A stretch of DNA of 64,000 bases from the NCBI GenBank assembly GCA_020049775.1, contig JAGVLO010000015.1, forward strand, positions 62,001 through 126,000, in the 5' to 3' direction. Both the position numbers and the translations under genes were made by a program. The first letter of the stretch is position 1. Each line of letters opens with the position of its first letter. The DNA is from Alphaproteobacteria bacterium (GTDB lineage Bacteria > Pseudomonadota > Alphaproteobacteria > Rickettsiales > SXRF01). Shown in pieces: positions 1 to 64,000 of the stretch. Below the pieces are notes generated by a model that was given only the letters and a program-made list of their open reading frames with translations, was not told the DNA's origin and did no database searches.

Positions 1-510
1 ATTATTCACAATGGTGGAGACCACCATCTCGTTTTTACTATTTAGGATGATGACGCCGCTGGTGCTTTCCGGAGTGACGTTGGCCGGTATGGCGGGCAGG
101 TTATTGCGGACGATGAATCCTGCGCGCTCCGCCGAAAATATCAGGAGGTTGCGCAGGTAGCTGCGGGGGGCGGGTTCACTTTCCTCGACGAAACCGTTTT
201 CACCTGTTGGTGCGGCGGACATCATCTGCAATTCGGTCATGTATATTTGTAGCGAAGGATTATCCGCCAGCAGGTGCAACTCTTTATATTTATCTGCTAC
301 CCATTTATTGATATCGCTGGCACGACTTTCGGCAATCAGGGTCAGTTTTTCCTGCCACGCTTCCTGGTCACGCTTGAAGTCGATAGCAGTATAGCGGTTA
401 ACAAGCCAGATGCCGGTAATGATAAGCGCAGTCACCAAAAGCGCAATGCCATAGAGCTTGGGTGCGAAGTTTGGATTATCGTGCGGGCTATGGATAGTGG
501 ATTCAGACAT
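1..510 (-). CDS. Membrane-anchored sensor protein, N-terminal part (cut by window edge)
   Basis: The reading frame opens at ATG 510 and stays open to base 1, so about 170 residues are visible and the C-terminal part lies outside the window. Residues about 18-40 form one hydrophobic segment (APKLYGIALLVTALIITGIW region) followed by a charged amphipathic stretch and a probable periplasmic domain. This layout is seen in the N-terminus of transmitter proteins such as histidine kinases and GGDEF/EAL enzymes with an extracytoplasmic sensor. No catalytic domain is visible, so the output type is unknown. It lies downstream of, and in the same direction as, the LapG-like protease gene at 627-1292, so the two may be cotranscribed. 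Confidence 0.6.
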   Translation of the reverse strand, partial: MSESTIHSPHDNPNFAPKLYGIALLVTALIITGIWLVNRYTAIDFKRDQEAWQEKLTLIAESRASDINKWVADKYKELHLLADNPSLQIYMTELQMMSAAPTGENGFVEESEPAPRSYLRNLLIFSAERAGFIVRNNLPAIPANVTPESTSGVIILNSKNEMVVSTIVNN

Positions 511-626
511 GTTATTTTTTCTCCGGGGCCGATTCAGTACATGCGAACGCCGCATACAATAACACTATATATATAGAATGGAATACAAAATGACATTTGT
601 TGTGTGTACCAAGAATGAAGAAAATA

Positions 627-1292
627 TTAATTCATTTTGGGGCGGTATGACCACCACGCATCTTCGTTAATGCCATAGACGGGGCGGTAGTGATAAATTT
701 TCATGGCGGGCGTTACCTGCTTAATCTGGTTATCGAGTATGAAAAGTTCGCCGCCGTCATAGACACCTAGCACGGCGTGGATAATACCGCCGAGGTTCAG
801 GTCCTGAAGAATGATAATACGCATCTTGTCTGCTGATACACCAAGTGCGCGCAGGGAATAATATTTTGAAATGGCGTAGTCCTCGCAGTCGCCGTTTATT
901 TCCATAAATTCGTATGGGGTTTCCCAGTAATCTTCCAGACCCCAGTTCATCATATCTTCGATGTAGGGGTGTTCGTTCGACCAGCTGTTGACAATCTTCA
1001 ACTGCTCGCGCAGCGACTTTCCTTCTATGGATTCCAGTAAAGACCGCCAGTCTTTTACAGAGCATGGGTGAAATTTGGTTTTACCGCATTGACTATCGGG
1101 AACGCCTTTTTGCCTGTCATAGCGCAAGCGCATTCCGGTCCATTTGGTGAAGGGCGAGATATTGCCGGAGCGTGTTTCGCCCATGATAAAGTAGGAATTA
1201 TTGTTGGCGGCGGAAGCCTGTCCGGTACCAGCTAGCAGGTATAGCGGCGTGCATGATAACAGTAAAAAAAGTATCGACTGTAAGCTGCGCAT
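627..1292 (-). CDS. LapG-like transglutaminase-like cysteine proteinase (BTLCP family)
   Basis: 221 residues with a signal peptide (residues 1-28, ending near GQASA), so it is probably periplasmic. The core matches the bacterial transglutaminase-like cysteine proteinase family: Cys in GDCEDYA, His in GIIHAVLGVYDG and Asp in FILDNQ give the Cys-His-Asp triad. Family members such as LapG cut surface adhesins under control of a c-di-GMP receptor (LapD). No LapA- or LapD-like gene is fully visible, but the neighbouring truncated membrane sensor at 1-510 could be a regulatory partner; that is inference. Substrate unknown. Confidence 0.8.
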   Translation of the reverse strand: MRSLQSILFLLLSCTPLYLLAGTGQASAANNNSYFIMGETRSGNISPFTKWTGMRLRYDRQKGVPDSQCGKTKFHPCSVKDWRSLLESIEGKSLREQLKIVNSWSNEHPYIEDMMNWGLEDYWETPYEFMEINGDCEDYAISKYYSLRALGVSADKMRIIILQDLNLGGIIHAVLGVYDGGELFILDNQIKQVTPAMKIYHYRPVYGINEDAWWSYRPKMN

Positions 1293-1666
1293 AGGCCTCG
1301 TAATTAGTGATTACTCTAGCTATACCGCATGTTTGCGGCGGCTTCCATAGTGATTTTTATATCACACTCGGAACGATATTTGTTCTAGATAAAATTTTAT
1401 GCATGTGCATTTTTTCGACGCGAAAAACAAATATTCGTAACGGATGCGAATCGATGTAACAAAGAGTGAGAGCCGATTTGCAGTCGATGATATTTGTAAC
1501 GCATACGGTATGAATTTGCATCATGATGCTGTGCAAGCACTTCACAAAGAGCAACTTTGCTTTTTGCGTTAATAGAATTTTCACCATTTTTCTGCTATGA
1601 CTGTAAGCGTAATATTTGTTCACGTGGTGTGAGCAGGTATTTATCTAACCAAGATGGAGTTTAACC
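1293..1666. other. Intergenic region between divergent genes
   Basis: AT-rich 374-base spacer between the leftward protease gene and the rightward histone-like gene. It should hold both promoters. Apart from the palindrome at 1350-1365 and a probable ribosome site (ATGGAG) before ATG 1667, I see nothing definite. An open frame on the minus strand here (1357-1623) has no family resemblance and a composition typical of non-coding AT-rich DNA. Confidence 0.5.
1350..1365. promoter_or_regulatory. Operator-like palindrome GTGAT-N6-ATCAC
   Basis: A perfect 5-base inverted repeat with a 6-base AT spacer lies about 60 bases upstream of the protease start. The shape fits a dimeric regulator site but it does not match the CRP spacing exactly, and no regulator can be named. 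Confidence 0.3.
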
Positions 1667-1927
1667 ATGTCTGTTGCAAAAAAGAAGCCAGCCAAGAAGA
1701 AGGCAGCTAAAAAGACCGCTACCAAAAAGAAGGTAGTGAAGAAGGTAGCTAAGAAGAAGACCGCTAAAAAGAAGACCGCTAAGAAGAAGACCGCTAAGAA
1801 GAAGGTTGCCAAAAAGAAGGTTGCCAAAAAAGCTAAGCGTCCTGCTAAGCGTTCCAAGCCAAAGGTTGGCATGAGCATGATGGCTCGCGCTGCTGCGGCT
1901 AAGAAAGTAACTCCGATCCGTCTCTAA
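1667..1927 (+). CDS. Lysine/alanine-rich histone H1-like protein
   Basis: 86 residues, mostly Lys and Ala. It begins MSVAKKKPAKKK and contains about five copies of a KTAKK/KVAKK pentapeptide (residues about 29-55), then a short non-repetitive tail ending TPIRL. This is the composition of bacterial H1-like/AlgP-type DNA-binding proteins that coat and compact the nucleoid. A ribosome site GATGGAG sits about 6 bases before ATG and a strong terminator follows, so it is a single-gene unit. The repeat is also a 15-base DNA minisatellite and could vary in length. Function is inferred from composition only. Confidence 0.8.
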   Translation: MSVAKKKPAKKKAAKKTATKKKVVKKVAKKKTAKKKTAKKKTAKKKVAKKKVAKKAKRPAKRSKPKVGMSMMARAAAAKKVTPIRL

Positions 1928-1955
1928 TTCGACGGTCTAAGTGACTTAAAAAAAT

Positions 1956-1985
1956 AGGGCTCCTTCTTTAAGGGGCCCTTTTTTT
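1956..1985 (+). terminator. Rho-independent terminator of the histone-like gene
   Basis: AGGGCTCC pairs with GGGGCCCT (one G-U pair) around an 8-base loop and is followed by six T residues, about 30 bases after the stop codon. Confidence 0.85.
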
Positions 1986-2026
1986 ATCCAAAAATTGGCT
2001 GAAAATCATATAGTTAAATAGCTGAC

Positions 2027-4144
2027 TTATTTGCTCTTGTGGTGCTTATTTACTTCTGCTTCGAGCTTGTCAAAGTCCATTTCATTTATTGATTCCAGCC
2101 TCTTAGCATTTTTAAACTGGTTCTTGTCATTGATACGCTGCTTACTGCGGTTATGAATAATCTCCATTCCACGTTTGTCAGTTTTAACCCCCAGCCATAC
2201 CAATAAGGGTTGGATATCTTTTCCGCTACTCAGGCCTTCCAGCGATGTAGTGAAGACCTTGGCCCCCTTCTTTGAGATCTGTTTGGCATAATGCTCGGCG
2301 CGTTTTTGCTGCTCAAGTGCATACCAGTAGCAGAGCTGGTAATTGTTATAAGACTTCCAGTCCGGTAACGGCAGGAACAGTTCGCGCGTATCTTCCGGAT
2401 GTAGCATATGTTGTTTTACGAACTGTGGATTGGCAAAGAAATCCACATTCAGTCCATACCATGAGAGCGCAATAGCGCGCAGTTCACGTTGCATGACAAT
2501 TATATCGGGTACCAATCCCGTATTCAGCCATGCTTCGAAAAAGCCTTTATGCATATAATGTGAGGCTTCAAAATAAGTGGCGTCCGGCAATTGCTTAATC
2601 CATGGCTGTTTGTGGTTACGTACAAACGCTTCGGCATGGGCAGGGTTTTGCTGTAGCGGTAATGTTTGCCACTGGTATTTCGGTTCCGGTTCGTGGAGAG
2701 CAATCAGGCCGGGGATACCCTTAAGCAGCGACGTAAGATAGGCAGTGCCGCTGCGCCCTGACGACATGCAGAAAATAGTGCGCCGTGATTCCGGCGGCTC
2801 TACGGGTTTGTATTTGCCTACATACAGGCCACGCGGCGTATCATAGAACTGGCCTGAAAGCAGCCCGAACCTTTCTAGTATTTTGGGCAGGCTTTTTATC
2901 TGGTGCATCTCGCGGCGGTAGCCGGTGAATACAAGCGTTGCCCCCTCGTTCAGGAAAGGTATAATATGGAAAAACTCTTCTTCCGGGTCTTCATAGACAG
3001 AGTTGAACAGAACGAAATCATACTGCTCACCCGCTGCAAAACGCTCGCTCTTGTCATTTTTAGCCTGCACGTTGGAAAGCGAAAGGCGTTTGATGCGCTC
3101 CGCCAGATGGGCATAGGCGTTTATGTCATCTTCAATGCTGGTCAGTTTTCCGAAGCCGTTGGCAGTTATGGCCAGTGAAATGGCAGTAGCCGTGTAACCC
3201 AGCCACCCTCCCGTTTCCAGTGCGCTGGCGGGCTTTAGCATCCGCACAAGCGAATGGATGAATTCAAGGCTTTCAACTTCAAGCGTGCGGCCATCAAACA
3301 TAGACCAGTAGCGCGGGTCAAGGCCGCCAACCGGCTGGCTGGACAGCTCGCCTATGGCCTGTTCGCGCGGGAAAAGCATGGTTTTTCGCTGTACATTGCG
3401 CAGTTGTTTTTGCAGCTCTATACGTTTTTTAAGCTCAGCAGGACCCACGTCGGTCTTAGCCTTGTAATTGGTTTGGTAATAGTCAGGATCGCTTTCGATT
3501 TCCTTCGATTCATGGCCGATATTGCGCACATAATAACGGTCGCAGTAGCCCACCCACAGCCCCATGGCTTTGACCGCGCCGCTTATCCTGCCGTCGTCGG
3601 GTAGCTTGATGTCCTTATTATTACTGGGCATGTTGATAATACGCAGCCCGTGCTGGAAAAGTGAACGGCGGATGATTGACGATGTGGTGACGTTGTCTTG
3701 CAGCAGGTACAGCAGGCAGCCATTGACGAAGCGTATTTTCACCGGCTTACTGACCCACGCCTCATCATCGGTAGGTACGGGACAATGCAGGCTGAGCTGC
3801 CCGAGATTGCGGTAGGTCTGGAAGGCGTGCAGTGTTTTTTCACACCAGCCGGGCATGTGTATCTGGTCGTTTTCGCATAAATAAACCAGGTTGCCTGACA
3901 GGTGGGGTATGGCCTCGTTATAGGCTTCGCCACCCCGATTTTCCGGTAGGAATATGACCTTTGTCTTAGGGTGGGCGTTGACGAATTTTTCAATCACCTT
4001 GCGTGAGTTGTCGGTACTGTAGTTGTCAACAATCCACAGCTCGTGCGGGCATGACACGGTCTCTATGTAGCTTTGCAGCGTCTGTTCCAGCAGGTGCGAG
4101 CGGTTCCAGTTAAGGACCACGGTACTGATCACAGGTTTTGTCAT
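2027..4144 (-). CDS. Trifunctional glycosyltransferase (GT2)-methyltransferase-sulfotransferase fusion
   Basis: About 705 residues with three domains. Residues about 5-230 are a family 2 glycosyltransferase: STVVLNWNR start, ELWIVDNYSTDNS, acidic END of LVYLCENDQ. Residues about 280-445 look like a Rossmann methyltransferase (ALETGGWLGYTATAI, then SIEDD and FVLFNS). Residues about 455-700 are a sulfotransferase with the PAPS-binding loop SSGRSGTAYL. It would add sugar, methyl and sulfate groups to one surface glycan or lipid; the acceptor is unknown. I chose ATG 4144 because the domain starts immediately and GGGGAG lies upstream; an in-frame ATG at 4168 would add 8 residues. No glycan-cluster genes flank it. 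Confidence 0.75.
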   Translation of the reverse strand: MTKPVISTVVLNWNRSHLLEQTLQSYIETVSCPHELWIVDNYSTDNSRKVIEKFVNAHPKTKVIFLPENRGGEAYNEAIPHLSGNLVYLCENDQIHMPGWCEKTLHAFQTYRNLGQLSLHCPVPTDDEAWVSKPVKIRFVNGCLLYLLQDNVTTSSIIRRSLFQHGLRIINMPSNNKDIKLPDDGRISGAVKAMGLWVGYCDRYYVRNIGHESKEIESDPDYYQTNYKAKTDVGPAELKKRIELQKQLRNVQRKTMLFPREQAIGELSSQPVGGLDPRYWSMFDGRTLEVESLEFIHSLVRMLKPASALETGGWLGYTATAISLAITANGFGKLTSIEDDINAYAHLAERIKRLSLSNVQAKNDKSERFAAGEQYDFVLFNSVYEDPEEEFFHIIPFLNEGATLVFTGYRREMHQIKSLPKILERFGLLSGQFYDTPRGLYVGKYKPVEPPESRRTIFCMSSGRSGTAYLTSLLKGIPGLIALHEPEPKYQWQTLPLQQNPAHAEAFVRNHKQPWIKQLPDATYFEASHYMHKGFFEAWLNTGLVPDIIVMQRELRAIALSWYGLNVDFFANPQFVKQHMLHPEDTRELFLPLPDWKSYNNYQLCYWYALEQQKRAEHYAKQISKKGAKVFTTSLEGLSSGKDIQPLLVWLGVKTDKRGMEIIHNRSKQRINDKNQFKNAKRLESINEMDFDKLEAEVNKHHKSK

Positions 4145-4273
4145 GGCAGGTAAAATCTCCCCTGCCATGGTTATAGCCTAGGCTTTTGTTCTGCCACAAT
4201 AGTTTTATATTCAAAAACCCGTATTTCCAACCATTATGCTTTCCTGTATATAGCCGGTAGTAATTAGGGGCCT

Positions 4274-4837
4274 ATGAGTAGCATATCAAACACATTACTG
4301 GCGTTCAGCATGTCGGCAGACGCTTTTGCTGCGTCTGTCAGTAAGGGGGCCAATCTACAGAAACCACGCCTTCTTGACGCCATGAAGATTGGATTTGTAT
4401 TCGGTAGCGTGGAAACGCTCATGCCCGTGGTTGGCTGGTGCGCCGGCCTTGCTGCCAGCCGTTTTATTGAGTCAGTGGATCACTGGATAGCGTTTGCGAT
4501 ACTGGCTACAATTGGTTGCAAAATGGTGTATGATGGCCTGCAACCGGAAAAGAGACAGCCCGATAAATCCCGACAGACAAAAATGCTGGTACTCACCGCC
4601 ATCGGCACCAGCATAGATTCTATGGCCGTGGGTGTTATGCTGGCGCTGGTGGATGCAAACATCTGGCTGATGGCGGCGATGATTGGCACCGCCACCTTCA
4701 CTATGGCCACCATCGGTATCATGACCGGCCATTTCATAGGCAGCAAAGCCGGAAGGGCAGCGGAAATATTGGGCGGACTATGCCTTTTTGCTATCGGCAC
4801 AAAAATATTGCTCGAACATACGGGCATCATTTCCTGA
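4274..4837 (+). CDS. mntP: MntP-type manganese efflux pump
   Basis: 187 residues, six hydrophobic segments, the two-repeat architecture of the MntP/YebN (DUF204) family. The first repeat carries LLAFSMSADAFAASVSKG and the second TAIGTSIDSMAVGVMLAL; the paired Asp residues in these motifs are the metal-transport aspartates of the family. It exports Mn2+ across the inner membrane. A ribosome site (AGGGG) precedes ATG. The upstream gap is too short for the manganese riboswitch often found before mntP, and I see no such structure. It ends convergently with pnp, with a shared terminator. Confidence 0.88.
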   Translation: MSSISNTLLAFSMSADAFAASVSKGANLQKPRLLDAMKIGFVFGSVETLMPVVGWCAGLAASRFIESVDHWIAFAILATIGCKMVYDGLQPEKRQPDKSRQTKMLVLTAIGTSIDSMAVGVMLALVDANIWLMAAMIGTATFTMATIGIMTGHFIGSKAGRAAEILGGLCLFAIGTKILLEHTGIIS

Positions 4838-4843
4838 ACATAA

Positions 4844-4877
4844 AAAAAGCCCCCGTTGTTTCCAGCGGGGGCTTTTT
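4844..4877. terminator. Bidirectional terminator between mntP and pnp
   Basis: AAAAAGCCCCCG and CGGGGGCTTTTT form a perfect 12-pair stem with a 10-base loop. A-rich and T-rich arms make it function in both directions, serving the two convergent genes. Confidence 0.9.
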
Positions 4878-4893
4878 ACAAGGTATGTGCTAA

Positions 4894-7038
4894 TTAGGCG
4901 TTTTTCTTTTCGCGCTTTTCCCTAGCCTCTTTTGGCGGGAAGCGGTCAGAAATATCTTCGCCTGTCTGCTGGTCAACGCAACGCATGGAAAGGCGAACCT
5001 TGCCACGGTTATCAACGTCGAGAACCTTCACCTTTACGGTGTCGCCTTCTTTAACGACGTCTTCAACCTTGTTGACGCGGCCTTCAGCCATTTCACTGAT
5101 ATGAACCAGACCGTCTTTTGCACCGAAGAAGTTTACGAATGCACCGAAATCTACGATGCGGACAACCTTGCCGCTGTAAATCTGGCCGACTTCCGGCTCG
5201 GCAACGATGCCGTAAACCCAGTCATAGGCTTTCTTGCCGGATTCGTCGCTGACCGATGCGATACGGACAGTGCCGTCATCATCAATATCAATCTTCGCGC
5301 CGGTAACTTCACATATCTCGCGGATAACCTTGCCGCCTGAACCGATGACTTCGCGGATTTTATCCTTCGGAATGGTCATGGTAACAATACGCGGAGCGGT
5401 GCTGCCGACGGATTCACGCGGAGCAGACAGCGTCTTGGCCATTTCGCCGAGGATGTGGTTACGGCCATGATGCGCCTGTTCCAGAGCAACCTTCATGATT
5501 TCTTCGGTGATACCATCAATCTTGATGTCCATCTGCAATGCGGTGATACCTTCTGCGGTACCGGCCACTTTGAAATCCATGTCGCCCAGATGATCTTCAT
5601 CACCCAGAATGTCGGACAATACGATGAAGCCCGACTTTTCTTTGATAAGGCCCATGGCGATACCGGCAACAGGACGTTTCAGCGGTACACCGGCATCCAT
5701 AAGCGCCAGCGAAGTGCCGCAGACGGTAGCCATTGAGGAAGAGCCGTTGGATTCGGTGATTTCCGATACGCTGCGCAGCGTATAGGGGAAATCGTTCTTT
5801 TCCGGCAACAGCGGATGTATGGCGCGCCATGCAAGCTTACCGTGGCCGATTTCGCGGCGGCCCGGGCTGCCCATGCGGCCAACTTCACCTGTTGAATATG
5901 GGGGGAAGTTGTAATGCAGCATGAAGCCTTCGGTGTATTCGCCTTCCAGCGCGTCGATGCGTTGTTCGTCCTGGCTGGTGCCGAGCGTGGCAACCACGAT
6001 AGCCTGCGTTTCACCGCGGGTGAACAATGCCGAACCGTGCGTCATTGGCAATACGCCGACTTCGCTGGTGATCTGGCGGATATCGGCGGGACCACGGCCA
6101 TCAATACGCTTTTTCACATTCACATAATCGGTACGGACGATGGCCTGTTCCAGCTTTTTAATCTGGCCGCTGATGGCTTTATCATCATAATCAAGCGTGA
6201 GCGCATCCTTGACGTTGGCCTTAATAGTGTCGATGCGGGTGGAGCGGTCCTGCTTGCCCATGAGCTTATAGGCTTCGCGCAGTTCTTTTTCAGCCATGTC
6301 GCGTACTTTGCCTTCAAGCACTTCGTCTTTTTTCGGCTGGTAATCCCATGGGTCTTTGGCGCAGCTTTCGGCCATATCGATAATCATGTCCATAACCGGC
6401 TGCATTTCGCGGTGACCGAACATAACGGCGCCGAGCATGATATCTTCGGACAGTTCGTGCGCTTCCGATTCCACCATCAGCACCGAACGCTTGGTGCCTG
6501 CGACAACGAGATCAAGCTTACTTTCAAGCATTTCCATAGCGGTGGGGTTGATCAGGTATTCGCCGTCCACATAACCTACGCGGGCGCCGGCAATCGGACC
6601 CATGAAAGGAAGGCCGGAAATGGTGAGTGCAGCAGATGCACCGACCATGGCAATGATATCAGGGTTATTCTGCAGGTCGTGTGACAGCAAAGTACACACT
6701 ACTTGTGTTTCATTGCAGAAGCCATCGAGGAACAGCGGACGTATCGGACGGTCGATAAGACGCGAGGTCAGAACTTCCTTTTCCGTCGGGCGGCCTTCGC
6801 GCTTGAAAAATCCGCCGGGAATTTTACCAGCGGCAAACGCCTTTTCCTGATAGTTCACGGTAAGAGGGAAGAAGTCCACATCGGGCTTAGCTTTTTTAGC
6901 ACCTACTACGGTGCAAAGCACCACGGTGTTGCCATAAGTAACCAATACCGCACCGTCAGCCTGACGGGCAATGCGTCCGGTCTCCATGGTAAGTGTGCGT
7001 CCGCCCCATTCAATGGATTTTCTCGTGATATTGAACAT
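4894..7038 (-). CDS. pnp: Polyribonucleotide nucleotidyltransferase (PNPase)
   Basis: 714 residues from ATG 7038, preceded by GGAAGGAAG; an upstream in-frame ATG at 7080 would add 14 non-conserved residues. Two RNase PH domains (about 1-230 and 300-530) carry the phosphorolytic core, with [15 protein letters not shown] at the second. The KH domain has [12 protein letters not shown] and the S1 domain starts at [18 protein letters not shown]. PNPase degrades RNA 3' to 5' using phosphate and is a degradosome component. It follows rpsO, the classical order, and is probably cotranscribed from the truB-rpsO promoter. Confidence 0.98.
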
Positions 7039-7116
7039 GTGTATTTCTTCCTTCCTAAACCTGCGAAGGCGCGACGCCATCGCCGCACCTGATTACATAA
7101 TAAACAGTAGCCGTAA

Positions 7117-7398
7117 CTATTTACGGATACCGAGCTTTTTGATGAGAGTTTCGTAACGCGACACGTCGTTCTTCTTGAGATAGTCAAGCAGACGGCGGCG
7201 GCGGCCAACCAGCATCAGGAGTCCACGGCGTGAGTGGTGGTCGTTCCTGTGTGACTCGAAATGTCCGGTCAGGTGGTTGATACGGTCAGTCAGCAAGGCA
7301 ACCTGTACTTCCGGTGAACCGGTATCGCCCTTGGTGGTGGCGTGTTGCTTGATGATATCCTGTTTGTTATTCGTGGTCGTTTGAGCTTTGCTCGACAT
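7117..7398 (-). CDS. rpsO: 30S ribosomal protein S15
   Basis: 93 residues, slightly longer than the usual 88-89 because of a short N-terminal extension ([11 protein letters not shown]). Conserved segments [36 protein letters not shown] and [13 protein letters not shown] identify S15, which binds 16S rRNA and nucleates the platform of the small subunit. It lies between truB (17-base gap) and pnp. In other bacteria S15 represses its own translation; no specific operator structure was recognised here. Confidence 0.98.
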
Positions 7399-7415
7399 CG
7401 CAGCTATCCTTTCAA

Positions 7416-8330
7416 TTATACTATGTTAAACACTCTAATCGGTCTCACCTTGCCCTGCGATGCTTCACAAATTGCGATAGCCTTGCCATTATGAGATGCC
7501 AGCATAGTGATGCCCGCACCCTCTTCCTTCATCGATAGTTCGGTGGGAAGATGTATGGCTTGGCCGCGTTTGAGCAGCATTGCCTGGTTGGAATCCAATT
7601 CCATCGCCGGGATGTCGTCCAGCGCAGATTCAACCGGTAGTAAAAAATCCAAATTTAAGTATCTGGGGTCGCCTTTATGCCGCATTTCATCCAGAACTTC
7701 CAGAGAAATCGCATGTTTTTCTGCAAAATTTCCGACCGACAGGCGGCGCAGGCGGGATATATGGCCAAGGCAGCCCAGCCTGCGGCCCATGTCGCGGGCC
7801 AGTGACCGGACATAGGTCCCCTTGCCGCAACAGCAAATAAAATTTGATTTATCAATGGTGTAATCCGTCATTTCCAGTGAGTGGATGGTTACTTCGCGCG
7901 GCTTTAACTCCACCTTCTCCCCCTGCCTTGCCATGTCATAGGCGCGTTTACCATCCACCTTTATGGCGGAATAGCTGGGGGGCTGCTGCATGATTTTTCC
8001 TGTGAATTCAGACAGTAGGTTTAATATTTCCGCCTGCAAGGGGCGTTTAGGCTGGTTTGCGGTTACTGCACCCATGATGTCGTCAGTGTCCCTCTCCTCA
8101 CCCCATGTCACCTCGAAGCTGTAGGCCTTACCAGCATCCATCATGAAGGAAACGGTCTTTGTAGCCTCTCCAAGAGCAAGGGGCAGGATTCCAGAGGCCA
8201 AAGGGTCTAACGTACCTGCATGGCCAATTTTGGCCGGTTTAAGGGCGCGTTTGACCTTTGCCACCGCATGGGCCGAGGTGATACCAGAGGGCTTATCGAG
8301 AATAATCCAGCCAGATAGGTCTTTTGTCAT
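7416..8330 (-). CDS. truB: tRNA pseudouridine(55) synthase TruB
   Basis: 304 residues from ATG 8330; a GTG at 8363 would add 11 residues. The start of the fold, [17 protein letters not shown], and the catalytic motif [23 protein letters not shown] (Asp of GTLDP is the nucleophile) are intact. [18 protein letters not shown] marks the second conserved region. It makes pseudouridine 55 in the T-loop of tRNAs. It is separated from rbfA by two rightward unknown genes, so truB-rpsO-pnp probably has its own promoter in the 8331-8426 interval. Confidence 0.96.
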
Positions 8331-8426
8331 GGTTATGTAACAGGAACTTAATGAAACCTTCACGCGTGGCTTTGTAGTCCTGTGCTATCCTGTGTTCAAT
8401 AGAAACTATAAACCATACTGATAAGT

Positions 8427-8798
8427 ATGATTATGACGCACACAACGGAAGATACGATCGACTGGAATAAGGAGATCGAAAAAGCAAAACAGCTCAAACC
8501 CTTAGAGGTTAATATCAGTGAGGCTGAGGTTGCTGTGCGCCGTATGCGTGTGGACAAGTTTATTTCTACTCTGAACGAACGTGAGCGCAAATCACTAGAG
8601 AAAGCGCAGGGTGTGGACGAGATGCTTAAAGCCATTTTCCGCTTTGATTCTCCCGATAAGATACGCGAAGCCCTTACTCTTGCTGTAAGCAGTGGTAGCC
8701 GTGAGGCTAACGACAACCGTATGGCCGTATCCAGCCCCGAGGTTTCCTCTCCCGTCACACCGCGTACGCCTGAGGGTACTAAACGCGGTATTGTATAA
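8427..8798 (+). CDS. Hypothetical protein with charged helical body and Pro/Thr tail
   Basis: 123 residues, no family recognised. Residues 10-75 are charged and helical (DWNKEIEKAKQLKPLEV, KFISTLNERERKSLEKA); residues about 85-123 are low-complexity with Ser, Pro and Thr, ending RTPEGTKRGIV. No signal peptide or membrane segment. It is divergent from truB and precedes another unknown gene whose tail resembles its own. ATG 8427 or ATG 8433 could be the start. Confidence 0.6.
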   Translation: MIMTHTTEDTIDWNKEIEKAKQLKPLEVNISEAEVAVRRMRVDKFISTLNERERKSLEKAQGVDEMLKAIFRFDSPDKIREALTLAVSSGSREANDNRMAVSSPEVSSPVTPRTPEGTKRGIV

Positions 8799-8935
8799 TT
8801 TATCATTATATATCATTTTATTACAACATTTTGACTGCCTATTGCCGCAGCGTCATAAAACATTCACGTGGCGATTTATCAACTGGGTGATATCATGTGA
8901 AATGATAGAAATTATGTTTTGTAACAGAGGTTAAG

Positions 8936-9280
8936 ATGGTTGGTTCCAAAAAACCCACTTTAAGCGAAGAAGAAGAACAGAACGAGAAGTGGAAACCTAT
9001 TACAGGCCTTATCGATAAATTGTTCACAGCAAGAAACCCAGCACCGCATGGTTCTGTATCTGCTATGAGGCCAGACTATTCTTCGCCTTTTGACACATCC
9101 ACCCCTCTTCAAAAACTAGACAGGAAAGCTGGAGAAGTTTTAGAGGCGGTTATTGATGGCACTAAAGAATCTATCGACGAATGGAAAAAGGGCCGTTCTC
9201 AGGAAGTAGCCGGAAATATGGGTTCTCCACGCACACCAGCTGGCAAGCCAGCCGGCCGCACTCCGGATGGCCGCACATAA
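8936..9280 (+). CDS. Hypothetical protein with repeated TPxG tail
   Basis: 114 residues, unrecognised. AGAGG lies 5 bases before ATG. The body is hydrophilic and helical (KLDRKAGEVLEAVIDGTKES); the tail GSPRTPAGKPAGRTPDGRT repeats a TPxG element and resembles the tail of the upstream gene product (8427-8798). The pair may be paralogous or share a tail-binding partner; that is inference. It ends 3 bases before the convergent gene at 9284. Confidence 0.6.
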   Translation: MVGSKKPTLSEEEEQNEKWKPITGLIDKLFTARNPAPHGSVSAMRPDYSSPFDTSTPLQKLDRKAGEVLEAVIDGTKESIDEWKKGRSQEVAGNMGSPRTPAGKPAGRTPDGRT

Positions 9281-9283
9281 ACG

Positions 9284-9688
9284 TCAGCCGCGGCTACGCT
9301 TTTTATCCTCTAAATACATCATGTGATTTGCAACGAATTCTATCCACGCAGGCTGCTGTACTGCGTCTGGCACAAGATTATTCCACTTAAAAGAAAAACA
9401 ATCCCTGCCCTGTTTATCATACACGGTAATGAATATCTGCGACGGCATAGAAGAAAATTTCTCAACAGGCCGGTTCATCATTATACAGGCGGCGCACTGG
9501 CGCACATGGGCGCGAGTATCGTCGAGCAAGGGTGCAATTTGTTCCAGTACGTCCTGCTGCTGGGCAGGATTGCGTAAATGATCATACGTGCGGCGAAGGT
9601 CTTTGGCGAATTTGACTATATGTGGAGAATTGGTCTCGCAGGCATCGGTGAAGTTGTTGATGGCGGTTTGTAGTTTCCAGCCCTCCAT
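9284..9688 (-). CDS. Hypothetical protein downstream of rbfA
   Basis: 134 residues, unrecognised, soluble. AGGGGTT precedes the start. The N-terminal half is helical (FAKDLRRTYDHLRNPAQQQ); the middle has CAACIMMNRP, and the C-terminal half has a beta-rich segment IFITVYDKQGRDCFSFKWNN. It starts 5 bases after rbfA ends, so it is almost surely cotranscribed with the infB operon. Confidence 0.6.
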   Translation of the reverse strand: MEGWKLQTAINNFTDACETNSPHIVKFAKDLRRTYDHLRNPAQQQDVLEQIAPLLDDTRAHVRQCAACIMMNRPVEKFSSMPSQIFITVYDKQGRDCFSFKWNNLVPDAVQQPAWIEFVANHMMYLEDKKRSRG

Positions 9689-9693
9689 AACCC

Positions 9694-10110
9694 CTACTCC
9701 TCGCTTTTGTCTTTCTTGAGGTCTTTGGCCACTGCCGGACTATTCAGCAGGGTTTCAATCTTCTGCGCTTCATCGAACGATTCATCGAGTTTAAAATGAA
9801 TTTTCGGCGTGTGGCGCAGCTTGATGCGCTTGGAGATGTGATGGCGGATTTCCGGCGCGGAATCAATGAGTGCTGCTAAAATCTTTTCCTTGTTCTGTCC
9901 GGCGAGAGGCATGAAGAACGCCGTGGCATTTTTCATGTCTGGTGCTACGCGCACTTCGGAAATGGAAATGGTGATGTCAAACAAATCCGGCGAACGGCAT
10001 TCCCCGCGGATAAAGATATCGGCGAGGATATGGCGGATTTCTTCGCCCACACGCAGCGGACGCTGGCTCGCGGCACCTTTGCCGGAAAAGAGGTCATGAA
10101 GTTTTGCCAT
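9694..10110 (-). CDS. rbfA: 30S ribosome-binding factor RbfA
   Basis: 138 residues. Conserved features are RPLRVGEEIRHILADIFIRGE at the start, the segment ITISEVRVAPDMKNATAFF-like core and RHHISKRIKLRHTPKIHFKLDES (KH-type fold, with the usual RxxPxLxFxxD signature). It binds the free 30S subunit and helps 16S 5'-end maturation. The C-terminus is Lys/Asp/Glu-rich, as in other Alphaproteobacteria. It follows infB by 24 bases, as expected. Confidence 0.95.
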   Translation of the reverse strand: MAKLHDLFSGKGAASQRPLRVGEEIRHILADIFIRGECRSPDLFDITISISEVRVAPDMKNATAFFMPLAGQNKEKILAALIDSAPEIRHHISKRIKLRHTPKIHFKLDESFDEAQKIETLLNSPAVAKDLKKDKSEE

Positions 10111-10134
10111 GGTGATTCTCGCTTAAGAACGGGC

Positions 10135-12675
10135 CTATACAGTGCGTGCCAGTTCTTCCACCTCGAAGCATTCGATTTGGTCGCTGATGCGTATGTCTTC
10201 GTAATTTTCGAACGCCATACCGCATTCCATTCCGCCTTTGACTTCCTTGACTTCGTCTTTGAAGCGTTTGAGCGTCTTGAGCGTACCTTCGTGAATCACC
10301 GTGTTGTCACGCAGCAGGCGAACCTTGCAACCGCGCTTGATGATGCCTTCGGTAACCATACAGCCAGCCACCTTGCCTGCCTTGCTGATGTTGAAGACTT
10401 CGCGGATTTCGGCATAGCCGAGGAAGTTTTCTTTCAGCGTCGGCGACAACATGCCCGACAGTGCAGCTTTCACATCGTCCACCACGTCATAGATAACCGA
10501 GTAGTAGCGGATATTGACTTTTTCCTTGGACGCCAGCTCTTTTGCCTTGGGCGCTGCACGCACGTTAAAGGCTATGATCATGGCACCGGTTGCGCGTGCC
10601 AGCGTTACGTCGGATTCAGAAATACCGCCCACACCGGAGTGCAGGATTTTCACGGCTACTTCAGCACCGGCGAATTTGTTGACTGAACCGGCAATTGCCT
10701 CCACCGAGCCTTGCACGTCACCTTTAATGATAACCGGCAGTTCTTTCACGTTAGTGCCAGCTGCAGTGGAGAATAGCGATTCCATAGTACGCGCTGAAAG
10801 CGCCACATTTTGTTCGCGGATGCGGCGTTCGCGGTATTCTGCGATGTCGCGCGCGGTCTTTTCATTTTCCACGATGGAGAATTTATCGCCCGCTTCCGGC
10901 GGCTGGGAAAGGCCAAGCACCACAACGGGCATGCCCGGGGTGGCTTCTTTAAGTGTCTGGCCTTTGTCATCCATGATGGTGCGCACGCGGCCATAAGCCG
11001 GGCCTGCCACCATGATTTCACCGGCACGCAGAGTACCCTTTTGAACAAGTACGGTTGTGACCACACCCTTGCCCTGATCAAGCTTGGATTCAATAACCGC
11101 GCCGCTGCTGGAGCGGTTCGGGTTTGCCATCAGTTCAAGCACTTCCGCTTGCAGCAGCAGGGATTCTACAAGCTGCTCCAGCCCCTCGCCTGTTTTCGCG
11201 GATACAGGCAATACAATGGTGTCGCCACCGAATTCTTCAGGTACGAGACCTTGTTGCATCAGCTCATTCTTTACGCGTGTTGTATCGGCGCCGGGCTTGT
11301 CAATTTTGTTGATGGCAACCACGATAGGCACTTCCGCTGCTTTTGCGTGGGCAATGGCTTCCTTGGTTTGTTCCATGATGCCGTCGTCAGCGGCGACTAC
11401 CAGCACGACAATGTCGGTCAGGCGTGCGCCGCGTGCGCGCATGGAGGTAAAGGCCTCGTGGCCGGGTGTATCAAGAAAGGTAACTTTCTGGCCACCTGCC
11501 AGCTCTACCTGATAGGCACCGATATGCTGGGTAATTCCACCGGCTTCCTTGGACACAACGTCGGTTTTGCGCAGTGCGTCCAACAGCGAGGTTTTACCAT
11601 GGTCAACATGCCCCATAACGGTAACGACCGGCGGGCGCGATATAAGGTTTTCGCTTGCTTCTTCTTCATCGTCGCGCAGCACGTTTTCCACGTCGCCTTC
11701 GGTGACGCGCTTGAACTTATGACCGAACTCACTTACCACCAATTCGGCGGTGTCGGCGTCGATAGACTGGGTGGCGGTTACCATCATGCCCAGTTTCATG
11801 AGCGTTTTAATAACGTCCACTACGCGTTCCGCCATGCGGTTTGCTAAGTCCTGAACGGTAATGGCTTCAGGGATAACGACTTCGCGGATAACTTTTTCAC
11901 TGGCTTCCTGTCCGCCCATCGCTTTCTTGAGCGCTTTTTCGCGGGCGCGACGAATGGAGGCCAGCGAACGCATGCGCTGTTCTTCTATATTAGAGAGTGC
12001 CTGGTTTACTGTGATCTTGCCGGATGAGCGACGCTCTTCGCTGCCGCGCAGTTTGAGCTTGCCTTTACCTTTGTCGGCACGTTCGCCTTCTTCCTCGATT
12101 AGCGCGTTGTGCGTTGCTTTATGAGTATGTAAAGGAGTGGCTGGCTTTACCGGTGGCTGGCTGATCGTAAGCTTCTTTGAAGCTTCTGCTGTAACATCTG
12201 CCTGCTTTTTTTCTTTTTCAGTAACCAACGGTGAAATCACAACATCAGTTCGCGGTGCAGCGGTTGTAGATTCTTTAGCGGTTGCTTCGCTAAAGGCCCT
12301 CTCTGCTTCTTGTTTAGTGGTGGATTGGCGCTCGCTATGGCGGCGCATTTCTTCTTCGGCGCCCTTCAGTGCTTTGAGGCGCGTCTGTCTTTCGTCCTGT
12401 GTCAGGTGGCGGATGGATTCGTCATCCAGTCCTGTTTCAATAACGGGTGGTGTGTTGTTGATGCTACCGGGCTGTGCCTTTACCTCCACCATGCCGCCGG
12501 TTGCGCCCTGCGCATAGGTACGCGTTTTACGCACTTCTACGGTCACGCTCTTTGAGCGCCCGTGGGTGAAGTTCTGCTTCACCTTGCCGCTTTCGACGGT
12601 TTTAGTGAGTTGCAACCGCCCCGGGTTTGCGACTTTCAGTGTTTCTTTTTTTAGCGTGTCGTTGCTGTCGCTCAT
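10135..12675 (-). CDS. infB: Translation initiation factor IF-2
   Basis: 846 residues. N-terminal third is a low-complexity charged region (residues about 1-250), followed by the IF2_N module (about 270-330), then the GTPase with [15 protein letters not shown] (G1, about 355), [16 protein letters not shown] (G3) and NKIDKPGAD (G4). Domains II-IV follow, with the C-terminal fMet-tRNA-binding domain ([19 protein letters not shown]). It directs initiator tRNA to the 30S subunit and promotes subunit joining. It lies directly after nusA with an 81-base gap that contains no YlxR-type gene. Confidence 0.98.
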
Positions 12676-12756
12676 TGCTCTACTATTTCTGACCTGTTTT
12701 CCTGTGCTTATAGTTCAGTTGAGGCACGAAATCCAGTGATTCGTGCCTCCTACTGA

Positions 12757-14292
12757 TTATGCCTTGGGTTCTTCGCCATCAAACCATGACGAACGCGCCT
12801 GCATGATAAGCTGGCCGGCCTCTTCCTGGCTCAGGCCAGTGCCGGGAAGTATATCGAACAGTTCAGCGGTGGAAAGGTCTGCGAAGTCATCCAGTGTAAG
12901 CACCTTGTTTTCACCGAGTTTTTCCAGCCATTCCTGTTTAATTGCAGGGTTCTGGGCGGCAAACTGGATAAGGGTTGCGTCCATGCCAAGGTCTTTGAGT
13001 TTCTTGGCATTTTCCTTCTGGCGGCCTTCCAGCCAATTCTGTGCGCGATTGTGAAGTTCTTGGGCCACGTTATCGTCAAAGCCTTCGATGCTGGCAAGGT
13101 CGTTAACCGGTATGAAAGCCACTTCCTCAATAGAGGTGAAACCTTCGGTGACCAGCAGGTGGGCAATCACTTCTTCTACGTCGAGAGCTTCAACAAACAG
13201 CTGTGACAGTGTGTTGAATTCTTCGGCGCGGCGTTCGGATTCCACGGCTTCGGTCAGTATGTCGATACTCCAGCCGCTAAGCTGTGAAGCAAGGCGCACG
13301 TTCTGGCCGCGGCGACCGATAGCCAGCGAGAGCTGATCATCGGGAACAACGACTTCGATACGGCTCTTGTTTTCGTCGATAACGACCTTGGATACTTCAG
13401 CCGATGACAGGGCATTGACCACGAAGGTGGCAGGATCCTGCGCCCATTCGATGATGTCGATTTTTTCACCCTGCAATTCGTTGACCACTGCCTGTACGCG
13501 TGAACCACGTACCCCCACGCATGAAAGCACGGGGTTGACGCTGGAGTCTTTGGAGTACACGGCGATTTTGGCGCGTGAACCCGGGTCGCGGGCAACGGCT
13601 TTGATAACGATGATGCCGTCGTAGATCTCCGGTACTTCCTGTGCAAACAGGCGGCCGAGGAAATCGGGGTGTGTGCGTGACAGGAAAATCTGCGGGCCGT
13701 TCTTTTCGCGGCGTACGTCGTGGATGTAAGCACGGATACGGTCGCCCGGGCGGAACACTTCCCTCGGGATGAGGTCGTCACGGCGGATCATGGCTTCGGT
13801 ACGGCCGAAATCTACAATTACGTTGCCGTATTCTACGCGCTTCACGGTGCCGCTGACGATTTCGCCAATCTTATCCTTGAATTCGTTGAACTGCTTCTCG
13901 CGTTCGGCATCACGCACCTTCTGCAACACCACCTGCTTGGCGGTCTGTGCGGCTACGCGGCCGAAGTCAATCGGTGGCAGCAGGTCTTTGATTTCACCGC
14001 CTAGCTCAAGTTCCTTGTCTATTTTCTTGGCGTCTTTAAGCGTCAGTTCGGTGATTTCGTTTTCAACCGCTTCAACCACGGTGCGTACGCGGTACAGCTT
14101 TATTTCGCCGGTTTTCTTATCGATCTCGGCGCGGATATCATGCTCATGGCCGTATTTGCGGCGACCTGCCACTTGAATGGCCTGCTCCATGGCTTCCAGT
14201 ACGGAGTCTTTCGACAGCCCTTTTTCACGCGCTACTGCATCGGCAATCTGTAAGAGTTCCGTGCTTCCGTAAATTGCTTGGCTTGCACCCAT
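12757..14292 (-). CDS. nusA: Transcription termination/antitermination factor NusA
   Basis: 511 residues. N-terminal RNA-polymerase-binding domain, S1 domain (GTVKRVEYGNVIVDFG, about 135-200), two KH domains (SVNPVLSCVGVRGSRVQAV and LAIGRRGQNVRLASQLSGW) and two C-terminal helix-hairpin-helix repeats (about 365-500), an arrangement typical of Proteobacteria. It controls pausing, termination and antitermination. Located between rimP (24-base gap) and infB. The leader hairpin upstream of rimP could be a site of NusA autoregulation. Confidence 0.98.
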   Translation of the reverse strand: MGASQAIYGSTELLQIADAVAREKGLSKDSVLEAMEQAIQVAGRRKYGHEHDIRAEIDKKTGEIKLYRVRTVVEAVENEITELTLKDAKKIDKELELGGEIKDLLPPIDFGRVAAQTAKQVVLQKVRDAEREKQFNEFKDKIGEIVSGTVKRVEYGNVIVDFGRTEAMIRRDDLIPREVFRPGDRIRAYIHDVRREKNGPQIFLSRTHPDFLGRLFAQEVPEIYDGIIVIKAVARDPGSRAKIAVYSKDSSVNPVLSCVGVRGSRVQAVVNELQGEKIDIIEWAQDPATFVVNALSSAEVSKVVIDENKSRIEVVVPDDQLSLAIGRRGQNVRLASQLSGWSIDILTEAVESERRAEEFNTLSQLFVEALDVEEVIAHLLVTEGFTSIEEVAFIPVNDLASIEGFDDNVAQELHNRAQNWLEGRQKENAKKLKDLGMDATLIQFAAQNPAIKQEWLEKLGENKVLTLDDFADLSTAELFDILPGTGLSQEEAGQLIMQARSSWFDGEEPKA

Positions 14293-14316
14293 AGGTCTTG
14301 CGTCCTTCTCAAATAA

Positions 14317-14841
14317 TTACGTTTTAATATGTTTTTTCTTCTTGTTGCTGCCGCTATCCTTCTTCATGGCGGTTGCAACCAGTTCGTCGGTCAACACCAG
14401 CTTGGCGCTGCGAATATTGCTATATGCAATGCGCGCTTCGCCTTCCGGCATATCCATAATCACATGTTCGCCCTCCATTCCCTTCAGTATGCCGCGGAAA
14501 CGCTTGCGGCCGTCGAGAGGAATAAAAGTTTCGCATTTAGCTTCGCAACCTGCGTATTTGGTATAATCCACAGGGCGCGTCAGCGGGCGGTCCAGCCCGG
14601 GCGAGCTTACTTCGAGGTCATACGCACTCTGGATAGGGTCTTCCACATCCAGCAGGGCAGATACCGTTCGGCTGATTTCAGCGCAGTCGTCAAAACCCAT
14701 GGCCTGCTCGTCCTGACGTTCTGCAACGATGGTCAGGGTTTTACGGCGCAAGCCGTCCGCCAGCTTGATTTGCACCACCGTGTAGCCCATCACTGCCAGT
14801 GACGGCTCAATGGTATCGGTTATTTTTTGTAATATATCCAT
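14317..14841 (-). CDS. rimP: Ribosome maturation factor RimP
   Basis: 174 residues. Recognised by the N-terminal alpha/beta domain with the pattern GYTVVQIKL and CAEISRTVSALLD, the signature YDLEVSSPGLDRPLTRP, and the C-terminal SH3-like domain (GILKGMEGEHVIMDM). It ends with a Lys-rich tail. RimP assists 30S assembly. It is the first gene of the nusA-infB-rbfA operon, and it is preceded by the leader hairpin at 14896-14920 and promoter at 14929-14956. Confidence 0.97.
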   Translation of the reverse strand: MDILQKITDTIEPSLAVMGYTVVQIKLADGLRRKTLTIVAERQDEQAMGFDDCAEISRTVSALLDVEDPIQSAYDLEVSSPGLDRPLTRPVDYTKYAGCEAKCETFIPLDGRKRFRGILKGMEGEHVIMDMPEGEARIAYSNIRSAKLVLTDELVATAMKKDSGSNKKKKHIKT

Positions 14842-14888
14842 AGGTTACGGCTATTTCGTACAAATTGTGTTTCTGTCAGATTTCAGGT

Positions 14889-14920
14889 AAAATAAAAAGG
14901 TGGGTTGTTTGCCCACCTTT
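14889..14920 (-). terminator. Leader hairpin with U-tract before rimP (possible attenuator)
   Basis: On the minus strand AAAGGTGGG and CCCACCTTT form a 9-pair stem, followed by TTTTTATTTT. It lies 48 bases upstream of rimP and only a few bases after the predicted transcription start. No gene upstream of it is transcribed leftward, so it is not an ordinary end-of-gene terminator. Confidence 0.6.
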
Positions 14921-14928
14921 GCCGCGCC

Positions 14929-14956
14929 ATTATATGCAAAATTGACACGCCTTCAA
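14929..14956 (-). promoter_or_regulatory. Predicted sigma-70 promoter of the rimP-nusA-infB operon
   Basis: Minus-strand -10 TATAAT (perfect, 14929-14934) and -35 TTGAAG (14951-14956) are separated by 16 bases. The predicted start falls at about 14920, right at the leader hairpin. Confidence 0.55.
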
Positions 14957-15005
14957 TCTTTTTTTGAAAATTTTCTTGTTTTTCTAGTGGCAGACAAAAA
15001 AATGT

Positions 15006-15034
15006 TTGGAATATCAATATAATTTTATTATAAG
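15006..15034 (+). promoter_or_regulatory. Possible promoter of the Ala/Pro-repeat gene
   Basis: TTGGAA and TATAAG with a 17-base spacer, about 52 bases before ATG 15086. The region is very AT-rich, so chance matches are easy. Confidence 0.3.
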
Positions 15035-15085
15035 CCTTAGTATCGAATTCTGTCGATACACACTCACCTTTAGGAGCCTAATATC

Positions 15086-15439
15086 ATGAAGAAAGTGCTT
15101 TTTTATCTCTTTATTGCATTTATCGGCGTGGCGACCATTTACGCTATATGGTACCCGGTGTTAAACCCACAGCAAGCAAGCCCCGGCGCAACTCCCTCAA
15201 CCGGCATGATGGGCGGCACCACTACTGATGCCGCAGCAGGTAAAGCTCCGGAAGCCACTCCCGCTCCTGTAGCTGCGCCAGCTCCTGTAGCAGCTCCGGC
15301 TCCTGCAGCTGATCCAGCTGCTGCTCCGGCTCCTGTAGCTGACCCAGCCGCTGCTCCGGCCCCTGCAGCTGACCCAGCTGCTGCTCCGGCCCCTGCAGCT
15401 GACCCAGCTGCTGCTCCGGCAGTTCCGCCGTCAGAATAA
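15086..15439 (+). CDS. Inner-membrane-anchored Ala/Pro repeat protein
   Basis: 117 residues. Residues 5-25 form an N-terminal membrane anchor (VLFYLFIAFIGVATIYAIWY). From residue about 55 the protein consists of Ala-Pro-rich repeats, with four 10-residue units of the type PAADPAAAPA. Such tails span the periplasm as extended rods in TonB-like and other envelope proteins, but no functional C-terminal domain follows. GGAGCC precedes ATG and a strong terminator follows the stop, so it is a one-gene unit. No function is assigned. Confidence 0.75.
   Translation: MKKVLFYLFIAFIGVATIYAIWYPVLNPQQASPGATPSTGMMGGTTTDAAAGKAPEATPAPVAAPAPVAAPAPAADPAAAPAPVADPAAAPAPAADPAAAPAPAADPAAAPAVPPSE
15301..15420 (+). 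repeat. Four tandem 30-base repeats inside the Ala/Pro gene
   Basis: Units start at 15301, 15331, 15361 and 15391; the last two are identical and the others differ at a few positions. Each unit encodes 10 residues, so slippage would change protein length without a frameshift. Confidence 0.9.
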
Positions 15440-15460
15440 TATCTACGGCTACGCTAAAAT

Positions 15461-15488
15461 AAAAAAGGAGGCTTTGGCCTCCTTTTTT
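15461..15488 (+). terminator. Rho-independent terminator of the Ala/Pro-repeat gene
   Basis: GGAGGC and GCCTCC with a 4-base loop, extended by A and T flanks, followed by six T residues. Confidence 0.85.
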
Positions 15489-15529
15489 ATTGCCTGGATT
15501 TATTTGTAATTTTTTGGCCCACAAATGCG

Positions 15530-15565
15530 AACGGGCCTTCTCTCCTTGCGGAGAAAAGGCCCGTT
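15530..15565. repeat. Long hairpin at the 3' end of the DUF1559 gene
   Basis: AACGGGCCTTCTCTCC and GGAGAAAAGGCCCGTT pair over 16 positions with one mismatch and a 4-base loop. It lies 23 bases beyond the stop of the DUF1559 gene. There is no T-run on either side, unlike the native terminators nearby. Confidence 0.8.
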
Positions 15566-15588
15566 AAGGCGTTGCATATGACGTTACG

Positions 15589-16536
15589 TCACGGCACCGA
15601 CACGACCTCGCCACCGTTGCGGGTGGAAAGGCCTTGCAGCACCGTAGAGTCCGTACCCTCTGCAATGTAGCGTACGCTGCCATCACAGAAGAGCATGTTG
15701 CCGAAGCACGCGCCGTACTTCACCTTGGGGTCCGTCGGATCGTCATTCACCTTTCGGTTTCCGACATACCCGGGGGCCATGGTCACCAGCCCGTACATAG
15801 GGTTGGTGATCGTGTACGGCAAGGCTTGCGGATACGGATTTCCACCCGTATTCGCCATCGTCCCAGTTAAGGGAGCGAACCTGCTGCCAGCAATCAGGAT
15901 GGTGTTTGAAGTCCCATCCGTGATGTCTGCCAGCCGCACCACGCCCATCGGCCGGCTTGCTGCATTGTACACCGTCCGCATGTCCCTTCCACCAGCACCG
16001 TTCACCCCGTGAGGGAATCCCGATGTTTGGTAGTACGTATTAAACGGCCCGAACGAAGTCGGATCGTAATTCGTAGGGATCACGCTTCCGGCGGACAGCG
16101 CATAGTCGCACTGGCCAGGGAAGGTCTGGCTGTACAGCGGGTTTTGGAAAATCTTGAGGCCGTTGCGGGCCAGATTTTCATTCCCGGGTCCAAACCACCA
16201 GCTCTCCTTGTCATAAGCGCTGGCATAGTTGCCTTGCTCGATGTAGGGGAGGATCTGGATTTGCCAGCTCTCGATCACTTCGGCGTTCAGCGTCTTGCTG
16301 AAGTACCGGGTGTTGTTGAGCGGCAAGTAGCCCTTGTCCTGCTCGTGCATCATCGCTGCTAACCCCAATTGCTTGAGGTTGTTCGCGTCTTGGATACGAG
16401 CCGCTGCCTGCCGAACCCGCTGGACGGCGGGGAGCAGGAGACCGATCAGGATGCCGATGATCGCAATGACCACCAGCACTTCCACCAACGTCATGCCCAT
16501 CCGAGAATTCGTCTTCGTCTGAGTCTGCGCCTTCAT
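15589..16536 (-). CDS. DUF1559 pseudopilin of Planctomycetes type
   Basis: 315 residues. It starts with a short basic leader and a prepilin-like segment [18 protein letters not shown] followed by [16 protein letters not shown] and NNLKQLGLA, which is the DUF1559 N-terminus. The C-terminal hallmark [16 protein letters not shown] and the ending [12 protein letters not shown] are also characteristic. This family is massively expanded in Planctomycetes and rare elsewhere. The cleavage position has Met-Gly-Met rather than the usual Gly-Phe-Thr, so processing is uncertain. GAGGG precedes ATG. Function in planctomycetes is unknown; likely a pilin-like surface protein. Codon use (many GTC, ATC, CCG) differs from neighbours, suggesting transfer. 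Confidence 0.85.
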
Positions 16537-16707
16537 GTTGCCCTCGTAAAAAGGGACCAGCGTTACCTATTCGGGATAGCGAAGTTGCTATCTCGTCAGT
16601 AATCGCAAAACAGGTTAATTCTATCAGAAATTCATGGGTTTGTGTTAACTAATTAAAGCCCACCCAACCTGATTTGGTTGCATAGCGGCAGTTTACCCTA
16701 TTGATAA

Positions 16708-16833
16708 TTAATATTTATTTATTTTACGCGCCATAGCCTGCCATTGTGCTTCAAATGGATTTACATTTTTTCCCCAACCACTATCTTTGTCACCAACAGG
16801 GAAACAAGGCTCAAAAGATGTAGAGTGATTCAT
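16708..16833 (-). CDS. Possible 41-residue small protein
   Basis: Open frame from ATG 16833 to stop 16708; its start overlaps the ATG of the rightward gene at 16832. The product contains PVGDKDSGWGKNVNPFEAQW, which looks more protein-like than random AT-rich sequence. No family recognised. Kept only as a candidate. Confidence 0.25.
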   Translation of the reverse strand: MNHSTSFEPCFPVGDKDSGWGKNVNPFEAQWQAMARKINKY

Positions 16834-17593
16834 GTCTGCACAAAGCCATAAATGCCACACTGTCAAGATCTGCGAAGACATCACCATCAAGGGCGTTGAG
16901 GTGACGCTGGATTCCTATAATCCGGATGGCAATAAGCTGCATGTTGTGTGCGGTTTTCCTTTCGATAGCGACCTTGCTGAATCACTTATCAAAACCATCG
17001 AGCTGCAGTTGAAGCGTACCGGAATCACCTGCACCCACAGCGCACTGATTCCACATGGCGTGGAAAATAAAAACCTCGAGCATCACACGGTCATCACCGG
17101 ACTTCCGGCGGATGAGTGTAAGGACCATCATTTGTTTGATTTGGCGTTGAAAGCCGTGTTAGAGGCAGATTACAAGCATTTCGCAGGAACATTGCTGGGC
17201 AAGGATTTAGAGAGCAATCCGCAACCGCCCGAAGATATAGACCGCGAAGATTTGCGCCGTCACTACTGGTCGGTAATCAGTAAAGTGTGGCCGCGCACGC
17301 CTGAACAGTTTTTTGGTGAAGGAAACGGACAGGTTCCGCCATCGCTTGCCCGCGACGAGGACTTCATGGATTTACGTCGCCAGATGCTGGAGGACGCCAC
17401 AAAGATAGCGATACGCTATCACCTGAAGCCTGATTTCGATTTACAGGAAATGCTGAATCGCTGCGTCAGCACGCATTTATGCGAGTGGGAATTCGTTCCG
17501 GAAAAATCTGACGCAATAACCACGCTGGTAGCGTCGCGCGCTGTAAACAGCCTTGATAACGATATTGGACGTTCGAACGGGAATGAACGCTAG
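16832..17593 (+). CDS. Hypothetical protein
   Basis: 253 residues, not recognised. Soluble, acidic; the N-terminal half alternates beta and helical segments (VKICEDITIKGVEVTLDSYN, LHVVCGFPF) and the C-terminal half is helical (DLRRQMLEDATKIAIRYHL). No signal peptide or membrane segment. The stop codon is shared with the convergent sigma-like gene through the palindrome CTAG. Confidence 0.65.
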   Translation: MSAQSHKCHTVKICEDITIKGVEVTLDSYNPDGNKLHVVCGFPFDSDLAESLIKTIELQLKRTGITCTHSALIPHGVENKNLEHHTVITGLPADECKDHHLFDLALKAVLEADYKHFAGTLLGKDLESNPQPPEDIDREDLRRHYWSVISKVWPRTPEQFFGEGNGQVPPSLARDEDFMDLRRQMLEDATKIAIRYHLKPDFDLQEMLNRCVSTHLCEWEFVPEKSDAITTLVASRAVNSLDNDIGRSNGNER

Positions 17594-18357
17594 CGGCGCT
17601 GGGCTGCGTGCTGTGTTTTAGCGGTCTCTTCGCTGCCAGCCAGCCCCAGCACATCCAACACAGATACTTTTTCGAACTTGAGCAGTGCGAGGTCGTCTTC
17701 CATCAACTGCTTGAGGTCGTGACCTTCGATGCCGGGGTCTGAGGCGTAACACTCCATTACTTTACTGAAAAAACGAAAGACGCGCATATTGATAGCCGGA
17801 GATTCCTCGCCAAGCTTTTCGGCAATTTCTTCGTACGTTTTCCCCTCGAGTTTCATGATGACGCTTTGTACGACTTTATCGTCCTTGCCCTTCAATGTCA
17901 GTGTGAAGGCACGCCGCAGGCGCTGGCATGCTGCTTCTAATTCTTCCGTGTTTTCCGCTTCCTTGTCAGGTTCACGCGCAATGCTTCTGGCATCGCTCTC
18001 TTCAAGGGTTACATAACGCTTATTGTGTTTGTACTTGTCGAGGTAATCCATTTTTATTGCACGAAGCGCATAGGAGGCGAATTTCTCAGGCGCTACATGG
18101 CCATCGGGTAAGGTAAGCAGTGCCATGAGTTTTTCATCAGCGGCACTCTCGTCAAATCTGCTCCCTATGCTGGTATGGGCGATTGCAAACAAAATATGGC
18201 GCATGGGCTGTATGATGGCGTTGTATTCGGGGTCATTGGCGTCGAGCGCTTTCATGCTGCGTCCTGCACGGTATGCTAGGAACTGCGCATAAAGTTCGCT
18301 GATATCTTCTGATACGCTCATTGGCAATGCCGCCTGTTCCGGTTTTGCGTCCTGCAC
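17590..18357 (-). CDS. Putative sigma-70-family-like regulator
   Basis: 255 residues. Residues 92-115 (EKFASYALRAIKMDYLDKYK) resemble sigma region 2, where a helix leads into a DYLDK-type segment. Residues 160-200 (VVQSVIMKLEGKTYEEIAEK then INMRVFRFFSKV) resemble the region 4 helix-turn-helix. The flanks (1-80 and 205-255) are unlike classic ECF factors. It may be a divergent ECF sigma factor or a DNA-binding protein of similar fold. No anti-sigma gene is adjacent. Confidence 0.45.
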   Translation of the reverse strand: MQDAKPEQAALPMSVSEDISELYAQFLAYRAGRSMKALDANDPEYNAIIQPMRHILFAIAHTSIGSRFDESAADEKLMALLTLPDGHVAPEKFASYALRAIKMDYLDKYKHNKRYVTLEESDARSIAREPDKEAENTEELEAACQRLRRAFTLTLKGKDDKVVQSVIMKLEGKTYEEIAEKLGEESPAINMRVFRFFSKVMECYASDPGIEGHDLKQLMEDDLALLKFEKVSVLDVLGLAGSEETAKTQHAAQRR

Positions 18358-18402
18358 TTTTGTCGCATGATTATGCCACTCGCCAGCAGTTTATCAATAA
18401 AT

Positions 18403-18426
18403 ATTAACCATTTACGGCCGGTTAAT
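18403..18426. promoter_or_regulatory. Palindrome ATTAACC-N10-GGTTAAT between divergent genes
   Basis: Perfect 7-base inverted repeat in the intergenic region between the sigma-like gene and the rightward gene at 18518; a second overlapping repeat (ATTTAC...GTAAAT) nests in it. Position and symmetry fit an operator for one or both promoters. Confidence 0.35.
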
Positions 18427-18517
18427 GGTAAATTAATGGATTTTTGCTACCATAACGGCAAAGAAAGATTTAGCTAACCAATAATAATTAAAAGAAAATT
18501 CCAGCCGGAGGTGCTTT

Positions 18518-19003
18518 ATGAAAAAGAGCCAGCAAATCTATGTAGAAATGCGTCACAGTGGTCCCGTATATGAAAAACTTACCGATGCACAAATCAGGAC
18601 TGCCATCAGGACTGCGGAAGATGTAATACTGGATAAAAGCCGTTGGGAGGACGTTGGTGATAACAAAAGCAAGATGGCTGTAACGGGTCAGTTTGAGATG
18701 AAGACTCAGCCAGGTGAATTTCCAGACAAAGATTTATACCGTAAGGCGTTTGAGAACAGCCTTGACCGTTATCTCGGGCGCAGCTCTGCATTTACCGGCA
18801 ATCCTGATGATGAAAAGTCGAAGATCAAATCGAAAAAGGAGTATCGCGCGGGCAGGTATAGCGAGTCTTCGTGGAATGAATATGAGATTCCCAATAAATA
18901 TCTTGAGCAGGCGCGGGGAACAATCAACAAAGAACGTGGTGAAGTAGTCCCCACGCAGGTTGAGGAAACCCTGATGGGTGCAGCGGCACGAAAAGACCGC
19001 TAA
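18518..19003 (+). CDS. Hypothetical protein
   Basis: 161 residues, unrecognised, strongly charged and soluble. GGAGGTGC is a near-ideal ribosome site. Segments: helical N-terminus (AQIRTAIRTAEDVILDK), then Lys/Asp/Ser-rich middle and a C-terminal QVEETLMGAAARKDR. Translationally coupled with the next gene through TAATG. Confidence 0.6.
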   Translation: MKKSQQIYVEMRHSGPVYEKLTDAQIRTAIRTAEDVILDKSRWEDVGDNKSKMAVTGQFEMKTQPGEFPDKDLYRKAFENSLDRYLGRSSAFTGNPDDEKSKIKSKKEYRAGRYSESSWNEYEIPNKYLEQARGTINKERGEVVPTQVEETLMGAAARKDR

Positions 19004-19251
19004 TGGGCTTTGCAGACCGGATTGCAAATGAAGTCGGGCGCGGCGTGTTCCTTGTTCACGGTAAAAGCCAGGGCAAGGAACTCTGGCATTACGTAAAAGT
19101 ACCGCATGATAAGGTAAACGAATTCAAGCAGGCGGTGCATGGCGGCAAACTTGATGTCGCCAAATTTGGCAGTGTGCTGTTTTCCGGTTGGGGAAAAGAG
19201 CCGCCGCAAGACGTCACCGACGCAGTGCTTAAACTAAACAGCGCCGCCTGA
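19003..19251 (+). CDS. Small hypothetical protein coupled to the previous gene
   Basis: 82 residues, unrecognised. Its ATG overlaps the upstream stop (TAATG), so the two products probably act together. Contents: FADRIANEVGRGVFLVHGK, then KLDVAKFGSVLFSGWG. No membrane segment. It converges with the CorC-like gene, whose stop starts on the next base. Confidence 0.6.
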   Translation: MGFADRIANEVGRGVFLVHGKSQGKELWHYVKVPHDKVNEFKQAVHGGKLDVAKFGSVLFSGWGKEPPQDVTDAVLKLNSAA

Positions 19252-20550
19252 TTATTTTATAGGCTTTTGCCTGCTCACCAGGATTTTATCAATCCGGTTG
19301 CCGTCCATATCCATTACCTCAAACCGCCAGCCCTGCCAGTCGAAGTTATCCGTTGCCCTTGGTATGTGTCCAAGATGCGAGAGTATAAATCCGGCAACTG
19401 TGGTGAATGCATCGGATTCACCGGCCATGCTCTTGATGCCGAGTGCTTCCTCGGCTTCATGAATCGAAAGACCGCCATCTACCAGCCAACTGCCGTCTGC
19501 GCGTTGCACGGCGGCAAAGTCTTCGCGATGGGCGGGTTCGGGCAGCGTGCCGACAATGGCTTCCATGATGTCCTTAAGGGTAACGAGGCCTTCAAGCGTG
19601 CCGTATTCGTCCATGATAATGGCGATATTGGTTGCGGACTGCTTGAACTTTTCCAGCGCTTCCAGCACGGTTTGTGAATCGGGAATATAAAGCGGTTTCT
19701 GTACAATGCTTTTCAGGTCGAGAATTTCACCATGCCCCATCTGTAGAAGCACGTCCTTGAGTACCAGTATGCCCAGCACGTTCTCAATCGACTTGCTGCA
19801 TAGCAGGTAGCGCGAATGCCGCGAATCGCGCACTTTGTGCAGGATGGACTCGGGGTTTTCGCCCTCGTCAATCCACACCACATCCTTGCGGTGGGTCATG
19901 GCGGCGGTGATGGGAATATCGTCAAGGCGCATTACCCTGTCCATCATCTGCTTTTCTTCCGGTTCCAGCGTGCCGAACGCTGCGCCTTCGGCAATAGCCG
20001 CTCTTACGTCATCTTCGCTGACGGAGTGATTGCTGTCTTTTCCAATTCCAAGCAACGAAAGAGTGGCGCGGTTTGAAATATCCAGAATAAACACCACAGG
20101 TTTTGTGATGACAGAAAGCCAGCTTATCGGCAGGGCGATGGCAACTGCAACCATGTCGGCGTGCCGCAGCGCAAATTGTTTAGGAACGAGTTCGCCGATA
20201 ACCAGGGAAAAATAGGTGACGACTGTAACGACCAGTGCAATGGCAAGGTCGTCGGCACGCGTACCCAATGTGGGAAATATCTCTGTAAAATGGTGGCCAA
20301 GCGGAGCGGCAATGGTAACGCCGGAAAAAGCGCCGGAGAAAATTCCGATGAGTGTAATACCGATCTGGACGGTGGAAAGGAATTTGCTTGGGTCTTCTTT
20401 AAGCTCCAGCGCGATTTTTGCGCCCTTACTGCCGTTTTCGGCCATGGCCACCAGCCTGTTTTTGCGGGAAGAGACCACAGCAAGCTCGGTCATTGCAAAA
20501 ACGCCGTTGAGCAAGATAAGGGATACGATGATCAGGCAATCAATCAACAT
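19252..20550 (-). CDS. CorC/HlyC family CBS-domain membrane protein
   Basis: 432 residues. N-terminal DUF21 (CNNM) domain with about four hydrophobic helices (about 1-180: LIIVSLILLNGVFAMTELAV onward), a pair of CBS domains (about 205-325, with MTHRKDVVWID and VLEALEKFKQS) and the C-terminal CorC_HlyC domain (about 340-425, including DGGLSIHEAEEALGI). Family members affect Mg2+/Co2+ transport or were called hemolysins; a transport-modulating role at the inner membrane is likely, the ion is not known. Confidence 0.9.
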   Translation of the reverse strand: MLIDCLIIVSLILLNGVFAMTELAVVSSRKNRLVAMAENGSKGAKIALELKEDPSKFLSTVQIGITLIGIFSGAFSGVTIAAPLGHHFTEIFPTLGTRADDLAIALVVTVVTYFSLVIGELVPKQFALRHADMVAVAIALPISWLSVITKPVVFILDISNRATLSLLGIGKDSNHSVSEDDVRAAIAEGAAFGTLEPEEKQMMDRVMRLDDIPITAAMTHRKDVVWIDEGENPESILHKVRDSRHSRYLLCSKSIENVLGILVLKDVLLQMGHGEILDLKSIVQKPLYIPDSQTVLEALEKFKQSATNIAIIMDEYGTLEGLVTLKDIMEAIVGTLPEPAHREDFAAVQRADGSWLVDGGLSIHEAEEALGIKSMAGESDAFTTVAGFILSHLGHIPRATDNFDWQGWRFEVMDMDGNRIDKILVSRQKPIK

Positions 20551-20774
20551 GATTGGCTACTTATATTTAGAAATGCAGGAATAAGCAACCCTGTTGAAAC
20601 ATAATATGTTAGGGAGGGAAAAAAACTGGAGCGGGCGAAGGGATTGACTCAGGCCTGCTGGCCTTCGCCCCTCATGTGATTCGGGGCAGCAAAGCTGTCC
20701 AAATCGCCTGCTGACGATTTGACGAACCCTCGGGGTTCTCATCCCTTTTATGTTTGTACTTTCTAGGAAAAAAC
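20551..20774. other. Structured spacer downstream of tRNA-Gly
   Basis: Non-coding stretch between the CorC-like gene and tRNA-Gly. It holds the 26-base copy of the tRNA 3' end (20620-20645) and then a series of short perfect stems: GGCC-4-GGCC (20652-20663), GGGCAGC-3-GCTGTCC (20684-20700), AAATCG-8-CGATTT (20701-20720) and GAACCC-3-GGGTTC (20724-20738). No protein-coding signal. Confidence 0.7.

Positions 20775-20793
<19 letters not shown>
20620..20793. repeat. 26-base direct repeat of the tRNA-Gly 3' end
   Basis: An identical 26-base block occurs at 20620-20645 and 20768-20793; the second copy covers the CCA end and T-arm of tRNA-Gly plus flanking A residues. The arrangement resembles an attachment-site duplication or a partial tRNA duplication. 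Confidence 0.85.
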
Positions 20794-20849
<56 letters not shown>

Positions 20850-20998
20850 TCACTGCCGGATAATCGTAAACAATTTCCGGTGAGTACCAAGATGGAAGCC
20901 GGATAATAGGCATTTTGAATCAGTTTGCAAGCCTTTACTTTAAGGTTATTTAGATGCTAGGATGGCCACGGTTTTTCAATAGAATAGAGGATATTAAT

Positions 20999-21178
20999 AT
21001 GGCGTCAGTCGATAGGAAACTGCTGGAAATTCTGGTGTGTCCCCTGACCAAGGCCACCTTGCGTTACGACGCGGACAAACAGGAATTAATCAGCGAAAAG
21101 GCGAAGCTCGCCTACCCCATACGCGACGGCATTCCCATTATGCTGGTGGAAGAAGCGCGAAAGCTTGATGAAGTCTAG
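20999..21178 (+). CDS. Trm112 family protein (YcaR-like)
   Basis: 59 residues from ATG 20999, preceded by AGAGG; an upstream in-frame ATG would add 15 unrelated residues. The core [18 protein letters not shown] and [16 protein letters not shown] are the Trm112/YcaR signature. Only the first Cys of the usual zinc pair is present. Homologues are small partners of methyltransferases or are of unknown role next to lpxK/kdsB. Confidence 0.88.
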
Positions 21179-21342
21179 GTTCGGCTGTGTGATTCTTCGG
21201 CCTTGAGATCGTTGGCCAGTTCGGCCATGTCCGGATTCTTATCCAGAAGCTGTTTCATGGCGTTCATAACTTCCGGCCGCTGCGCCTGTGATGCTGCGAG
21301 ATAGGCTTTAAGCGCGGATTCCGAGGTCAGGCGCGATTTCAT
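21175..21342 (-). CDS. 55-residue small protein, coupled to upstream gene
   Basis: Open frame from ATG 21342 to TAG at 21175. The start lies one base after the TGA of the gene at 21344-21718, so translation is probably coupled. The product is helical and charged ([20 protein letters not shown], then [18 protein letters not shown]). Its stop overlaps the end of the convergent Trm112 gene. No family recognised. Confidence 0.5.
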
Positions 21343-21343
21343 A

Positions 21344-21718
21344 TCAATGCTTTTTTTGTTTGTTTATCTGTTGAATCAGGTCCTGTACGGCATCAGCGTA
21401 TATTACCAGTGCGAGATGTTCGCGTTGGTAATCAAAACTCTTGAATCCTTCAAGCATGGCAAAATATTTTTCGCGTACGGCGACCATTTTTGACAGCATG
21501 TCGTGGTCCACGGCCCTGCCCTCCGATGACGCACCCAGCATAACCTGCATTTCTTCTTCCACGGCTTCATTGAACACAATCATGTCGTGCAGCGCCTTAC
21601 GCGCACGGCTGCCATAGCGCTCGTTACCCAGAGATTCAACAAAACCTTTCCCTAGTGTCTCGGCGAAGTTCTTATTATTTTTTTTGCCGCCTGTTGGCAT
21701 AAAATCAACAATTGCCAT
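21344..21718 (-). CDS. Hypothetical protein
   Basis: 124 residues, helical, soluble, unrecognised. AGGAA precedes ATG. Contains KALHDMIVFNEAVEEEMQVM and KSFDYQREHLALVIYADAV. Followed by the coupled 55-residue gene. Confidence 0.6.
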   Translation of the reverse strand: MAIVDFMPTGGKKNNKNFAETLGKGFVESLGNERYGSRARKALHDMIVFNEAVEEEMQVMLGASSEGRAVDHDMLSKMVAVREKYFAMLEGFKSFDYQREHLALVIYADAVQDLIQQINKQKKH

Positions 21719-21859
21719 AGTATTCCTGATGATGACAAGGCAGCTAAAACCCTAGTAAAACCCTCGGTTCTGCCCTGTTTACCTAAGAAATATTATATGA
21801 CAAAATAGTTAACATTTAATTGTTAATTTATCTCAAACTCATTTATTTTATTAACAATT

Positions 21860-23080
21860 TTATGTATTTTTCCTAACCATATCAGGCAGATCCCCCACCA
21901 GACCCATGGCATGACGCATAAAGAAGCGTTTTAAAGGCGGGATTCTATTGACTGTCCACAGCCCGATTCCCCGTGCGAGTTTTACCGGCAATAGGGAGTT
22001 GGTGAACAGGCGGTTTAAGTTATCAGTCACGGCCAGCATGGTGACATTATCAAAACGCCGCCAGCGCTGGTAATGTTCAAGCACGTCGCTGCTGCCGATA
22101 TCCAGCCCCAGCCGGAATTGATCAATAAGCAATTCGGCAAGCACGCCGACATCGCGGAAGCCGACATTCACGCCCTGCCCCGCCAGCGGGTGCATACCGT
22201 GCGCGGCGTCGCCAATCAGCGCTATGCGCGGCGCGATATAGCTTTTGGCGTGCATAAGTGACAGCGGATAGGAGAAGCGCGGTCCTGTGCAGCGTATGTC
22301 GCCGAGATAGCCGCCTACCCGCTCCGTTATTTCCTGCACGAATTCATCCTCGGGCAGTTCCATATATAATTGCACACGTTCTTCCGGTTCCACCCACACT
22401 AGCGACGAACGGTTGCCTGTCATCGGGAGTGCAGCAAAAGGCCCCGCTGGTAAAAAGCGCTCCTGCGCGAGGCCGTGGTGCGGTTCGGTATGTTCAATGG
22501 TGCAGACAATGGCAGTCTGGTGATAACTCCATTCATGCGCTCCGATTCCAGCCAACTTGCGCACGCTCGATTGTTTTCCGTCTGCGCCGATTAGCAGGCG
22601 GCAACGCATGTCTGTGTGGCCCTTAACGCGCACAGTGACGTGGGTTTCGCTTGTCTCGAACGAGTCAATGGCAGCGCGGTCGATGATATCCAGTGATTCA
22701 AGCTTGCTTCCCGCTTCGTGCAGCGCATGGCGGATATGGCGGTTTTCAATAATCCAGCCGAAGGGCTTATCACCCACCTGCGTATGGTCGTAATGCAGGA
22801 ACATTGGCGTATCGCTATCGGTAGCGCGTATATCGAGTATGGGTTCGCCGTGCGGACGCATGGATTCCCACACGCCGATGCCTTCCAGAATATGGCTTGA
22901 TCCCAGCGCGACGGCGCTGGCGCGGCCATCAAACGTTGGCTCGAGCTGTGCGGGCATCGGCCCGCGTTCAATAAGGGCGGTTCGCATGCCTGCTCGCGCA
23001 AGCGCGATGCCGAGGCTCATGCCGACCATGCCGCCACCATTAATGATGACGTCATAGTGATTTGGATTAGTGGTACTCAT
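21860..23080 (-). CDS. UbiH/COQ6-family ubiquinone biosynthesis hydroxylase
   Basis: 406 residues. FAD-binding N-terminus INGGGMVGMSLGIALARAG, the middle GADGKQSSVRKLAGI, and the second FAD motif LIGDAAHGMHPLAGQGVNVG fix the family of aromatic hydroxylases that add ring OH groups in ubiquinone synthesis (UbiH, UbiF, UbiI, UbiL types). Which ring position it modifies cannot be told from sequence alone. Single gene, no ubi neighbours here. Confidence 0.9.
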   Translation of the reverse strand: MSTTNPNHYDVIINGGGMVGMSLGIALARAGMRTALIERGPMPAQLEPTFDGRASAVALGSSHILEGIGVWESMRPHGEPILDIRATDSDTPMFLHYDHTQVGDKPFGWIIENRHIRHALHEAGSKLESLDIIDRAAIDSFETSETHVTVRVKGHTDMRCRLLIGADGKQSSVRKLAGIGAHEWSYHQTAIVCTIEHTEPHHGLAQERFLPAGPFAALPMTGNRSSLVWVEPEERVQLYMELPEDEFVQEITERVGGYLGDIRCTGPRFSYPLSLMHAKSYIAPRIALIGDAAHGMHPLAGQGVNVGFRDVGVLAELLIDQFRLGLDIGSSDVLEHYQRWRRFDNVTMLAVTDNLNRLFTNSLLPVKLARGIGLWTVNRIPPLKRFFMRHAMGLVGDLPDMVRKNT

Positions 23081-23264
23081 GGTTTACGAATATAGAATTT
23101 TCTGCGCGAATTGCCAGCAGATACTGTTGGATTTCGTTTAAGTATTTCATATAAAATACAGCGTATTACGCAAAATAAAAAATATTTGTTTTTGTCATAT
23201 TATTTTCACAATCCCGCGCTATGATGCCACCCCTAATACAAAAAAATAAACAGGGAATTGGATT

Positions 23265-23627
23265 ATGAGTTTACTTGATATTCTTGACGAAAGAAGCACC
23301 ATTCGCGTTGTAGTGACCGATGAAATGCGCAAAAAAGCGGCGCTGGTTGGCATTGAATACGCGCAGATGAATGATTGTACTGTGGACTATGAATTGGCGA
23401 TGGATGCGTTTAAGCAAGCCATCTATCAGGCCAACCCTCATCTGGACCCGAATGAAATGCGCAAAGCAGACGGTAAGCCGATGTACACGCAGCGCATCGA
23501 CATGGAACGTGCGACAGGCAAGCTTCTCAACGACCTTATAGCCGAAGAAACGCTTAAGCTAAATCCGGATGCTACCGATTTCCCCCGTCCCTTTGACGAA
23601 AAAAATCTGGCGCATACCCGCGTTTGA
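23265..23627 (+). CDS. Hypothetical protein
   Basis: 120 residues, unrecognised. AGGGAATTGG precedes ATG. Helical, acidic, with EMRKKAALVGIEYAQMNDC and MERATGKLLNDLIAEETLKL. No transmembrane segment. Convergent with the DUF3147 gene. Confidence 0.6.
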   Translation: MSLLDILDERSTIRVVVTDEMRKKAALVGIEYAQMNDCTVDYELAMDAFKQAIYQANPHLDPNEMRKADGKPMYTQRIDMERATGKLLNDLIAEETLKLNPDATDFPRPFDEKNLAHTRV

Positions 23628-23646
23628 TTCTTTCAGTAGCTTACAG

Positions 23647-23997
23647 CTAAAGGTTGATGCCGAATTTTGGCAGCAGCCAAAGTGTAATCACATACAGGCC
23701 GATAGTCAGAACGCATGACAGGCACAGGGCCAGCCAGAATGTCACTCCGTGCCGTAGCATGGCGGGAAAAACAAGAAACATCGGCAATGATGGCAGCACA
23801 AACCAGAAAGTAGATTGGGCATGAGCGGCCACCCGCTCTATATCAGTGGTATCTCTCCATAGCCAAATAATGCCCAATATTGAAATAAGGGGTAAAGATG
23901 CTATCAGGCCGCCAAGGGCGGGGCTGCGCTGTGCGATTTCCGACACTATCATGATGATGAGGCCGGAGAGCGCCGCCTTGATAAAAAGATAAGTCAT
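23647..23997 (-). CDS. DUF3147 family membrane protein
   Basis: 116 residues, four hydrophobic segments. The N-terminal pattern KAALSGLIIMIVSEIAQRSP followed by GGLIASLPLISILGIIWLW and DTTDIERVA is that of DUF3147. Function of the family is unknown; inner-membrane protein. Confidence 0.85.
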   Translation of the reverse strand: MTYLFIKAALSGLIIMIVSEIAQRSPALGGLIASLPLISILGIIWLWRDTTDIERVAAHAQSTFWFVLPSLPMFLVFPAMLRHGVTFWLALCLSCVLTIGLYVITLWLLPKFGINL

Positions 23998-24200
23998 TTT
24001 TTCTTTTGGTGGCTATCAGACGATTTTTTTTCGTTCATCAACTTAAGATGAGTTTGCAAAATATACAAGTGCCTAAACTTTGTGCAGCGGCCTCCAGTCT
24101 GCACAAAAAATAATCATTCCCAAGGGGCGGAAAATCTCTGTAACCCGCAATTTTACTGGTGTTTCCGAGTTGGCACGCTTCTTGTTATTATAATCCATGT

Positions 24201-24280
24201 TTCGGCGTAAATTACTATATTGCGTCTTTGTAAACGTCCTGCGATTTGTTGGGGGCTGGGTAACACCAGCCCCTTTTTTT
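24201..24280 (+). ncRNA. Candidate small RNA with strong terminator
   Basis: TATAAT lies at 24189-24194 and the rho-independent terminator at 24252-24280. The only rightward gene upstream ends at 23627, with a leftward gene in between, so the terminator must serve a short transcript of about 80 bases made here. No ORF of note fits. The -35 box is weak and no known RNA family is recognised. Confidence 0.4.
24252..24280 (+). terminator. Terminator of the candidate small RNA
   Basis: GGGGCTGG pairs with CCAGCCCC (8 perfect pairs, 6-base loop), followed by seven T residues on the plus strand. Confidence 0.85.
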
Positions 24281-24300
24281 ATGTTCGTTCAGGGACGGAT

Positions 24301-24906
24301 TTAGCGTTGGCGCTGCGTGATTTCAGGGCAGCCTAGGTCGTGGCAAATTTTTGAAATCACTTTCTGGACGTCGGCAAGGTAATGCACAAATTGTTTAGAG
24401 CTTGAATAGGTGTTGCGGTCGCTTTCTGCCGAACTTGTCGTTCGTGAAAGCGCTTTTATGCGTGACTCCCAGTATTCTTCGCTGCCTTCGGCCAGAAATT
24501 CTTCTGCAATCCTGTCCTGCTTGGCGCCTGGTATATGTGCATCCATCATTATTAGCGATTGCTGGATCATGCCGGAAACGGTGAGGTTGCCGGTGCGCAA
24601 CGCCTGCTTGTCGAGGTGGCCGAGGCCTTCCGGTCCCTGCTTTGCCAGTATGTTCAACGCGGCACGCAGCCCCTTCATCTCGCTGGTGATGGTGGCGCTG
24701 CCATATTGCTCAATCATGCCATCGGTTCCTACGTCCGACTGTTTTGCTTCGGCGATATTGATGGCGATGCGTAGCGTTTCGTCCATACCGTCATAGTTTG
24801 CCCAGCCGCGCGAAGGCGCATTATACATAAGCGTATGCGCCAGCTGCTTCGCAGTCATGCTCCGTGTCGGCAGGTCTTTTATTTCATATGGGTCGCTGGT
24901 GGCCAT
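24301..24906 (-). CDS. Hypothetical protein
   Basis: 201 residues from ATG 24906 (AGAG upstream; a GTG at 24912 adds two residues). Helical, soluble, unrecognised. Contents: TRSMTAKQLAHTLMYNAPSR near the N-terminus, MKGLRAALNILAKQGPEGLG in the middle, and a Ser-rich segment (RTTSSAESDRNTYSSSKQ) before the C-terminal helix. Confidence 0.6.
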   Translation of the reverse strand: MATSDPYEIKDLPTRSMTAKQLAHTLMYNAPSRGWANYDGMDETLRIAINIAEAKQSDVGTDGMIEQYGSATITSEMKGLRAALNILAKQGPEGLGHLDKQALRTGNLTVSGMIQQSLIMMDAHIPGAKQDRIAEEFLAEGSEEYWESRIKALSRTTSSAESDRNTYSSSKQFVHYLADVQKVISKICHDLGCPEITQRQR

Positions 24907-25159
24907 AATCACTCTGAACAGCTTACATTTGAGTGCATTGTAGTCCCATTTTGTTTCAATTTGATGAATGTTATTGAATTTATTAAATATTCAATGGGTG
25001 TGAATGTAAGCCTAAGTGGTTGATAGTTAAAAATCATTAATCTATAGTGGTTTCACTACTCGACCTATATTTTGATTTCCATTTTGGTGTCAATAGGTCC
25101 AGGCTCATTGGTGTTTTGCCCTTGAGTGTTAAGGGTTGCGCTACACATGGAGAAATACC

Positions 25160-25600
25160 GTGGCGCTATTCAACAATTGGTTCAGGTCCGATGCCGTCCG
25201 CAAACTTGAGGAGGAGGATGCCGAACGCCGCTGGCTCACAAAAATAGTGATGCGCGTCGTAGAGTATCTTACGGAAGATATTCCTCAGGAAGAGATGGAC
25301 GGGTACTGCCGGAAGAGGTTCAAAAACATTGCCTGCAAGGTGGTGTATGGAGAATTTAGTCCGGCAACCGCAGCAAGAAACAGCTACCGGCTGTGGTTCC
25401 GTCTCGGTGATCCGTGCCCAAACAAGGCAATCTCGGAAGATGGTTGGCTCCGGCTGATCAGTCTGATGATTAAGTATGGGTACTACGAAAACCAGACCGT
25501 AATGGTCTGCGTTGACGAAAGTCTTTGGGATGGAAGTGTCACACTTTCGAGAGATGTTTTGGCGAAAGATATTTCGGCCGAAAGTGCGGTAGCGGTCTGA
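25160..25600 (+). CDS. Unrecognised protein on a foreign-looking island
   Basis: 146 residues from GTG 25160 with GGAG 7 bases upstream. Begins ALFNNWFRSDAVRKLEEEDA; later segments are SYRLWFRLGDPCPNK and WLRLISLMIKYGYYENQ. Soluble, no known domain. Codon choice (CGG, CTC, CCG, GTC) and the G-rich trailer differ from the neighbouring alphaproteobacterial genes. It stands alone between unknown gene 24301 and xth. Confidence 0.6.
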   Translation: MALFNNWFRSDAVRKLEEEDAERRWLTKIVMRVVEYLTEDIPQEEMDGYCRKRFKNIACKVVYGEFSPATAARNSYRLWFRLGDPCPNKAISEDGWLRLISLMIKYGYYENQTVMVCVDESLWDGSVTLSRDVLAKDISAESAVAV

Positions 25601-25640
25601 AGCCAAAAGCTGTAACAAAAAACGTTAAATCGTTTGGGGG

Positions 25641-25669
25641 GAGGTCGTTTCGGCGGCCTTTTCTTTTTT
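25641..25669 (+). terminator. Terminator-like hairpin after the 25160 gene
   Basis: GAGGTCG and CGGCCTT pair (with G-U pairs) around a short loop and are followed by TTCTTTTTT. It is a moderate-quality terminator. Confidence 0.55.
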
Positions 25670-25712
25670 GCAGCAGTTGCAAGACGCCATAGAAAACCGT
25701 AAAGTCACGGCC

Positions 25713-26513
25713 ATGACACTCAAAATCGTTACATGGAACGTCAATTCCGTTCGTATCCGCATTGGTCTTTTGAAGAAGCTGGTGCAGGACGCCGCGCCTG
25801 ATATTATTTGCCTGCAGGAAACCAAAGTGGAGGATCATTCTTTTCCGCTGGAGGATATAAAATCGCTTGGCTTCCCCTATGTCTATTTCAGTGGCCAGAA
25901 GAGCTATAACGGTGTTGCCGTACTTTCCAAAATCAAACTAGAGCCGCTTGGCTGCATGGAAATGGCAGGTTCTGCCGACAAGCGGCATATCGGCGTGCGT
26001 TTGTCGCAGGGCGCCGAGCTGCATAATTTTTATGTACCTGCCGGTGGTGATACCCCTGACCCTGTGCAGAATCCGGCTTATGGTTTCAAGCTGCGTTTTG
26101 TAGAAGAAATGACGCAATGGGCAAAAGAAGCTCAAAAGGATAAGCGCGGCAAAACCATTATCGTCGGCGATTTCAACATTGCTCCCCTGCCCGATGATGT
26201 CTGGTCACATAAGCAATTACTGGGCGTAGTAAGCCATACGCCTGCTGAAGTGGAGCGGCTGGATGCGCTGAGGGATTCGCGCGGGTGGTGCGACGTGGCG
26301 CGACATTTCGTTGACCCGAAACAGAAACTCTATAGCTGGTGGAGCTACCGCAACCGCGACTGGCGCAAGTCTGACCGTGGCCGCAGGCTGGACCATATCT
26401 GGGTAACGCCGGACCTCGCGCCTGCGCTTAAGCAATGTAGCATATTCAAGGATGCGCGCGATTGGGACGGTCCCTCCGACCATGTACCGGTGATGATGGA
26501 TATCGCGCTATGA
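25713..26513 (+). CDS. xth: Exodeoxyribonuclease III
   Basis: 266 residues from ATG 25713 (MTLKIVTWNVNSVRIR). The catalytic set is visible: WNVNS, LQETKVED (metal-binding Glu), GDFNIAP (Asp and Asn), LDHIWVTPDL and SDHVPVM (Asp-His pair). It is an AP endonuclease and 3'-5' exonuclease in base-excision repair. Stop codon overlaps the hisI start (ATGA). Confidence 0.95.
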   Translation: MTLKIVTWNVNSVRIRIGLLKKLVQDAAPDIICLQETKVEDHSFPLEDIKSLGFPYVYFSGQKSYNGVAVLSKIKLEPLGCMEMAGSADKRHIGVRLSQGAELHNFYVPAGGDTPDPVQNPAYGFKLRFVEEMTQWAKEAQKDKRGKTIIVGDFNIAPLPDDVWSHKQLLGVVSHTPAEVERLDALRDSRGWCDVARHFVDPKQKLYSWWSYRNRDWRKSDRGRRLDHIWVTPDLAPALKQCSIFKDARDWDGPSDHVPVMMDIAL

Positions 26514-26842
26514 AAACGAGTATTGATGAAGTGTTGAATAAAATTGTTTTTGATGAACGTGGGCTAGTCCCCGTTATCGCGCAGCATTATGAAACAGGTG
26601 AAGTGTTAATGATGGCGTGGATGAACCGCGAGGCGGTTGAAAAAACGCTGTCTAGCCGACAGGTGCATTACTGGTCGCGCTCACGCAATTCACTGTGGCA
26701 CAAGGGTGAGACCTCCGGCCACACGCAGGCACTTAAATACTTTTTTATTGATTGTGACGGCGACACGTTACTGGTGAAGGTTGACCAGAAAGGCCCTGCC
26801 TGCCACACGGGCGAAAAAACCTGTTTTTTTAATGAAATCTAG
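26510..26842 (+). CDS. hisI: Phosphoribosyl-AMP cyclohydrolase
   Basis: 110 residues from ATG 26510, which overlaps the stop of xth. Conserved GEVLMMAWMNREAVEKTL, YWSRSRNSLWHKGETSGHTQ and the metal site FIDCDGDTLLVKVDQKGPAC-HTG identify HisI without a fused HisE. It opens the purine ring of phosphoribosyl-AMP in histidine synthesis. No other his gene is in the window. Confidence 0.95.
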   Translation: MKTSIDEVLNKIVFDERGLVPVIAQHYETGEVLMMAWMNREAVEKTLSSRQVHYWSRSRNSLWHKGETSGHTQALKYFFIDCDGDTLLVKVDQKGPACHTGEKTCFFNEI

Positions 26843-26858
26843 TTAAACGCTTTTATTT

Positions 26859-29234
26859 TTAAGGATTTTTTTCTGCTTCACGCTGTCTGCGCAATGCTTC
26901 GACACGCCCTCTTAACGTTAGTGATGCGTCATCATTGATGTTGCTTACTGGCGCCTTCGCTGCCGGACTTATGGTAGGCATAGTCTTTTCAACCCCCGTA
27001 TTGATTGCAGGCATTGACGGGATGTGAACAGGTTCCTTTTCGGGAACTTGTTTTTTTGCTTCAAGCTGCTTCTGCTTTACTATGTTGTCTCTCTGATCTT
27101 TTAACGTAAGCGCGGGTTCTTTGTTTCTGTGAATTTCGCGCTTGGGGAGCTGGGGTTGCACTTCCGGTGCAACCACTGAATTATCGACAATATTCATTGC
27201 ATCAGCAGTTATAGTTGGGTAGTCCACATCACCTTTGATGAATATTGGACTGATCTGCACGTTTTTGTTATAGGCGCTGCCATCTGGCTTGGAAATCATC
27301 AGGGGTTTCAAATAAAAATTAGATGTATATTCGGAGAGATTTACAGTTCCCTCACCCTCTGCTTCTAGCATTTTAGATTTTATTGAGAGGTCAGCGTTGT
27401 AAACTATACCCTTGTCAGCTTCAAAACTTGCATGCAGGTTTTTGAATTCGGTAGGCGTTTTCCCGCGGTTGAAGGACTTGGGTATATTTCTAAACATATC
27501 ATGTATGTTATAGCCACGGATTTGGCCGCCATTAATCAGTATAAAGCCACTGGCTTTCATATTCTTCATGATGTCATTAAGGCTGTCACCAATGCTGCTG
27601 GCGTTCAATTGCAATGTACCCTGACCATTGAATAACCGTATGTTAAATATATCTCCTAGCACGCCTCCCATTTCCACTGCACTGAAATTGCTGTTCCATT
27701 GCCAGCTGGTTGGCAGTGTTCTGGTATTCATTGTAAAATTTGTATTACCTTTGCCCTTGTACGCTTCAAAACTGTTGAGTTCAGCGTATAGAAGGCCATT
27801 CTTGAGCTTGGCATTGAACTGAGCTTTAGATGCCTGGAACTTAAATAAGTTGAATGACTCCTTTGCAGAAATTTTTAGTGAACCATTAAAATAATTTAGA
27901 AACGAAAAGTCAAAAACTTCAGAATTCCATTTAGTTGGGGCTTTGATATCTGCAGTGTCATCAAGTGTGTCATCAGCAGTAATTGCAGAGGCGTCAACAT
28001 AAACATTACTTACGCTAGCAAATTCGTCATCGCCTATGAATATCGGACCCAAGACCGGATCAAAATGTTCCATAGCACTCTGTTCGAGTTCGCCCCTTAA
28101 TGCTATATCATTGCGAACAGGCTCTTCAAAAAGCGTTGGAAAAAATGGCGTTAAATTTACTTTATTAGCATTAATGTCCACATCAATTTGTGGTGGATTT
28201 GTAAAGCCGATTGCAAATGAAGTATTCCCACTGAGTTTATGAAATTTAAAATTTGCTCCTTCGACGGCACACTTTGCCACGGTACAATCTAGTTTAGCAC
28301 CACTGATGTTAATATCCATTTTGGTTGGCATCATCGGCGCTGTTTCATTATCCGAATCCACCCATAGTATAAAGTCACTTATTGACGGCGCCGCCAGATT
28401 AATACTTCCCGAATAATTATCTTTTTCGAAGAAGCCCTTGGTGTTCAGGCCAAATAGACTGTTATTAATTTTTGCAGTGATTTTTACACGGTTATCATTG
28501 AGTAAATAACGCAAGCTGCTGAATGTGATTTTCCATTCATTTACCTCGTTATTCCATGAACCCTTACCTTCAAGCGACAGCCCATTGTCCGGCCCATCAA
28601 GAGAAAGTGTATTGCTGAACCCTGTAACCCTAAAATTCTTTTTGCGTGCCTTGTTTTGGTATTCAAAGGTGCCATCAGTAATAATAATATCTGAATATAA
28701 TATACCTGCAGGCATACTGTTGAGCATTTCATTTATGTACTGTTCATATTGCCTTTTAGATTCAGCAGGACTCTTTGCTTTAAAATTACTTGCATCTGCT
28801 TGCTTAAAGCCCCAGTTCGGAACGTCACCAGCGGTTACATGTAAAAATATCTCGGGTTTCAGGACCTCAATTGATGATGGTTTTGCGATACCAATAATTA
28901 ATGATAACAGGTCAAGTTCAATGATGACTGTATCGGCTTTTAGTAATGGTGGAAGATCAGGATATTTAGGAGGATTGGGTACCGAGACATCGGTAAGCTT
29001 GATGCCTGGATAAGGCAGCATGTGCATGTATGCGGCACCTTCGACAACAACAGCCTGCCCCAACATAGCTTCAGAACTTTGAGTAACCGCTGCTTTCAAT
29101 GATTCTTCTGAAAAGAAAAATGGTACAATAACAACGATGCTGGAAAAAATAATTCCCGCAATACCTGCGCCAATAAAAACCCTGCGCCAATTTTTAGGCC
29201 TGATGACGCTTATTATTGTTATCAGGAATTTCAT
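26859..29234 (-). CDS. AsmA family envelope protein
   Basis: 791 residues. One membrane anchor near residues 20-42 (FIGAGIAGIIFSSIVVIVPF) and a long beta-rich periplasmic part beginning EGAAYMHMLPYPGIKLTDVSV, typical of AsmA. The AsmA C-terminal repeat-like region is at about 520-690, and a Pro/Lys-rich tail follows. AsmA-type proteins are thought to bridge the envelope and move phospholipids. AAGGATAA precedes ATG; it follows aroC by 5 bases, in the same direction. Confidence 0.85.
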   Translation of the reverse strand: MKFLITIISVIRPKNWRRVFIGAGIAGIIFSSIVVIVPFFFSEESLKAAVTQSSEAMLGQAVVVEGAAYMHMLPYPGIKLTDVSVPNPPKYPDLPPLLKADTVIIELDLLSLIIGIAKPSSIEVLKPEIFLHVTAGDVPNWGFKQADASNFKAKSPAESKRQYEQYINEMLNSMPAGILYSDIIITDGTFEYQNKARKKNFRVTGFSNTLSLDGPDNGLSLEGKGSWNNEVNEWKITFSSLRYLLNDNRVKITAKINNSLFGLNTKGFFEKDNYSGSINLAAPSISDFILWVDSDNETAPMMPTKMDINISGAKLDCTVAKCAVEGANFKFHKLSGNTSFAIGFTNPPQIDVDINANKVNLTPFFPTLFEEPVRNDIALRGELEQSAMEHFDPVLGPIFIGDDEFASVSNVYVDASAITADDTLDDTADIKAPTKWNSEVFDFSFLNYFNGSLKISAKESFNLFKFQASKAQFNAKLKNGLLYAELNSFEAYKGKGNTNFTMNTRTLPTSWQWNSNFSAVEMGGVLGDIFNIRLFNGQGTLQLNASSIGDSLNDIMKNMKASGFILINGGQIRGYNIHDMFRNIPKSFNRGKTPTEFKNLHASFEADKGIVYNADLSIKSKMLEAEGEGTVNLSEYTSNFYLKPLMISKPDGSAYNKNVQISPIFIKGDVDYPTITADAMNIVDNSVVAPEVQPQLPKREIHRNKEPALTLKDQRDNIVKQKQLEAKKQVPEKEPVHIPSMPAINTGVEKTMPTISPAAKAPVSNINDDASLTLRGRVEALRRQREAEKNP

Positions 29235-29239
29235 TCAGG

Positions 29240-30310
29240 TTATCCTTGTTGTCCACGGTGCATAAGATAATGGTCGGCGAGTACACAGGCAAGCATTGCT
29301 TCACCTACGGGTACGGCGCGTATGCCTACGCAAGGATCATGCCGTCCTTTTGTAAAGATGTTAGTATTTTTTCCGTCAGCGGTAATTGTTTCAACCTCGG
29401 ATAATATAGAGCTGGTAGGCTTTACGGCAAAGCGGACAACCACAGGCTGGCCGCTGGATATGCCACCAAGTATGCCGCCTGCGTGATTGGAAAGGAATTT
29501 AACGTTTTTACCCTGCATACGCATCCGGTCGGCATTTTCTTCACCGCGCAGCGCGGCTGCGGCAAAACCATCACCGATTTCCACACCTTTCACGGCGTTA
29601 ATACTCATCATGGCGCTGGCGATGTCAGCATCGAGTTTTTTATATATCGGCGCGCCCCAGCCAACAGGCACGCCTTCGGCTACTACTTCGATAACCGCCC
29701 CTATGGATGATCCGTCCTTGCGTATGGCATCAAGCTGGGTTTCCCAACGGGTTGCCGTTCTTGTATCTGGACACCAGAAAGGATTTTTATCAATTGCCTT
29801 CCAGTCCCAGTTTTTACGGATGATGGCGTCACTGCCCATTTGCACCATGGCGCCACGGATGGTTATTTTTCTGCCGAGTATTTTGCGGGCAATGGCTCCG
29901 GCGGCAACGCGCATGGCTGTTTCACGCGCAGACGAGCGTCCGCCACCACGATAGTCGCGAATGCCGTATTTTTCTAGATAGGTGTAGTCGGCATGTCCGG
30001 GGCGAAACTTGTTTTTAATGTCGGCGTAGTCTCTCGACTTCTGGTCTTCGTTATAAATAACGAGGCTGATGGGCGTGCCGGTGGTTTTGCCTTCAAATAC
30101 GCCGGAAAGAATTTTGACTTTATCGCCCTCTTTACGCTGCGTGGTGTAGCGGGATTGCGCAGGCTTGCGCTTGTCCAGCCATGGCTGGATGTCGGCTTCG
30201 CTCAGGGGAATCATGGAGGGAACCCCATCTACCACACACCCGATTGCCTCACCGTGGCTTTCGCCCCAGGTGGTAAAGCGGAACATGTGGCCGAAGGTGT
30301 TAAAACTCAT
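29240..30310 (-). CDS. aroC: Chorismate synthase
   Basis: 356 residues. [20 protein letters not shown] at the N-terminus, [20 protein letters not shown] and [19 protein letters not shown] are family signatures, as is the C-terminal [18 protein letters not shown]. It makes chorismate from EPSP using reduced FMN. The start overlaps the stop of fabI (ATGA), giving a fabI-aroC-asmA operon. Confidence 0.97.
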
Positions 30311-31146
30311 ACCGTGGCGATATCGGGAGCATCCACCCGCTTCATGCCAACAACATGATAGCCGGAATCAACGTGAACAATTTCACCGGTTGTGCCTTGC
30401 CCCAGCTGTGAAAGCAGGTAAAGCGCAGCGCCGCCCACATCTTCGATGGTGGTGTTGCGGCCAAGCGGTGAATTATATTCGTTCCATTTCAGGATATAGC
30501 GGAAATCGCCAATGCCCGAGGCAGCCAGCGTCTTGATTGGCCCTGCGGAAATAGCATTCACGCGTACACCCTGCGGGCCGAGGTCGGCGGCAAGGTAACG
30601 TACGCTGGCCTCCAGCGCGGCCTTGGCAACGCCCATAACATTGTAATGCGGTACAACGCGCTCGGCGCCGAGATAGCTCAGCGTCAGCAGGCTGCCGCCA
30701 TTTGGCATCAAGGCATGAGCGCGGCGGGCCAGCGCAGTAAAGGAATAACAGGAGATATTCATCGACAGCAGGAAGTTATCCAGCGACGTATCGACATACC
30801 TGCCTTTTAGTTCGTTTTTGTCGGAATAGGCGATGGCGTGGACAAGAAAATCCATGCCGCCCCACGATTTTTCAATCTCATTAAATACGCCGTCCATGCT
30901 GGCAGTGTCGGTGACATCGCATGGCAGGATTACCTTTGAATCAACAGAAGCAGCCAGTGGACGTACACGTTTTTCCAGCGCCTCACCCTGATAGGTGAAG
31001 GCCAGTTCAGCGCCCTGCGCGGCAAGGTATTTGGCAACACCCCAAGCGAGCGACTTGTCATTCGCGACGCCCATGATGAGGCCACGCTTGCCAGCCATCA
31101 GCGTGCCTTTCGGCACGCTGGGCTCATTTTCCGTCTGTTCTGTCAT
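30307..31146 (-). CDS. fabI: Enoyl-ACP reductase (NADH), FabI
   Basis: 279 residues from ATG 31146. The core begins [20 protein letters not shown], with the short-chain dehydrogenase-type dinucleotide fold; the catalytic Tyr and Lys lie in YNVMGVAK, and SYLGAERV supplies the other Tyr. It reduces enoyl-ACP in fatty acid elongation and is the triclosan target. Starts at 31098 or further upstream are also possible. Directly upstream of aroC. Confidence 0.95.
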
Positions 31147-31172
31147 TGGGGCTGTGTTCAGCAAGGCGATAA

Positions 31173-31676
31173 CTACTGAATGATTTTCCAGCTGCCATCG
31201 GGCTGACGGCAAGCTTTACCGTAACCTTCTTCCTTCTGGCCACCGACCATGATGGTCTGTGTGTATTCGCGGCAGTACTGGCCATCGGCATTCTGGTAGT
31301 AGTTGGATGGGGTCACAGTACCCGAGTTGCCGCTCTTGGGGTTGTTCCATGGCAGGCTCTGGCCGGGCTGTGCGGTCTCTAGCGCTTTTTGTGTGGTGGA
31401 GTTGTAAGCAGCACGGTCGGCATTGTCGAGCGACTGGCCGATGGAGCTGCCGATCATACCACCGATGAGTGCGCCGCCGATGGTAGCAGCGGTACGGCCT
31501 GCGCCGCGGCCCATGGTGCTACCGATAACACCGCCGCCAATAGCGCCAGCTACGGTGCCGACATCCTGTTTATTTACGCTGCCGCCGCTCATGACGCCTG
31601 TACCAGGAGCGCCCTGCTGACACGCAGCCAGCAGTGAAGCAGTAAGGGCAATAGCAACAAATTTTGAACTTTTCAT
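31173..31676 (-). CDS. Glycine-zipper outer-membrane lipoprotein (17 kDa surface antigen-like)
   Basis: 167 residues. Signal peptide with lipobox LLAAC (Cys19), then glycine-zipper repeats ([35 protein letters not shown]) and a C-terminal domain with Cys in [12 protein letters not shown] and [12 protein letters not shown]. This layout matches rickettsial 17 kDa antigens and related RT0821-type surface proteins. Ribosome site AAGGAACGG. The gene is 26 bases upstream of fabI. Confidence 0.88.
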
Positions 31677-31739
31677 AATCTTCCGTTCCTTACGTTACAT
31701 GTTAAACCGCCAAGGCTGTGGGCCTAGGGGGTGGTCTAT

Positions 31740-31844
31740 ATGGAGCAACCATATATTCCACAAACTTATCCTATTGGCAACTACCAAGACATGGCGGCAA
31801 GGTTACAAACAGGTAATTTAAATCAATGGGTAAGTAAGCTGTGA
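31740..31844 (+). CDS. Possible 34-residue small protein
   Basis: Frame from ATG 31740 to TGA 31844, preceded by AGGGGGTGG. The product MEQPYIPQTYPIGNYQDMAA and onward to WVSKL looks protein-like and lies in an otherwise empty gap between the lipoprotein and cobA. No family recognised, no proof of translation. Confidence 0.35.
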   Translation: MEQPYIPQTYPIGNYQDMAARLQTGNLNQWVSKL

Positions 31845-31928
31845 TTTTATGGGAAAATTTCGCTTAAACGCCCTTTTGGCTTGTGTTAATATCACGGCTT
31901 TTCTGCAACAGTAGTTAGGCAAAATGCA

Positions 31929-32738
31929 ATGAAGGCAACAGGCAGGGTATCGCTGGTGGGAGCAGGCCCCGGTGACCCAGAACTATTAACACTGAAGGCG
32001 CTACGGGCCATAGAATCCGCCGGTGCGGTGGTTTATGACCGCCTTGTTGCGGATGAAATTGTGCGCCTGATTCCTGCGGGAGTACCACGCTTTTATGCTG
32101 GTAAATCCTGTAAGCATAAGGCAATGACACAGGACGAAATAAACGACTTGCTGGTGAAGCTGGCAAAACTCGGACATCACGTAGTGCGCCTCAAAGGTGG
32201 TGACTCCCTGCTTTTTGGACGTGGTGGTGAAGAGGCGCTGGAGCTGGTAAAGCACCATATTCCCTTTGAAATCGTTCCTGGCATTACCTCGGCGCAGGGT
32301 TGCGCCTCCTATGCCGGAATACCGCTGACGCATCGCGGGTTGGCCACCGGTGTGCGCTATATCACGGGTCACCGTACGGCGGATGAGAACGCGGAAATAC
32401 CCCTTGAGCTAAACTGGGACAGCCTTGCCGATCCGGATACCACGCTGGTGGTGTATATGGGGCTAGCTAATCTTGGCGTTATTACGCAAAAGCTTATGGA
32501 ACACGGCCTTCCTGCGTCCACTCCGGCGGCGGCCATTCAACAGGGAACCACCCATGAGCAACGGGTACTTGTGGCATCGCTCGATACGCTTGCCGTCAAA
32601 GTGCGTGAGGCAGTTTTTGAAGCGCCAACACTATTAATTATCGGCAAGGTGGTTTCACTGGCGGCACAGCTGGATTGGTATATGCTACAACCAGCTGATG
32701 TAGATGATTTTTTTAGCAAAAATGTCATGCAACTGTAA
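31929..32738 (+). CDS. cobA: Uroporphyrinogen-III C-methyltransferase
   Basis: 269 residues. GAGPGDPELLTLKALRAI, VRLKGGDSLLFGRGGEE and SCASYAGIPLTHR-type region (here QGCASYAGIPLTHR) are the SUMT signatures. It methylates uroporphyrinogen III twice, the first step to siroheme or cobalamin. A free-standing form without fused siroheme synthase. The window also has a B12-dependent mutase, but no other cobalamin genes are visible. Confidence 0.94.
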   Translation: MKATGRVSLVGAGPGDPELLTLKALRAIESAGAVVYDRLVADEIVRLIPAGVPRFYAGKSCKHKAMTQDEINDLLVKLAKLGHHVVRLKGGDSLLFGRGGEEALELVKHHIPFEIVPGITSAQGCASYAGIPLTHRGLATGVRYITGHRTADENAEIPLELNWDSLADPDTTLVVYMGLANLGVITQKLMEHGLPASTPAAAIQQGTTHEQRVLVASLDTLAVKVREAVFEAPTLLIIGKVVSLAAQLDWYMLQPADVDDFFSKNVMQL

Positions 32739-32817
32739 TATTAATCCAGTTGTCTGCAGGTTATACTCGATATAGAATCTTTTCTTGTACATCAATACAA
32801 CCAAGGCTGTGAAACCA

Positions 32818-33333
32818 ATGCCCAAATACAAGGCAACGGAAGCTTATCTTAAAACGCATGATCCCGAGCTGTTAGAAGAAGCGCGCGAGGAAACGACCTA
32901 TTCCAAAAAGCGCTGGCGCACATTTCTTGAGGGTATCGCGTCTATTACACGCCTTACTACCGGCCCGCTTTACGCGGTGGGTGGCGCGGCTTTGCTTGCT
33001 TCGCTTGCCACTAATCCTGTGGTTCCACTTGTGCTTGGTGTCGCCCTTCTGTTTGCTGCCACTGCGTCACTAATTACGGCGGTTGTGGCGTCTAATGCCG
33101 TATCCTCCATGGAACGTGCTGAAGAGCTGGATCTGGCAGAAAAACGCTCGCAGATGCAGGCGATAGAAACTGTAAAAGAAATAAAGGCAAACGCCATGTG
33201 CGTTGCATCTGAAAAAGAGGCGGGTAAATCCGAAGACCCGTCTTGCGAATGCAAGGACAAGAAAAAGAAAGACTGGTCAAAATCTATCCAGACTGCTGAG
33301 CTTAACGAAGCCGCACAGCGCCAAATCCATTAA
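32818..33333 (+). CDS. Hypothetical membrane protein with two helices
   Basis: 171 residues from ATG 32818. Two adjoining hydrophobic segments (about 45-95: GPLYAVGGAALLASLAT and VPLVLGVALLFAATASLITA) between charged helical flanks; a Cys-rich short motif CECKDKKKKDW near the C-terminus. No family recognised. A TTG at 32785 would extend it by 11 residues. Confidence 0.55.
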   Translation: MPKYKATEAYLKTHDPELLEEAREETTYSKKRWRTFLEGIASITRLTTGPLYAVGGAALLASLATNPVVPLVLGVALLFAATASLITAVVASNAVSSMERAEELDLAEKRSQMQAIETVKEIKANAMCVASEKEAGKSEDPSCECKDKKKKDWSKSIQTAELNEAAQRQIH

Positions 33334-33375
33334 TAGAATCTAGAATTTTTTTCCATTCTGTTGTAGGACAGGTGC

Positions 33376-34713
33376 ATGACCGCATCGTCTGACAGAATTG
33401 AAGAATCGCTCAAGCGGGCGCGTATCGCGCTTAAGCAACACCCTAAAAATATCGAATTACACAGTGCCATCGCCCCCCTGTATGAATCCGAGCAGCGGTT
33501 CGAGGAGGCATTGCCCCATCTGGCGTTTCTGGTGTCGGCCACGTCGCCGGATGCAGAGCTTTATTTTCGTTATGCCCGGGCTTTGCAACGTGCGGGCAAT
33601 TTCGGCCTGTCACTGCAGGTTATTGAAGCAGGCCTGAAAAAATTCGCCGACAACCCAAAACTCCTGCGCAGCAAGGCGCTTACTTTTTCATTGCGTGGTG
33701 AATATGAAAAGGCCGAACAGGTGTTTTACCACCTCTGCACAATAGATAAATCTGACCATCATTCGCTGGGTATGGCGGGTATGTTGAAAATGTTGCGTAC
33801 CGATATGCGCGAGGGTTTCGAAGAATATGCCAGCCGCAATCAGGAAAAGGATGTTATCGCCCTGTTCTCTGCCACCGCCAAATGGAATGGCCAGTCGCTG
33901 GCGGGCAAGCGCATCCTCATCTGGTCAGAGCAAGGGATTGGTGACGTAATTATGTTCATCAGCCTTATGCCGTGGTTGTTGCAGCAGGCGGGCAAGGTTG
34001 GCTTTGCTGTCAACCCGCGTCTTGTACCGATTATTCAGCGCAGCCTTCCGGATATCGCCAATCTGGTTGATAGCGACGCCATAAAGGGCAACATAAGCAA
34101 TTACGATTATCACTTGCCGCTTGGCGATTTAATCAAATATGCCCTGCCGTATTGCACGCCCTCTCAGCATGCGGCCTATTTCAAGGCTGACGAAGGCAAA
34201 ACCGCAAAGCTGCGCGCGCAATATCTGGAATATGCCAGCCAGAGCGGGCGCAAGCGGCTGGTCGGTATTTCATGGCACACTACCAATCCCGAAGTGGGCT
34301 TTACGCAGAATATACCGCTGGCGGATTTCGGCCCCCTCTTCTCTGTTGCGGGTGTCCAGTTTGTCTCGCTGCAATATGGCGACCATCAGGCGGATGTGGA
34401 TGCCATCAACAAACAATTCAAGGACATACTATTCACCGACCCTGCCGTGGATGCCTATAACGACATCGACGGCTTGGCGGCACAAATGTGTGCCATGGAT
34501 GAAATTATCAGCATCTCGAATGTCACCATTCACCTTGCCGGTGCGCTAGGTGTGCCGGTGACGTTCCTTACTAGCGCCATGCCGGACTGGCGCTGGGGAT
34601 TATCGGGCGGTGGCAACCGCTGGTATAAAAGCCTGCGCCTTGAGCGTCAGGAAGCGTTACTAAAATGGAAGCCGGTGATTAAACGCGTGCGCGAACGGTT
34701 GATGGCGGGCTGA
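33376..34713 (+). CDS. TPR protein with GT9-like glycosyltransferase domain
   Basis: 445 residues. Residues about 1-145 are tetratricopeptide-like helical repeats (LYESEQRFEEALPHLAFLV, LRSKALTFSLRGEYEKAEQV). From about 170 the sequence matches a GT-B glycosyltransferase of the heptosyltransferase kind: GKRILIWSEQGIGDVIMFIS, then ISISNVTIHLAGALGVPVTFL near the C-terminus. Related proteins occur in surface-glycan and flagellin-glycosylation settings. No partner is adjacent. AGGTGC precedes ATG. Confidence 0.72.
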   Translation: MTASSDRIEESLKRARIALKQHPKNIELHSAIAPLYESEQRFEEALPHLAFLVSATSPDAELYFRYARALQRAGNFGLSLQVIEAGLKKFADNPKLLRSKALTFSLRGEYEKAEQVFYHLCTIDKSDHHSLGMAGMLKMLRTDMREGFEEYASRNQEKDVIALFSATAKWNGQSLAGKRILIWSEQGIGDVIMFISLMPWLLQQAGKVGFAVNPRLVPIIQRSLPDIANLVDSDAIKGNISNYDYHLPLGDLIKYALPYCTPSQHAAYFKADEGKTAKLRAQYLEYASQSGRKRLVGISWHTTNPEVGFTQNIPLADFGPLFSVAGVQFVSLQYGDHQADVDAINKQFKDILFTDPAVDAYNDIDGLAAQMCAMDEIISISNVTIHLAGALGVPVTFLTSAMPDWRWGLSGGGNRWYKSLRLERQEALLKWKPVIKRVRERLMAG

Positions 34714-36084
34714 TTATTTTTTTGTGCTGCTCACAGCTTTCCAGATAACCACCATAAACATGACACCGCCAACAACAGCAAGCAGCCCGCCCCAACGCAT
34801 GATATGTGTGGCAATCTGCACGCTAAGTTCCGCATCAGCCAACCCGCCAGGGGTTTTGCGTAACACGCCGTAGCCACCGAGTAATGCCAGCCCCAGCGAG
34901 TGCATCATCTGTCCAATCCCGTAAATGATAGGCTGCCAGTAGGCCAGTTTTGTGGCCGACATATCCTTATAGCCGAAGCTTGGCAGCAGCAGGTAAGCCA
35001 TACCCATGAACGCGAGTGTGATGCCAACGATTGAGCCGTGATAATGTGCAGGTATCACCACATTCTGTCCCTCAATCATGCCGCCGAGAACACCGCCATA
35101 AAGGAATAAAATAATTGACATCAGCAGCGCCGACCACAGGGCGCGGTGGTTTTCACAGCGATACATACGCGTTTTCCAGATCATGGGCGCAAGCATCAGC
35201 CCGATAATTGCAGGCGCGAGGCCGCCAAAAAATATCATCTGGTTGGTGAAGAAGTGGCGGTGTTCAAACGAGTGAACATCATACAGTAAATACGCCACAG
35301 GCGTAGAAAAGGCGCATAGAAGCCCAATACCATACACTGCGTAGAGCAATTTTTCCGGCAGGCGGAAATCAGCTTTTATGGTGCGTGCCATAAGCAGCCA
35401 GCACACCATCATCAGCTGTGTGTGTATGAATTGCAGCACATGCCCGCCGCCCCAGAAAGCGATGTCGTAATATTGTTCGCCGTCAATTTCCGGCGGCATT
35501 TGCTGGTGTGACCAGAAAAATGCGGTGATGGCGATAAGCCCGATTAATCCGGCTGAAAATAGCGCGAACTCATCGGTTTTGGAAAACCACGGGTGCGCGC
35601 CGTTTGCCGTAAGTAACCGGCAGAGCATCAGCGCCATGCCACACATGAACAACGACAGGCCTACAAAAAACAGCGGACTCATGATAACGGGGATGTAGTT
35701 GCTTTTATACGCCTCGCCGTTTGGATCGAACGCAGACAATGTAATGAACAGCGTAGCCAGCGCGGTACACACCAGCGCCGTTTCTTCCAGCATCGGAAAC
35801 CATGATTCGGTATGGGATACGGCGACACTCCAAAGCATACAGGCCATGGATAAAAACCACACCAGCACCAGCAAATCTACATGCACCACCAGTGCCTTGT
35901 CGAACATGTGGTTGAATACCGGCAATGCGGCGAAAGTATCACTGCTGCGGCCCGCCACCAGCACGATGGCAAACAGGCCGGGTATGGCCAGCGCCCAAAC
36001 GCCCATAAGCATCCACCAGCGGCTTAAGCCGCCTGCGAGAGCGGGAAAATTCGGCGTTTCGGGTTTTGACCCAGATTTTGACAT
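34714..36084 (-). CDS. Orphan heme-copper oxidase subunit I-like protein
   Basis: 456 residues from ATG 36084, about 12 hydrophobic segments, COX1 superfamily. His residues that could bind hemes and CuB are His68, His215 (FWGGGHVLQF), His275/His277 (EHRHFF), and His347/His349 (IPAHYHG). The fourth residue after His215 is Phe, not the cross-linked Tyr of A-type oxidases. No subunit II, III or cytochrome c gene is beside it; COX15 starts divergently 58 bases away. It may be a terminal oxidase relative, a NOR-like enzyme or a heme-binding protein of the same fold. Confidence 0.75.
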   Translation of the reverse strand: MSKSGSKPETPNFPALAGGLSRWWMLMGVWALAIPGLFAIVLVAGRSSDTFAALPVFNHMFDKALVVHVDLLVLVWFLSMACMLWSVAVSHTESWFPMLEETALVCTALATLFITLSAFDPNGEAYKSNYIPVIMSPLFFVGLSLFMCGMALMLCRLLTANGAHPWFSKTDEFALFSAGLIGLIAITAFFWSHQQMPPEIDGEQYYDIAFWGGGHVLQFIHTQLMMVCWLLMARTIKADFRLPEKLLYAVYGIGLLCAFSTPVAYLLYDVHSFEHRHFFTNQMIFFGGLAPAIIGLMLAPMIWKTRMYRCENHRALWSALLMSIILFLYGGVLGGMIEGQNVVIPAHYHGSIVGITLAFMGMAYLLLPSFGYKDMSATKLAYWQPIIYGIGQMMHSLGLALLGGYGVLRKTPGGLADAELSVQIATHIMRWGGLLAVVGGVMFMVVIWKAVSSTKK

Positions 36085-36142
36085 TGTCAGGCCTGTACTG
36101 TGTGATAAAAGACCGCCAGACATTAGTAACTGGGTTACGCTT

Positions 36143-37204
36143 GTGCCACAAGAAAATACCACGCCTTTGCTTTACCGCGACCGCAGCGGCGTCGCGGGTT
36201 GGTTGCTGCTGTGTGCGTTGCTGGTGGTGATGATGGTGCTGGTGGGTGGCTACACACGCCTTTCCGGTTCCGGTCTTTCTATCACCACATGGAAGCCTAT
36301 CCACGGCACATTGCCACCACTGGGTGATGCCGAGTGGCAAGAAGAGTTCGACGCCTACCGCGCCAGCCCGCAATACCAGAAGGTCAATCAGGGAATGGAC
36401 ATGGAAGAATTCTGCGCTATTTTCTGGCCGGAATATTTTCACCGTTTGCTCGGGCGCATGGTCGGGCTGGTGTTCTTCGTACCGTTTTTGTTTTTCCTTG
36501 TGCGTAAAAGTTTTTCTGCACGCTTTGCATGGCGGCTGGCGGGCATATTCGCGCTCGGCGGATTGCAGGGTTTGATGGGCTGGCTGATGGTCAGAAGTGG
36601 GCTGGTGGACATGCCGCGTGTAAGCCACATCCGGCTCGCGCTGCATCTTGGATTGGCGCTGCTTATCCTGTCATTTATCCTATGGGCGTGGTTGGATGTT
36701 ATACAACCAAAGCGTGCTGCTAACAGTAATCATACAGCCGCGCGCTGGTATAAAATTTGGTTTTTCTTCATGTGTTTACAGCTGATATTGGGGGCGTTTA
36801 TGGCAGGGCTTCATGCAGGCCTCATTTACAACACATACCCCACCATGAACGGCCAGTGGATACCAGACGGATTGTTTTCTATGTCGCCGATATATATGAA
36901 CTTTATTGAGAACATCGCCATGGTACAGTTCATGCACCGCAAACTGGCGCTGGTTGTAGCTTTCGGGTTTTTATTCTGGTGGTATTGCCACCGCGCTTAT
37001 GTTAGAAATTCACGCCTTGGCAGGGCTTGCGCCGGAGTAGCATTCATCATTGCCGTGCAGTTCACCCTCGGTGTGCTGACCCTACTCCACCAATCGCCGC
37101 TGGCACTGGCACTGACGCACCAGATGGTGGCAGTTGCATTGCTGATGCTGGCGGTGGTTTTGCTGCATGGGCTGACAGGTAAAAATAAAGCGTTGGACGT
37201 ATGA
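36143..37204 (+). CDS. ctaA: COX15/CtaA-type heme A synthase
   Basis: 353 residues from GTG 36143. Eight hydrophobic segments; conserved [47 protein letters not shown] and [12 protein letters not shown] carry the family His residues. It oxidises the heme O methyl group to form heme A for aa3 oxidase. Its stop overlaps the hemA start (ATGA), linking heme A synthesis to ALA synthesis. Confidence 0.93.
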
Positions 37205-38433
37205 CTATCAACTACGAATCGTTTTTTGAAGCAAGCATCGAGAGGCTAAAAAAAGAAGGCCGCTACCGCGTTTTCAATGATCTCGAGCGCAAAGCAGGCT
37301 CTTTCCCGCTGGCAAAAAGCAACATCACCGGACGCACGGTCACAGTGTGGTGCAGCAATGATTATCTCGGCATGGGTCAACACCCGAAAGTCATCACCGC
37401 CATGGCGGAAGCCATCGGCAGGCTGGGTACCGGCGCGGGCGGCACGCGCAATATTTCCGGCAATCACCACGCCATCGTCACCTTGGAGAAAACCGTAGCA
37501 GAACTGCACCGTAAGGAAGCTGGGCTTGTTTTCACCTCCGGCTATGTAGCTAACGAAGCCTCGCTTGGCACGCTTTGTTCCATGTTGCCGAACTGCATTA
37601 TTTATTCCGACGAATTCAACCATGCGTCCATGATTCATGGCATCCGCAACAGCAAGGCCGAAAAACATGTATTCCGCCATAACGATCTTGAGCATCTTGA
37701 ATCACTGCTCGCGGCCTCTGACCCTGCGCGTCCGAAGGTGATTGCGTTTGAATCCGTCTATTCAATGGACGGTGATATTTCACCCATCAGCGCTATCTGC
37801 GACCTTGCCGAGAAATATAACGCTATCACCTACCTTGATGAGGTTCATGCCGTGGGCATGTATGGCGAGCGCGGCGCAGGCGTTGCCGAGCGCGACGGCG
37901 TGATGGAGCGCGTAACAATGATTCAGGGAACGCTTGGCAAGGCTTATGGCGTGATGGGCGGTTATATAACCGGCTCGCATGCGCTGATTGATATGCTGCG
38001 CTCCTACTCACCCGGATTTATTTTCACCACCGCCCTTCCCCCCGCGCTTGCTGCGGGCGCAACGGCGAGCATCCTCCACCTGATGGAAAGCAGCGACGAA
38101 CGCGTCGCCCAGCAATATAAAGTAGGTGTGATGCGTGGCATGATGGAAAAGGCGGGCCTGCCCGTGATGCCGACCATGAGCCACATATTACCCGTGCTGG
38201 TGGCGGACCCCGTGCTGTGCAAACAGGCGTCGGACATGCTGCTCAGCCAGTTCGATATTTATGTGCAGCCCATCAATTTCCCGACCGTTCCGCGCGGCAC
38301 CGAGCGCCTGCGCATCACCCCCAATCCGTGCCACACTCATGCCATGATGGTGGAGCTGACGCGTGCGCTGGTGTGGGTGTTTGAACGCCTTGGTATCAAG
38401 GCGGATGTGGAAAAACTCAAAGAAGTTGCCTAA
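37201..38433 (+). CDS. hemA: 5-aminolevulinate synthase (C4 pathway)
   Basis: 410 residues. ALAS signatures: [43 protein letters not shown] and the PLP lysine in [14 protein letters not shown]. It condenses glycine and succinyl-CoA, the alphaproteobacterial route to heme, pyridoxal phosphate dependent. Start overlaps the COX15 stop, and the last 4 bases overlap the convergent unknown gene. Confidence 0.98.
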
Positions 38434-39206
38434 GCCCTTACAGAAAAGGCTATACGCGGGCGCATCGTATTGAATGCGTTGGCAAAGGTTCGTACCGCTT
38501 CATGGTCGGTGCGCGCATCAAAAATTTTATCCTGTTTTGTCGGCCACTCGCATTTTTTGCAGGCTTCCACGATTTTGGCAAATTTTGCGGACTCTATGGC
38601 GTCAGGGCTTCCGTAATTGTTCCATGAATTGGCGCGGTAATGCAGGTACTGCGCATCGCTGCGCTTGCCATTTTCATCGGGCGGGTAGTCGTTGTATTTG
38701 TCGTCAAATGAGCGCACTGCGTCTTCGTCTATCTGGTACGGCACACCGCGATGGTCGAGCATGGTGTTCTTGACTTCGTGCGGATAGCTGCGTGCAGGCG
38801 CGTGATCCCAAAAATCCAGCCCCTCTTCTGTCCAGAATTTATAGCGCAGCATCTCCTGATGCAGTTCTGTGACGCCGCTATGTGTTAGCTCCGGCTCTAC
38901 TTCCAGTATGACTTCCGAAGGCCTGCCCGCTTCCGCTCGCTCGCTTGTGTCTGACAATGTGGCCTGACAATTATTTTTCAGGATAAAGCGGCTATGGCTG
39001 ATACGCGGCGTTTTTATGTTCCGGCAGTCATAGGCCTTGAACACAAGGTTGCTGCCATCAATACGAAAAACTGAAGTGGTGGAGCCGTCACGCAGGAATG
39101 AAATATTTTCGGTAAGCTCGTGCGCATCAAGCGCATCGGCGATTTGCTGCGCATTGTATATGCTGGTGCGCGTTTGCAGTTTTTCTACAAGCGCCTGCCT
39201 ATCCAT
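38430..39206 (-). CDS. Hypothetical protein, possibly with kinase-like N-terminus
   Basis: 258 residues, unrecognised. Residues about 35-60 ([14 protein letters not shown] then LVFKAYD) resemble the glycine-rich loop and invariant Lys strand of protein kinase-like folds. No clear catalytic loop or DFG-type motif follows, so at best a divergent or inactive kinase-like protein. The C-terminal half is helical with [12 protein letters not shown]. Followed by the small gene at 39212, 5 bases upstream. Confidence 0.5.
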
Positions 39207-39211
39207 GTTGG

Positions 39212-39436
39212 TTAGGCCGCCTTGCGGCGTTTCTGGAATTGAGGGTAAAGCTTCGAGAGGTCGGTGATGCGTTCGCCTACATCTTCAAGGCGGCAGCAAT
39301 CCGGATTTTCTTTTATTTTCTCAAGCCGCTCAAACCAGTTGCGGACAAGGCGTGCCTTCATGCGGTTTACCGGCAATACATCGAGGTTCTCGGTGTACTT
39401 CTTGATAGCAAATATCTTGGTATCAATGACTGCCAT
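39212..39436 (-). CDS. Small hypothetical protein
   Basis: 74 residues, basic, helical (MKARLVRNWFERLEKIKENP), unrecognised. AGGGCG precedes ATG. It is the first gene of a two-gene unit with 38430-39206, ending 5 bases before it. Confidence 0.55.
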   Translation of the reverse strand: MAVIDTKIFAIKKYTENLDVLPVNRMKARLVRNWFERLEKIKENPDCCRLEDVGERITDLSKLYPQFQKRRKAA

Positions 39437-39570
39437 AACGCCCTATTTTATAACATGCTGTAATATAATAAAAATGAAGCATGCCGTTAATCCGGAGCAT
39501 AATATACCTCAGGAACGGTCATTATAAAAGTAAAAAATCATTAACCTTTGTGTTTTCTTTACGGATGCGA

Positions 39571-40683
39571 TTAAATCGAGTCGGCACGGTGGTATGCCCC
39601 GCCCGTGGCTGCACGTATGGCGCCGGTGGTGGTGGGTAGTGAAATAGCCAGCCCCTTGAGCGAGCGCACGGCAAGGAAGGCAAAGGCCTGCGCTTCCAGC
39701 GCGTCACCAATCCAGCCCAACGATTCTACGGGATATACTTTGGAAAAACGCCGCGCCAGCGATTGCATAACGGCAGGGTTATGACGTCCACCGCCTGTAA
39801 TAAACCATTGCTTTGCGGGTTTGGGGAAGTAATGCGAACTTTTTTCGGCGGCTGAAGTCATGAATTCCACCAGTGTGGCCGCGCCGTCTTCTTTCGACAG
39901 CTTGGCCAGCGACTCATCAGAGAAATGGTTGCGGTCGAGCGATTTGGGCGGCCTGCGCGCAAAGAACGCATCTTTTAGAAGGCTTTCGACAATGGCATTG
40001 TCGCTTTTTCCTGCCAGCGCCAATCTGCCTTCGTCGTCGAAGTCCTTGCCTGTGTGCTTAAGCGCCCATTCATTTATCATTACGTTGCCTGGGCCGGTGT
40101 CCAGCGCCATGATGTCGAGGTCCATCAGGTCGTTGCTGGTGTTTTCAGAACGGCCAATCCATGTGACGTTGGCGATACCGCCGATATTTAGCACGGCAAT
40201 CGGCAATTCCATGCGGCGTGCCAGCGCGGCATGGTATAGCGGCACCAGCGGCGCTCCCTCACCCCCTGCGGCCATGTCGCGGCGGCGGAAATCACAGACA
40301 ACGTCAATACGTGTTTTTTCAGCCAGCAGTGCGCCGTTGCCAATCTGCCATGTGATATGTTCCAGCGGGCGGTGCGCCACGCTCTGGCCATGAAAGCCGA
40401 TAACTCGCACGTCCTTGTAGCTGGCGCCCGCCTGCTTCAGCAGGGCGCGTACCGCCTCGGCATGGCGCAGGGTCATTTCCTGTTCAACAGCCAGCATATC
40501 GCCACGGCCATGCACGGCTTCGCGCAGCTTGATCTTAAAATTCGTTTCATACGGGATAGTGTGCCACTCGCCGAACTCATAGACATATTCCCCGTCAGTG
40601 CGTATGAGGGCTGCATCTATGCCGTCCAGAGAAGTTCCGCTCATCAGCCCAAGGGCCCATACGCCCTCCTGTTCCTTTAACAT
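39571..40683 (-). CDS. anmK: Anhydro-N-acetylmuramic acid kinase
   Basis: 370 residues. GLMSGTSLDGIDAALIRT is the family ATP-binding start, VIGFHGQSVAHRP and NIGGIANVTWIG are later signatures, and MALDTGPGN-type sequence is near the middle. It phosphorylates anhydroMurNAc and opens the anhydro ring during peptidoglycan recycling. AGGATTAAGC precedes ATG. It is divergent from tyrS, as in many Alphaproteobacteria. Confidence 0.95.
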   Translation of the reverse strand: MLKEQEGVWALGLMSGTSLDGIDAALIRTDGEYVYEFGEWHTIPYETNFKIKLREAVHGRGDMLAVEQEMTLRHAEAVRALLKQAGASYKDVRVIGFHGQSVAHRPLEHITWQIGNGALLAEKTRIDVVCDFRRRDMAAGGEGAPLVPLYHAALARRMELPIAVLNIGGIANVTWIGRSENTSNDLMDLDIMALDTGPGNVMINEWALKHTGKDFDDEGRLALAGKSDNAIVESLLKDAFFARRPPKSLDRNHFSDESLAKLSKEDGAATLVEFMTSAAEKSSHYFPKPAKQWFITGGGRHNPAVMQSLARRFSKVYPVESLGWIGDALEAQAFAFLAVRSLKGLAISLPTTTGAIRAATGGAYHRADSI

Positions 40684-40785
40684 CTTGCTTAATCCTGTTG
40701 CATCTTATTAATAAGAACTTAATCTATATAGCTTATTGAGGTATGACAATACCGAATAATGATGGCGTAATACAAGGGAATCCTT

Positions 40786-42189
40786 ATGGCGGAATATAAA
40801 TCTGACTTTATGCGCATAATGCAAGAACGCGGTTTCATCCAGCAATGCACGGATGCCGATAATCTCGACAAACGCATGAAGAAGGACCGCACAGCGGCGT
40901 ATATCGGTTTTGACTGCACCGCCCCCAGCCTACATGTCGGCAGCCTGATACAAATCATGGTGCTGCGCTGGCTTCAGAAGACCGGCCATAAGCCCATCGT
41001 TTTGCTTGGCGGCGGCACGACCAAGATCGGCGACCCATCCGGCAAGGACGAAGCGCGTAAGGTTCTCACAACCGAGTCGATCCAGACTAATATGGACTCC
41101 ATCAAAATTGTGTTTGAACAATTTTTGAATTTCGGCACGTCTGCGTCGGACGCTATTCTTGTTAACAACGCGCAGTGGCTGGACAAACTCAACTACATTG
41201 AGTTCCTCGGCAATTATGGCCGCTATTTTTCTGTCAACCGCATGCTCACCATGGACAGCGTGAAGCTGCGGCTTGAGCGCGAACAGAATTTAAGCTTCCT
41301 CGAATTCAATTACATGATTTTGCAGGCCTATGATTTTGTGGAGTTGAACCAGCGTTTCGGCTGTTCGTTGCAGATCGGCGGATCTGACCAGTGGGGCAAT
41401 ATCGTTATGGGCATTGACCTGTTCAACCGCATGGACTCGGAAAAGCGTTTCCAGCCCATGAGCCTTGAGAAAAAGGGTAAGCCGGCACTCAAAGTGCTTG
41501 AAGTGCAGCCGATGATCCAGTCCAAGCGCACTGATCCGTCGGACTACACCACCGAAGCTTTCATGAACTACATGAACCAGGGCGAAGGCCGCGGGCTGTT
41601 CGGCCTGACCACGCCGCTTCTGACTACCGCCGCAGGGGAAAAAATGGGCAAAACAGCATCCGGCGCCGTGTGGCTGAATAAGGATATGTTGCAGCCTTAT
41701 GATTACTGGCAGTTCTGGCGCAATGTGGACGATGCTGATGTGGGACGTTTCCTGCGCCTGTTCACTGAAATGCCAATCGCCGAAATCGAAAAACTGGAAT
41801 CACTCAAAGGTTCTGAAATCAACGAGGCAAAAAAGATTCTCGCCAACGAAGTCACCAAGTTGTGTCATGGCGACCGCGCTTCAAAGCAGGCAGCAGAAAG
41901 TGCGCGCAAGATGTTTGAAGAGGGCGTAGTAGGTGAAGATATTCCTGTGTTTGAAATTCCACGCGGCGAACTGGGAAGAGGTATTCCGGCATATGACCTT
42001 ATCCGTCAGGCGGGACTTGCTGGTACTGGCGGTGACGCCCGTCGCTTGATTCGTGGTGGCGGCGCGCGCATCAACGACCGCAAGCTGGAAGACGAGAATG
42101 AGCTGATTGGGCCAACCTTCTTTGATAAGGAAGACAGCCTGAAGCTAACCGCAGGCCGCAAAAAACACATTATCGTGAAGTTGAAATAG
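40786..42189 (+). CDS. tyrS: Tyrosyl-tRNA synthetase with internal insertion
   Basis: 467 residues versus about 420 in most bacteria. The HIGH-type motif is PSLHVGSL (His50), the KMSKS-type motif is [10 protein letters not shown] (about 285-292), and [17 protein letters not shown] marks the tyrosine pocket. The C-terminal S4 domain (about 405-467) is complete. Between DLFNRMDS and [10 protein letters not shown] there are about 45-50 extra residues (about 220-270). AAGGGAATC precedes ATG. Confidence 0.97.
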
Positions 42190-42221
42190 TTGTTTTACAG
42201 CCAGAAAAATCGGCGCGTATT

Positions 42222-42246
42222 TTATTAAATTACTGTAATTTAATAA
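42222..42246. repeat. Perfect AT-rich palindrome downstream of tyrS
   Basis: TTATTAAATTAC-T-GTAATTTAATAA, 12-base arms around one base. It might be an operator or part of a weak terminator; nothing else marks it. Confidence 0.6.
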
Positions 42247-42396
42247 TATTGTTTATTTATGCCCCTATATTATTAACCAATATAGTTATTCAAATAAGTT
42301 AAAAAACTAATTATAATAAACCTGTCTTACTCGCTCTAGTAACGCAGGGACTTTCCCCTGTCGTGAAAAAGCGGTTTCCGCTTCTGGGTACTCCCC

Positions 42397-42699
42397 ATGA
42401 AAAGCGTCAAGATCGGGAATCTCGTGATCAGTGGTGAGCATCTGACGGGTGAGATCATGGACGGTAAAATCATGATCATCAGCAGTGGACGTGTCATCGT
42501 TCCCCTCGTCCTCAAAAACGAAGGGAAGAAACGAGTCCGCGTCAGCTTCTGGCCCAGTATCAAAGGCAAGTTCGGTGGTCGCTGGCTTAAAACCGGCGAG
42601 ACGATGGAAGTGCAAATCAACACCATCCATCAGTGGAACGGCTTCCCCCAGAGCTGCCTGCGTATCGGCACCCAAACGTACGAGCTGCACACTAACTAG
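42397..42699 (+). CDS. Unrecognised beta-rich protein on a foreign-looking island
   Basis: 100 residues: KIGNLVISGEHLTGEIMDGK, IVPLVLKNEGKKRVRVSFW and later GFPQSCLRIGTQTYEL. Alternating hydrophobic residues suggest a small beta-sandwich or barrel. No signal peptide. Codon use (ATC, GTC, CTC, AAG) and higher G+C stand out from the AT-rich gap around it. A hairpin follows. A leftward frame over the same bases is antisense-like. Confidence 0.55.
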   Translation: MKSVKIGNLVISGEHLTGEIMDGKIMIISSGRVIVPLVLKNEGKKRVRVSFWPSIKGKFGGRWLKTGETMEVQINTIHQWNGFPQSCLRIGTQTYELHTN

Positions 42700-42724
42700 C
42701 ATGTGATTCCCCGTACCACCCCTT

Positions 42725-42744
42725 TCACCCGTTTCGACGGGTGA
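42725..42744. repeat. Hairpin after the 42397 gene
   Basis: TCACCCGT-TTCG-ACGGGTGA, 8 perfect pairs and a four-base loop, with no T-run. It could act as a transcript end or as part of the island boundary. Confidence 0.7.
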
Positions 42745-42775
42745 GAGTGGTGTATCTAACACCCATATTACACGA

Positions 42776-45700
42776 TCATCCTTTAGTTTCTTTTTTATTG
42801 CTGCTTGCCGGTGCTGATTTTTTCGGCGAATCCAGAATATCAAACATCCCGCGCAGGAAGCCGGGTGTAAGTATCGACAGCGGGTTTACGGTAACGAACG
42901 GGTCTGCGCCCGTACCCTTGATACTATAGCGCGCGGCGAATATGCCGCCGCCGTCACCACCCGTCAGTATGGGGCCAAACAACGGCACTTTATCAAATAC
43001 GTTATTGAGCGTGTAAGACGGCACAACCGTTCCCTGTACATCCAGTGTGCGCCTTGGGAAGGTGATTGTGCCTTCTGCCGTAAGGCCGATGGCCGAACCA
43101 TAGGTTTTGGTATTATCACCAAGCGTGATGACATCTTTTGTCAGGGTAAATGGTGCCGAAAATTTATCGAACTGAATGCCCTTGCCGCCTAACGTGTCGA
43201 TAATGCCAGTCAGCGACGCCAGCGTTAGCAGCTTGGCAAGCACAGGCGCATCTTTAATGACATATTTATTGATGAGCATCCTGCCTGTCAGCACACTGTC
43301 GGCATTAGTGTCATCATAATTTCCGGTGATGCTCATTTCACCACCGTTCATGCTATCAAGCAGGTTGAGTGCTTTCAGGAACGCGCCTGCATTGTCTGCA
43401 TTCACGGCTAACTGGCGCAGGCCTTTCGGGTTGCGCAATATACGCAGCGTGAATGATTTGCCATCAGTGGTGGCGCCGCTGATATTGGCAAATTTGCACA
43501 ATGTGGTGTTGCAATCAGCCTCACCCTTGATGTCGTCAAGGAAACGATCCTTTCCAAGTATCAGGCGTTTTACATTACCCTTGAATTGCAATGCAGGAAA
43601 ATGCTGGAATGAAAAAGTTGGTTCGCTGGCTGCGTCGCCTTCGATAAACGAGCTGACATCGGCGGTCACCCCTTCAAAATTGATGTTATACGCGCCGTCA
43701 ATTTTTTCATAAAAAAGGCTGTTGAGGTCGCTATTGCCAAAGCGGAACTTGCCCAATTTTACACTCTGAAGCTCGGACAATTCCTTATTCAGCGTTGCCG
43801 AACCCGCAGCATCAACGTTAAAACCTTTCATGTGGAATGCAGGAATTGTAAGCGCTCCGTCTTTCTTTTCAGCCGTAAGCGAAAGCGTTGCCGGCTCTCC
43901 GGCAGGTTTTTTCCAAGCAAGACTGCCGACATCGAGCGCCGCATTCACAAGGTCAAGATTAGCGGTGGATATTTCTGCCGTGGCGCTTTGTTTAACGCTT
44001 GCCTTAACGCCTAAATTGCCACTGAGAAATGGTGGTATCGGATAGCCGAATTTCGGTAAGCTGGCTACAGGTGCGGACGCTGTCGCCTCAATAAAGGTGT
44101 CGAAGCCTTCCTTATTGTCGGCGCTGGCGTCGAACAGGTATTTCACCATGCTGTCAGATACGCTGGCGCCGTTAACATCACCCTTGCCCTTAAACACCAG
44201 GGATATATTGCTGATGGCAAGGCCGCCATCGACATTACTGAGGTCGAATTTATTCATAAAATTATTTTGCGACATGCCTTTCATGTCGGCACTCACGCGG
44301 TAATCGATGTCAGGATTTCCCGACTTACCACTTTCATCTTGCGGCGCAAAGAAATGGAATCCTACATCGGCATTACCGCTGATGATACCCTTGGCTTCGT
44401 TTTCCACTAGGTTCAGGCGCTTGGCCTTATCAAGACGTGGCAGACCAAGAAAATGCACAATGTCCGGCGCAGTGGAATTGGCGGTAAGGCTGACTTTGAT
44501 ATAGGGATTATCGGGGTTCAGGTCTTCAATCAGCACACGGCCTGCCGACATTTTTGTTTCTTTCAGGTATTCGGCGGATTCAATGGCGGCGTTCAGCGCC
44601 ATGCCGTCCACATGAATAAGCGCATTGACATTTTTGACCTGCGGGTGGTCTGGCAGGTAGGTGATGTTCGCGCTACGAAGGGTGATATTGGCATCTACGG
44701 CTTCTTTGGGGAGTATGGGTTTTTTAAGGTCGCCGAAGGCAATATTGATACCAACTTCTGCTTTAGGAACGTTGCCTTCGGTGATGTTGGTGGTGACCCA
44801 TTCGCGTGTCAGCGGTGCAAGGCTTGGCGGCCAGAACAGGCGCACATTTGCTGCCGATACATTTTCTATGCTGGCGTTGGCGCGTACTGCGGCGTCGGCG
44901 CCATCGAGCGTGACCAGACCCTCTGCCTTTAGCAGCGAGCCGCCAATATCAGCGCTCAATTCATTTATCTGGAAATCTTTCAGGTTATTGCTGATTTGTC
45001 CTTCGGCGTGCATGGAGTTGATATCAAGCGTGCCTTCCAGCTTTTCAGATCCAATTGTTCCCTTTGTACCACTCATGCTAAAATTAAGGCGCTGCAAGCC
45101 CGCATTCTTTTCAAACACCATGGTGGCTTTACCGTCAAGCGGCACATTGAAATTAAGCAGCTTCAGATGCGGGCTGTCAGAAAACATGTTAGCCAATACC
45201 CCTGGCATCAACTGGGTAAAGGTAATAGTGCCGTCAAAGGTGGGTTTTTGCTTATCAAGCATCAGCTGCGCCTTAAGCGGTGTCTTGTACTGGCCGTAAT
45301 GTATATCGCCGCTGATATCCGTCTGAATGGTGCCGCGCTTGTCACGCCGGAATTGTATGGTTGTACCCGAAGATTTGAAAAACTCTCCGCGTTTCTTGCT
45401 GCCGATACTGATATCTGCGTCCTGAATTTTAATTAAGCGCAGTTTGCGGAAGCCGCCATCCTCGGATGGCATTAGTAAAGGTGACAGCACGGCAACAAAC
45501 GGCACTGCTATATCTTCAACGTTTGAAATGGCAGCAGGTGCCTCGCCTTCAGTGGCAGGTGCTTCCTGCTTTTCTACTTCTTTTACTACCTCCGGCATTT
45601 TAGAGCCGAAACTGATGGAGCGGTCGGGGTTCTGTACTAGATTGATAACGGGCTTGGAAATGGTAAGCGACGTCGGCAAAATTTCACCGGCGAGAATGTA

Positions 45701-46012
45701 GAGTACATTCACACCCAATGATATTTCCGGAAAAGTGGAGAAGATACGCCCGTCCTTATCTATAACGGCAACGTTGCTAATACGTATATCTACTGGGTGC
45801 TTCCAGCCATCCCACACCAGCCATGTTTCGGCGATATCGACCTTGTAGCCCTGCCCGCCCTGTTCCAGCGCCCTTTCGAGATAAGGCGTAATCTGCTCAA
45901 GCGAGCGTGGGCCAGTTGCCACCCATATTAATATGGTATTGACCGCCGACAGCAAGGCAATCGTAAGCCCGAGAATCAAACCAAACAGGAATTTTACAGT
46001 TTTCTTGCGCAC
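42776..46012 (-). CDS. YhdP-like AsmA-superfamily envelope protein
   Basis: 1078 residues from GTG 46012. N-terminal membrane anchor (LFGLILGLTIALLSAVNTIL), then a DUF3971-type region and a long beta-rich periplasmic region, ending with an AsmA-like C-terminal part (GTVVPSYTLNNVFDKVPLFG, about 980-1030). YhdP/AsmA-like proteins are proposed inner-to-outer membrane lipid bridges. It follows the aminopropyltransferase-like gene by 5 bases, so both are likely cotranscribed. Confidence 0.82.
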   Translation of the reverse strand: MRKKTVKFLFGLILGLTIALLSAVNTILIWVATGPRSLEQITPYLERALEQGGQGYKVDIAETWLVWDGWKHPVDIRISNVAVIDKDGRIFSTFPEISLGVNVLYILAGEILPTSLTISKPVINLVQNPDRSISFGSKMPEVVKEVEKQEAPATEGEAPAAISNVEDIAVPFVAVLSPLLMPSEDGGFRKLRLIKIQDADISIGSKKRGEFFKSSGTTIQFRRDKRGTIQTDISGDIHYGQYKTPLKAQLMLDKQKPTFDGTITFTQLMPGVLANMFSDSPHLKLLNFNVPLDGKATMVFEKNAGLQRLNFSMSGTKGTIGSEKLEGTLDINSMHAEGQISNNLKDFQINELSADIGGSLLKAEGLVTLDGADAAVRANASIENVSAANVRLFWPPSLAPLTREWVTTNITEGNVPKAEVGINIAFGDLKKPILPKEAVDANITLRSANITYLPDHPQVKNVNALIHVDGMALNAAIESAEYLKETKMSAGRVLIEDLNPDNPYIKVSLTANSTAPDIVHFLGLPRLDKAKRLNLVENEAKGIISGNADVGFHFFAPQDESGKSGNPDIDYRVSADMKGMSQNNFMNKFDLSNVDGGLAISNISLVFKGKGDVNGASVSDSMVKYLFDASADNKEGFDTFIEATASAPVASLPKFGYPIPPFLSGNLGVKASVKQSATAEISTANLDLVNAALDVGSLAWKKPAGEPATLSLTAEKKDGALTIPAFHMKGFNVDAAGSATLNKELSELQSVKLGKFRFGNSDLNSLFYEKIDGAYNINFEGVTADVSSFIEGDAASEPTFSFQHFPALQFKGNVKRLILGKDRFLDDIKGEADCNTTLCKFANISGATTDGKSFTLRILRNPKGLRQLAVNADNAGAFLKALNLLDSMNGGEMSITGNYDDTNADSVLTGRMLINKYVIKDAPVLAKLLTLASLTGIIDTLGGKGIQFDKFSAPFTLTKDVITLGDNTKTYGSAIGLTAEGTITFPRRTLDVQGTVVPSYTLNNVFDKVPLFGPILTGGDGGGIFAARYSIKGTGADPFVTVNPLSILTPGFLRGMFDILDSPKKSAPASSNKKETKG

Positions 46013-46017
46013 AGGTT

Positions 46018-48279
46018 TCAGAATATCACTTGAAGGATGTTGCTATAATGGTCAGTCCAGACATCGACAGGTTCTTTCGGGTTCAATTCTTTCCACTCGG
46101 GGTTGGCTTTGTCCAGATGGTTAAAATATTTGCTGTCGCGCGCCATAATCACCCATGTGGATGGTGATTGCAGTTTTTCTTTGGGCGACAGGTCGTTAAT
46201 GTACATGGCCTTTACACCAAGGTCTTTTGCAAGCGCTCCCATTACCGGCACAAGGTTTAAGTGGCGGTTGGATACGTTGAACAGCATCAGTCCGTTTTCA
46301 GCGAGCTTGTTTTTGTAAATGGCCAGTGCCTCACGTGTAAGCAGGTGGACGGGAATGGCGTCAGAGCTGAATACGTCGATAATCACAATGCCATAATGTC
46401 CCTCCATGGCCTTTGCCAGTGAAAGTCTGCCGTCGCCCATAATTACTGATATTTTAGGTCCGCAATCTTTCAGGAAGGTAAAAAATTTCGGGTTCTGGGC
46501 AATGGATGCCACAATTGGGTCGATTTCATAAAAATCGAATGGCTGGCCTTGCTTTCCAAAACAGGCAAGGCTGCCCGCACCCAGACCGAGTACCGCTACG
46601 GGAGCGTTGCTGAGGCTCTTGTCCACATGGGCAAATACTTGCTTCAATGGACCATAGTAGGAAATCGGATTAAGCCGCATTTGCGGATCAAGCGATTGCA
46701 TGCCGTGCAGTGTTGTGCCGTGCATAATCATCATGGCGTTTGTTTCCTTGCCCTGCAATACGCGGTTGATGCCGAAGAAATTGCGTTCTTCGTATATGGC
46801 GTTTGGCACAATGCGTCCGCTGTTATTGTAGCCGGCGAACTGCACGACTACCAGCAGGCTGGCTGCAATCAGCGCAAAGCGCAGCGGGCGTTCGCTACTC
46901 ATGGTACTTAACATGAAGAATATCAGGAACAGTGCCACTGCCAGCAACGGCACAATCGACAGGCCCATCATACTGGCGCCACCATCAGGCAGTAATGATG
47001 ACAGCCAGCTGTTGATACCCTCGAGCGTATCCGGATGATCGTTTACCAATTTGGTGAAGCCAAAAAAGGCGAGGCAGAGGAACAGTGCAAAATCCATCGG
47101 AATCATGATATCGAGGAAACGTTCGCGCTTTTTTGTACGGTTGGATGCGGCGTTCCATGGGCGCATAAGCAGGCTTAAAACCAGTATCAGCGGGTATTCA
47201 ATCGGTGCGGTAAAAATAACCGGAGCGAGCAGTGAATTGAATACGCCACCAAGCATGCCGCCGAATGATACCCATAGGTAAAACTCGGTAAGGTGGCTGG
47301 CGGGAGGCTTGCTTTTTGCAAGCAGCCCGTGGCAGCCAAGCGCGATATAGAAAAAGGCGAACAGGTGCAGTATCATTACCTGACTGAGGAAATTAATCTC
47401 GAACGCCAGCGACATGATAACGAAAGGAATGATGATGACTTGCGCTTGAAACGAACGGTCGGTGAGCATGGGTTTTTTAGCAAAAGCCATGATGAAGGTA
47501 AGTAGATACAGCGCTAGCGGAACCACCCAGAACAGGGGAATCGAGGCAATGTCTGTGGTGATGTAGGTGGTAACGCCCAGCAGCAGGCTGGAGGGAAAAA
47601 AGGCAAGCGCCGTCCAGTATATACGGTTACGGTTTGTCGGCGGAGCTACGGCTTCAGATCTGCCTCGTGCAGACAATGGCGGCACGGTGAGATTGCGTTT
47701 CATCAACTGGCTGCAGGCGACAATCAGCAGGATGAAAGCCACAAACGCAAATGACCAGTAGAGCGTCTGCTGGTGAAGTGTCAGCGCAGGTTCGACGATA
47801 AACGGGTACCCCAGCAGGGCAAGCAGGCTGCCGACATTACTGGCGCTGTAGAGGAAATACGGGTTTTGTGCGTCTTTATGGCTGGTGCGTGAAAGCCAGA
47901 ATTGTAGCAGCGGCGCGTTGGCGGCCAGCACAAAAAATGGAAATCCGACGGAAAGGAACAGCGACACCAGCATCCAGCTGATAGGATATTCAACACTCAC
48001 AAAGCCAATGTCGGTCTTGGCGGCAATAGGCAGCCATACCAGAGAAATGCCCAGCAAGCCCAGATGAAGCCATACCTGCTTTTTTGCCCCCAGCCATTTG
48101 CCCGACAGGTGGGCATAAGCATATCCCAGCAGCAGCAACACTTGAAAAAACATCATGGACGTGTTCCATACGGCAGGACTGCCGCCAAGGTGGGGCAATA
48201 GGAGCTTGGATATCATCGGCTGTATGAGGAACAGCAAGAATGCGCTTGTAAAAATAGTCAGGGTGTAAATACTGGTCAT
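46018..48279 (-). CDS. Membrane-fused spermidine synthase homologue
   Basis: 753 residues. Residues about 1-490 contain many transmembrane helices (LTIFTSAFLLFLIQPMISKL at the start), in the MFS-like arrangement of fused aminopropyltransferases. Residues about 540-730 are a spermidine synthase-like Rossmann domain with VLGLGAGSLACFG, FDFYEIDPIV and VIIDVFSSDAIPVHLLT. The substrate is unknown; these fused forms need not make spermidine. Confidence 0.8.
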   Translation of the reverse strand: MTSIYTLTIFTSAFLLFLIQPMISKLLLPHLGGSPAVWNTSMMFFQVLLLLGYAYAHLSGKWLGAKKQVWLHLGLLGISLVWLPIAAKTDIGFVSVEYPISWMLVSLFLSVGFPFFVLAANAPLLQFWLSRTSHKDAQNPYFLYSASNVGSLLALLGYPFIVEPALTLHQQTLYWSFAFVAFILLIVACSQLMKRNLTVPPLSARGRSEAVAPPTNRNRIYWTALAFFPSSLLLGVTTYITTDIASIPLFWVVPLALYLLTFIMAFAKKPMLTDRSFQAQVIIIPFVIMSLAFEINFLSQVMILHLFAFFYIALGCHGLLAKSKPPASHLTEFYLWVSFGGMLGGVFNSLLAPVIFTAPIEYPLILVLSLLMRPWNAASNRTKKRERFLDIMIPMDFALFLCLAFFGFTKLVNDHPDTLEGINSWLSSLLPDGGASMMGLSIVPLLAVALFLIFFMLSTMSSERPLRFALIAASLLVVVQFAGYNNSGRIVPNAIYEERNFFGINRVLQGKETNAMMIMHGTTLHGMQSLDPQMRLNPISYYGPLKQVFAHVDKSLSNAPVAVLGLGAGSLACFGKQGQPFDFYEIDPIVASIAQNPKFFTFLKDCGPKISVIMGDGRLSLAKAMEGHYGIVIIDVFSSDAIPVHLLTREALAIYKNKLAENGLMLFNVSNRHLNLVPVMGALAKDLGVKAMYINDLSPKEKLQSPSTWVIMARDSKYFNHLDKANPEWKELNPKEPVDVWTDHYSNILQVIF

Positions 48280-48384
48280 TGTGATAGCGGCCGAAGTAAG
48301 TTACAGATTTTTTGGCATTATATTGTAGTCAAGGATACCCATATAAGCACTAATCCAAACAAGTTTCCAGCACAACCAGCGCAG

Positions 48385-51288
48385 TTGCCTGTGGTTTATG
48401 ACATGGGCGATGCCCAGCGCTGCTGGCAGCAATGGCTGGAAACGGCAGCACGTCAGGAAAAGCCGCTATCGGAGTGGATGAAGGCGGCGGTGGAAATACA
48501 CCATGCCACCTACCCGCTGCTTACGGCCGTATTCAGCAATTCGCCCTATCTTTCGCGTTTATTGCAGCTTTACCCCGATACAGCGCATGATTATGCGCTT
48601 AAAGGCGCAGACAGCGCTTATGCAAAACTGCTGCAGGAGCTTGGCGCAGTTGCACTTGTGGATATAACCCCGCAGGAACTTACGCGCATATTGCGTGTCG
48701 CCAAAGGCAGGCTGGCTTTGCTGGTGGCGCTGGCGGATTTATCAGGCGCATGGCCGCTGGAACATGTAACAGAGGCACTTTCCGCCTTTGCTGAAAAGAG
48801 TCTGACCATGGGGTTGGATGCGCTTTTGCTGGCAGGTCATAAAATTGGCGACATCACCCTCCCCGACCCTCAGCAACCTTCCGCTAACTGCGGAATTATT
48901 ATTCTGGGCATGGGCAAGCTTGGCGGTGGTGAGCTGAATTATTCTAGCGACATTGACCTGATTGTAATATTCGAGCCGGATAAACTGGGCTACAAAGGCC
49001 GTCATAACGAACAGCACTACATGAACAAGCTGGCGCATGAGCTGGTAAACATCATGCAGGAGCGCACCGCTAATGGATATGTGTTCCGCACCGACCTGCG
49101 GCTTCGCCCTGACCCAGCCTCCACCCCTCCGGCTATCAATATTGATGCCGCCTATTATTATTACGAAAGCGTCGGCCAGAACTGGGAACGCGCGGCCATG
49201 ATAAAAGCGCGGCCCGTGGCGGGTGATATTGCGGCGGGTGAGCGTTTCCTCAAGGCGCTGGCACCTTTCATGTGGCGCCGCAGTCTTGATTTCGCATCGA
49301 TTAACGACATTCACTCCATCAAGCGGCAGATGGACAGCGTGCGCAACAAGCAGATAAGCTTGAAGGGCCACAACATAAAACTGGGCATGGGCGGTATCCG
49401 CGAAATCGAGTTTTATGTACAAATCCACCAACTCATATGGGGCGGGCGCGTGCTGGTGCTGCGCACCAAGGCCACTTGTGAGACGTTGGCGCGCCTGCTC
49501 GATCATGGGTTGATTGATGCCACTACACAAAGCACGCTGCACGAAGCCTATGTTTTTCTACGCAAGCTGGAACACCGGCTGCAAATGGTTGCGGACGAGC
49601 AGACCCATACTATCCCTGACAGTGATGAAGAGGTACGGCGTATCTCGTGTTTTATGGGTTATGATTCAATAGAAGTGTTTGAAAAATCGGTGATGGAAAC
49701 GCTACAAGCCGTGCATGATATATATGCCAACTCATTCCAGAGCGCAGAGAAGCTGGGTGATGAAGGCAATCTGGTATTCACGGGCGTAAGCCACGATCCC
49801 GACACACTGGCCACCCTGCGCCAGATGGGGTATTCCAATCCCGAGACTATTTCCGAAATCGTGATGGGCTGGCATCACGGCTCAAAGCGCGCAACCCGCA
49901 CCAAACGTGCGCGGGAGTTGCTCACCGAGCTGATGCCGACATTGCTCAAGCGCCTGAGCGAAACGGTAAACCCTGACCATGCGTTCCTCAAGTTCAACGA
50001 TTTCCTGACCAATCTGCCCGCAGGTGTACAGCTTTTTTCGCTGTTTAATGTCAACACGCATTTGTTGGGGCTGATTGCCGACATTATGGGTAGCGCTCCA
50101 ACGCTGGCCGATCACCTCAGCAAATCGCCGCACATGCTCGATGCCGTGTTGCAGGCCGATTTTTATGGCCCGCTACCGACGGTGGGCTATTTGGAACAAC
50201 AGCTCGAACAGCTATTGACACCTTTAGATGAATTTGAAGATTGCATGGATGCACTGCGCCGCTTCCGCAACGAAAAACAGTTTCAGGCGGGCGTGCAGTT
50301 ACTTAAAGGTATGATAAGCGCAGAACAGGCGGCGCGTTTCCTGTCATCGCTGGCTGACCTGATGGTAAAAGAAACGCTGGATGCTGTAATTGCGGAATTC
50401 AGCCGTAACTACGGCACGATTGAAGGCGCGCGCTGCGCAATCATCGCGCTTGGCAAGCTCGGCAGTTGTGAAATGACCTTCAGCTCCGACATCGACCTCA
50501 TTTTTATTTATGACGTGCCGGATGCCGACGCGATATCCACGGGTGAAAAAGGTTTTTCAGCCAGCGTGTATTATAACAGGCTGGTGCAACGCCTGCTTAA
50601 TGCACTCTCGGCTATGGGCCGCGACGGTAGGCTTTACGAGGTGGATACACGCCTTCGTCCTTCCGGCGCCAAGGGCGTGATGGCCGTTAGTGTGCAGGCG
50701 CTGCGCCAGTATTTTGACGAATCTGCGTGGACGTTTGAATATATGGCATTTACAAAAGCGCGTGTGGCCTATGGTGACGTAAAACTCAAGGCAACGCTGG
50801 ATGAATTAATTCATGCGCAAATTACCAAGATGCGTGACGTGGAAAAATTGCGCATTGACGTGGTGGACATGCGAAGCCGTGTTGACAAGGAGTATGCGGC
50901 GGCCAGCCCATGGGACATAAAGCACGTGCATGGTGGATTGATGGATATTGATTTCATTGCCCAGTACATGATGTTGCTGCATGCCCCGCAAACGGCAGGC
51001 TCAAATCCAGGCGCTGCCTCGCGGGTTTTTAAATGGTTAAAAGAAACCAGGCGGCTGGATGCAAAACTGGCTGATGAATTAATAGAGGCAGACCGTTTTC
51101 TGGGGCAGATATTCAATATCTTGCGTCTGTGTTGTGATCGCAGGTTTGATGAAGCCATCGCCCCGCAGGGCCTGCGCAAGCTGATGGTTGATTCTGTGAA
51201 AGAGATGGATTTTGAGTCACTCAAAGCCAGAGTAATTGCTGTTGAACAAGGCGTTTTTGCTATCTATAATACCCTACTTACTAAATAA
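48385..51288 (+). CDS. glnE: Glutamine synthetase adenylyltransferase/deadenylylase
   Basis: 967 residues. Two nucleotidyltransferase domains with the paired carboxylates: LGGGELNYSSDIDLIVIFE (about 180-200) for deadenylylation and LGSCEMTFSSDIDLIFIYD (about 690-710) for adenylylation, plus the linking helices. It switches glutamine synthetase activity in response to PII. The start is uncertain: TTG 48385, GTG 48391 or ATG 48403 are all in frame and none has a clear ribosome site. Confidence 0.94.
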   Translation: MPVVYDMGDAQRCWQQWLETAARQEKPLSEWMKAAVEIHHATYPLLTAVFSNSPYLSRLLQLYPDTAHDYALKGADSAYAKLLQELGAVALVDITPQELTRILRVAKGRLALLVALADLSGAWPLEHVTEALSAFAEKSLTMGLDALLLAGHKIGDITLPDPQQPSANCGIIILGMGKLGGGELNYSSDIDLIVIFEPDKLGYKGRHNEQHYMNKLAHELVNIMQERTANGYVFRTDLRLRPDPASTPPAINIDAAYYYYESVGQNWERAAMIKARPVAGDIAAGERFLKALAPFMWRRSLDFASINDIHSIKRQMDSVRNKQISLKGHNIKLGMGGIREIEFYVQIHQLIWGGRVLVLRTKATCETLARLLDHGLIDATTQSTLHEAYVFLRKLEHRLQMVADEQTHTIPDSDEEVRRISCFMGYDSIEVFEKSVMETLQAVHDIYANSFQSAEKLGDEGNLVFTGVSHDPDTLATLRQMGYSNPETISEIVMGWHHGSKRATRTKRARELLTELMPTLLKRLSETVNPDHAFLKFNDFLTNLPAGVQLFSLFNVNTHLLGLIADIMGSAPTLADHLSKSPHMLDAVLQADFYGPLPTVGYLEQQLEQLLTPLDEFEDCMDALRRFRNEKQFQAGVQLLKGMISAEQAARFLSSLADLMVKETLDAVIAEFSRNYGTIEGARCAIIALGKLGSCEMTFSSDIDLIFIYDVPDADAISTGEKGFSASVYYNRLVQRLLNALSAMGRDGRLYEVDTRLRPSGAKGVMAVSVQALRQYFDESAWTFEYMAFTKARVAYGDVKLKATLDELIHAQITKMRDVEKLRIDVVDMRSRVDKEYAAASPWDIKHVHGGLMDIDFIAQYMMLLHAPQTAGSNPGAASRVFKWLKETRRLDAKLADELIEADRFLGQIFNILRLCCDRRFDEAIAPQGLRKLMVDSVKEMDFESLKARVIAVEQGVFAIYNTLLTK

Positions 51289-51303
51289 ACTATTGGAGTA
51301 GTT

Positions 51304-51795
51304 ATGACTAAAGCCGCTTACAGCAAACCCGCGCAGCTTGAAATTGGCGACCGCGCTCCTGACCTATCTGTTGAATTCGATAATGGTCAGAAAATCACGA
51401 CTGAAACACTCGAGGGGAAACACAAGGTGGTTTATTTCTACCCCAAAGATGACACACCCGGCTGCACGATTGAAGCGAAGGATTTCCGCGACCATATCGC
51501 CGATTTTGGAAAGGCTGGCGCCGTTGTTATTGGTATCTCCAAAGACTCGGTAAAAAGCCATGACAAGTTTAAGGAAAAATTCTGCCTCCCCTTCCCGCTT
51601 GCTTCCGACGAGCATGGCACTACCTGCGAGGATTATGGCGTGTGGGCAGAAAAGAGTATGTATGGCAAAACGTACATGGGAATTGAGCGCACTACATTCC
51701 TTGTCGATAAAAGTGGTATCATCCGCAATATCTGGCGCAAGGTGAAGGTAGAAGGCCACGTGGCCGAAGTTCTTCAGGCCGTGAAGTCTCTGTAA
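51304..51795 (+). CDS. bcp: Thioredoxin-dependent thiol peroxidase (Bcp/PrxQ)
   Basis: 163 residues. PKDDTPGCTIEAKDFRDHI holds the peroxidatic Cys; the usual resolving Cys five residues later is replaced by Lys/Asp (EAKDF), so a 1-Cys or atypical Bcp. Fold elements YFYPKDD and GISKDSVKSHDKF are standard. Reduces peroxides with thioredoxin. Fourteen bases after glnE, GGAG upstream. Confidence 0.93.
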   Translation: MTKAAYSKPAQLEIGDRAPDLSVEFDNGQKITTETLEGKHKVVYFYPKDDTPGCTIEAKDFRDHIADFGKAGAVVIGISKDSVKSHDKFKEKFCLPFPLASDEHGTTCEDYGVWAEKSMYGKTYMGIERTTFLVDKSGIIRNIWRKVKVEGHVAEVLQAVKSL

Positions 51796-52524
51796 TCAGG
51801 CCGCGATTTTTGCCAGATATTTAGGCACTACCTGCGTGGCAGGGCCATAGAGTTTTTCAGCGAATATATTATGTCCGCTGGAAGGCTCCATGTTGAGTTC
51901 CACCGTGTGTCCCTTACCGTTCATGCGGACTTCCTGAACAAATCCAGCGGCTGGATAGACATTGCCTGATGTGCCGATGGATATGAACAGGTCGCAATCG
52001 CGCAGCGCATGGTAAATCAGGTCCATATGCAGTGGCATTTCCCCGAACCACACGATATGCGGGCGCAGTCTTCCCGGCAAGTTGCAACAGCTGCAACGTG
52101 TTTCGGTGGTGATATCGTCGTCCCATTCAAACACCTCGTCACTCACCGAGCAGCGTGCCTTGCGCAGTTCCCCGTGCATGTGAATAAGCGTGTAATAAGG
52201 ATTGTCCTGCGCACTATTACCAATGGCTTTGTCTGCCTGTTCGTGCAGGTTATCGACATTCTGCGTTATTAAAAACACCTTGTGTTTTTGCGCGGCGACA
52301 AACTTCGCCAGTGCAAGATGCGCAGAATTGGGGCGGACTTCTTTTAGCTGTGCGCGGCGCATGTTGTAGAAGTCCTGCACCAGCTTTGGGTTGAGTGCAA
52401 AAGCCTCCGGCGTCGCCACATCTTCGACGCGGTGGTTGCACCACAGCCCGTTATTATCGCGGAAGGTAGAAAGCCCTGATTCCGCCGAAACACCGGCGCC
52501 CGTGAGTATAGCAATTGTTTTCAT
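51796..52524 (-). CDS. cobB: NAD-dependent protein deacylase, sirtuin class (CobB-like)
   Basis: 242 residues. NAD motif [15 protein letters not shown], catalytic His region [12 protein letters not shown] and [12 protein letters not shown], then CSCC of the zinc region, and [10 protein letters not shown]. The Tyr-Arg pair in FYNMRRAQL is the residue set that gives desuccinylase/deacylase activity in CobB and SIRT5. Stop lies right after the bcp stop. Confidence 0.93.
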
Positions 52525-52575
52525 GAGGTATAGTAATGCCGAAGGCGGCTTGTTTGTCCAGCAATTTACTGTGCT

Positions 52576-52914
52576 TTAGACGTTGGTCTGGTCTTTCAGG
52601 GATTGGATAGTCCCCATCAGGTCGGCTTCATAATGATGGTTTACGCCGTAATCATGCTCCATGCGCATCTTCACATCGAGCGGCACATCCATACCGATGC
52701 CTCTTTCGATGATAGTTCCGTAATCTTCAAGGTTGAAAGATCCGCTATCGCGCGCTTCCTTGAAAGCCTTAGCCATACTGGGTTTAATGCACAGATAGGC
52801 CCAGAAAGGCTGGCCGTCTTCCTGCGTTCCGTAACATAACAACATGATGGTGCATAGCAGGTCGGCCATGGACTGCTGTGAAAGCGGCGGCGGTGTAATT
52901 TCGACCATGGACAT
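52576..52914 (-). CDS. Hypothetical protein
   Basis: 112 residues, unrecognised, soluble. Helical N-terminal part (MADLLCTIMLLCYGTQEDG) and acidic C-terminal part with MRMEHDYGVNHHYEADLMG. AGGCAG precedes the start. Follows the gene at 52928 by 13 bases, same direction. Confidence 0.55.
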   Translation of the reverse strand: MSMVEITPPPLSQQSMADLLCTIMLLCYGTQEDGQPFWAYLCIKPSMAKAFKEARDSGSFNLEDYGTIIERGIGMDVPLDVKMRMEHDYGVNHHYEADLMGTIQSLKDQTNV

Positions 52915-52927
52915 GGAAGCTGCCTGC

Positions 52928-53203
52928 CTATCCTATCCCGTGTGATGTTAACGTCGCCATTTCAGGGGTTTTCTGCACATGCAGCTGGCCAGAAACCTGA
53001 TCCGTATCAGCATGCATACTTGGAAAAGCCTTCAATTGCGACGCACCCATGCTGTTTATGGCAGCAATAAGTTCATCAATGCTCGTTTGATTCATGTGTG
53101 TTGACGCATCATGCAAGGCCGAGGCGGCCATCCTGCTAATACCATCACCTGATGTGGCCCCCGGTAAAGCAACTGCAGATGCTTCTCTAAGAGAAACAAC
53201 CAT
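52928..53203 (-). CDS. Small hypothetical protein
   Basis: 91 residues, unrecognised. GGGGAGTGTAGG is a good ribosome site. Ala/Ser-rich N-terminus (SRMAASALHDASTHM) and helix SIDELIAAINSMGASQLKAF. Likely first gene of a pair with 52576-52914. Confidence 0.5.
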   Translation of the reverse strand: MVVSLREASAVALPGATSGDGISRMAASALHDASTHMNQTSIDELIAAINSMGASQLKAFPSMHADTDQVSGQLHVQKTPEMATLTSHGIG

Positions 53204-53555
53204 ACCTACACTCCCCGTTTAAGTCTCAAATTCAGTAAAATTAAAAAATTTAATTCTAACTAAGTATTGTACTGAGACTATGTTTAGGCGCTGCTTTTTT
53301 AGTATTCTTATAATCAGGCTGTATTGAGTAAGTTCGCTTGCTTTTATTCAGCACCTTACTGCACCATATACTAGTTAGATAAAAAATTCAAGTACATGTA
53401 GCGCAGCAACTGGTTAACAAATATTGACATTTTTTGCTGATATTGATTGTTAGAACAAAGCGCGAAATCATTAAGCTACACAGCTTAGATATTTGAAAAC
53501 AATATTTTTTGCACAGGATGTGGCAAAAATATTAACATCATTGCGTAAACGCGTA
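53204..53555. other. AT-rich intergenic region
   Basis: 352 bases between the small protein and the pseudopilin, both leftward. A short stem TAAGCT-ACAC-AGCTTA lies at about 53473-53488; TTGACA at about 53423 has no convincing -10. No gene or RNA seen. Confidence 0.5.
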
Positions 53556-54356
53556 CTAACGCATTCCTATATCAGCGGGTGAAAACATCTGTGACCTTAC
53601 CCAGTAACGCAGCACATCATCAAAGCCGCTGGCGCTTGTGGAGGTGCTTCCTGTGTGTGGACGCATGATGAATGTGTTATCGAAGGTGGTGGCGGTGGCA
53701 TTCTCATCGCAGTAGCAATTCATTAGCTCATCGGTATTGCTGGAACGCGCCGACTTTCGCAGTCCGCTAAGCTGGAATGCGCCGTGGCCGTTGTTGCCGT
53801 GGCTGATAATCACAGCGATGGCGTTGGTTGTTCGGTTTTCGCTTGCACCGTCCAGCACCGTGATGCTGCCGATGGTCGTGCTGGTGACCGGATAGGTGGT
53901 GAAGGCCAGCGGTGCCGTCATGCGTATATCCACTACATAGCTGAAGCGCCCACCCCACGGGTCGAACATATAATCATCCGGCAGGCCGAGGCTTTTTATA
54001 GGCACAACACCGCCCGCAGTATTTTCCGTGTCGTTGAAATTAGCGGCGGGGTCGCCGTCACACGTGCCGTTATTAGCAGCTTCTAGGCCGAATTTTTCTT
54101 CAGATAATGCAATCGCTCCATCTGCCGGACATGGCAGCCGGTTATTCTGGCGGCGGAATTTTATCATCGCCTCCTGAATGGCATCCATCTTGGATTGCAA
54201 CTCACTTTGCTTGCTGCGGCGTAATTCCTGCGTCATGATAGCAAGCACGCCACCCGCTACCAGCGAAAGCACCAGAAGCACGATGGAAAGCTCCAGTAGC
54301 GTGAAGCCGCGCTCATGTGTGGCTGCTGTTTTTCTGTAATGTCTGAATAAACGCAT
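53556..54356 (-). CDS. Pseudopilin-like protein with prepilin N-terminus
   Basis: 266 residues from ATG 54356; a GTG at 54422 would add 22 residues. Short basic leader ending RG, then FTLLELSIVLLVLSLVAGGV: a class III signal with Gly before the hydrophobic helix and Glu at position 5 of the mature chain. The rest is a soluble domain with the WGGRFSYVVDIR region. It may belong to a type II secretion or type IV pilus-like system; no such genes are adjacent. Confidence 0.72.
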   Translation of the reverse strand: MRLFRHYRKTAATHERGFTLLELSIVLLVLSLVAGGVLAIMTQELRRSKQSELQSKMDAIQEAMIKFRRQNNRLPCPADGAIALSEEKFGLEAANNGTCDGDPAANFNDTENTAGGVVPIKSLGLPDDYMFDPWGGRFSYVVDIRMTAPLAFTTYPVTSTTIGSITVLDGASENRTTNAIAVIISHGNNGHGAFQLSGLRKSARSSNTDELMNCYCDENATATTFDNTFIMRPHTGSTSTSASGFDDVLRYWVRSQMFSPADIGMR

Positions 54357-54515
54357 ACGATATTGTAGCACTGTGTTTGTGTAACCGGAATTTTTATTTA
54401 AACCATAGTCATTAAAAAGCACTTAACCTGCCTATTTCCTCTTTGCCTTGCCAATGTACAAACGTTATAAAGAGTGCAGTTTTAATTTTGCCTAAACTGT
54501 TTATTTAGTTTTTAC

Positions 54516-55817
54516 ATGGACGCATCAGACAAACTGCTTCAACGCCTTTCGCTTAGCTCAGAAGAGCTGGTAGCAGCCCTCACCACGCCCGAATTTTACG
54601 TCGAAATTCTGATGATTGGTGTCTCCGTGGCACTGGCATTCCTTATTGCCGTGCTGGTGCGCCGCCGTTTGAAACATCACCTGAGGGTGCATCCTCCGGT
54701 GCGGCTCGACCCAGAAATCATCCTGCGGCCTGCCTCCCTGCTGTCGCCGTTGCTCGCTATTTTATACCTCAGCATTATTAAACCCTTTGCCGAACGTTAT
54801 GGTGACGGCGGTATCTGGGTGAATGCCGTGGTGCAACTGTTGTTTGCTTATGTCATCGCAAAGGCTGCGCTTATTCTTGTGCAATCCCGGCCTGTGGCGT
54901 ACCTGATTGCCATTGTGGTCATGGTGCTGGCGGTGCTTGATGTTACCGGTTTTATGAAAGACACGGTAAGCTACCTCGATTCCATGTCGTTTGGCGTGGG
55001 CAGCCTGAACCTGTCAATATTACAGATATTGCAAGGCTCGGTTATCCTTGTCATCGTGTTCTGGATTGCCGGTGCCTTTTCCCGAACCTTGGAAACCTAC
55101 CTGCGCCGCAGCTCCAGCCTCAGCTATAACGCACGTGAGCTGACGGTAAAATTCTTCAAGATTCTGGTATATTTTATCGCCGTGATGGTGACGCTTTCCG
55201 CCATGGGCGTTGACCTTACCGCTTTTGCCGTATTCGGTGGTGCGCTCGGTGTCGGTATCGGTCTTGGCTTGCAGAAAATCACCGCCAACTTCGTCAGCGG
55301 CATTACCCTGTTGCTGGAAAAATCCATCCAGATTGGTGACCTTATTGAAATGGGAGGAATCGACGGACATGTGCGTCAGCTCAATATACGCTATGCACTG
55401 CTGGAAACGTTTGATGGCCGTGAAATCCTGGTTCCTAACGAAGAGCTGATTTCAACCAAGGTGATTAACTGGACACACAGCAACTATCTTGCGCGTGTGG
55501 AAGTGAATGTGCGCGTTGCCTATGACAGCAACCCGAGACAGGTTATCGATCTGATGCTGGAAGCCGCACGTGAATACAAGCTATGCCTGAAAAACCCTAA
55601 ACCCAACTGTTTCCTGCGCGAATTTGCCGAGAGCAGCCTGAACTTCACCCTTTTCTTCTGGATTCCCGATGTGCGCGAAGGCCGCATGGGGCCGCAGAGC
55701 GATGTGATGATGACTATACTGGATAAGTTTCAGGCTGCCGGTGTGCGCATTTCCTTTCCGCAGCGCGAGATGCACATTGTTTCCGGCGATACTCAGGAAC
55801 TGAGTAACAAAGCTTAG
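54516..55817 (+). CDS. MscS-family mechanosensitive channel
   Basis: 433 residues. Several N-terminal helices (about 30-200), then the pore helix and beta domain: FGGALGVGIGLGLQKITANF (about 240-260), LLLEKSIQIGDLIEMGGIDG, and YALLETFDGREILVPNEELI. These are the MscS core; the extra N-terminal helices put it in the longer YbdG/YjeP-like group. It releases solutes on osmotic downshock. The stop is shared with the convergent gene. Confidence 0.9.
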   Translation: MDASDKLLQRLSLSSEELVAALTTPEFYVEILMIGVSVALAFLIAVLVRRRLKHHLRVHPPVRLDPEIILRPASLLSPLLAILYLSIIKPFAERYGDGGIWVNAVVQLLFAYVIAKAALILVQSRPVAYLIAIVVMVLAVLDVTGFMKDTVSYLDSMSFGVGSLNLSILQILQGSVILVIVFWIAGAFSRTLETYLRRSSSLSYNARELTVKFFKILVYFIAVMVTLSAMGVDLTAFAVFGGALGVGIGLGLQKITANFVSGITLLLEKSIQIGDLIEMGGIDGHVRQLNIRYALLETFDGREILVPNEELISTKVINWTHSNYLARVEVNVRVAYDSNPRQVIDLMLEAAREYKLCLKNPKPNCFLREFAESSLNFTLFFWIPDVREGRMGPQSDVMMTILDKFQAAGVRISFPQREMHIVSGDTQELSNKA

Positions 55818-56476
55818 TAGCCGCCTCTGCGCCCAGTATCCGGACGGATATTGCTCAATTCCTTGCGCCACTGGGCAAAGATGCCTTCGGTCAGTTCCTT
55901 CCGGTTTACGAAGGACGGGCGGTCTCTGTCGGGTTTAAGTTCCGGTGGCGGTGGTGCTACGCGGGCTTTCACCTGCCTGAATACCTCTGGCATGGCGTCC
56001 ATCATATCCAGTGCCTTGCCCATATTCTCTACGGCGGACTGCATGGAAATGCTGACCATCCTTTCGCGTTTGCCAAGTTCAGCAAGTACGGGTTTTAGTT
56101 CTGCTGCGGCGGTTTTGATGCGGTCACTGCCGTAATCTGTTGCGGCAACCGCATTCATAAATTTTTCAAAAGCCGCAATGCCACGCTTGATCATACCCTG
56201 CTTTGATTTGTAGTAGGTATCCATCTCACGTTCATGGTCATCCTGCGGAATATCGGTGAATTCCATGCCTGCTGCGCCGCGTGTAATGTTGACTTTAGGA
56301 GCGTATTTCTCGCCAATCATGTCATACATCACGCGCTCTTCATCCATCACATTATGAAAAGCAGCCAGCGAAGCGACTACCTCTGCCACAGCACCATTTT
56401 TACGTTGTGCCTTTACGTGGTTTCCCCACCTGAATTCCATTCCGTCAAAACCGATTTCGTCTTTTGGGTCATCCAT
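55814..56476 (-). CDS. Hypothetical protein
   Basis: 220 residues, unrecognised, soluble and largely helical: VAEVVASLAAFHNVMDEERV, KQGMIKRGIAAFEKFMNAVA, MSAVENMGKALDMM-like segment, and a Pro-rich stretch APPPPELKP before the C-terminal EGIFAQWRKELSN. AGGGAGCAAG precedes ATG. Confidence 0.6.
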   Translation of the reverse strand: MDDPKDEIGFDGMEFRWGNHVKAQRKNGAVAEVVASLAAFHNVMDEERVMYDMIGEKYAPKVNITRGAAGMEFTDIPQDDHEREMDTYYKSKQGMIKRGIAAFEKFMNAVAATDYGSDRIKTAAAELKPVLAELGKRERMVSISMQSAVENMGKALDMMDAMPEVFRQVKARVAPPPPELKPDRDRPSFVNRKELTEGIFAQWRKELSNIRPDTGRRGGY

Positions 56477-56639
56477 GGTCTTGCTCCCTGCGGTTTTTTA
56501 CTTTTTTTATAGGTCCAATGTACCCCAAATTACTTAATAATATTGATATAATGCCTAAAATGCTGTGTTTTTGGCGTAGAAAATAGCAAAAAAATAGTAT
56601 AACATGCTGACCTATTTAAAAACTTCAGGATACGGAATT

Positions 56640-58805
56640 ATGTCCTTTACCAAAAAAACAGTGGCTGACTGGCAAAAGCTGGCGGAAAAAGATATCGGCA
56701 AGGACAAGGCGGGAAACCCCGTTCCACTCGATTCCCTAACGTGGCACACGCCGGAAGGTTTTGACATAAAGCCCGTATATACTGCTGCTGATTTAGAGAA
56801 CCTCGAATATATCGACACCCTCCCTGGCTTTGCGCCTTACGCTCGTGGACCGCGCGCCACTATGTACACGGTACGTCCGTGGACGGTGCGGCAATATGCG
56901 GGCTTTTCCACTGCCGAGGAATCCAACGCATTCTACAAACGCAACCTTGCAGCAGGGCAAAAAGGCCTTTCTGTAGCGTTCGACCTTGCTACGCACCGTG
57001 GCTACGATTCCGACCACCCGCGCGTGGTGGGCGATGTCGGCAAGGCGGGCGTTGCGATTGATTCTATCGAGGACATGAAAATCCTGTTCGACAGCATTCC
57101 GCTGAACGAAATGAGCGTGTCGATGACCATGAACGGCGCTGTGCTGCCGATTCTGGCGAATTATATTGTGGCTGGCCTTGAACAGGGCGTGAAGCTGGAA
57201 GAACTTTCCGGCACTATCCAGAACGACATTCTCAAAGAGTTCATGGTGCGTAACACCTATATTTACCCACCGGAACCGAGCATGCGCATTGTCGCCGATA
57301 TTATTGAGTACACGGCAAAGAACATGCCCAAGTTCAATTCCATTTCCATCTCCGGCTACCACATGCACGAAGCGGGCGCGACAGCCGTGCAGGAACTCGC
57401 CTACACCATCGCCGACGGTGACGAATATGTAAAAGCCGCGCTTGGCAAAGGCCTGAACGTGGATGACTTTGCGCCCCGCCTGTCGTTTTTCTTTGCCATC
57501 GGCATGAATTTTTTCATGGAGATTGCCAAGCTGCGCGCCGCGCGCCTGCTATGGGCGAAGACCATGGCGAAGTATAATCCCAAGCACCCTATGTCCTCTG
57601 CTTTGCGCACGCATTGCCAGACAAGCGGTGTGTCGCTTACGGAAAAAGACCCCTACAATAACGTCGTGCGCACCACTATCGAAGCCATGGCTGCCGTGCT
57701 TGGCGGCACGCAGTCGCTGCACACCAACGCGCTGGACGAAGCTATTGCGCTGCCCACCGATTTTTCGGCGCGCATCGCACGCAACACGCAGCTCATCATC
57801 CAGCATGAAAGCGGTATCACCAAAGTGATCGATCCGCTGGGCGGTAGCTATTACATTGAAGCCCTCACCGATAGCCTTGTAAAACACGCGGAAGCGCTGA
57901 TTGCAGAAGTCAACGAAGTCGGCGGCATGACCAAAGCTATCGAAGCCGGTATCCCCAAGCAGAAAATCGAGGAATCCGCCGCCCGCCGTCAGGCACGTGT
58001 TGACCGCGGGGAAGACGTGATTGTCGGTGTGAACAAATACCAGCTCAAAAAAGAAGACGCGATAGACATTCTCGATGTCGATAACGCCAAGGTGCGTGAA
58101 TCGCAGCTAAAACGCCTCGGCGACGTGCGTAAAAAGCGCGACGAAAAATCCTGCCAGCTGGCGCTGGAGGCGTTGACTAAAGCCGCTGCGGATAAAACGG
58201 GCAACCTGCTGGAGCTGGCGGTGGAAGCCGTGAAGCACCGCGCGACCGTGGGTGAAATTTCCAATGCGCTGGAAAAAGTCTATGGCCGCTATAACGCCGA
58301 GGTTAGGACTATTTCAGGAGTTTACGGCGCTGTGTATGATGCCGACGACAGCCTGAAACCTATCCGTGAAAAAGTGGCAAAATTTGCTGAAACCGAGGGC
58401 CGCCGCCCTCGCCTGCTCGTTGCCAAAATGGGTCAGGACGGTCACGACCGTGGTGCAAAAGTCATCGCCACCGCCTTTGCCGATATGGGTTTTGACGTGG
58501 ACGTCGGCTCGCTGTTCGCCACGCCCGATGAAGTGGCGCGTCAGGCCGTGGAAAATGACGTGCATCTTGTCGGTGTATCATCCCACGCAGCGGGGCATAA
58601 AACACTTGTGCCGCAGCTTATCGAAGCGCTTGGCAGGGCTGGCCGCAAAGATATTCTGGTGGTGTGCGGTGGCGTTATCCCCGCGCAGGATTATGATTAT
58701 CTCTACAAGTCAGGCGTTGCCGAAATCTTCGGCCCCGGCACCAACATTCCCGATGCCGCTGCCAAAGTGTTGGCGCTGGTGGAAAAGAAGCGGAAAGCTG
58801 CGTGA
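56640..58805 (+). CDS. scpA: Methylmalonyl-CoA mutase, single-chain
   Basis: 721 residues from ATG 56640 ([11 protein letters not shown]); an upstream ATG at 56604 would add 12 residues. N-terminal TIM-barrel with [32 protein letters not shown] and [18 protein letters not shown]-terminal B12 domain with the cobalt-binding [16 protein letters not shown] (about 595-610). It interconverts methylmalonyl- and succinyl-CoA. Its last bases overlap the start of the next gene, and its 3' end is duplicated at 59490-59613. Confidence 0.97.
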
Positions 58806-59470
58806 TAAAAAATGCGCTGGTTCTTCTGCTAATATATTTTGTTGGCATCGCAGTCTATAATTATAGCCTTAATGAAACAAATATGCCGCCACTTAGTGAC
58901 GGTGACCTCATTTTTCAGACAACGAATGTGCCGCACTCATTTGCGCTTGCCCTTGCCAGCGGCAGCCTTTATCTCCACACTGGTATTATCAAGCAAAGCG
59001 GTAGCGGCACTGTGGTGATACATGCTGCGCAGACGGTGGTAGAAACGCCGTTGTCCGATTGGATTGCTCAGGGTGCTTTGAAACGGTTTTCCGTCTATCG
59101 TTATAAAGGTCTTGGCCGCGAACATACTTCCTACATACTGGAAGCGCTTAAACCCTATTACGGCAGGATGTATGACCATTATTTTTCATTTGATAACCAC
59201 GAGATTTATTCCAGCGAACTAGCATATCTTGCCTTTAAACAGGCGAATATCCCACTGGGAAAAGTCGAAAAAATTGGTTCACTCACCGTCAATAACAGCT
59301 TTGTGACTAACCTTATCGAGCAGCGCTGGCAGAATTACCCCGCATGCGCGGGCAAAGACTACACATTCGATCAATGTTACGAGGTGATGATGTCGCAGGA
59401 AATTATAACTGCTGCTTCGATTGCGGATGATCCTAACGTAGAGCTCATTTTTACCAACTACCCTTTTTAG
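58802..59470 (+). CDS. Permuted NlpC/P60 (YiiX-like) protein, catalytic Cys replaced by Ser
   Basis: 222 residues from GTG 58802, overlapping the scpA stop. N-terminal membrane anchor or signal ([18 protein letters not shown]), then the YiiX/YaeF-type papain-like fold: [10 protein letters not shown], His59 in LYLHTGIIK, and the motif IYSSELAYL where active members have YCSEL. The Ser at residue 137 stands at the position of the nucleophile, so it is probably a dead enzyme. Closely related to 60361-61023; both end IFTNYPF. Confidence 0.85.
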
Positions 59471-59489
59471 TGGCTTATTTCATTGCCCT

Positions 59490-59613
59490 CGCGCGGAATT
59501 ATGATTATTTATATAAAACAGGTGTTGCCGAAATCTTCGGCCCCGGAACAAACATCCCCGATGCCGCCGCCAAGGTGCTGGCACTGGTAGAAAAGAAGCG
59601 GAAGGCAGCGTGA
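59490..59613 (+). pseudogene. Duplicated 3' fragment of scpA
   Basis: 124 bases match the end of scpA (58682-58805) with 18 differences and no gaps, ending with the same TGA. It encodes the mutase C-terminus [20 protein letters not shown] onward but has no start region, so it is a remnant of the tandem duplication. Confidence 0.9.
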
Positions 59614-59617
59614 GTTA

Positions 59618-60358
59618 ATGAATGATTCACTGATAATTACAAATAAATCAAAATCATTTAAAGTGGCATTTGCTCTTGGGATGGAGCAGTTATTAAAATT
59701 TGAAGATATAATCAAGCCAGTTGGTCAGTACAACGCGATTGTTTGGCTTACCGATGATAGTAAGGTAACTTTAAATTCCATAAAGCAAATAGAAAATATT
59801 ACACTTAATAAATCCCGCCAAATAAAATCAATATGCTTCAGTGGAAACGACTACAAATCAAATAAAAACATATCTGTTAGTTTTGAAAGTAGAATGGGCT
59901 ATCGCTTTTTATCTGAGACGGTAAGTTACACAATTAAAGATACAGATGAGAATGTAATTCTTTTATCAAATAAGCTAGAAAGTTTAATTGCTGATTTAAA
60001 CCAGTGGTACGGATTTTTAGCATTCACAGATTTTGAAGTCCTTTTTTTTAAAGGGTTTATTTTTACTGTTTGCGCACTAGCTATAGCAATTTTTGTTGGT
60101 ACAACATTGGGCTATTTTACATATCATAAAAAAGACATCTCTTCATCAAATTACGGCGCGCAAATTTTTGGAGCTTTTGTTCTTCTTGTAGTTATGGTGA
60201 TATTTACTGATAGATGTAAGAGCAGTATTTTTCCTAAAGGCGTTTTCTTAATTGGTCCTGGTGTTAAAAAATTTAATCTCAATAAAAATATACACAGAGG
60301 TATAATCACAATATTAACCACAATAATTTTAGGTCTATTAGTTAATTACATATCTTAG
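59618..60358 (+). CDS. AT-rich foreign membrane protein inserted in the duplication
   Basis: 246 residues, unrecognised. Strikingly AT-rich (about 30% G+C) with AT-ending codons, unlike every neighbour. Residues about 1-130 are soluble (SKSFKVAFALGMEQLLKFED, QWYGFLAFTDFEVLF) and about 145-245 contain three to four membrane helices (FIFTVCALAIAIFVGTTLGY, GAFVLLVVMVIF, ITILTTIILGLLVN). It begins 4 bases after the scpA fragment and ends 2 bases before the second hydrolase copy, so it was inserted exactly at that junction. Confidence 0.75.
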   Translation: MNDSLIITNKSKSFKVAFALGMEQLLKFEDIIKPVGQYNAIVWLTDDSKVTLNSIKQIENITLNKSRQIKSICFSGNDYKSNKNISVSFESRMGYRFLSETVSYTIKDTDENVILLSNKLESLIADLNQWYGFLAFTDFEVLFFKGFIFTVCALAIAIFVGTTLGYFTYHKKDISSSNYGAQIFGAFVLLVVMVIFTDRCKSSIFPKGVFLIGPGVKKFNLNKNIHRGIITILTTIILGLLVNYIS

Positions 60359-60360
60359 TT

Positions 60361-61023
60361 ATGCGCCTCTTCTTCGCCCTGCTGATTATCATCACTTCTT
60401 ACTCCGGCTATCTCTACACGCTGGATGAATCAAAGCTGCCGCCGCTCAAAAATGGCGACCTGATATTCCAGACCACCACCATGCCGGGTGCGATGGCGAT
60501 CGGGCTTGCCAGCCTCAGTCCTTATATTCATACCGGCATCATCAAAATAACGGACAAAGGGCCATCGGTGGTGCATGCCGCTGAAATTGTGCTGGAAACT
60601 CCATTGAGTGAATGGATACGCAGCGGCGCATTAAGCCGCTTTGCTGTTTTCCGCCACAAGACGCTCACCCCCGAACAGGCGGAAGATGTGCTGGAAGTGG
60701 CAAAGACCTATTACGGCAAGCCGTATGATCATTATTTTTCATTTGATAACGACAGCATCTATTGCAGCGAGCTGGAACATCTCGTGTTTAACGCCGTGGG
60801 CGTGCCTGTGGGCAAGGTAGAAAAAATCGGCTCACTCAATATCAATAACAGCTTTGTAAAAAAATTAATTGAACAACGCTGGCAGAAATATCCCGCCTGC
60901 GTGGGTAAGGGCTACACGTTTGAGGGCTGCTATGAAGTGATGATGAAGCAGGAACTGGTGACACCCGCCTCCATTGCGCGTGATACGAGTATGGAGCGTA
61001 TTTTTACTAACTATCCTTTTTAA
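60361..61023 (+). CDS. Permuted NlpC/P60 (YiiX-like) cysteine hydrolase, intact Cys
   Basis: 220 residues. Hydrophobic N-terminus (LFFALLIIITSYSGYLYT), [10 protein letters not shown], His57 in YIHTGIIK, and the nucleophile Cys135 in IYCSELEHL. These are the catalytic elements of YiiX/YaeF-type papain-like hydrolases, which act on amide bonds of envelope or lipid substrates. Paralogue of 58802-59470, created by tandem duplication. It is 2 bases after the AT-rich insert and is followed by a 21-base tandem repeat. Confidence 0.9.
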   Translation: MRLFFALLIIITSYSGYLYTLDESKLPPLKNGDLIFQTTTMPGAMAIGLASLSPYIHTGIIKITDKGPSVVHAAEIVLETPLSEWIRSGALSRFAVFRHKTLTPEQAEDVLEVAKTYYGKPYDHYFSFDNDSIYCSELEHLVFNAVGVPVGKVEKIGSLNINNSFVKKLIEQRWQKYPACVGKGYTFEGCYEVMMKQELVTPASIARDTSMERIFTNYPF

Positions 61024-61037
61024 CAGATTATTTCATT

Positions 61038-61079
61038 GCCGCTGCCTAGGGGGGCAATGCCGCTGCCTAGGGGGGCAAT
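61038..61079 (+). repeat. Two copies of a 21-base tandem repeat
   Basis: GCCGCTGCCTAGGGGGGCAAT occurs at 61038-61058 and 61059-61079, identical. Each unit begins GCC and ends GGCAAT, and ATTGCC with GGCAAT can form a short hairpin. It sits at the end of the duplicated unit. Confidence 0.9.
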
Positions 61080-61127
61080 TAAGGATAATAGCTTGCCAAC
61101 TGGGTGCGGTTGTGGTTTCAACAAACT

Positions 61128-62102
61128 ATGGATAATCCATTGCTACACTCCATTAAAAGAGGTGACCGCGCAGCCCTTGCGCGCGGCATCACGCTGATTG
61201 AGTCCACGCGTGAAGACCACCAGCGCGAAGCGCAGGCATTACTCACGGAAATGATGCCAAAAACGGGCCGTTCCGTCCGCATCGGCATAACGGGTGTGCC
61301 GGGTGTTGGCAAATCCACTTTTATAGAAAGCTTCGGCCAGCACGTCATTAATCAGGGCCACAAGGTAGCGGTGCTGGCGGTTGATCCCTCCAGTGTGCGC
61401 ACGGGCGGCTCTATCCTTGGTGATAAAACGCGCATGAGCCAACTTTCGCAGAATGAAAAAGCCTATATCCGCCCCTCACCTACCAGTGGTTCATTGGGTG
61501 GTGTGGCGCGCCGCACGCGTGAAGCCATGCTGCTTACCGAAGCGGCAGGTTACGACGTCGTGCTGGTGGAAACCGTCGGCGTTGGCCAGTCGGAAACGGA
61601 AGTGGCCGACATGGTGGACATGTTTGTGTTGCTATTGCTGCCCGGCAGCGGTGACGAACTACAGGGTATCAAAAAAGGTATTGTCGAGCTGGCGGATTTG
61701 CTGGTGGTCAATAAGGCCGACGGCGACCTGATAGTGCAGGCAAAGCGCGTACGCTCGGATTATTCGGCGGCGATACGCATGCTGCATCCCGCAAATGCTG
61801 GCGGTTGGCAGCCGAAGGTCATTACCTGCTCTGCGCTCAATAATCAGGGCATTGACGAAGTGTGGCAGGCCATCGGTGAATATTCGCAGGCCATGAAAGC
61901 TTCCGGCCAATGGGAAAAGAAACGCCACCAGCAGGCCAAGGCATGGATGTGGAAAGAAATCCACGAAACATTGCTTTCGCGTTTTGAAAAACACCCCAAA
62001 ATCGCAAACCGCATCCGCGAACTTGAGGAACAGGTTTCCGCAAGCAAACTATCCCCCGCTGATGCGGCACACACACTTATCGAATATTACCTGAATGGCT
62101 GA
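61128..62102 (+). CDS. meaB: Methylmalonyl-CoA mutase-associated GTPase MeaB
   Basis: 324 residues from ATG 61128; GTG 61104 would add 8 residues. P-loop [15 protein letters not shown], Walker B-like [30 protein letters not shown] and VNKADGD mark the G3E-type GTPase. MeaB protects and loads B12 in the mutase. Its closeness to scpA fits this function. It overlaps the next gene by 8 bases. Confidence 0.95.
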
Positions 62103-63618
62103 CGCAAAGAACATATCGCCCCATGCGCTGCTGCTGGCATTTGCTGTGCCGCTGGTGGTGCTGCTGGCGCATGCCTTTTATTATTACCCCTTCTTCGCCG
62201 ATGATGCCTTTATCAGCCTGCGTTATTCCGAACGGCTGATTGCTGGCAAGGGTCTGAACTGGAACGACGGCGAATATGTCGAGGGCTATTCCAACCTGTT
62301 ATGGGTGCTGGCAACGGCGGCGCTTGGGCTACTTGGCATGGATTTGCTGGCCGCCGGACGCGCCGTGGGCATGATGTGCGCGGTGGTTACCATGCTCGCT
62401 TTCGGCCATTTTTTCCGCAAACGCTGCCAGCGCACTGAAGCATTGTTCATGGCCAATCTTGGTTTTGCGCTTACTGCTCCGGTGGCTATCTGGTCTATCG
62501 GCGGTCTTGAAGCGGCGCTGGTCATGGCGTTGATGGCGTGGGCGTTTGTCTTTGCGCATGATGTGCTGGAATCACCCGATACAAAAAAAGCGCTGTGGTG
62601 CGGCTTGCTGCTTGGCGGTGTGTGCCTGAGCAGGCCGGAAGGCGCGATATTCACCGTGTTCTTTGCGCTTGGGCTGCTGCTGTGCGCCAGTTATTCGCGC
62701 ATGATAGTTTTCAAGCCGGTGGTAATAATGTGTGCTGTGGCATTTCTCTGCTTTGCCAGCCAGCTTGGTTTCCGCCTTGCCTATTACGGCGACTGGGTGG
62801 CCAACACCTATTATGTGAAGGTGGCCTTCACCGCTTCGCGCCTGAATAACGGCGCTATGTATTGTTTGCTCGCGGTGGCGTCTATGCTGCCGCTTATCGT
62901 CATGGCGCCGATGCGCCTTGATAAAAAACACAAGGACGCTGGTTACGCAGCTGCCAAGTGCAGCATAGGCTTTATGTCGCTGGTGTGCGTGTTGTGGGTT
63001 GCCATGCTGGTGATCGCGGGTGGTGATATTTTCCCTGGCTACCGCCATTTCCTGTACATCGTACCCGCCATCATACTCATGCTGTTGCAGAGTCTGGACG
63101 CCATGTACGGCAAGGGTAGTGTGCGCAGCACCCATGTATTTATCGGCTATGTGCTGGCCTGCTTTGTGTGGTTGCAATTGCAATTTTATGAAAACCAGCG
63201 CGCGCGCGAAGAAGGCTGGCTGTGGGAAACCAAAGAGCTGGCTGATTTCATGCGCAAGGAATATGGCGAAAAGCAGCCCCTGACGGCGGTCACGCTGGCG
63301 GGCATCATTCCCTATTATTCCAAGCTGCCGAGCATTGATATGTATGGGCTGAACGACGGCTATATCACCAAACACCGCAACGAGGCGCACGGCTTCGGAA
63401 AATTTGGCGAGGGTTTTGTGGGCCACGAATTATTCAACAGCAAATATGTGCTGTCACGCAAACCAGACATCATTATTTTCCACGCGGGCAATAAAAAGCC
63501 GCTCTATGGCATGGGTGATGAGCCGGAGTTCAAGGCAAATTATCAGTCGCACCTGATAAAGCTTCCCAGCTACACAGCGGAAATCTGGCTACGCAAAGAT
63601 AGCGCCAAAGCTCACTGA
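62095..63618 (+). CDS. GT-C membrane glycosyltransferase-like protein
   Basis: 507 residues with about ten hydrophobic segments. The first loop [19 protein letters not shown] followed by [14 protein letters not shown] resembles the DD-containing first loop of AftB-like arabinofuranosyltransferases and other GT-C enzymes that use polyprenyl-phosphate sugars. The C-terminal soluble part begins about residue 390 ([20 protein letters not shown]). The sugar and acceptor are unknown. The gene overlaps meaB. Confidence 0.68.
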
Positions 63619-63807
63619 TTAAATATCTTCGATTTCTATATCAACTACAGTGTCATTAAGCATTGAGGCAATTTCTTTTGCATTCTCAACGGACTTATTT
63701 CTAAGCATAATATGTAATACTTTTCTGGCTTCAGCTGGTTCAGCTTGAATCCAAGCAGTATTTGGACCATTACCCTCTTTTACTGTAAATGTATATTTTC
63801 TTGACAT
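63619..63807 (-). CDS. Small hypothetical protein
   Basis: 62 residues, unrecognised. AAGGAATATCT before ATG is a good ribosome site. Contains TAWIQAEPAEARKVLHIML and SVENAKEIASMLNDTVVDIE, a mixed alpha/beta pattern. Directly downstream of gyrB (9-base gap). Confidence 0.5.
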   Translation of the reverse strand: MSRKYTFTVKEGNGPNTAWIQAEPAEARKVLHIMLRNKSVENAKEIASMLNDTVVDIEIEDI

Positions 63808-63816
63808 AGATATTCC

Positions 63817-64000
63817 TTAAACGTCCAAATTAGAAACCTTCAGCGCGTTGCTGATAATGAAGTCGCGGCGCGGTTCAACCACGTCACCCATCAGTGTCGA
63901 GAAGATAGATTCTGTCTCGGCGCTGTCATCCACCGTTACCCTAAGCAGGCGGCGGGTTTGCGGGTTGAGTGTGGTATCCCACAGCTGTTCGGGGTTCATT
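63817..64000 (-). CDS. gyrB: DNA gyrase subunit B, C-terminal end (cut by window edge)
   Basis: Last 60 or so residues of Gyr[21 protein letters not shown] at the window edge, then the TOPRIM-tail segment [16 protein letters not shown], typical of the C-terminus of GyrB. The 5' part lies beyond base 64000. GyrB supplies ATPase for DNA supercoiling. Confidence 0.9.

Follow-up and report, generated by a model that had tools for sequence, protein, structure and literature searches.

Gene organization of the mcm-meaB interval

The window, a stretch of 64,000 nucleotides from an Alphaproteobacteria bacterium of the order Rickettsiales, is part of contig C7 (283 kb) of a 2.5-Mb genome that is rated 100% complete and 0.05% contaminated. 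Towards its end the genes and fragments mcm, hyd1, T2, an AT-rich gene, hyd2 and meaB follow each other in this order, all on the plus strand (Table 1). The genome contains no second complete mcm gene. The 3' end of mcm (T1) is, however, repeated as T2, so that a first unit, consisting of T1 and hyd1, can be compared with a second unit, consisting of T2, the AT-rich gene and hyd2. In unit 2 the AT-rich gene starts 4 nt after the stop codon of T2 and ends 2 nt before the start of hyd2. The initial annotation had placed a gene of 246 residues between a mutase fragment and a hydrolase copy, and this is indeed the arrangement found. In unit 1 the stop codon of mcm and the start codon of hyd1 overlap (58802-58805), and the AT-rich gene is consequently absent there. 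It is also single-copy in its own genome.

Table 1. Features of the mcm-meaB interval, numbered from the first letter of the window.
Feature	Position	Strand	Remarks
Methylmalonyl-CoA mutase gene mcm	56604-58805	+	Pfam MM_CoA_mutase 9e-239 and B12-binding
T1, 3' end of mcm	58679-58805	+	repeat partner of T2
hyd1, YiiX-type permuted papain-like hydrolase (Peptidase_C92)	58802-59470	+	Pfam PF05708 1e-16
T2, second copy of the 3' end of mcm (127 nt)	59487-59613	+	42 codons including stop; repeat, 85% identical to T1
AGTTA, left member of a possible 5-nt direct repeat	59613-59617	+	not significant
AT-rich gene, probably acquired	59618-60358	+	246 aa, ATG to TAG, intact
AGTTA, right member of a possible 5-nt direct repeat	60357-60361	+	not significant
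hyd2, intact YiiX-type hydrolase	60361-61023	+	Pfam PF05708 3e-21; YiiX structure 2if6 3e-25
meaB, mutase-associated GTPase	61104-62102	+	Pfam MeaB 8e-116

The spacing between mcm and meaB differs within the family: no gene separates them in G003, about 2 kb lie between them in G010 and about 3.8 kb in G009. In the congener G005, mcm is followed by a small secreted-protein gene and a hydrolase gene, and meaB is found on another contig. Because the interval is variable across the family, the gain of a gene at this site is not unusual. The small gene of G005 (L011, G005:C182, reverse strand after mcm) is a different one, encoding about 104 aa with a signal-like N-terminus, and lies between mcm and the hydrolase gene. 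Between hyd2 and meaB of the window, two tandem 21-nt copies of CATTGCCGCTGCCTAGGGGGG were observed (61034-61075).

Base composition and ends of the AT-rich gene

The AT-rich gene has a G+C content of 30.1% (GC3 24.7%), in agreement with the value of about 30% given in the initial annotation. The mean of 741-nt stretches of the window is 50.5% (SD 4.2), which places the gene 4.8 SD below it, and all stretches of the window with a G+C content of at most 36% overlap the gene, making it the lowest in the window. The neighboring genes have G+C contents of 55.0% (mcm), 44.8% (hyd1), 49.3% (hyd2) and 54.9% (meaB). A native gene that evolves fast may likewise have a low G+C content, and this counts against inferring a foreign origin from composition by itself. 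A second AT-rich dip (about 39% G+C) is present at 53000-53750, between a small gene and a pilin-like gene.

An abrupt change in composition might be expected from an error of assembly or binning. Against such an artefact stand the length of the contig and the completeness and low contamination of the genome, as well as the intact reading frames on both sides; moreover, T1 and T2 are 15% different, so that identical repeats have not been collapsed. We regard an artefact as extremely improbable.

Analysis of the ends of the gene revealed no inverted repeats longer than 4 nt. A 5-nt direct repeat, the word AGTTA, was present at both edges, and a shared word of at least 5 nt occurred in about 27% of shuffled flank pairs. 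Since a word that long is common in shuffled flank pairs, AGTTA is no evidence of a target duplication and was rejected as such. This agrees with the earlier statement that the termini carry no clear terminal repeats. No recombinase was recognized among the open reading frames around the gene. Promoter and terminator scans, which report consensus matches only, yielded only a small number of promoters; terminator-like sites were somewhat in excess, with no evident relation to the other findings.

These observations bear on a single-gene insertion into unit 2 after the units had formed, through a short-lived mobile element or by illegitimate recombination, with AGTTA as the target duplication. 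The gene fits exactly between T2 and hyd2, AGTTA is found at both edges and no gene is present at the corresponding point of unit 1, whereas the word is not significant, neither a transposase nor an inverted repeat accompanies the gene, and its spacing to both neighbors is as tight as that of an operon member. The insertion model of the initial annotation is thus possible and not demonstrated; we consider it a tentative explanation, albeit the most serious competitor of the reading preferred below. If it were correct, T2 and hyd2 would have been joined directly before the insertion (TGAGTTATG).

Coding constraint on the mcm remnant

A comparison of T1 with T2 over 124 bases showed 19 differences. 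Fifteen of them are synonymous and four change an amino acid, three of the latter within the first four codons of T2, next to the junction. For an unused fragment diverging in place about 10 amino-acid changes would be expected, and four or fewer were obtained in only 0.03% of simulations (P=0.0003); when the first four codons were left out, a choice made post hoc, the observed pattern was rarer than 1 in 20,000 simulations. T2 as a decaying in-place duplicate was rejected on these grounds. Because its changes relative to T1 are almost only synonymous, we conclude that T2 evolved within a functioning mcm up to a recent time.

An ordinary in-place tandem duplication of the mcm tail and the hydrolase gene, followed by decay of the mcm fragment, would account for the same order of parts in both units and for the same 3' flank (TTATTTCATTGCC) behind both hydrolase genes. 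It would also account for T1 and T2 being mutually closest (19 differences), the congener G005 being 31 and 37 differences away and other family members also farther. The constraint on T2 contradicts this explanation, as does the identity of only 60% between the two hydrolases, and we judge it to be quite improbable. Unit 2 probably originates from a diverged lineage, or else from a complete second mcm copy of which most has been deleted; the data do not separate these two origins. The case for unit 1 as an empty-site control, as initially suggested, is weakened: the gene is absent from it, but the control is imperfect, as the constraint on T2 indicates that the units are probably not a simple in-place duplication.

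A GTG codon overlapping the hyd1 stop codon (TAGTG) opens a frame of 47 aa that runs through T2 (59470-59613), from which a short peptide might be translated.

The two hydrolases

The catalytic Cys of YiiX-type hydrolases was assigned according to PMC3142127 and by alignment with 2if6. It is retained in hyd2 (YCSEL), whereas hyd1 carries a Ser in its place (YSSEL), as seen in the alignment with hyd2 and homologs. In addition, hyd1 lies on a longer branch and is the faster-evolving copy. Its product is probably inactive or altered, and could possibly be a pseudo-enzyme maintained beside the active paralog hyd2. As hyd1 evolves faster and is devoid of the catalytic Cys, unit 1 is the degenerate-looking copy and not the more ancestral-looking one, and its earlier designation as the ancestral unit is unsupported.

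Predicted architecture of the 246-residue protein

The protein is predicted to consist of an N-terminal domain (about residues 1-128, predicted confidently with a pLDDT of 86) and three transmembrane (TM) helices at about residues 141-159, 179-197 and 224-246. The sequence FPKGVFLIGPG (residues 205-215) is located in the loop between TM2 and TM3. According to the positive-inside rule, both the N-terminal domain and this loop would be cytoplasmic. The soluble-plus-membrane layout proposed initially is hence confirmed by prediction; its description as unlike anything adjacent applies to the immediate neighbors, but elsewhere three relatives have the same layout (see below). No nuclease or methylase domain was detected in the protein. 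Foldseek searches with the whole model and with the well-predicted N-terminal domain gave no reliable fold (best E 0.003, TM scores of at most about 0.4 against solved structures). A Pfam match to Arteri_GL (E 4e-4, below the family cut-off) covered the TM region only and was dismissed as a hydrophobicity match.

Distribution of the gene and identification of relatives

The AT-rich gene had no match in 15 other genomes of its family, and no hit was obtained in G005, G018 and G019. Neither the 263 genomes of the order nor the 398 of the phylum contained a credible match; weak matches in G120, G059, G599, G311 and G500 turned out on inspection to be BamA, Lgt or chance TM matches. Single-sequence searches of genome contigs, viral contigs, plasmids and phages with the 246-residue protein found nothing. 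Likewise, no model in Pfam, NCBIfam, PADLOC or PHROGs fits the protein or names its family; with the PADLOC models no match was obtained at E values up to 5.

Distant relatives were found with a DNA pattern for the FPKxxFxIGxG stretch and then with a variant of this pattern. The first pattern led to one full-length relative (L045) in a Poribacteria MAG, which aligns with the 246-residue protein at 2e-8 in a pairwise blastp comparison (21% identity in the aligned part). The variant pattern revealed two further relatives in viral contigs, L071 (L069 is the same contig) and L070. The gene, for which a search against other genomes had been suggested, is thus without credible match in the family, order and phylum sets, but is no isolated orphan. 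Further motif scans of the 398 genomes and the viral contigs gave no additional relatives. PADLOC models matched neither the L070 nor the L071 relative at a threshold of 0.01.

A profile built from L045, L071 and L070 only, with the window gene left out, recovered the window gene at E=1.2e-11 and had no other credible match in the 398 genomes. As the relatives had been picked by the motif, the motif was masked: the masked score was 20.2 bits, whereas the highest score among 499 local shuffles was 15.1. With the N-terminal domain by itself the score was weak (4.8 bits), and homology to the relatives therefore rests mostly on the membrane half. All four members have an N-terminal domain of about 130 residues, a W-Y preceding TM1 and three TM segments, and in each the motif FPxxVFxIGxG lies in a K/R-rich loop between TM2 and TM3. 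By these sequence comparisons, the window gene is a member of a sparse, unnamed three-TM FPxxVFxIGxG family together with L045, L071 and L070.

Genomic neighborhoods of the relatives

The L045 relative is located between res and mod of a type III restriction-modification (R-M) locus, 9 nt from res. In this locus ResIII matches PADLOC REase_III at 1e-19, and the N6_N4 methylase matches MTase_III at 4e-103. Between the relative and mod there are two small genes of 157 and 113 aa (L045:1445-2252), neither of which has a PADLOC match. The L071 relative belongs to a temperate phage. It is flanked on one side by the integrase region and on the other by an S24-type repressor gene, with which it is arranged tail to tail, and it lies upstream of primase and terminase genes. 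The integrase is adjoined by a gene for a membrane-like protein of 463 aa (L071:1065-2456) that has no PADLOC match and is a possible further cargo gene. For the L070 relative the setting is a P2-like prophage, in which it is found on the side of the portal gene (Q) that faces away from the terminase. ParE is encoded in its vicinity, as is an ATPase with a match to PADLOC PDC-S06 of 1e-264. P2-like phages carry diverse anti-phage systems as cargo beside gpQ (PMC9122126). Since some 7.9 kb separate the L070 relative from the portal gene and the boundary with the host is close by, its place in the classical hotspot itself is uncertain. A defence or prophage setting was accordingly found for all three relatives, a small sample in which two members come from a viral collection and which is biased towards prophages. 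The window copy has no defence or phage gene beside it.

These neighborhoods, together with the surroundings of the window gene, also bear on whether the gene could work together with the hydrolase in one operon, perhaps by anchoring or modulating a lipid amidase of the YiiX type, having been inherited with hyd2 and playing no role against phages. Such a function would suit the tight spacing to hyd2 and the fact that, of the two hydrolases, it is hyd2 that keeps its catalytic Cys. On the other hand, the gene is missing beside the hydrolase homologs in G005, G019, G023 and G018 and in unit 1, none of the three relatives lies beside a recognizable C92 hydrolase in the DNA read, and its composition is sharply unlike that of hyd2. 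We consider this explanation unlikely.

Proposed origin and function

The initial proposal of a foreign AT-rich gene is supported by the composition, by the absence from the other sampled genomes of the family and order, and by the occurrence of relatives both in prophages and in a different phylum. The gene was probably acquired horizontally, presumably from a foreign donor. Because its relatives sit in an R-M locus and in prophages, it is read as probable anti-phage cargo, a function suggested by the context of the three loci. Our preferred explanation, to which we assign slightly less than an even chance, is that the gene is a laterally acquired, probably anti-phage, membrane cargo gene that arrived with, or was inserted into, a segment composed of T2, the gene and hyd2.

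The product would be a small protein of the inner membrane, in which a cytoplasmic N-terminal domain is followed by three TM segments, and the conserved loop with FPxxVFxIGxG is positively charged and likewise cytoplasmic. Such a membrane-anchored protein might act in superinfection exclusion or abortive infection: a molecule produced in the course of infection could be sensed or bound by the cytoplasmic domain, with the membrane part blocking entry or disturbing the membrane. The segment would stem from an mcm operon that had kept its function until recently, either in a diverged lineage or as a lost full-length second copy, and would have been joined behind hyd1 by recombination; this order of events is the one we infer.

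A more far-reaching version, which we hold to be rather doubtful, is that the gene is a free-standing chromosomal member of an undescribed membrane-anchored anti-phage family that also travels in prophages and type III R-M loci, and that recombination brought it in along with part of a diverged mcm operon, the mcm tail being the scar. If true, this would name a family missed by current defence and phage libraries and provide a searchable signature, FPxxVFxIGxG between TM2 and TM3. The mcm tail would further illustrate that a fragment evolved under coding constraint can reveal a recombination otherwise taken for a simple tandem duplication.

Comparison with known systems

Both hyd1 and hyd2 belong to the YiiX/YaeF permuted papain-like hydrolases (Peptidase_C92; PMC3142127), from which hyd1 differs by the loss of the catalytic Cys and to which the product of the AT-rich gene is unrelated. 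START/SRPBCC helix-grip domains were recurrent top Foldseek matches of the N-terminal domain, at E values of at least 0.003 and within the low TM scores given above, so that no fold is assigned. Type III R-M loci resemble the present case in that the L045 relative lies between res and mod, whereas no R-M genes adjoin the window gene and its protein is devoid of nuclease and methylase domains. Superinfection-exclusion and single-gene prophage defence proteins (e.g. the P2 old/tin region and other P2 hotspot cargo, PMC9122126) differ from the window gene in that the latter has no sequence or profile match to PADLOC or PHROGs models and sits in a metabolic operon, its activity being putative. The likeness is that these small proteins are accessory genes of prophages, and two of the relatives are found in such regions, one of them sharing its region with PDC-S06 and ParE.
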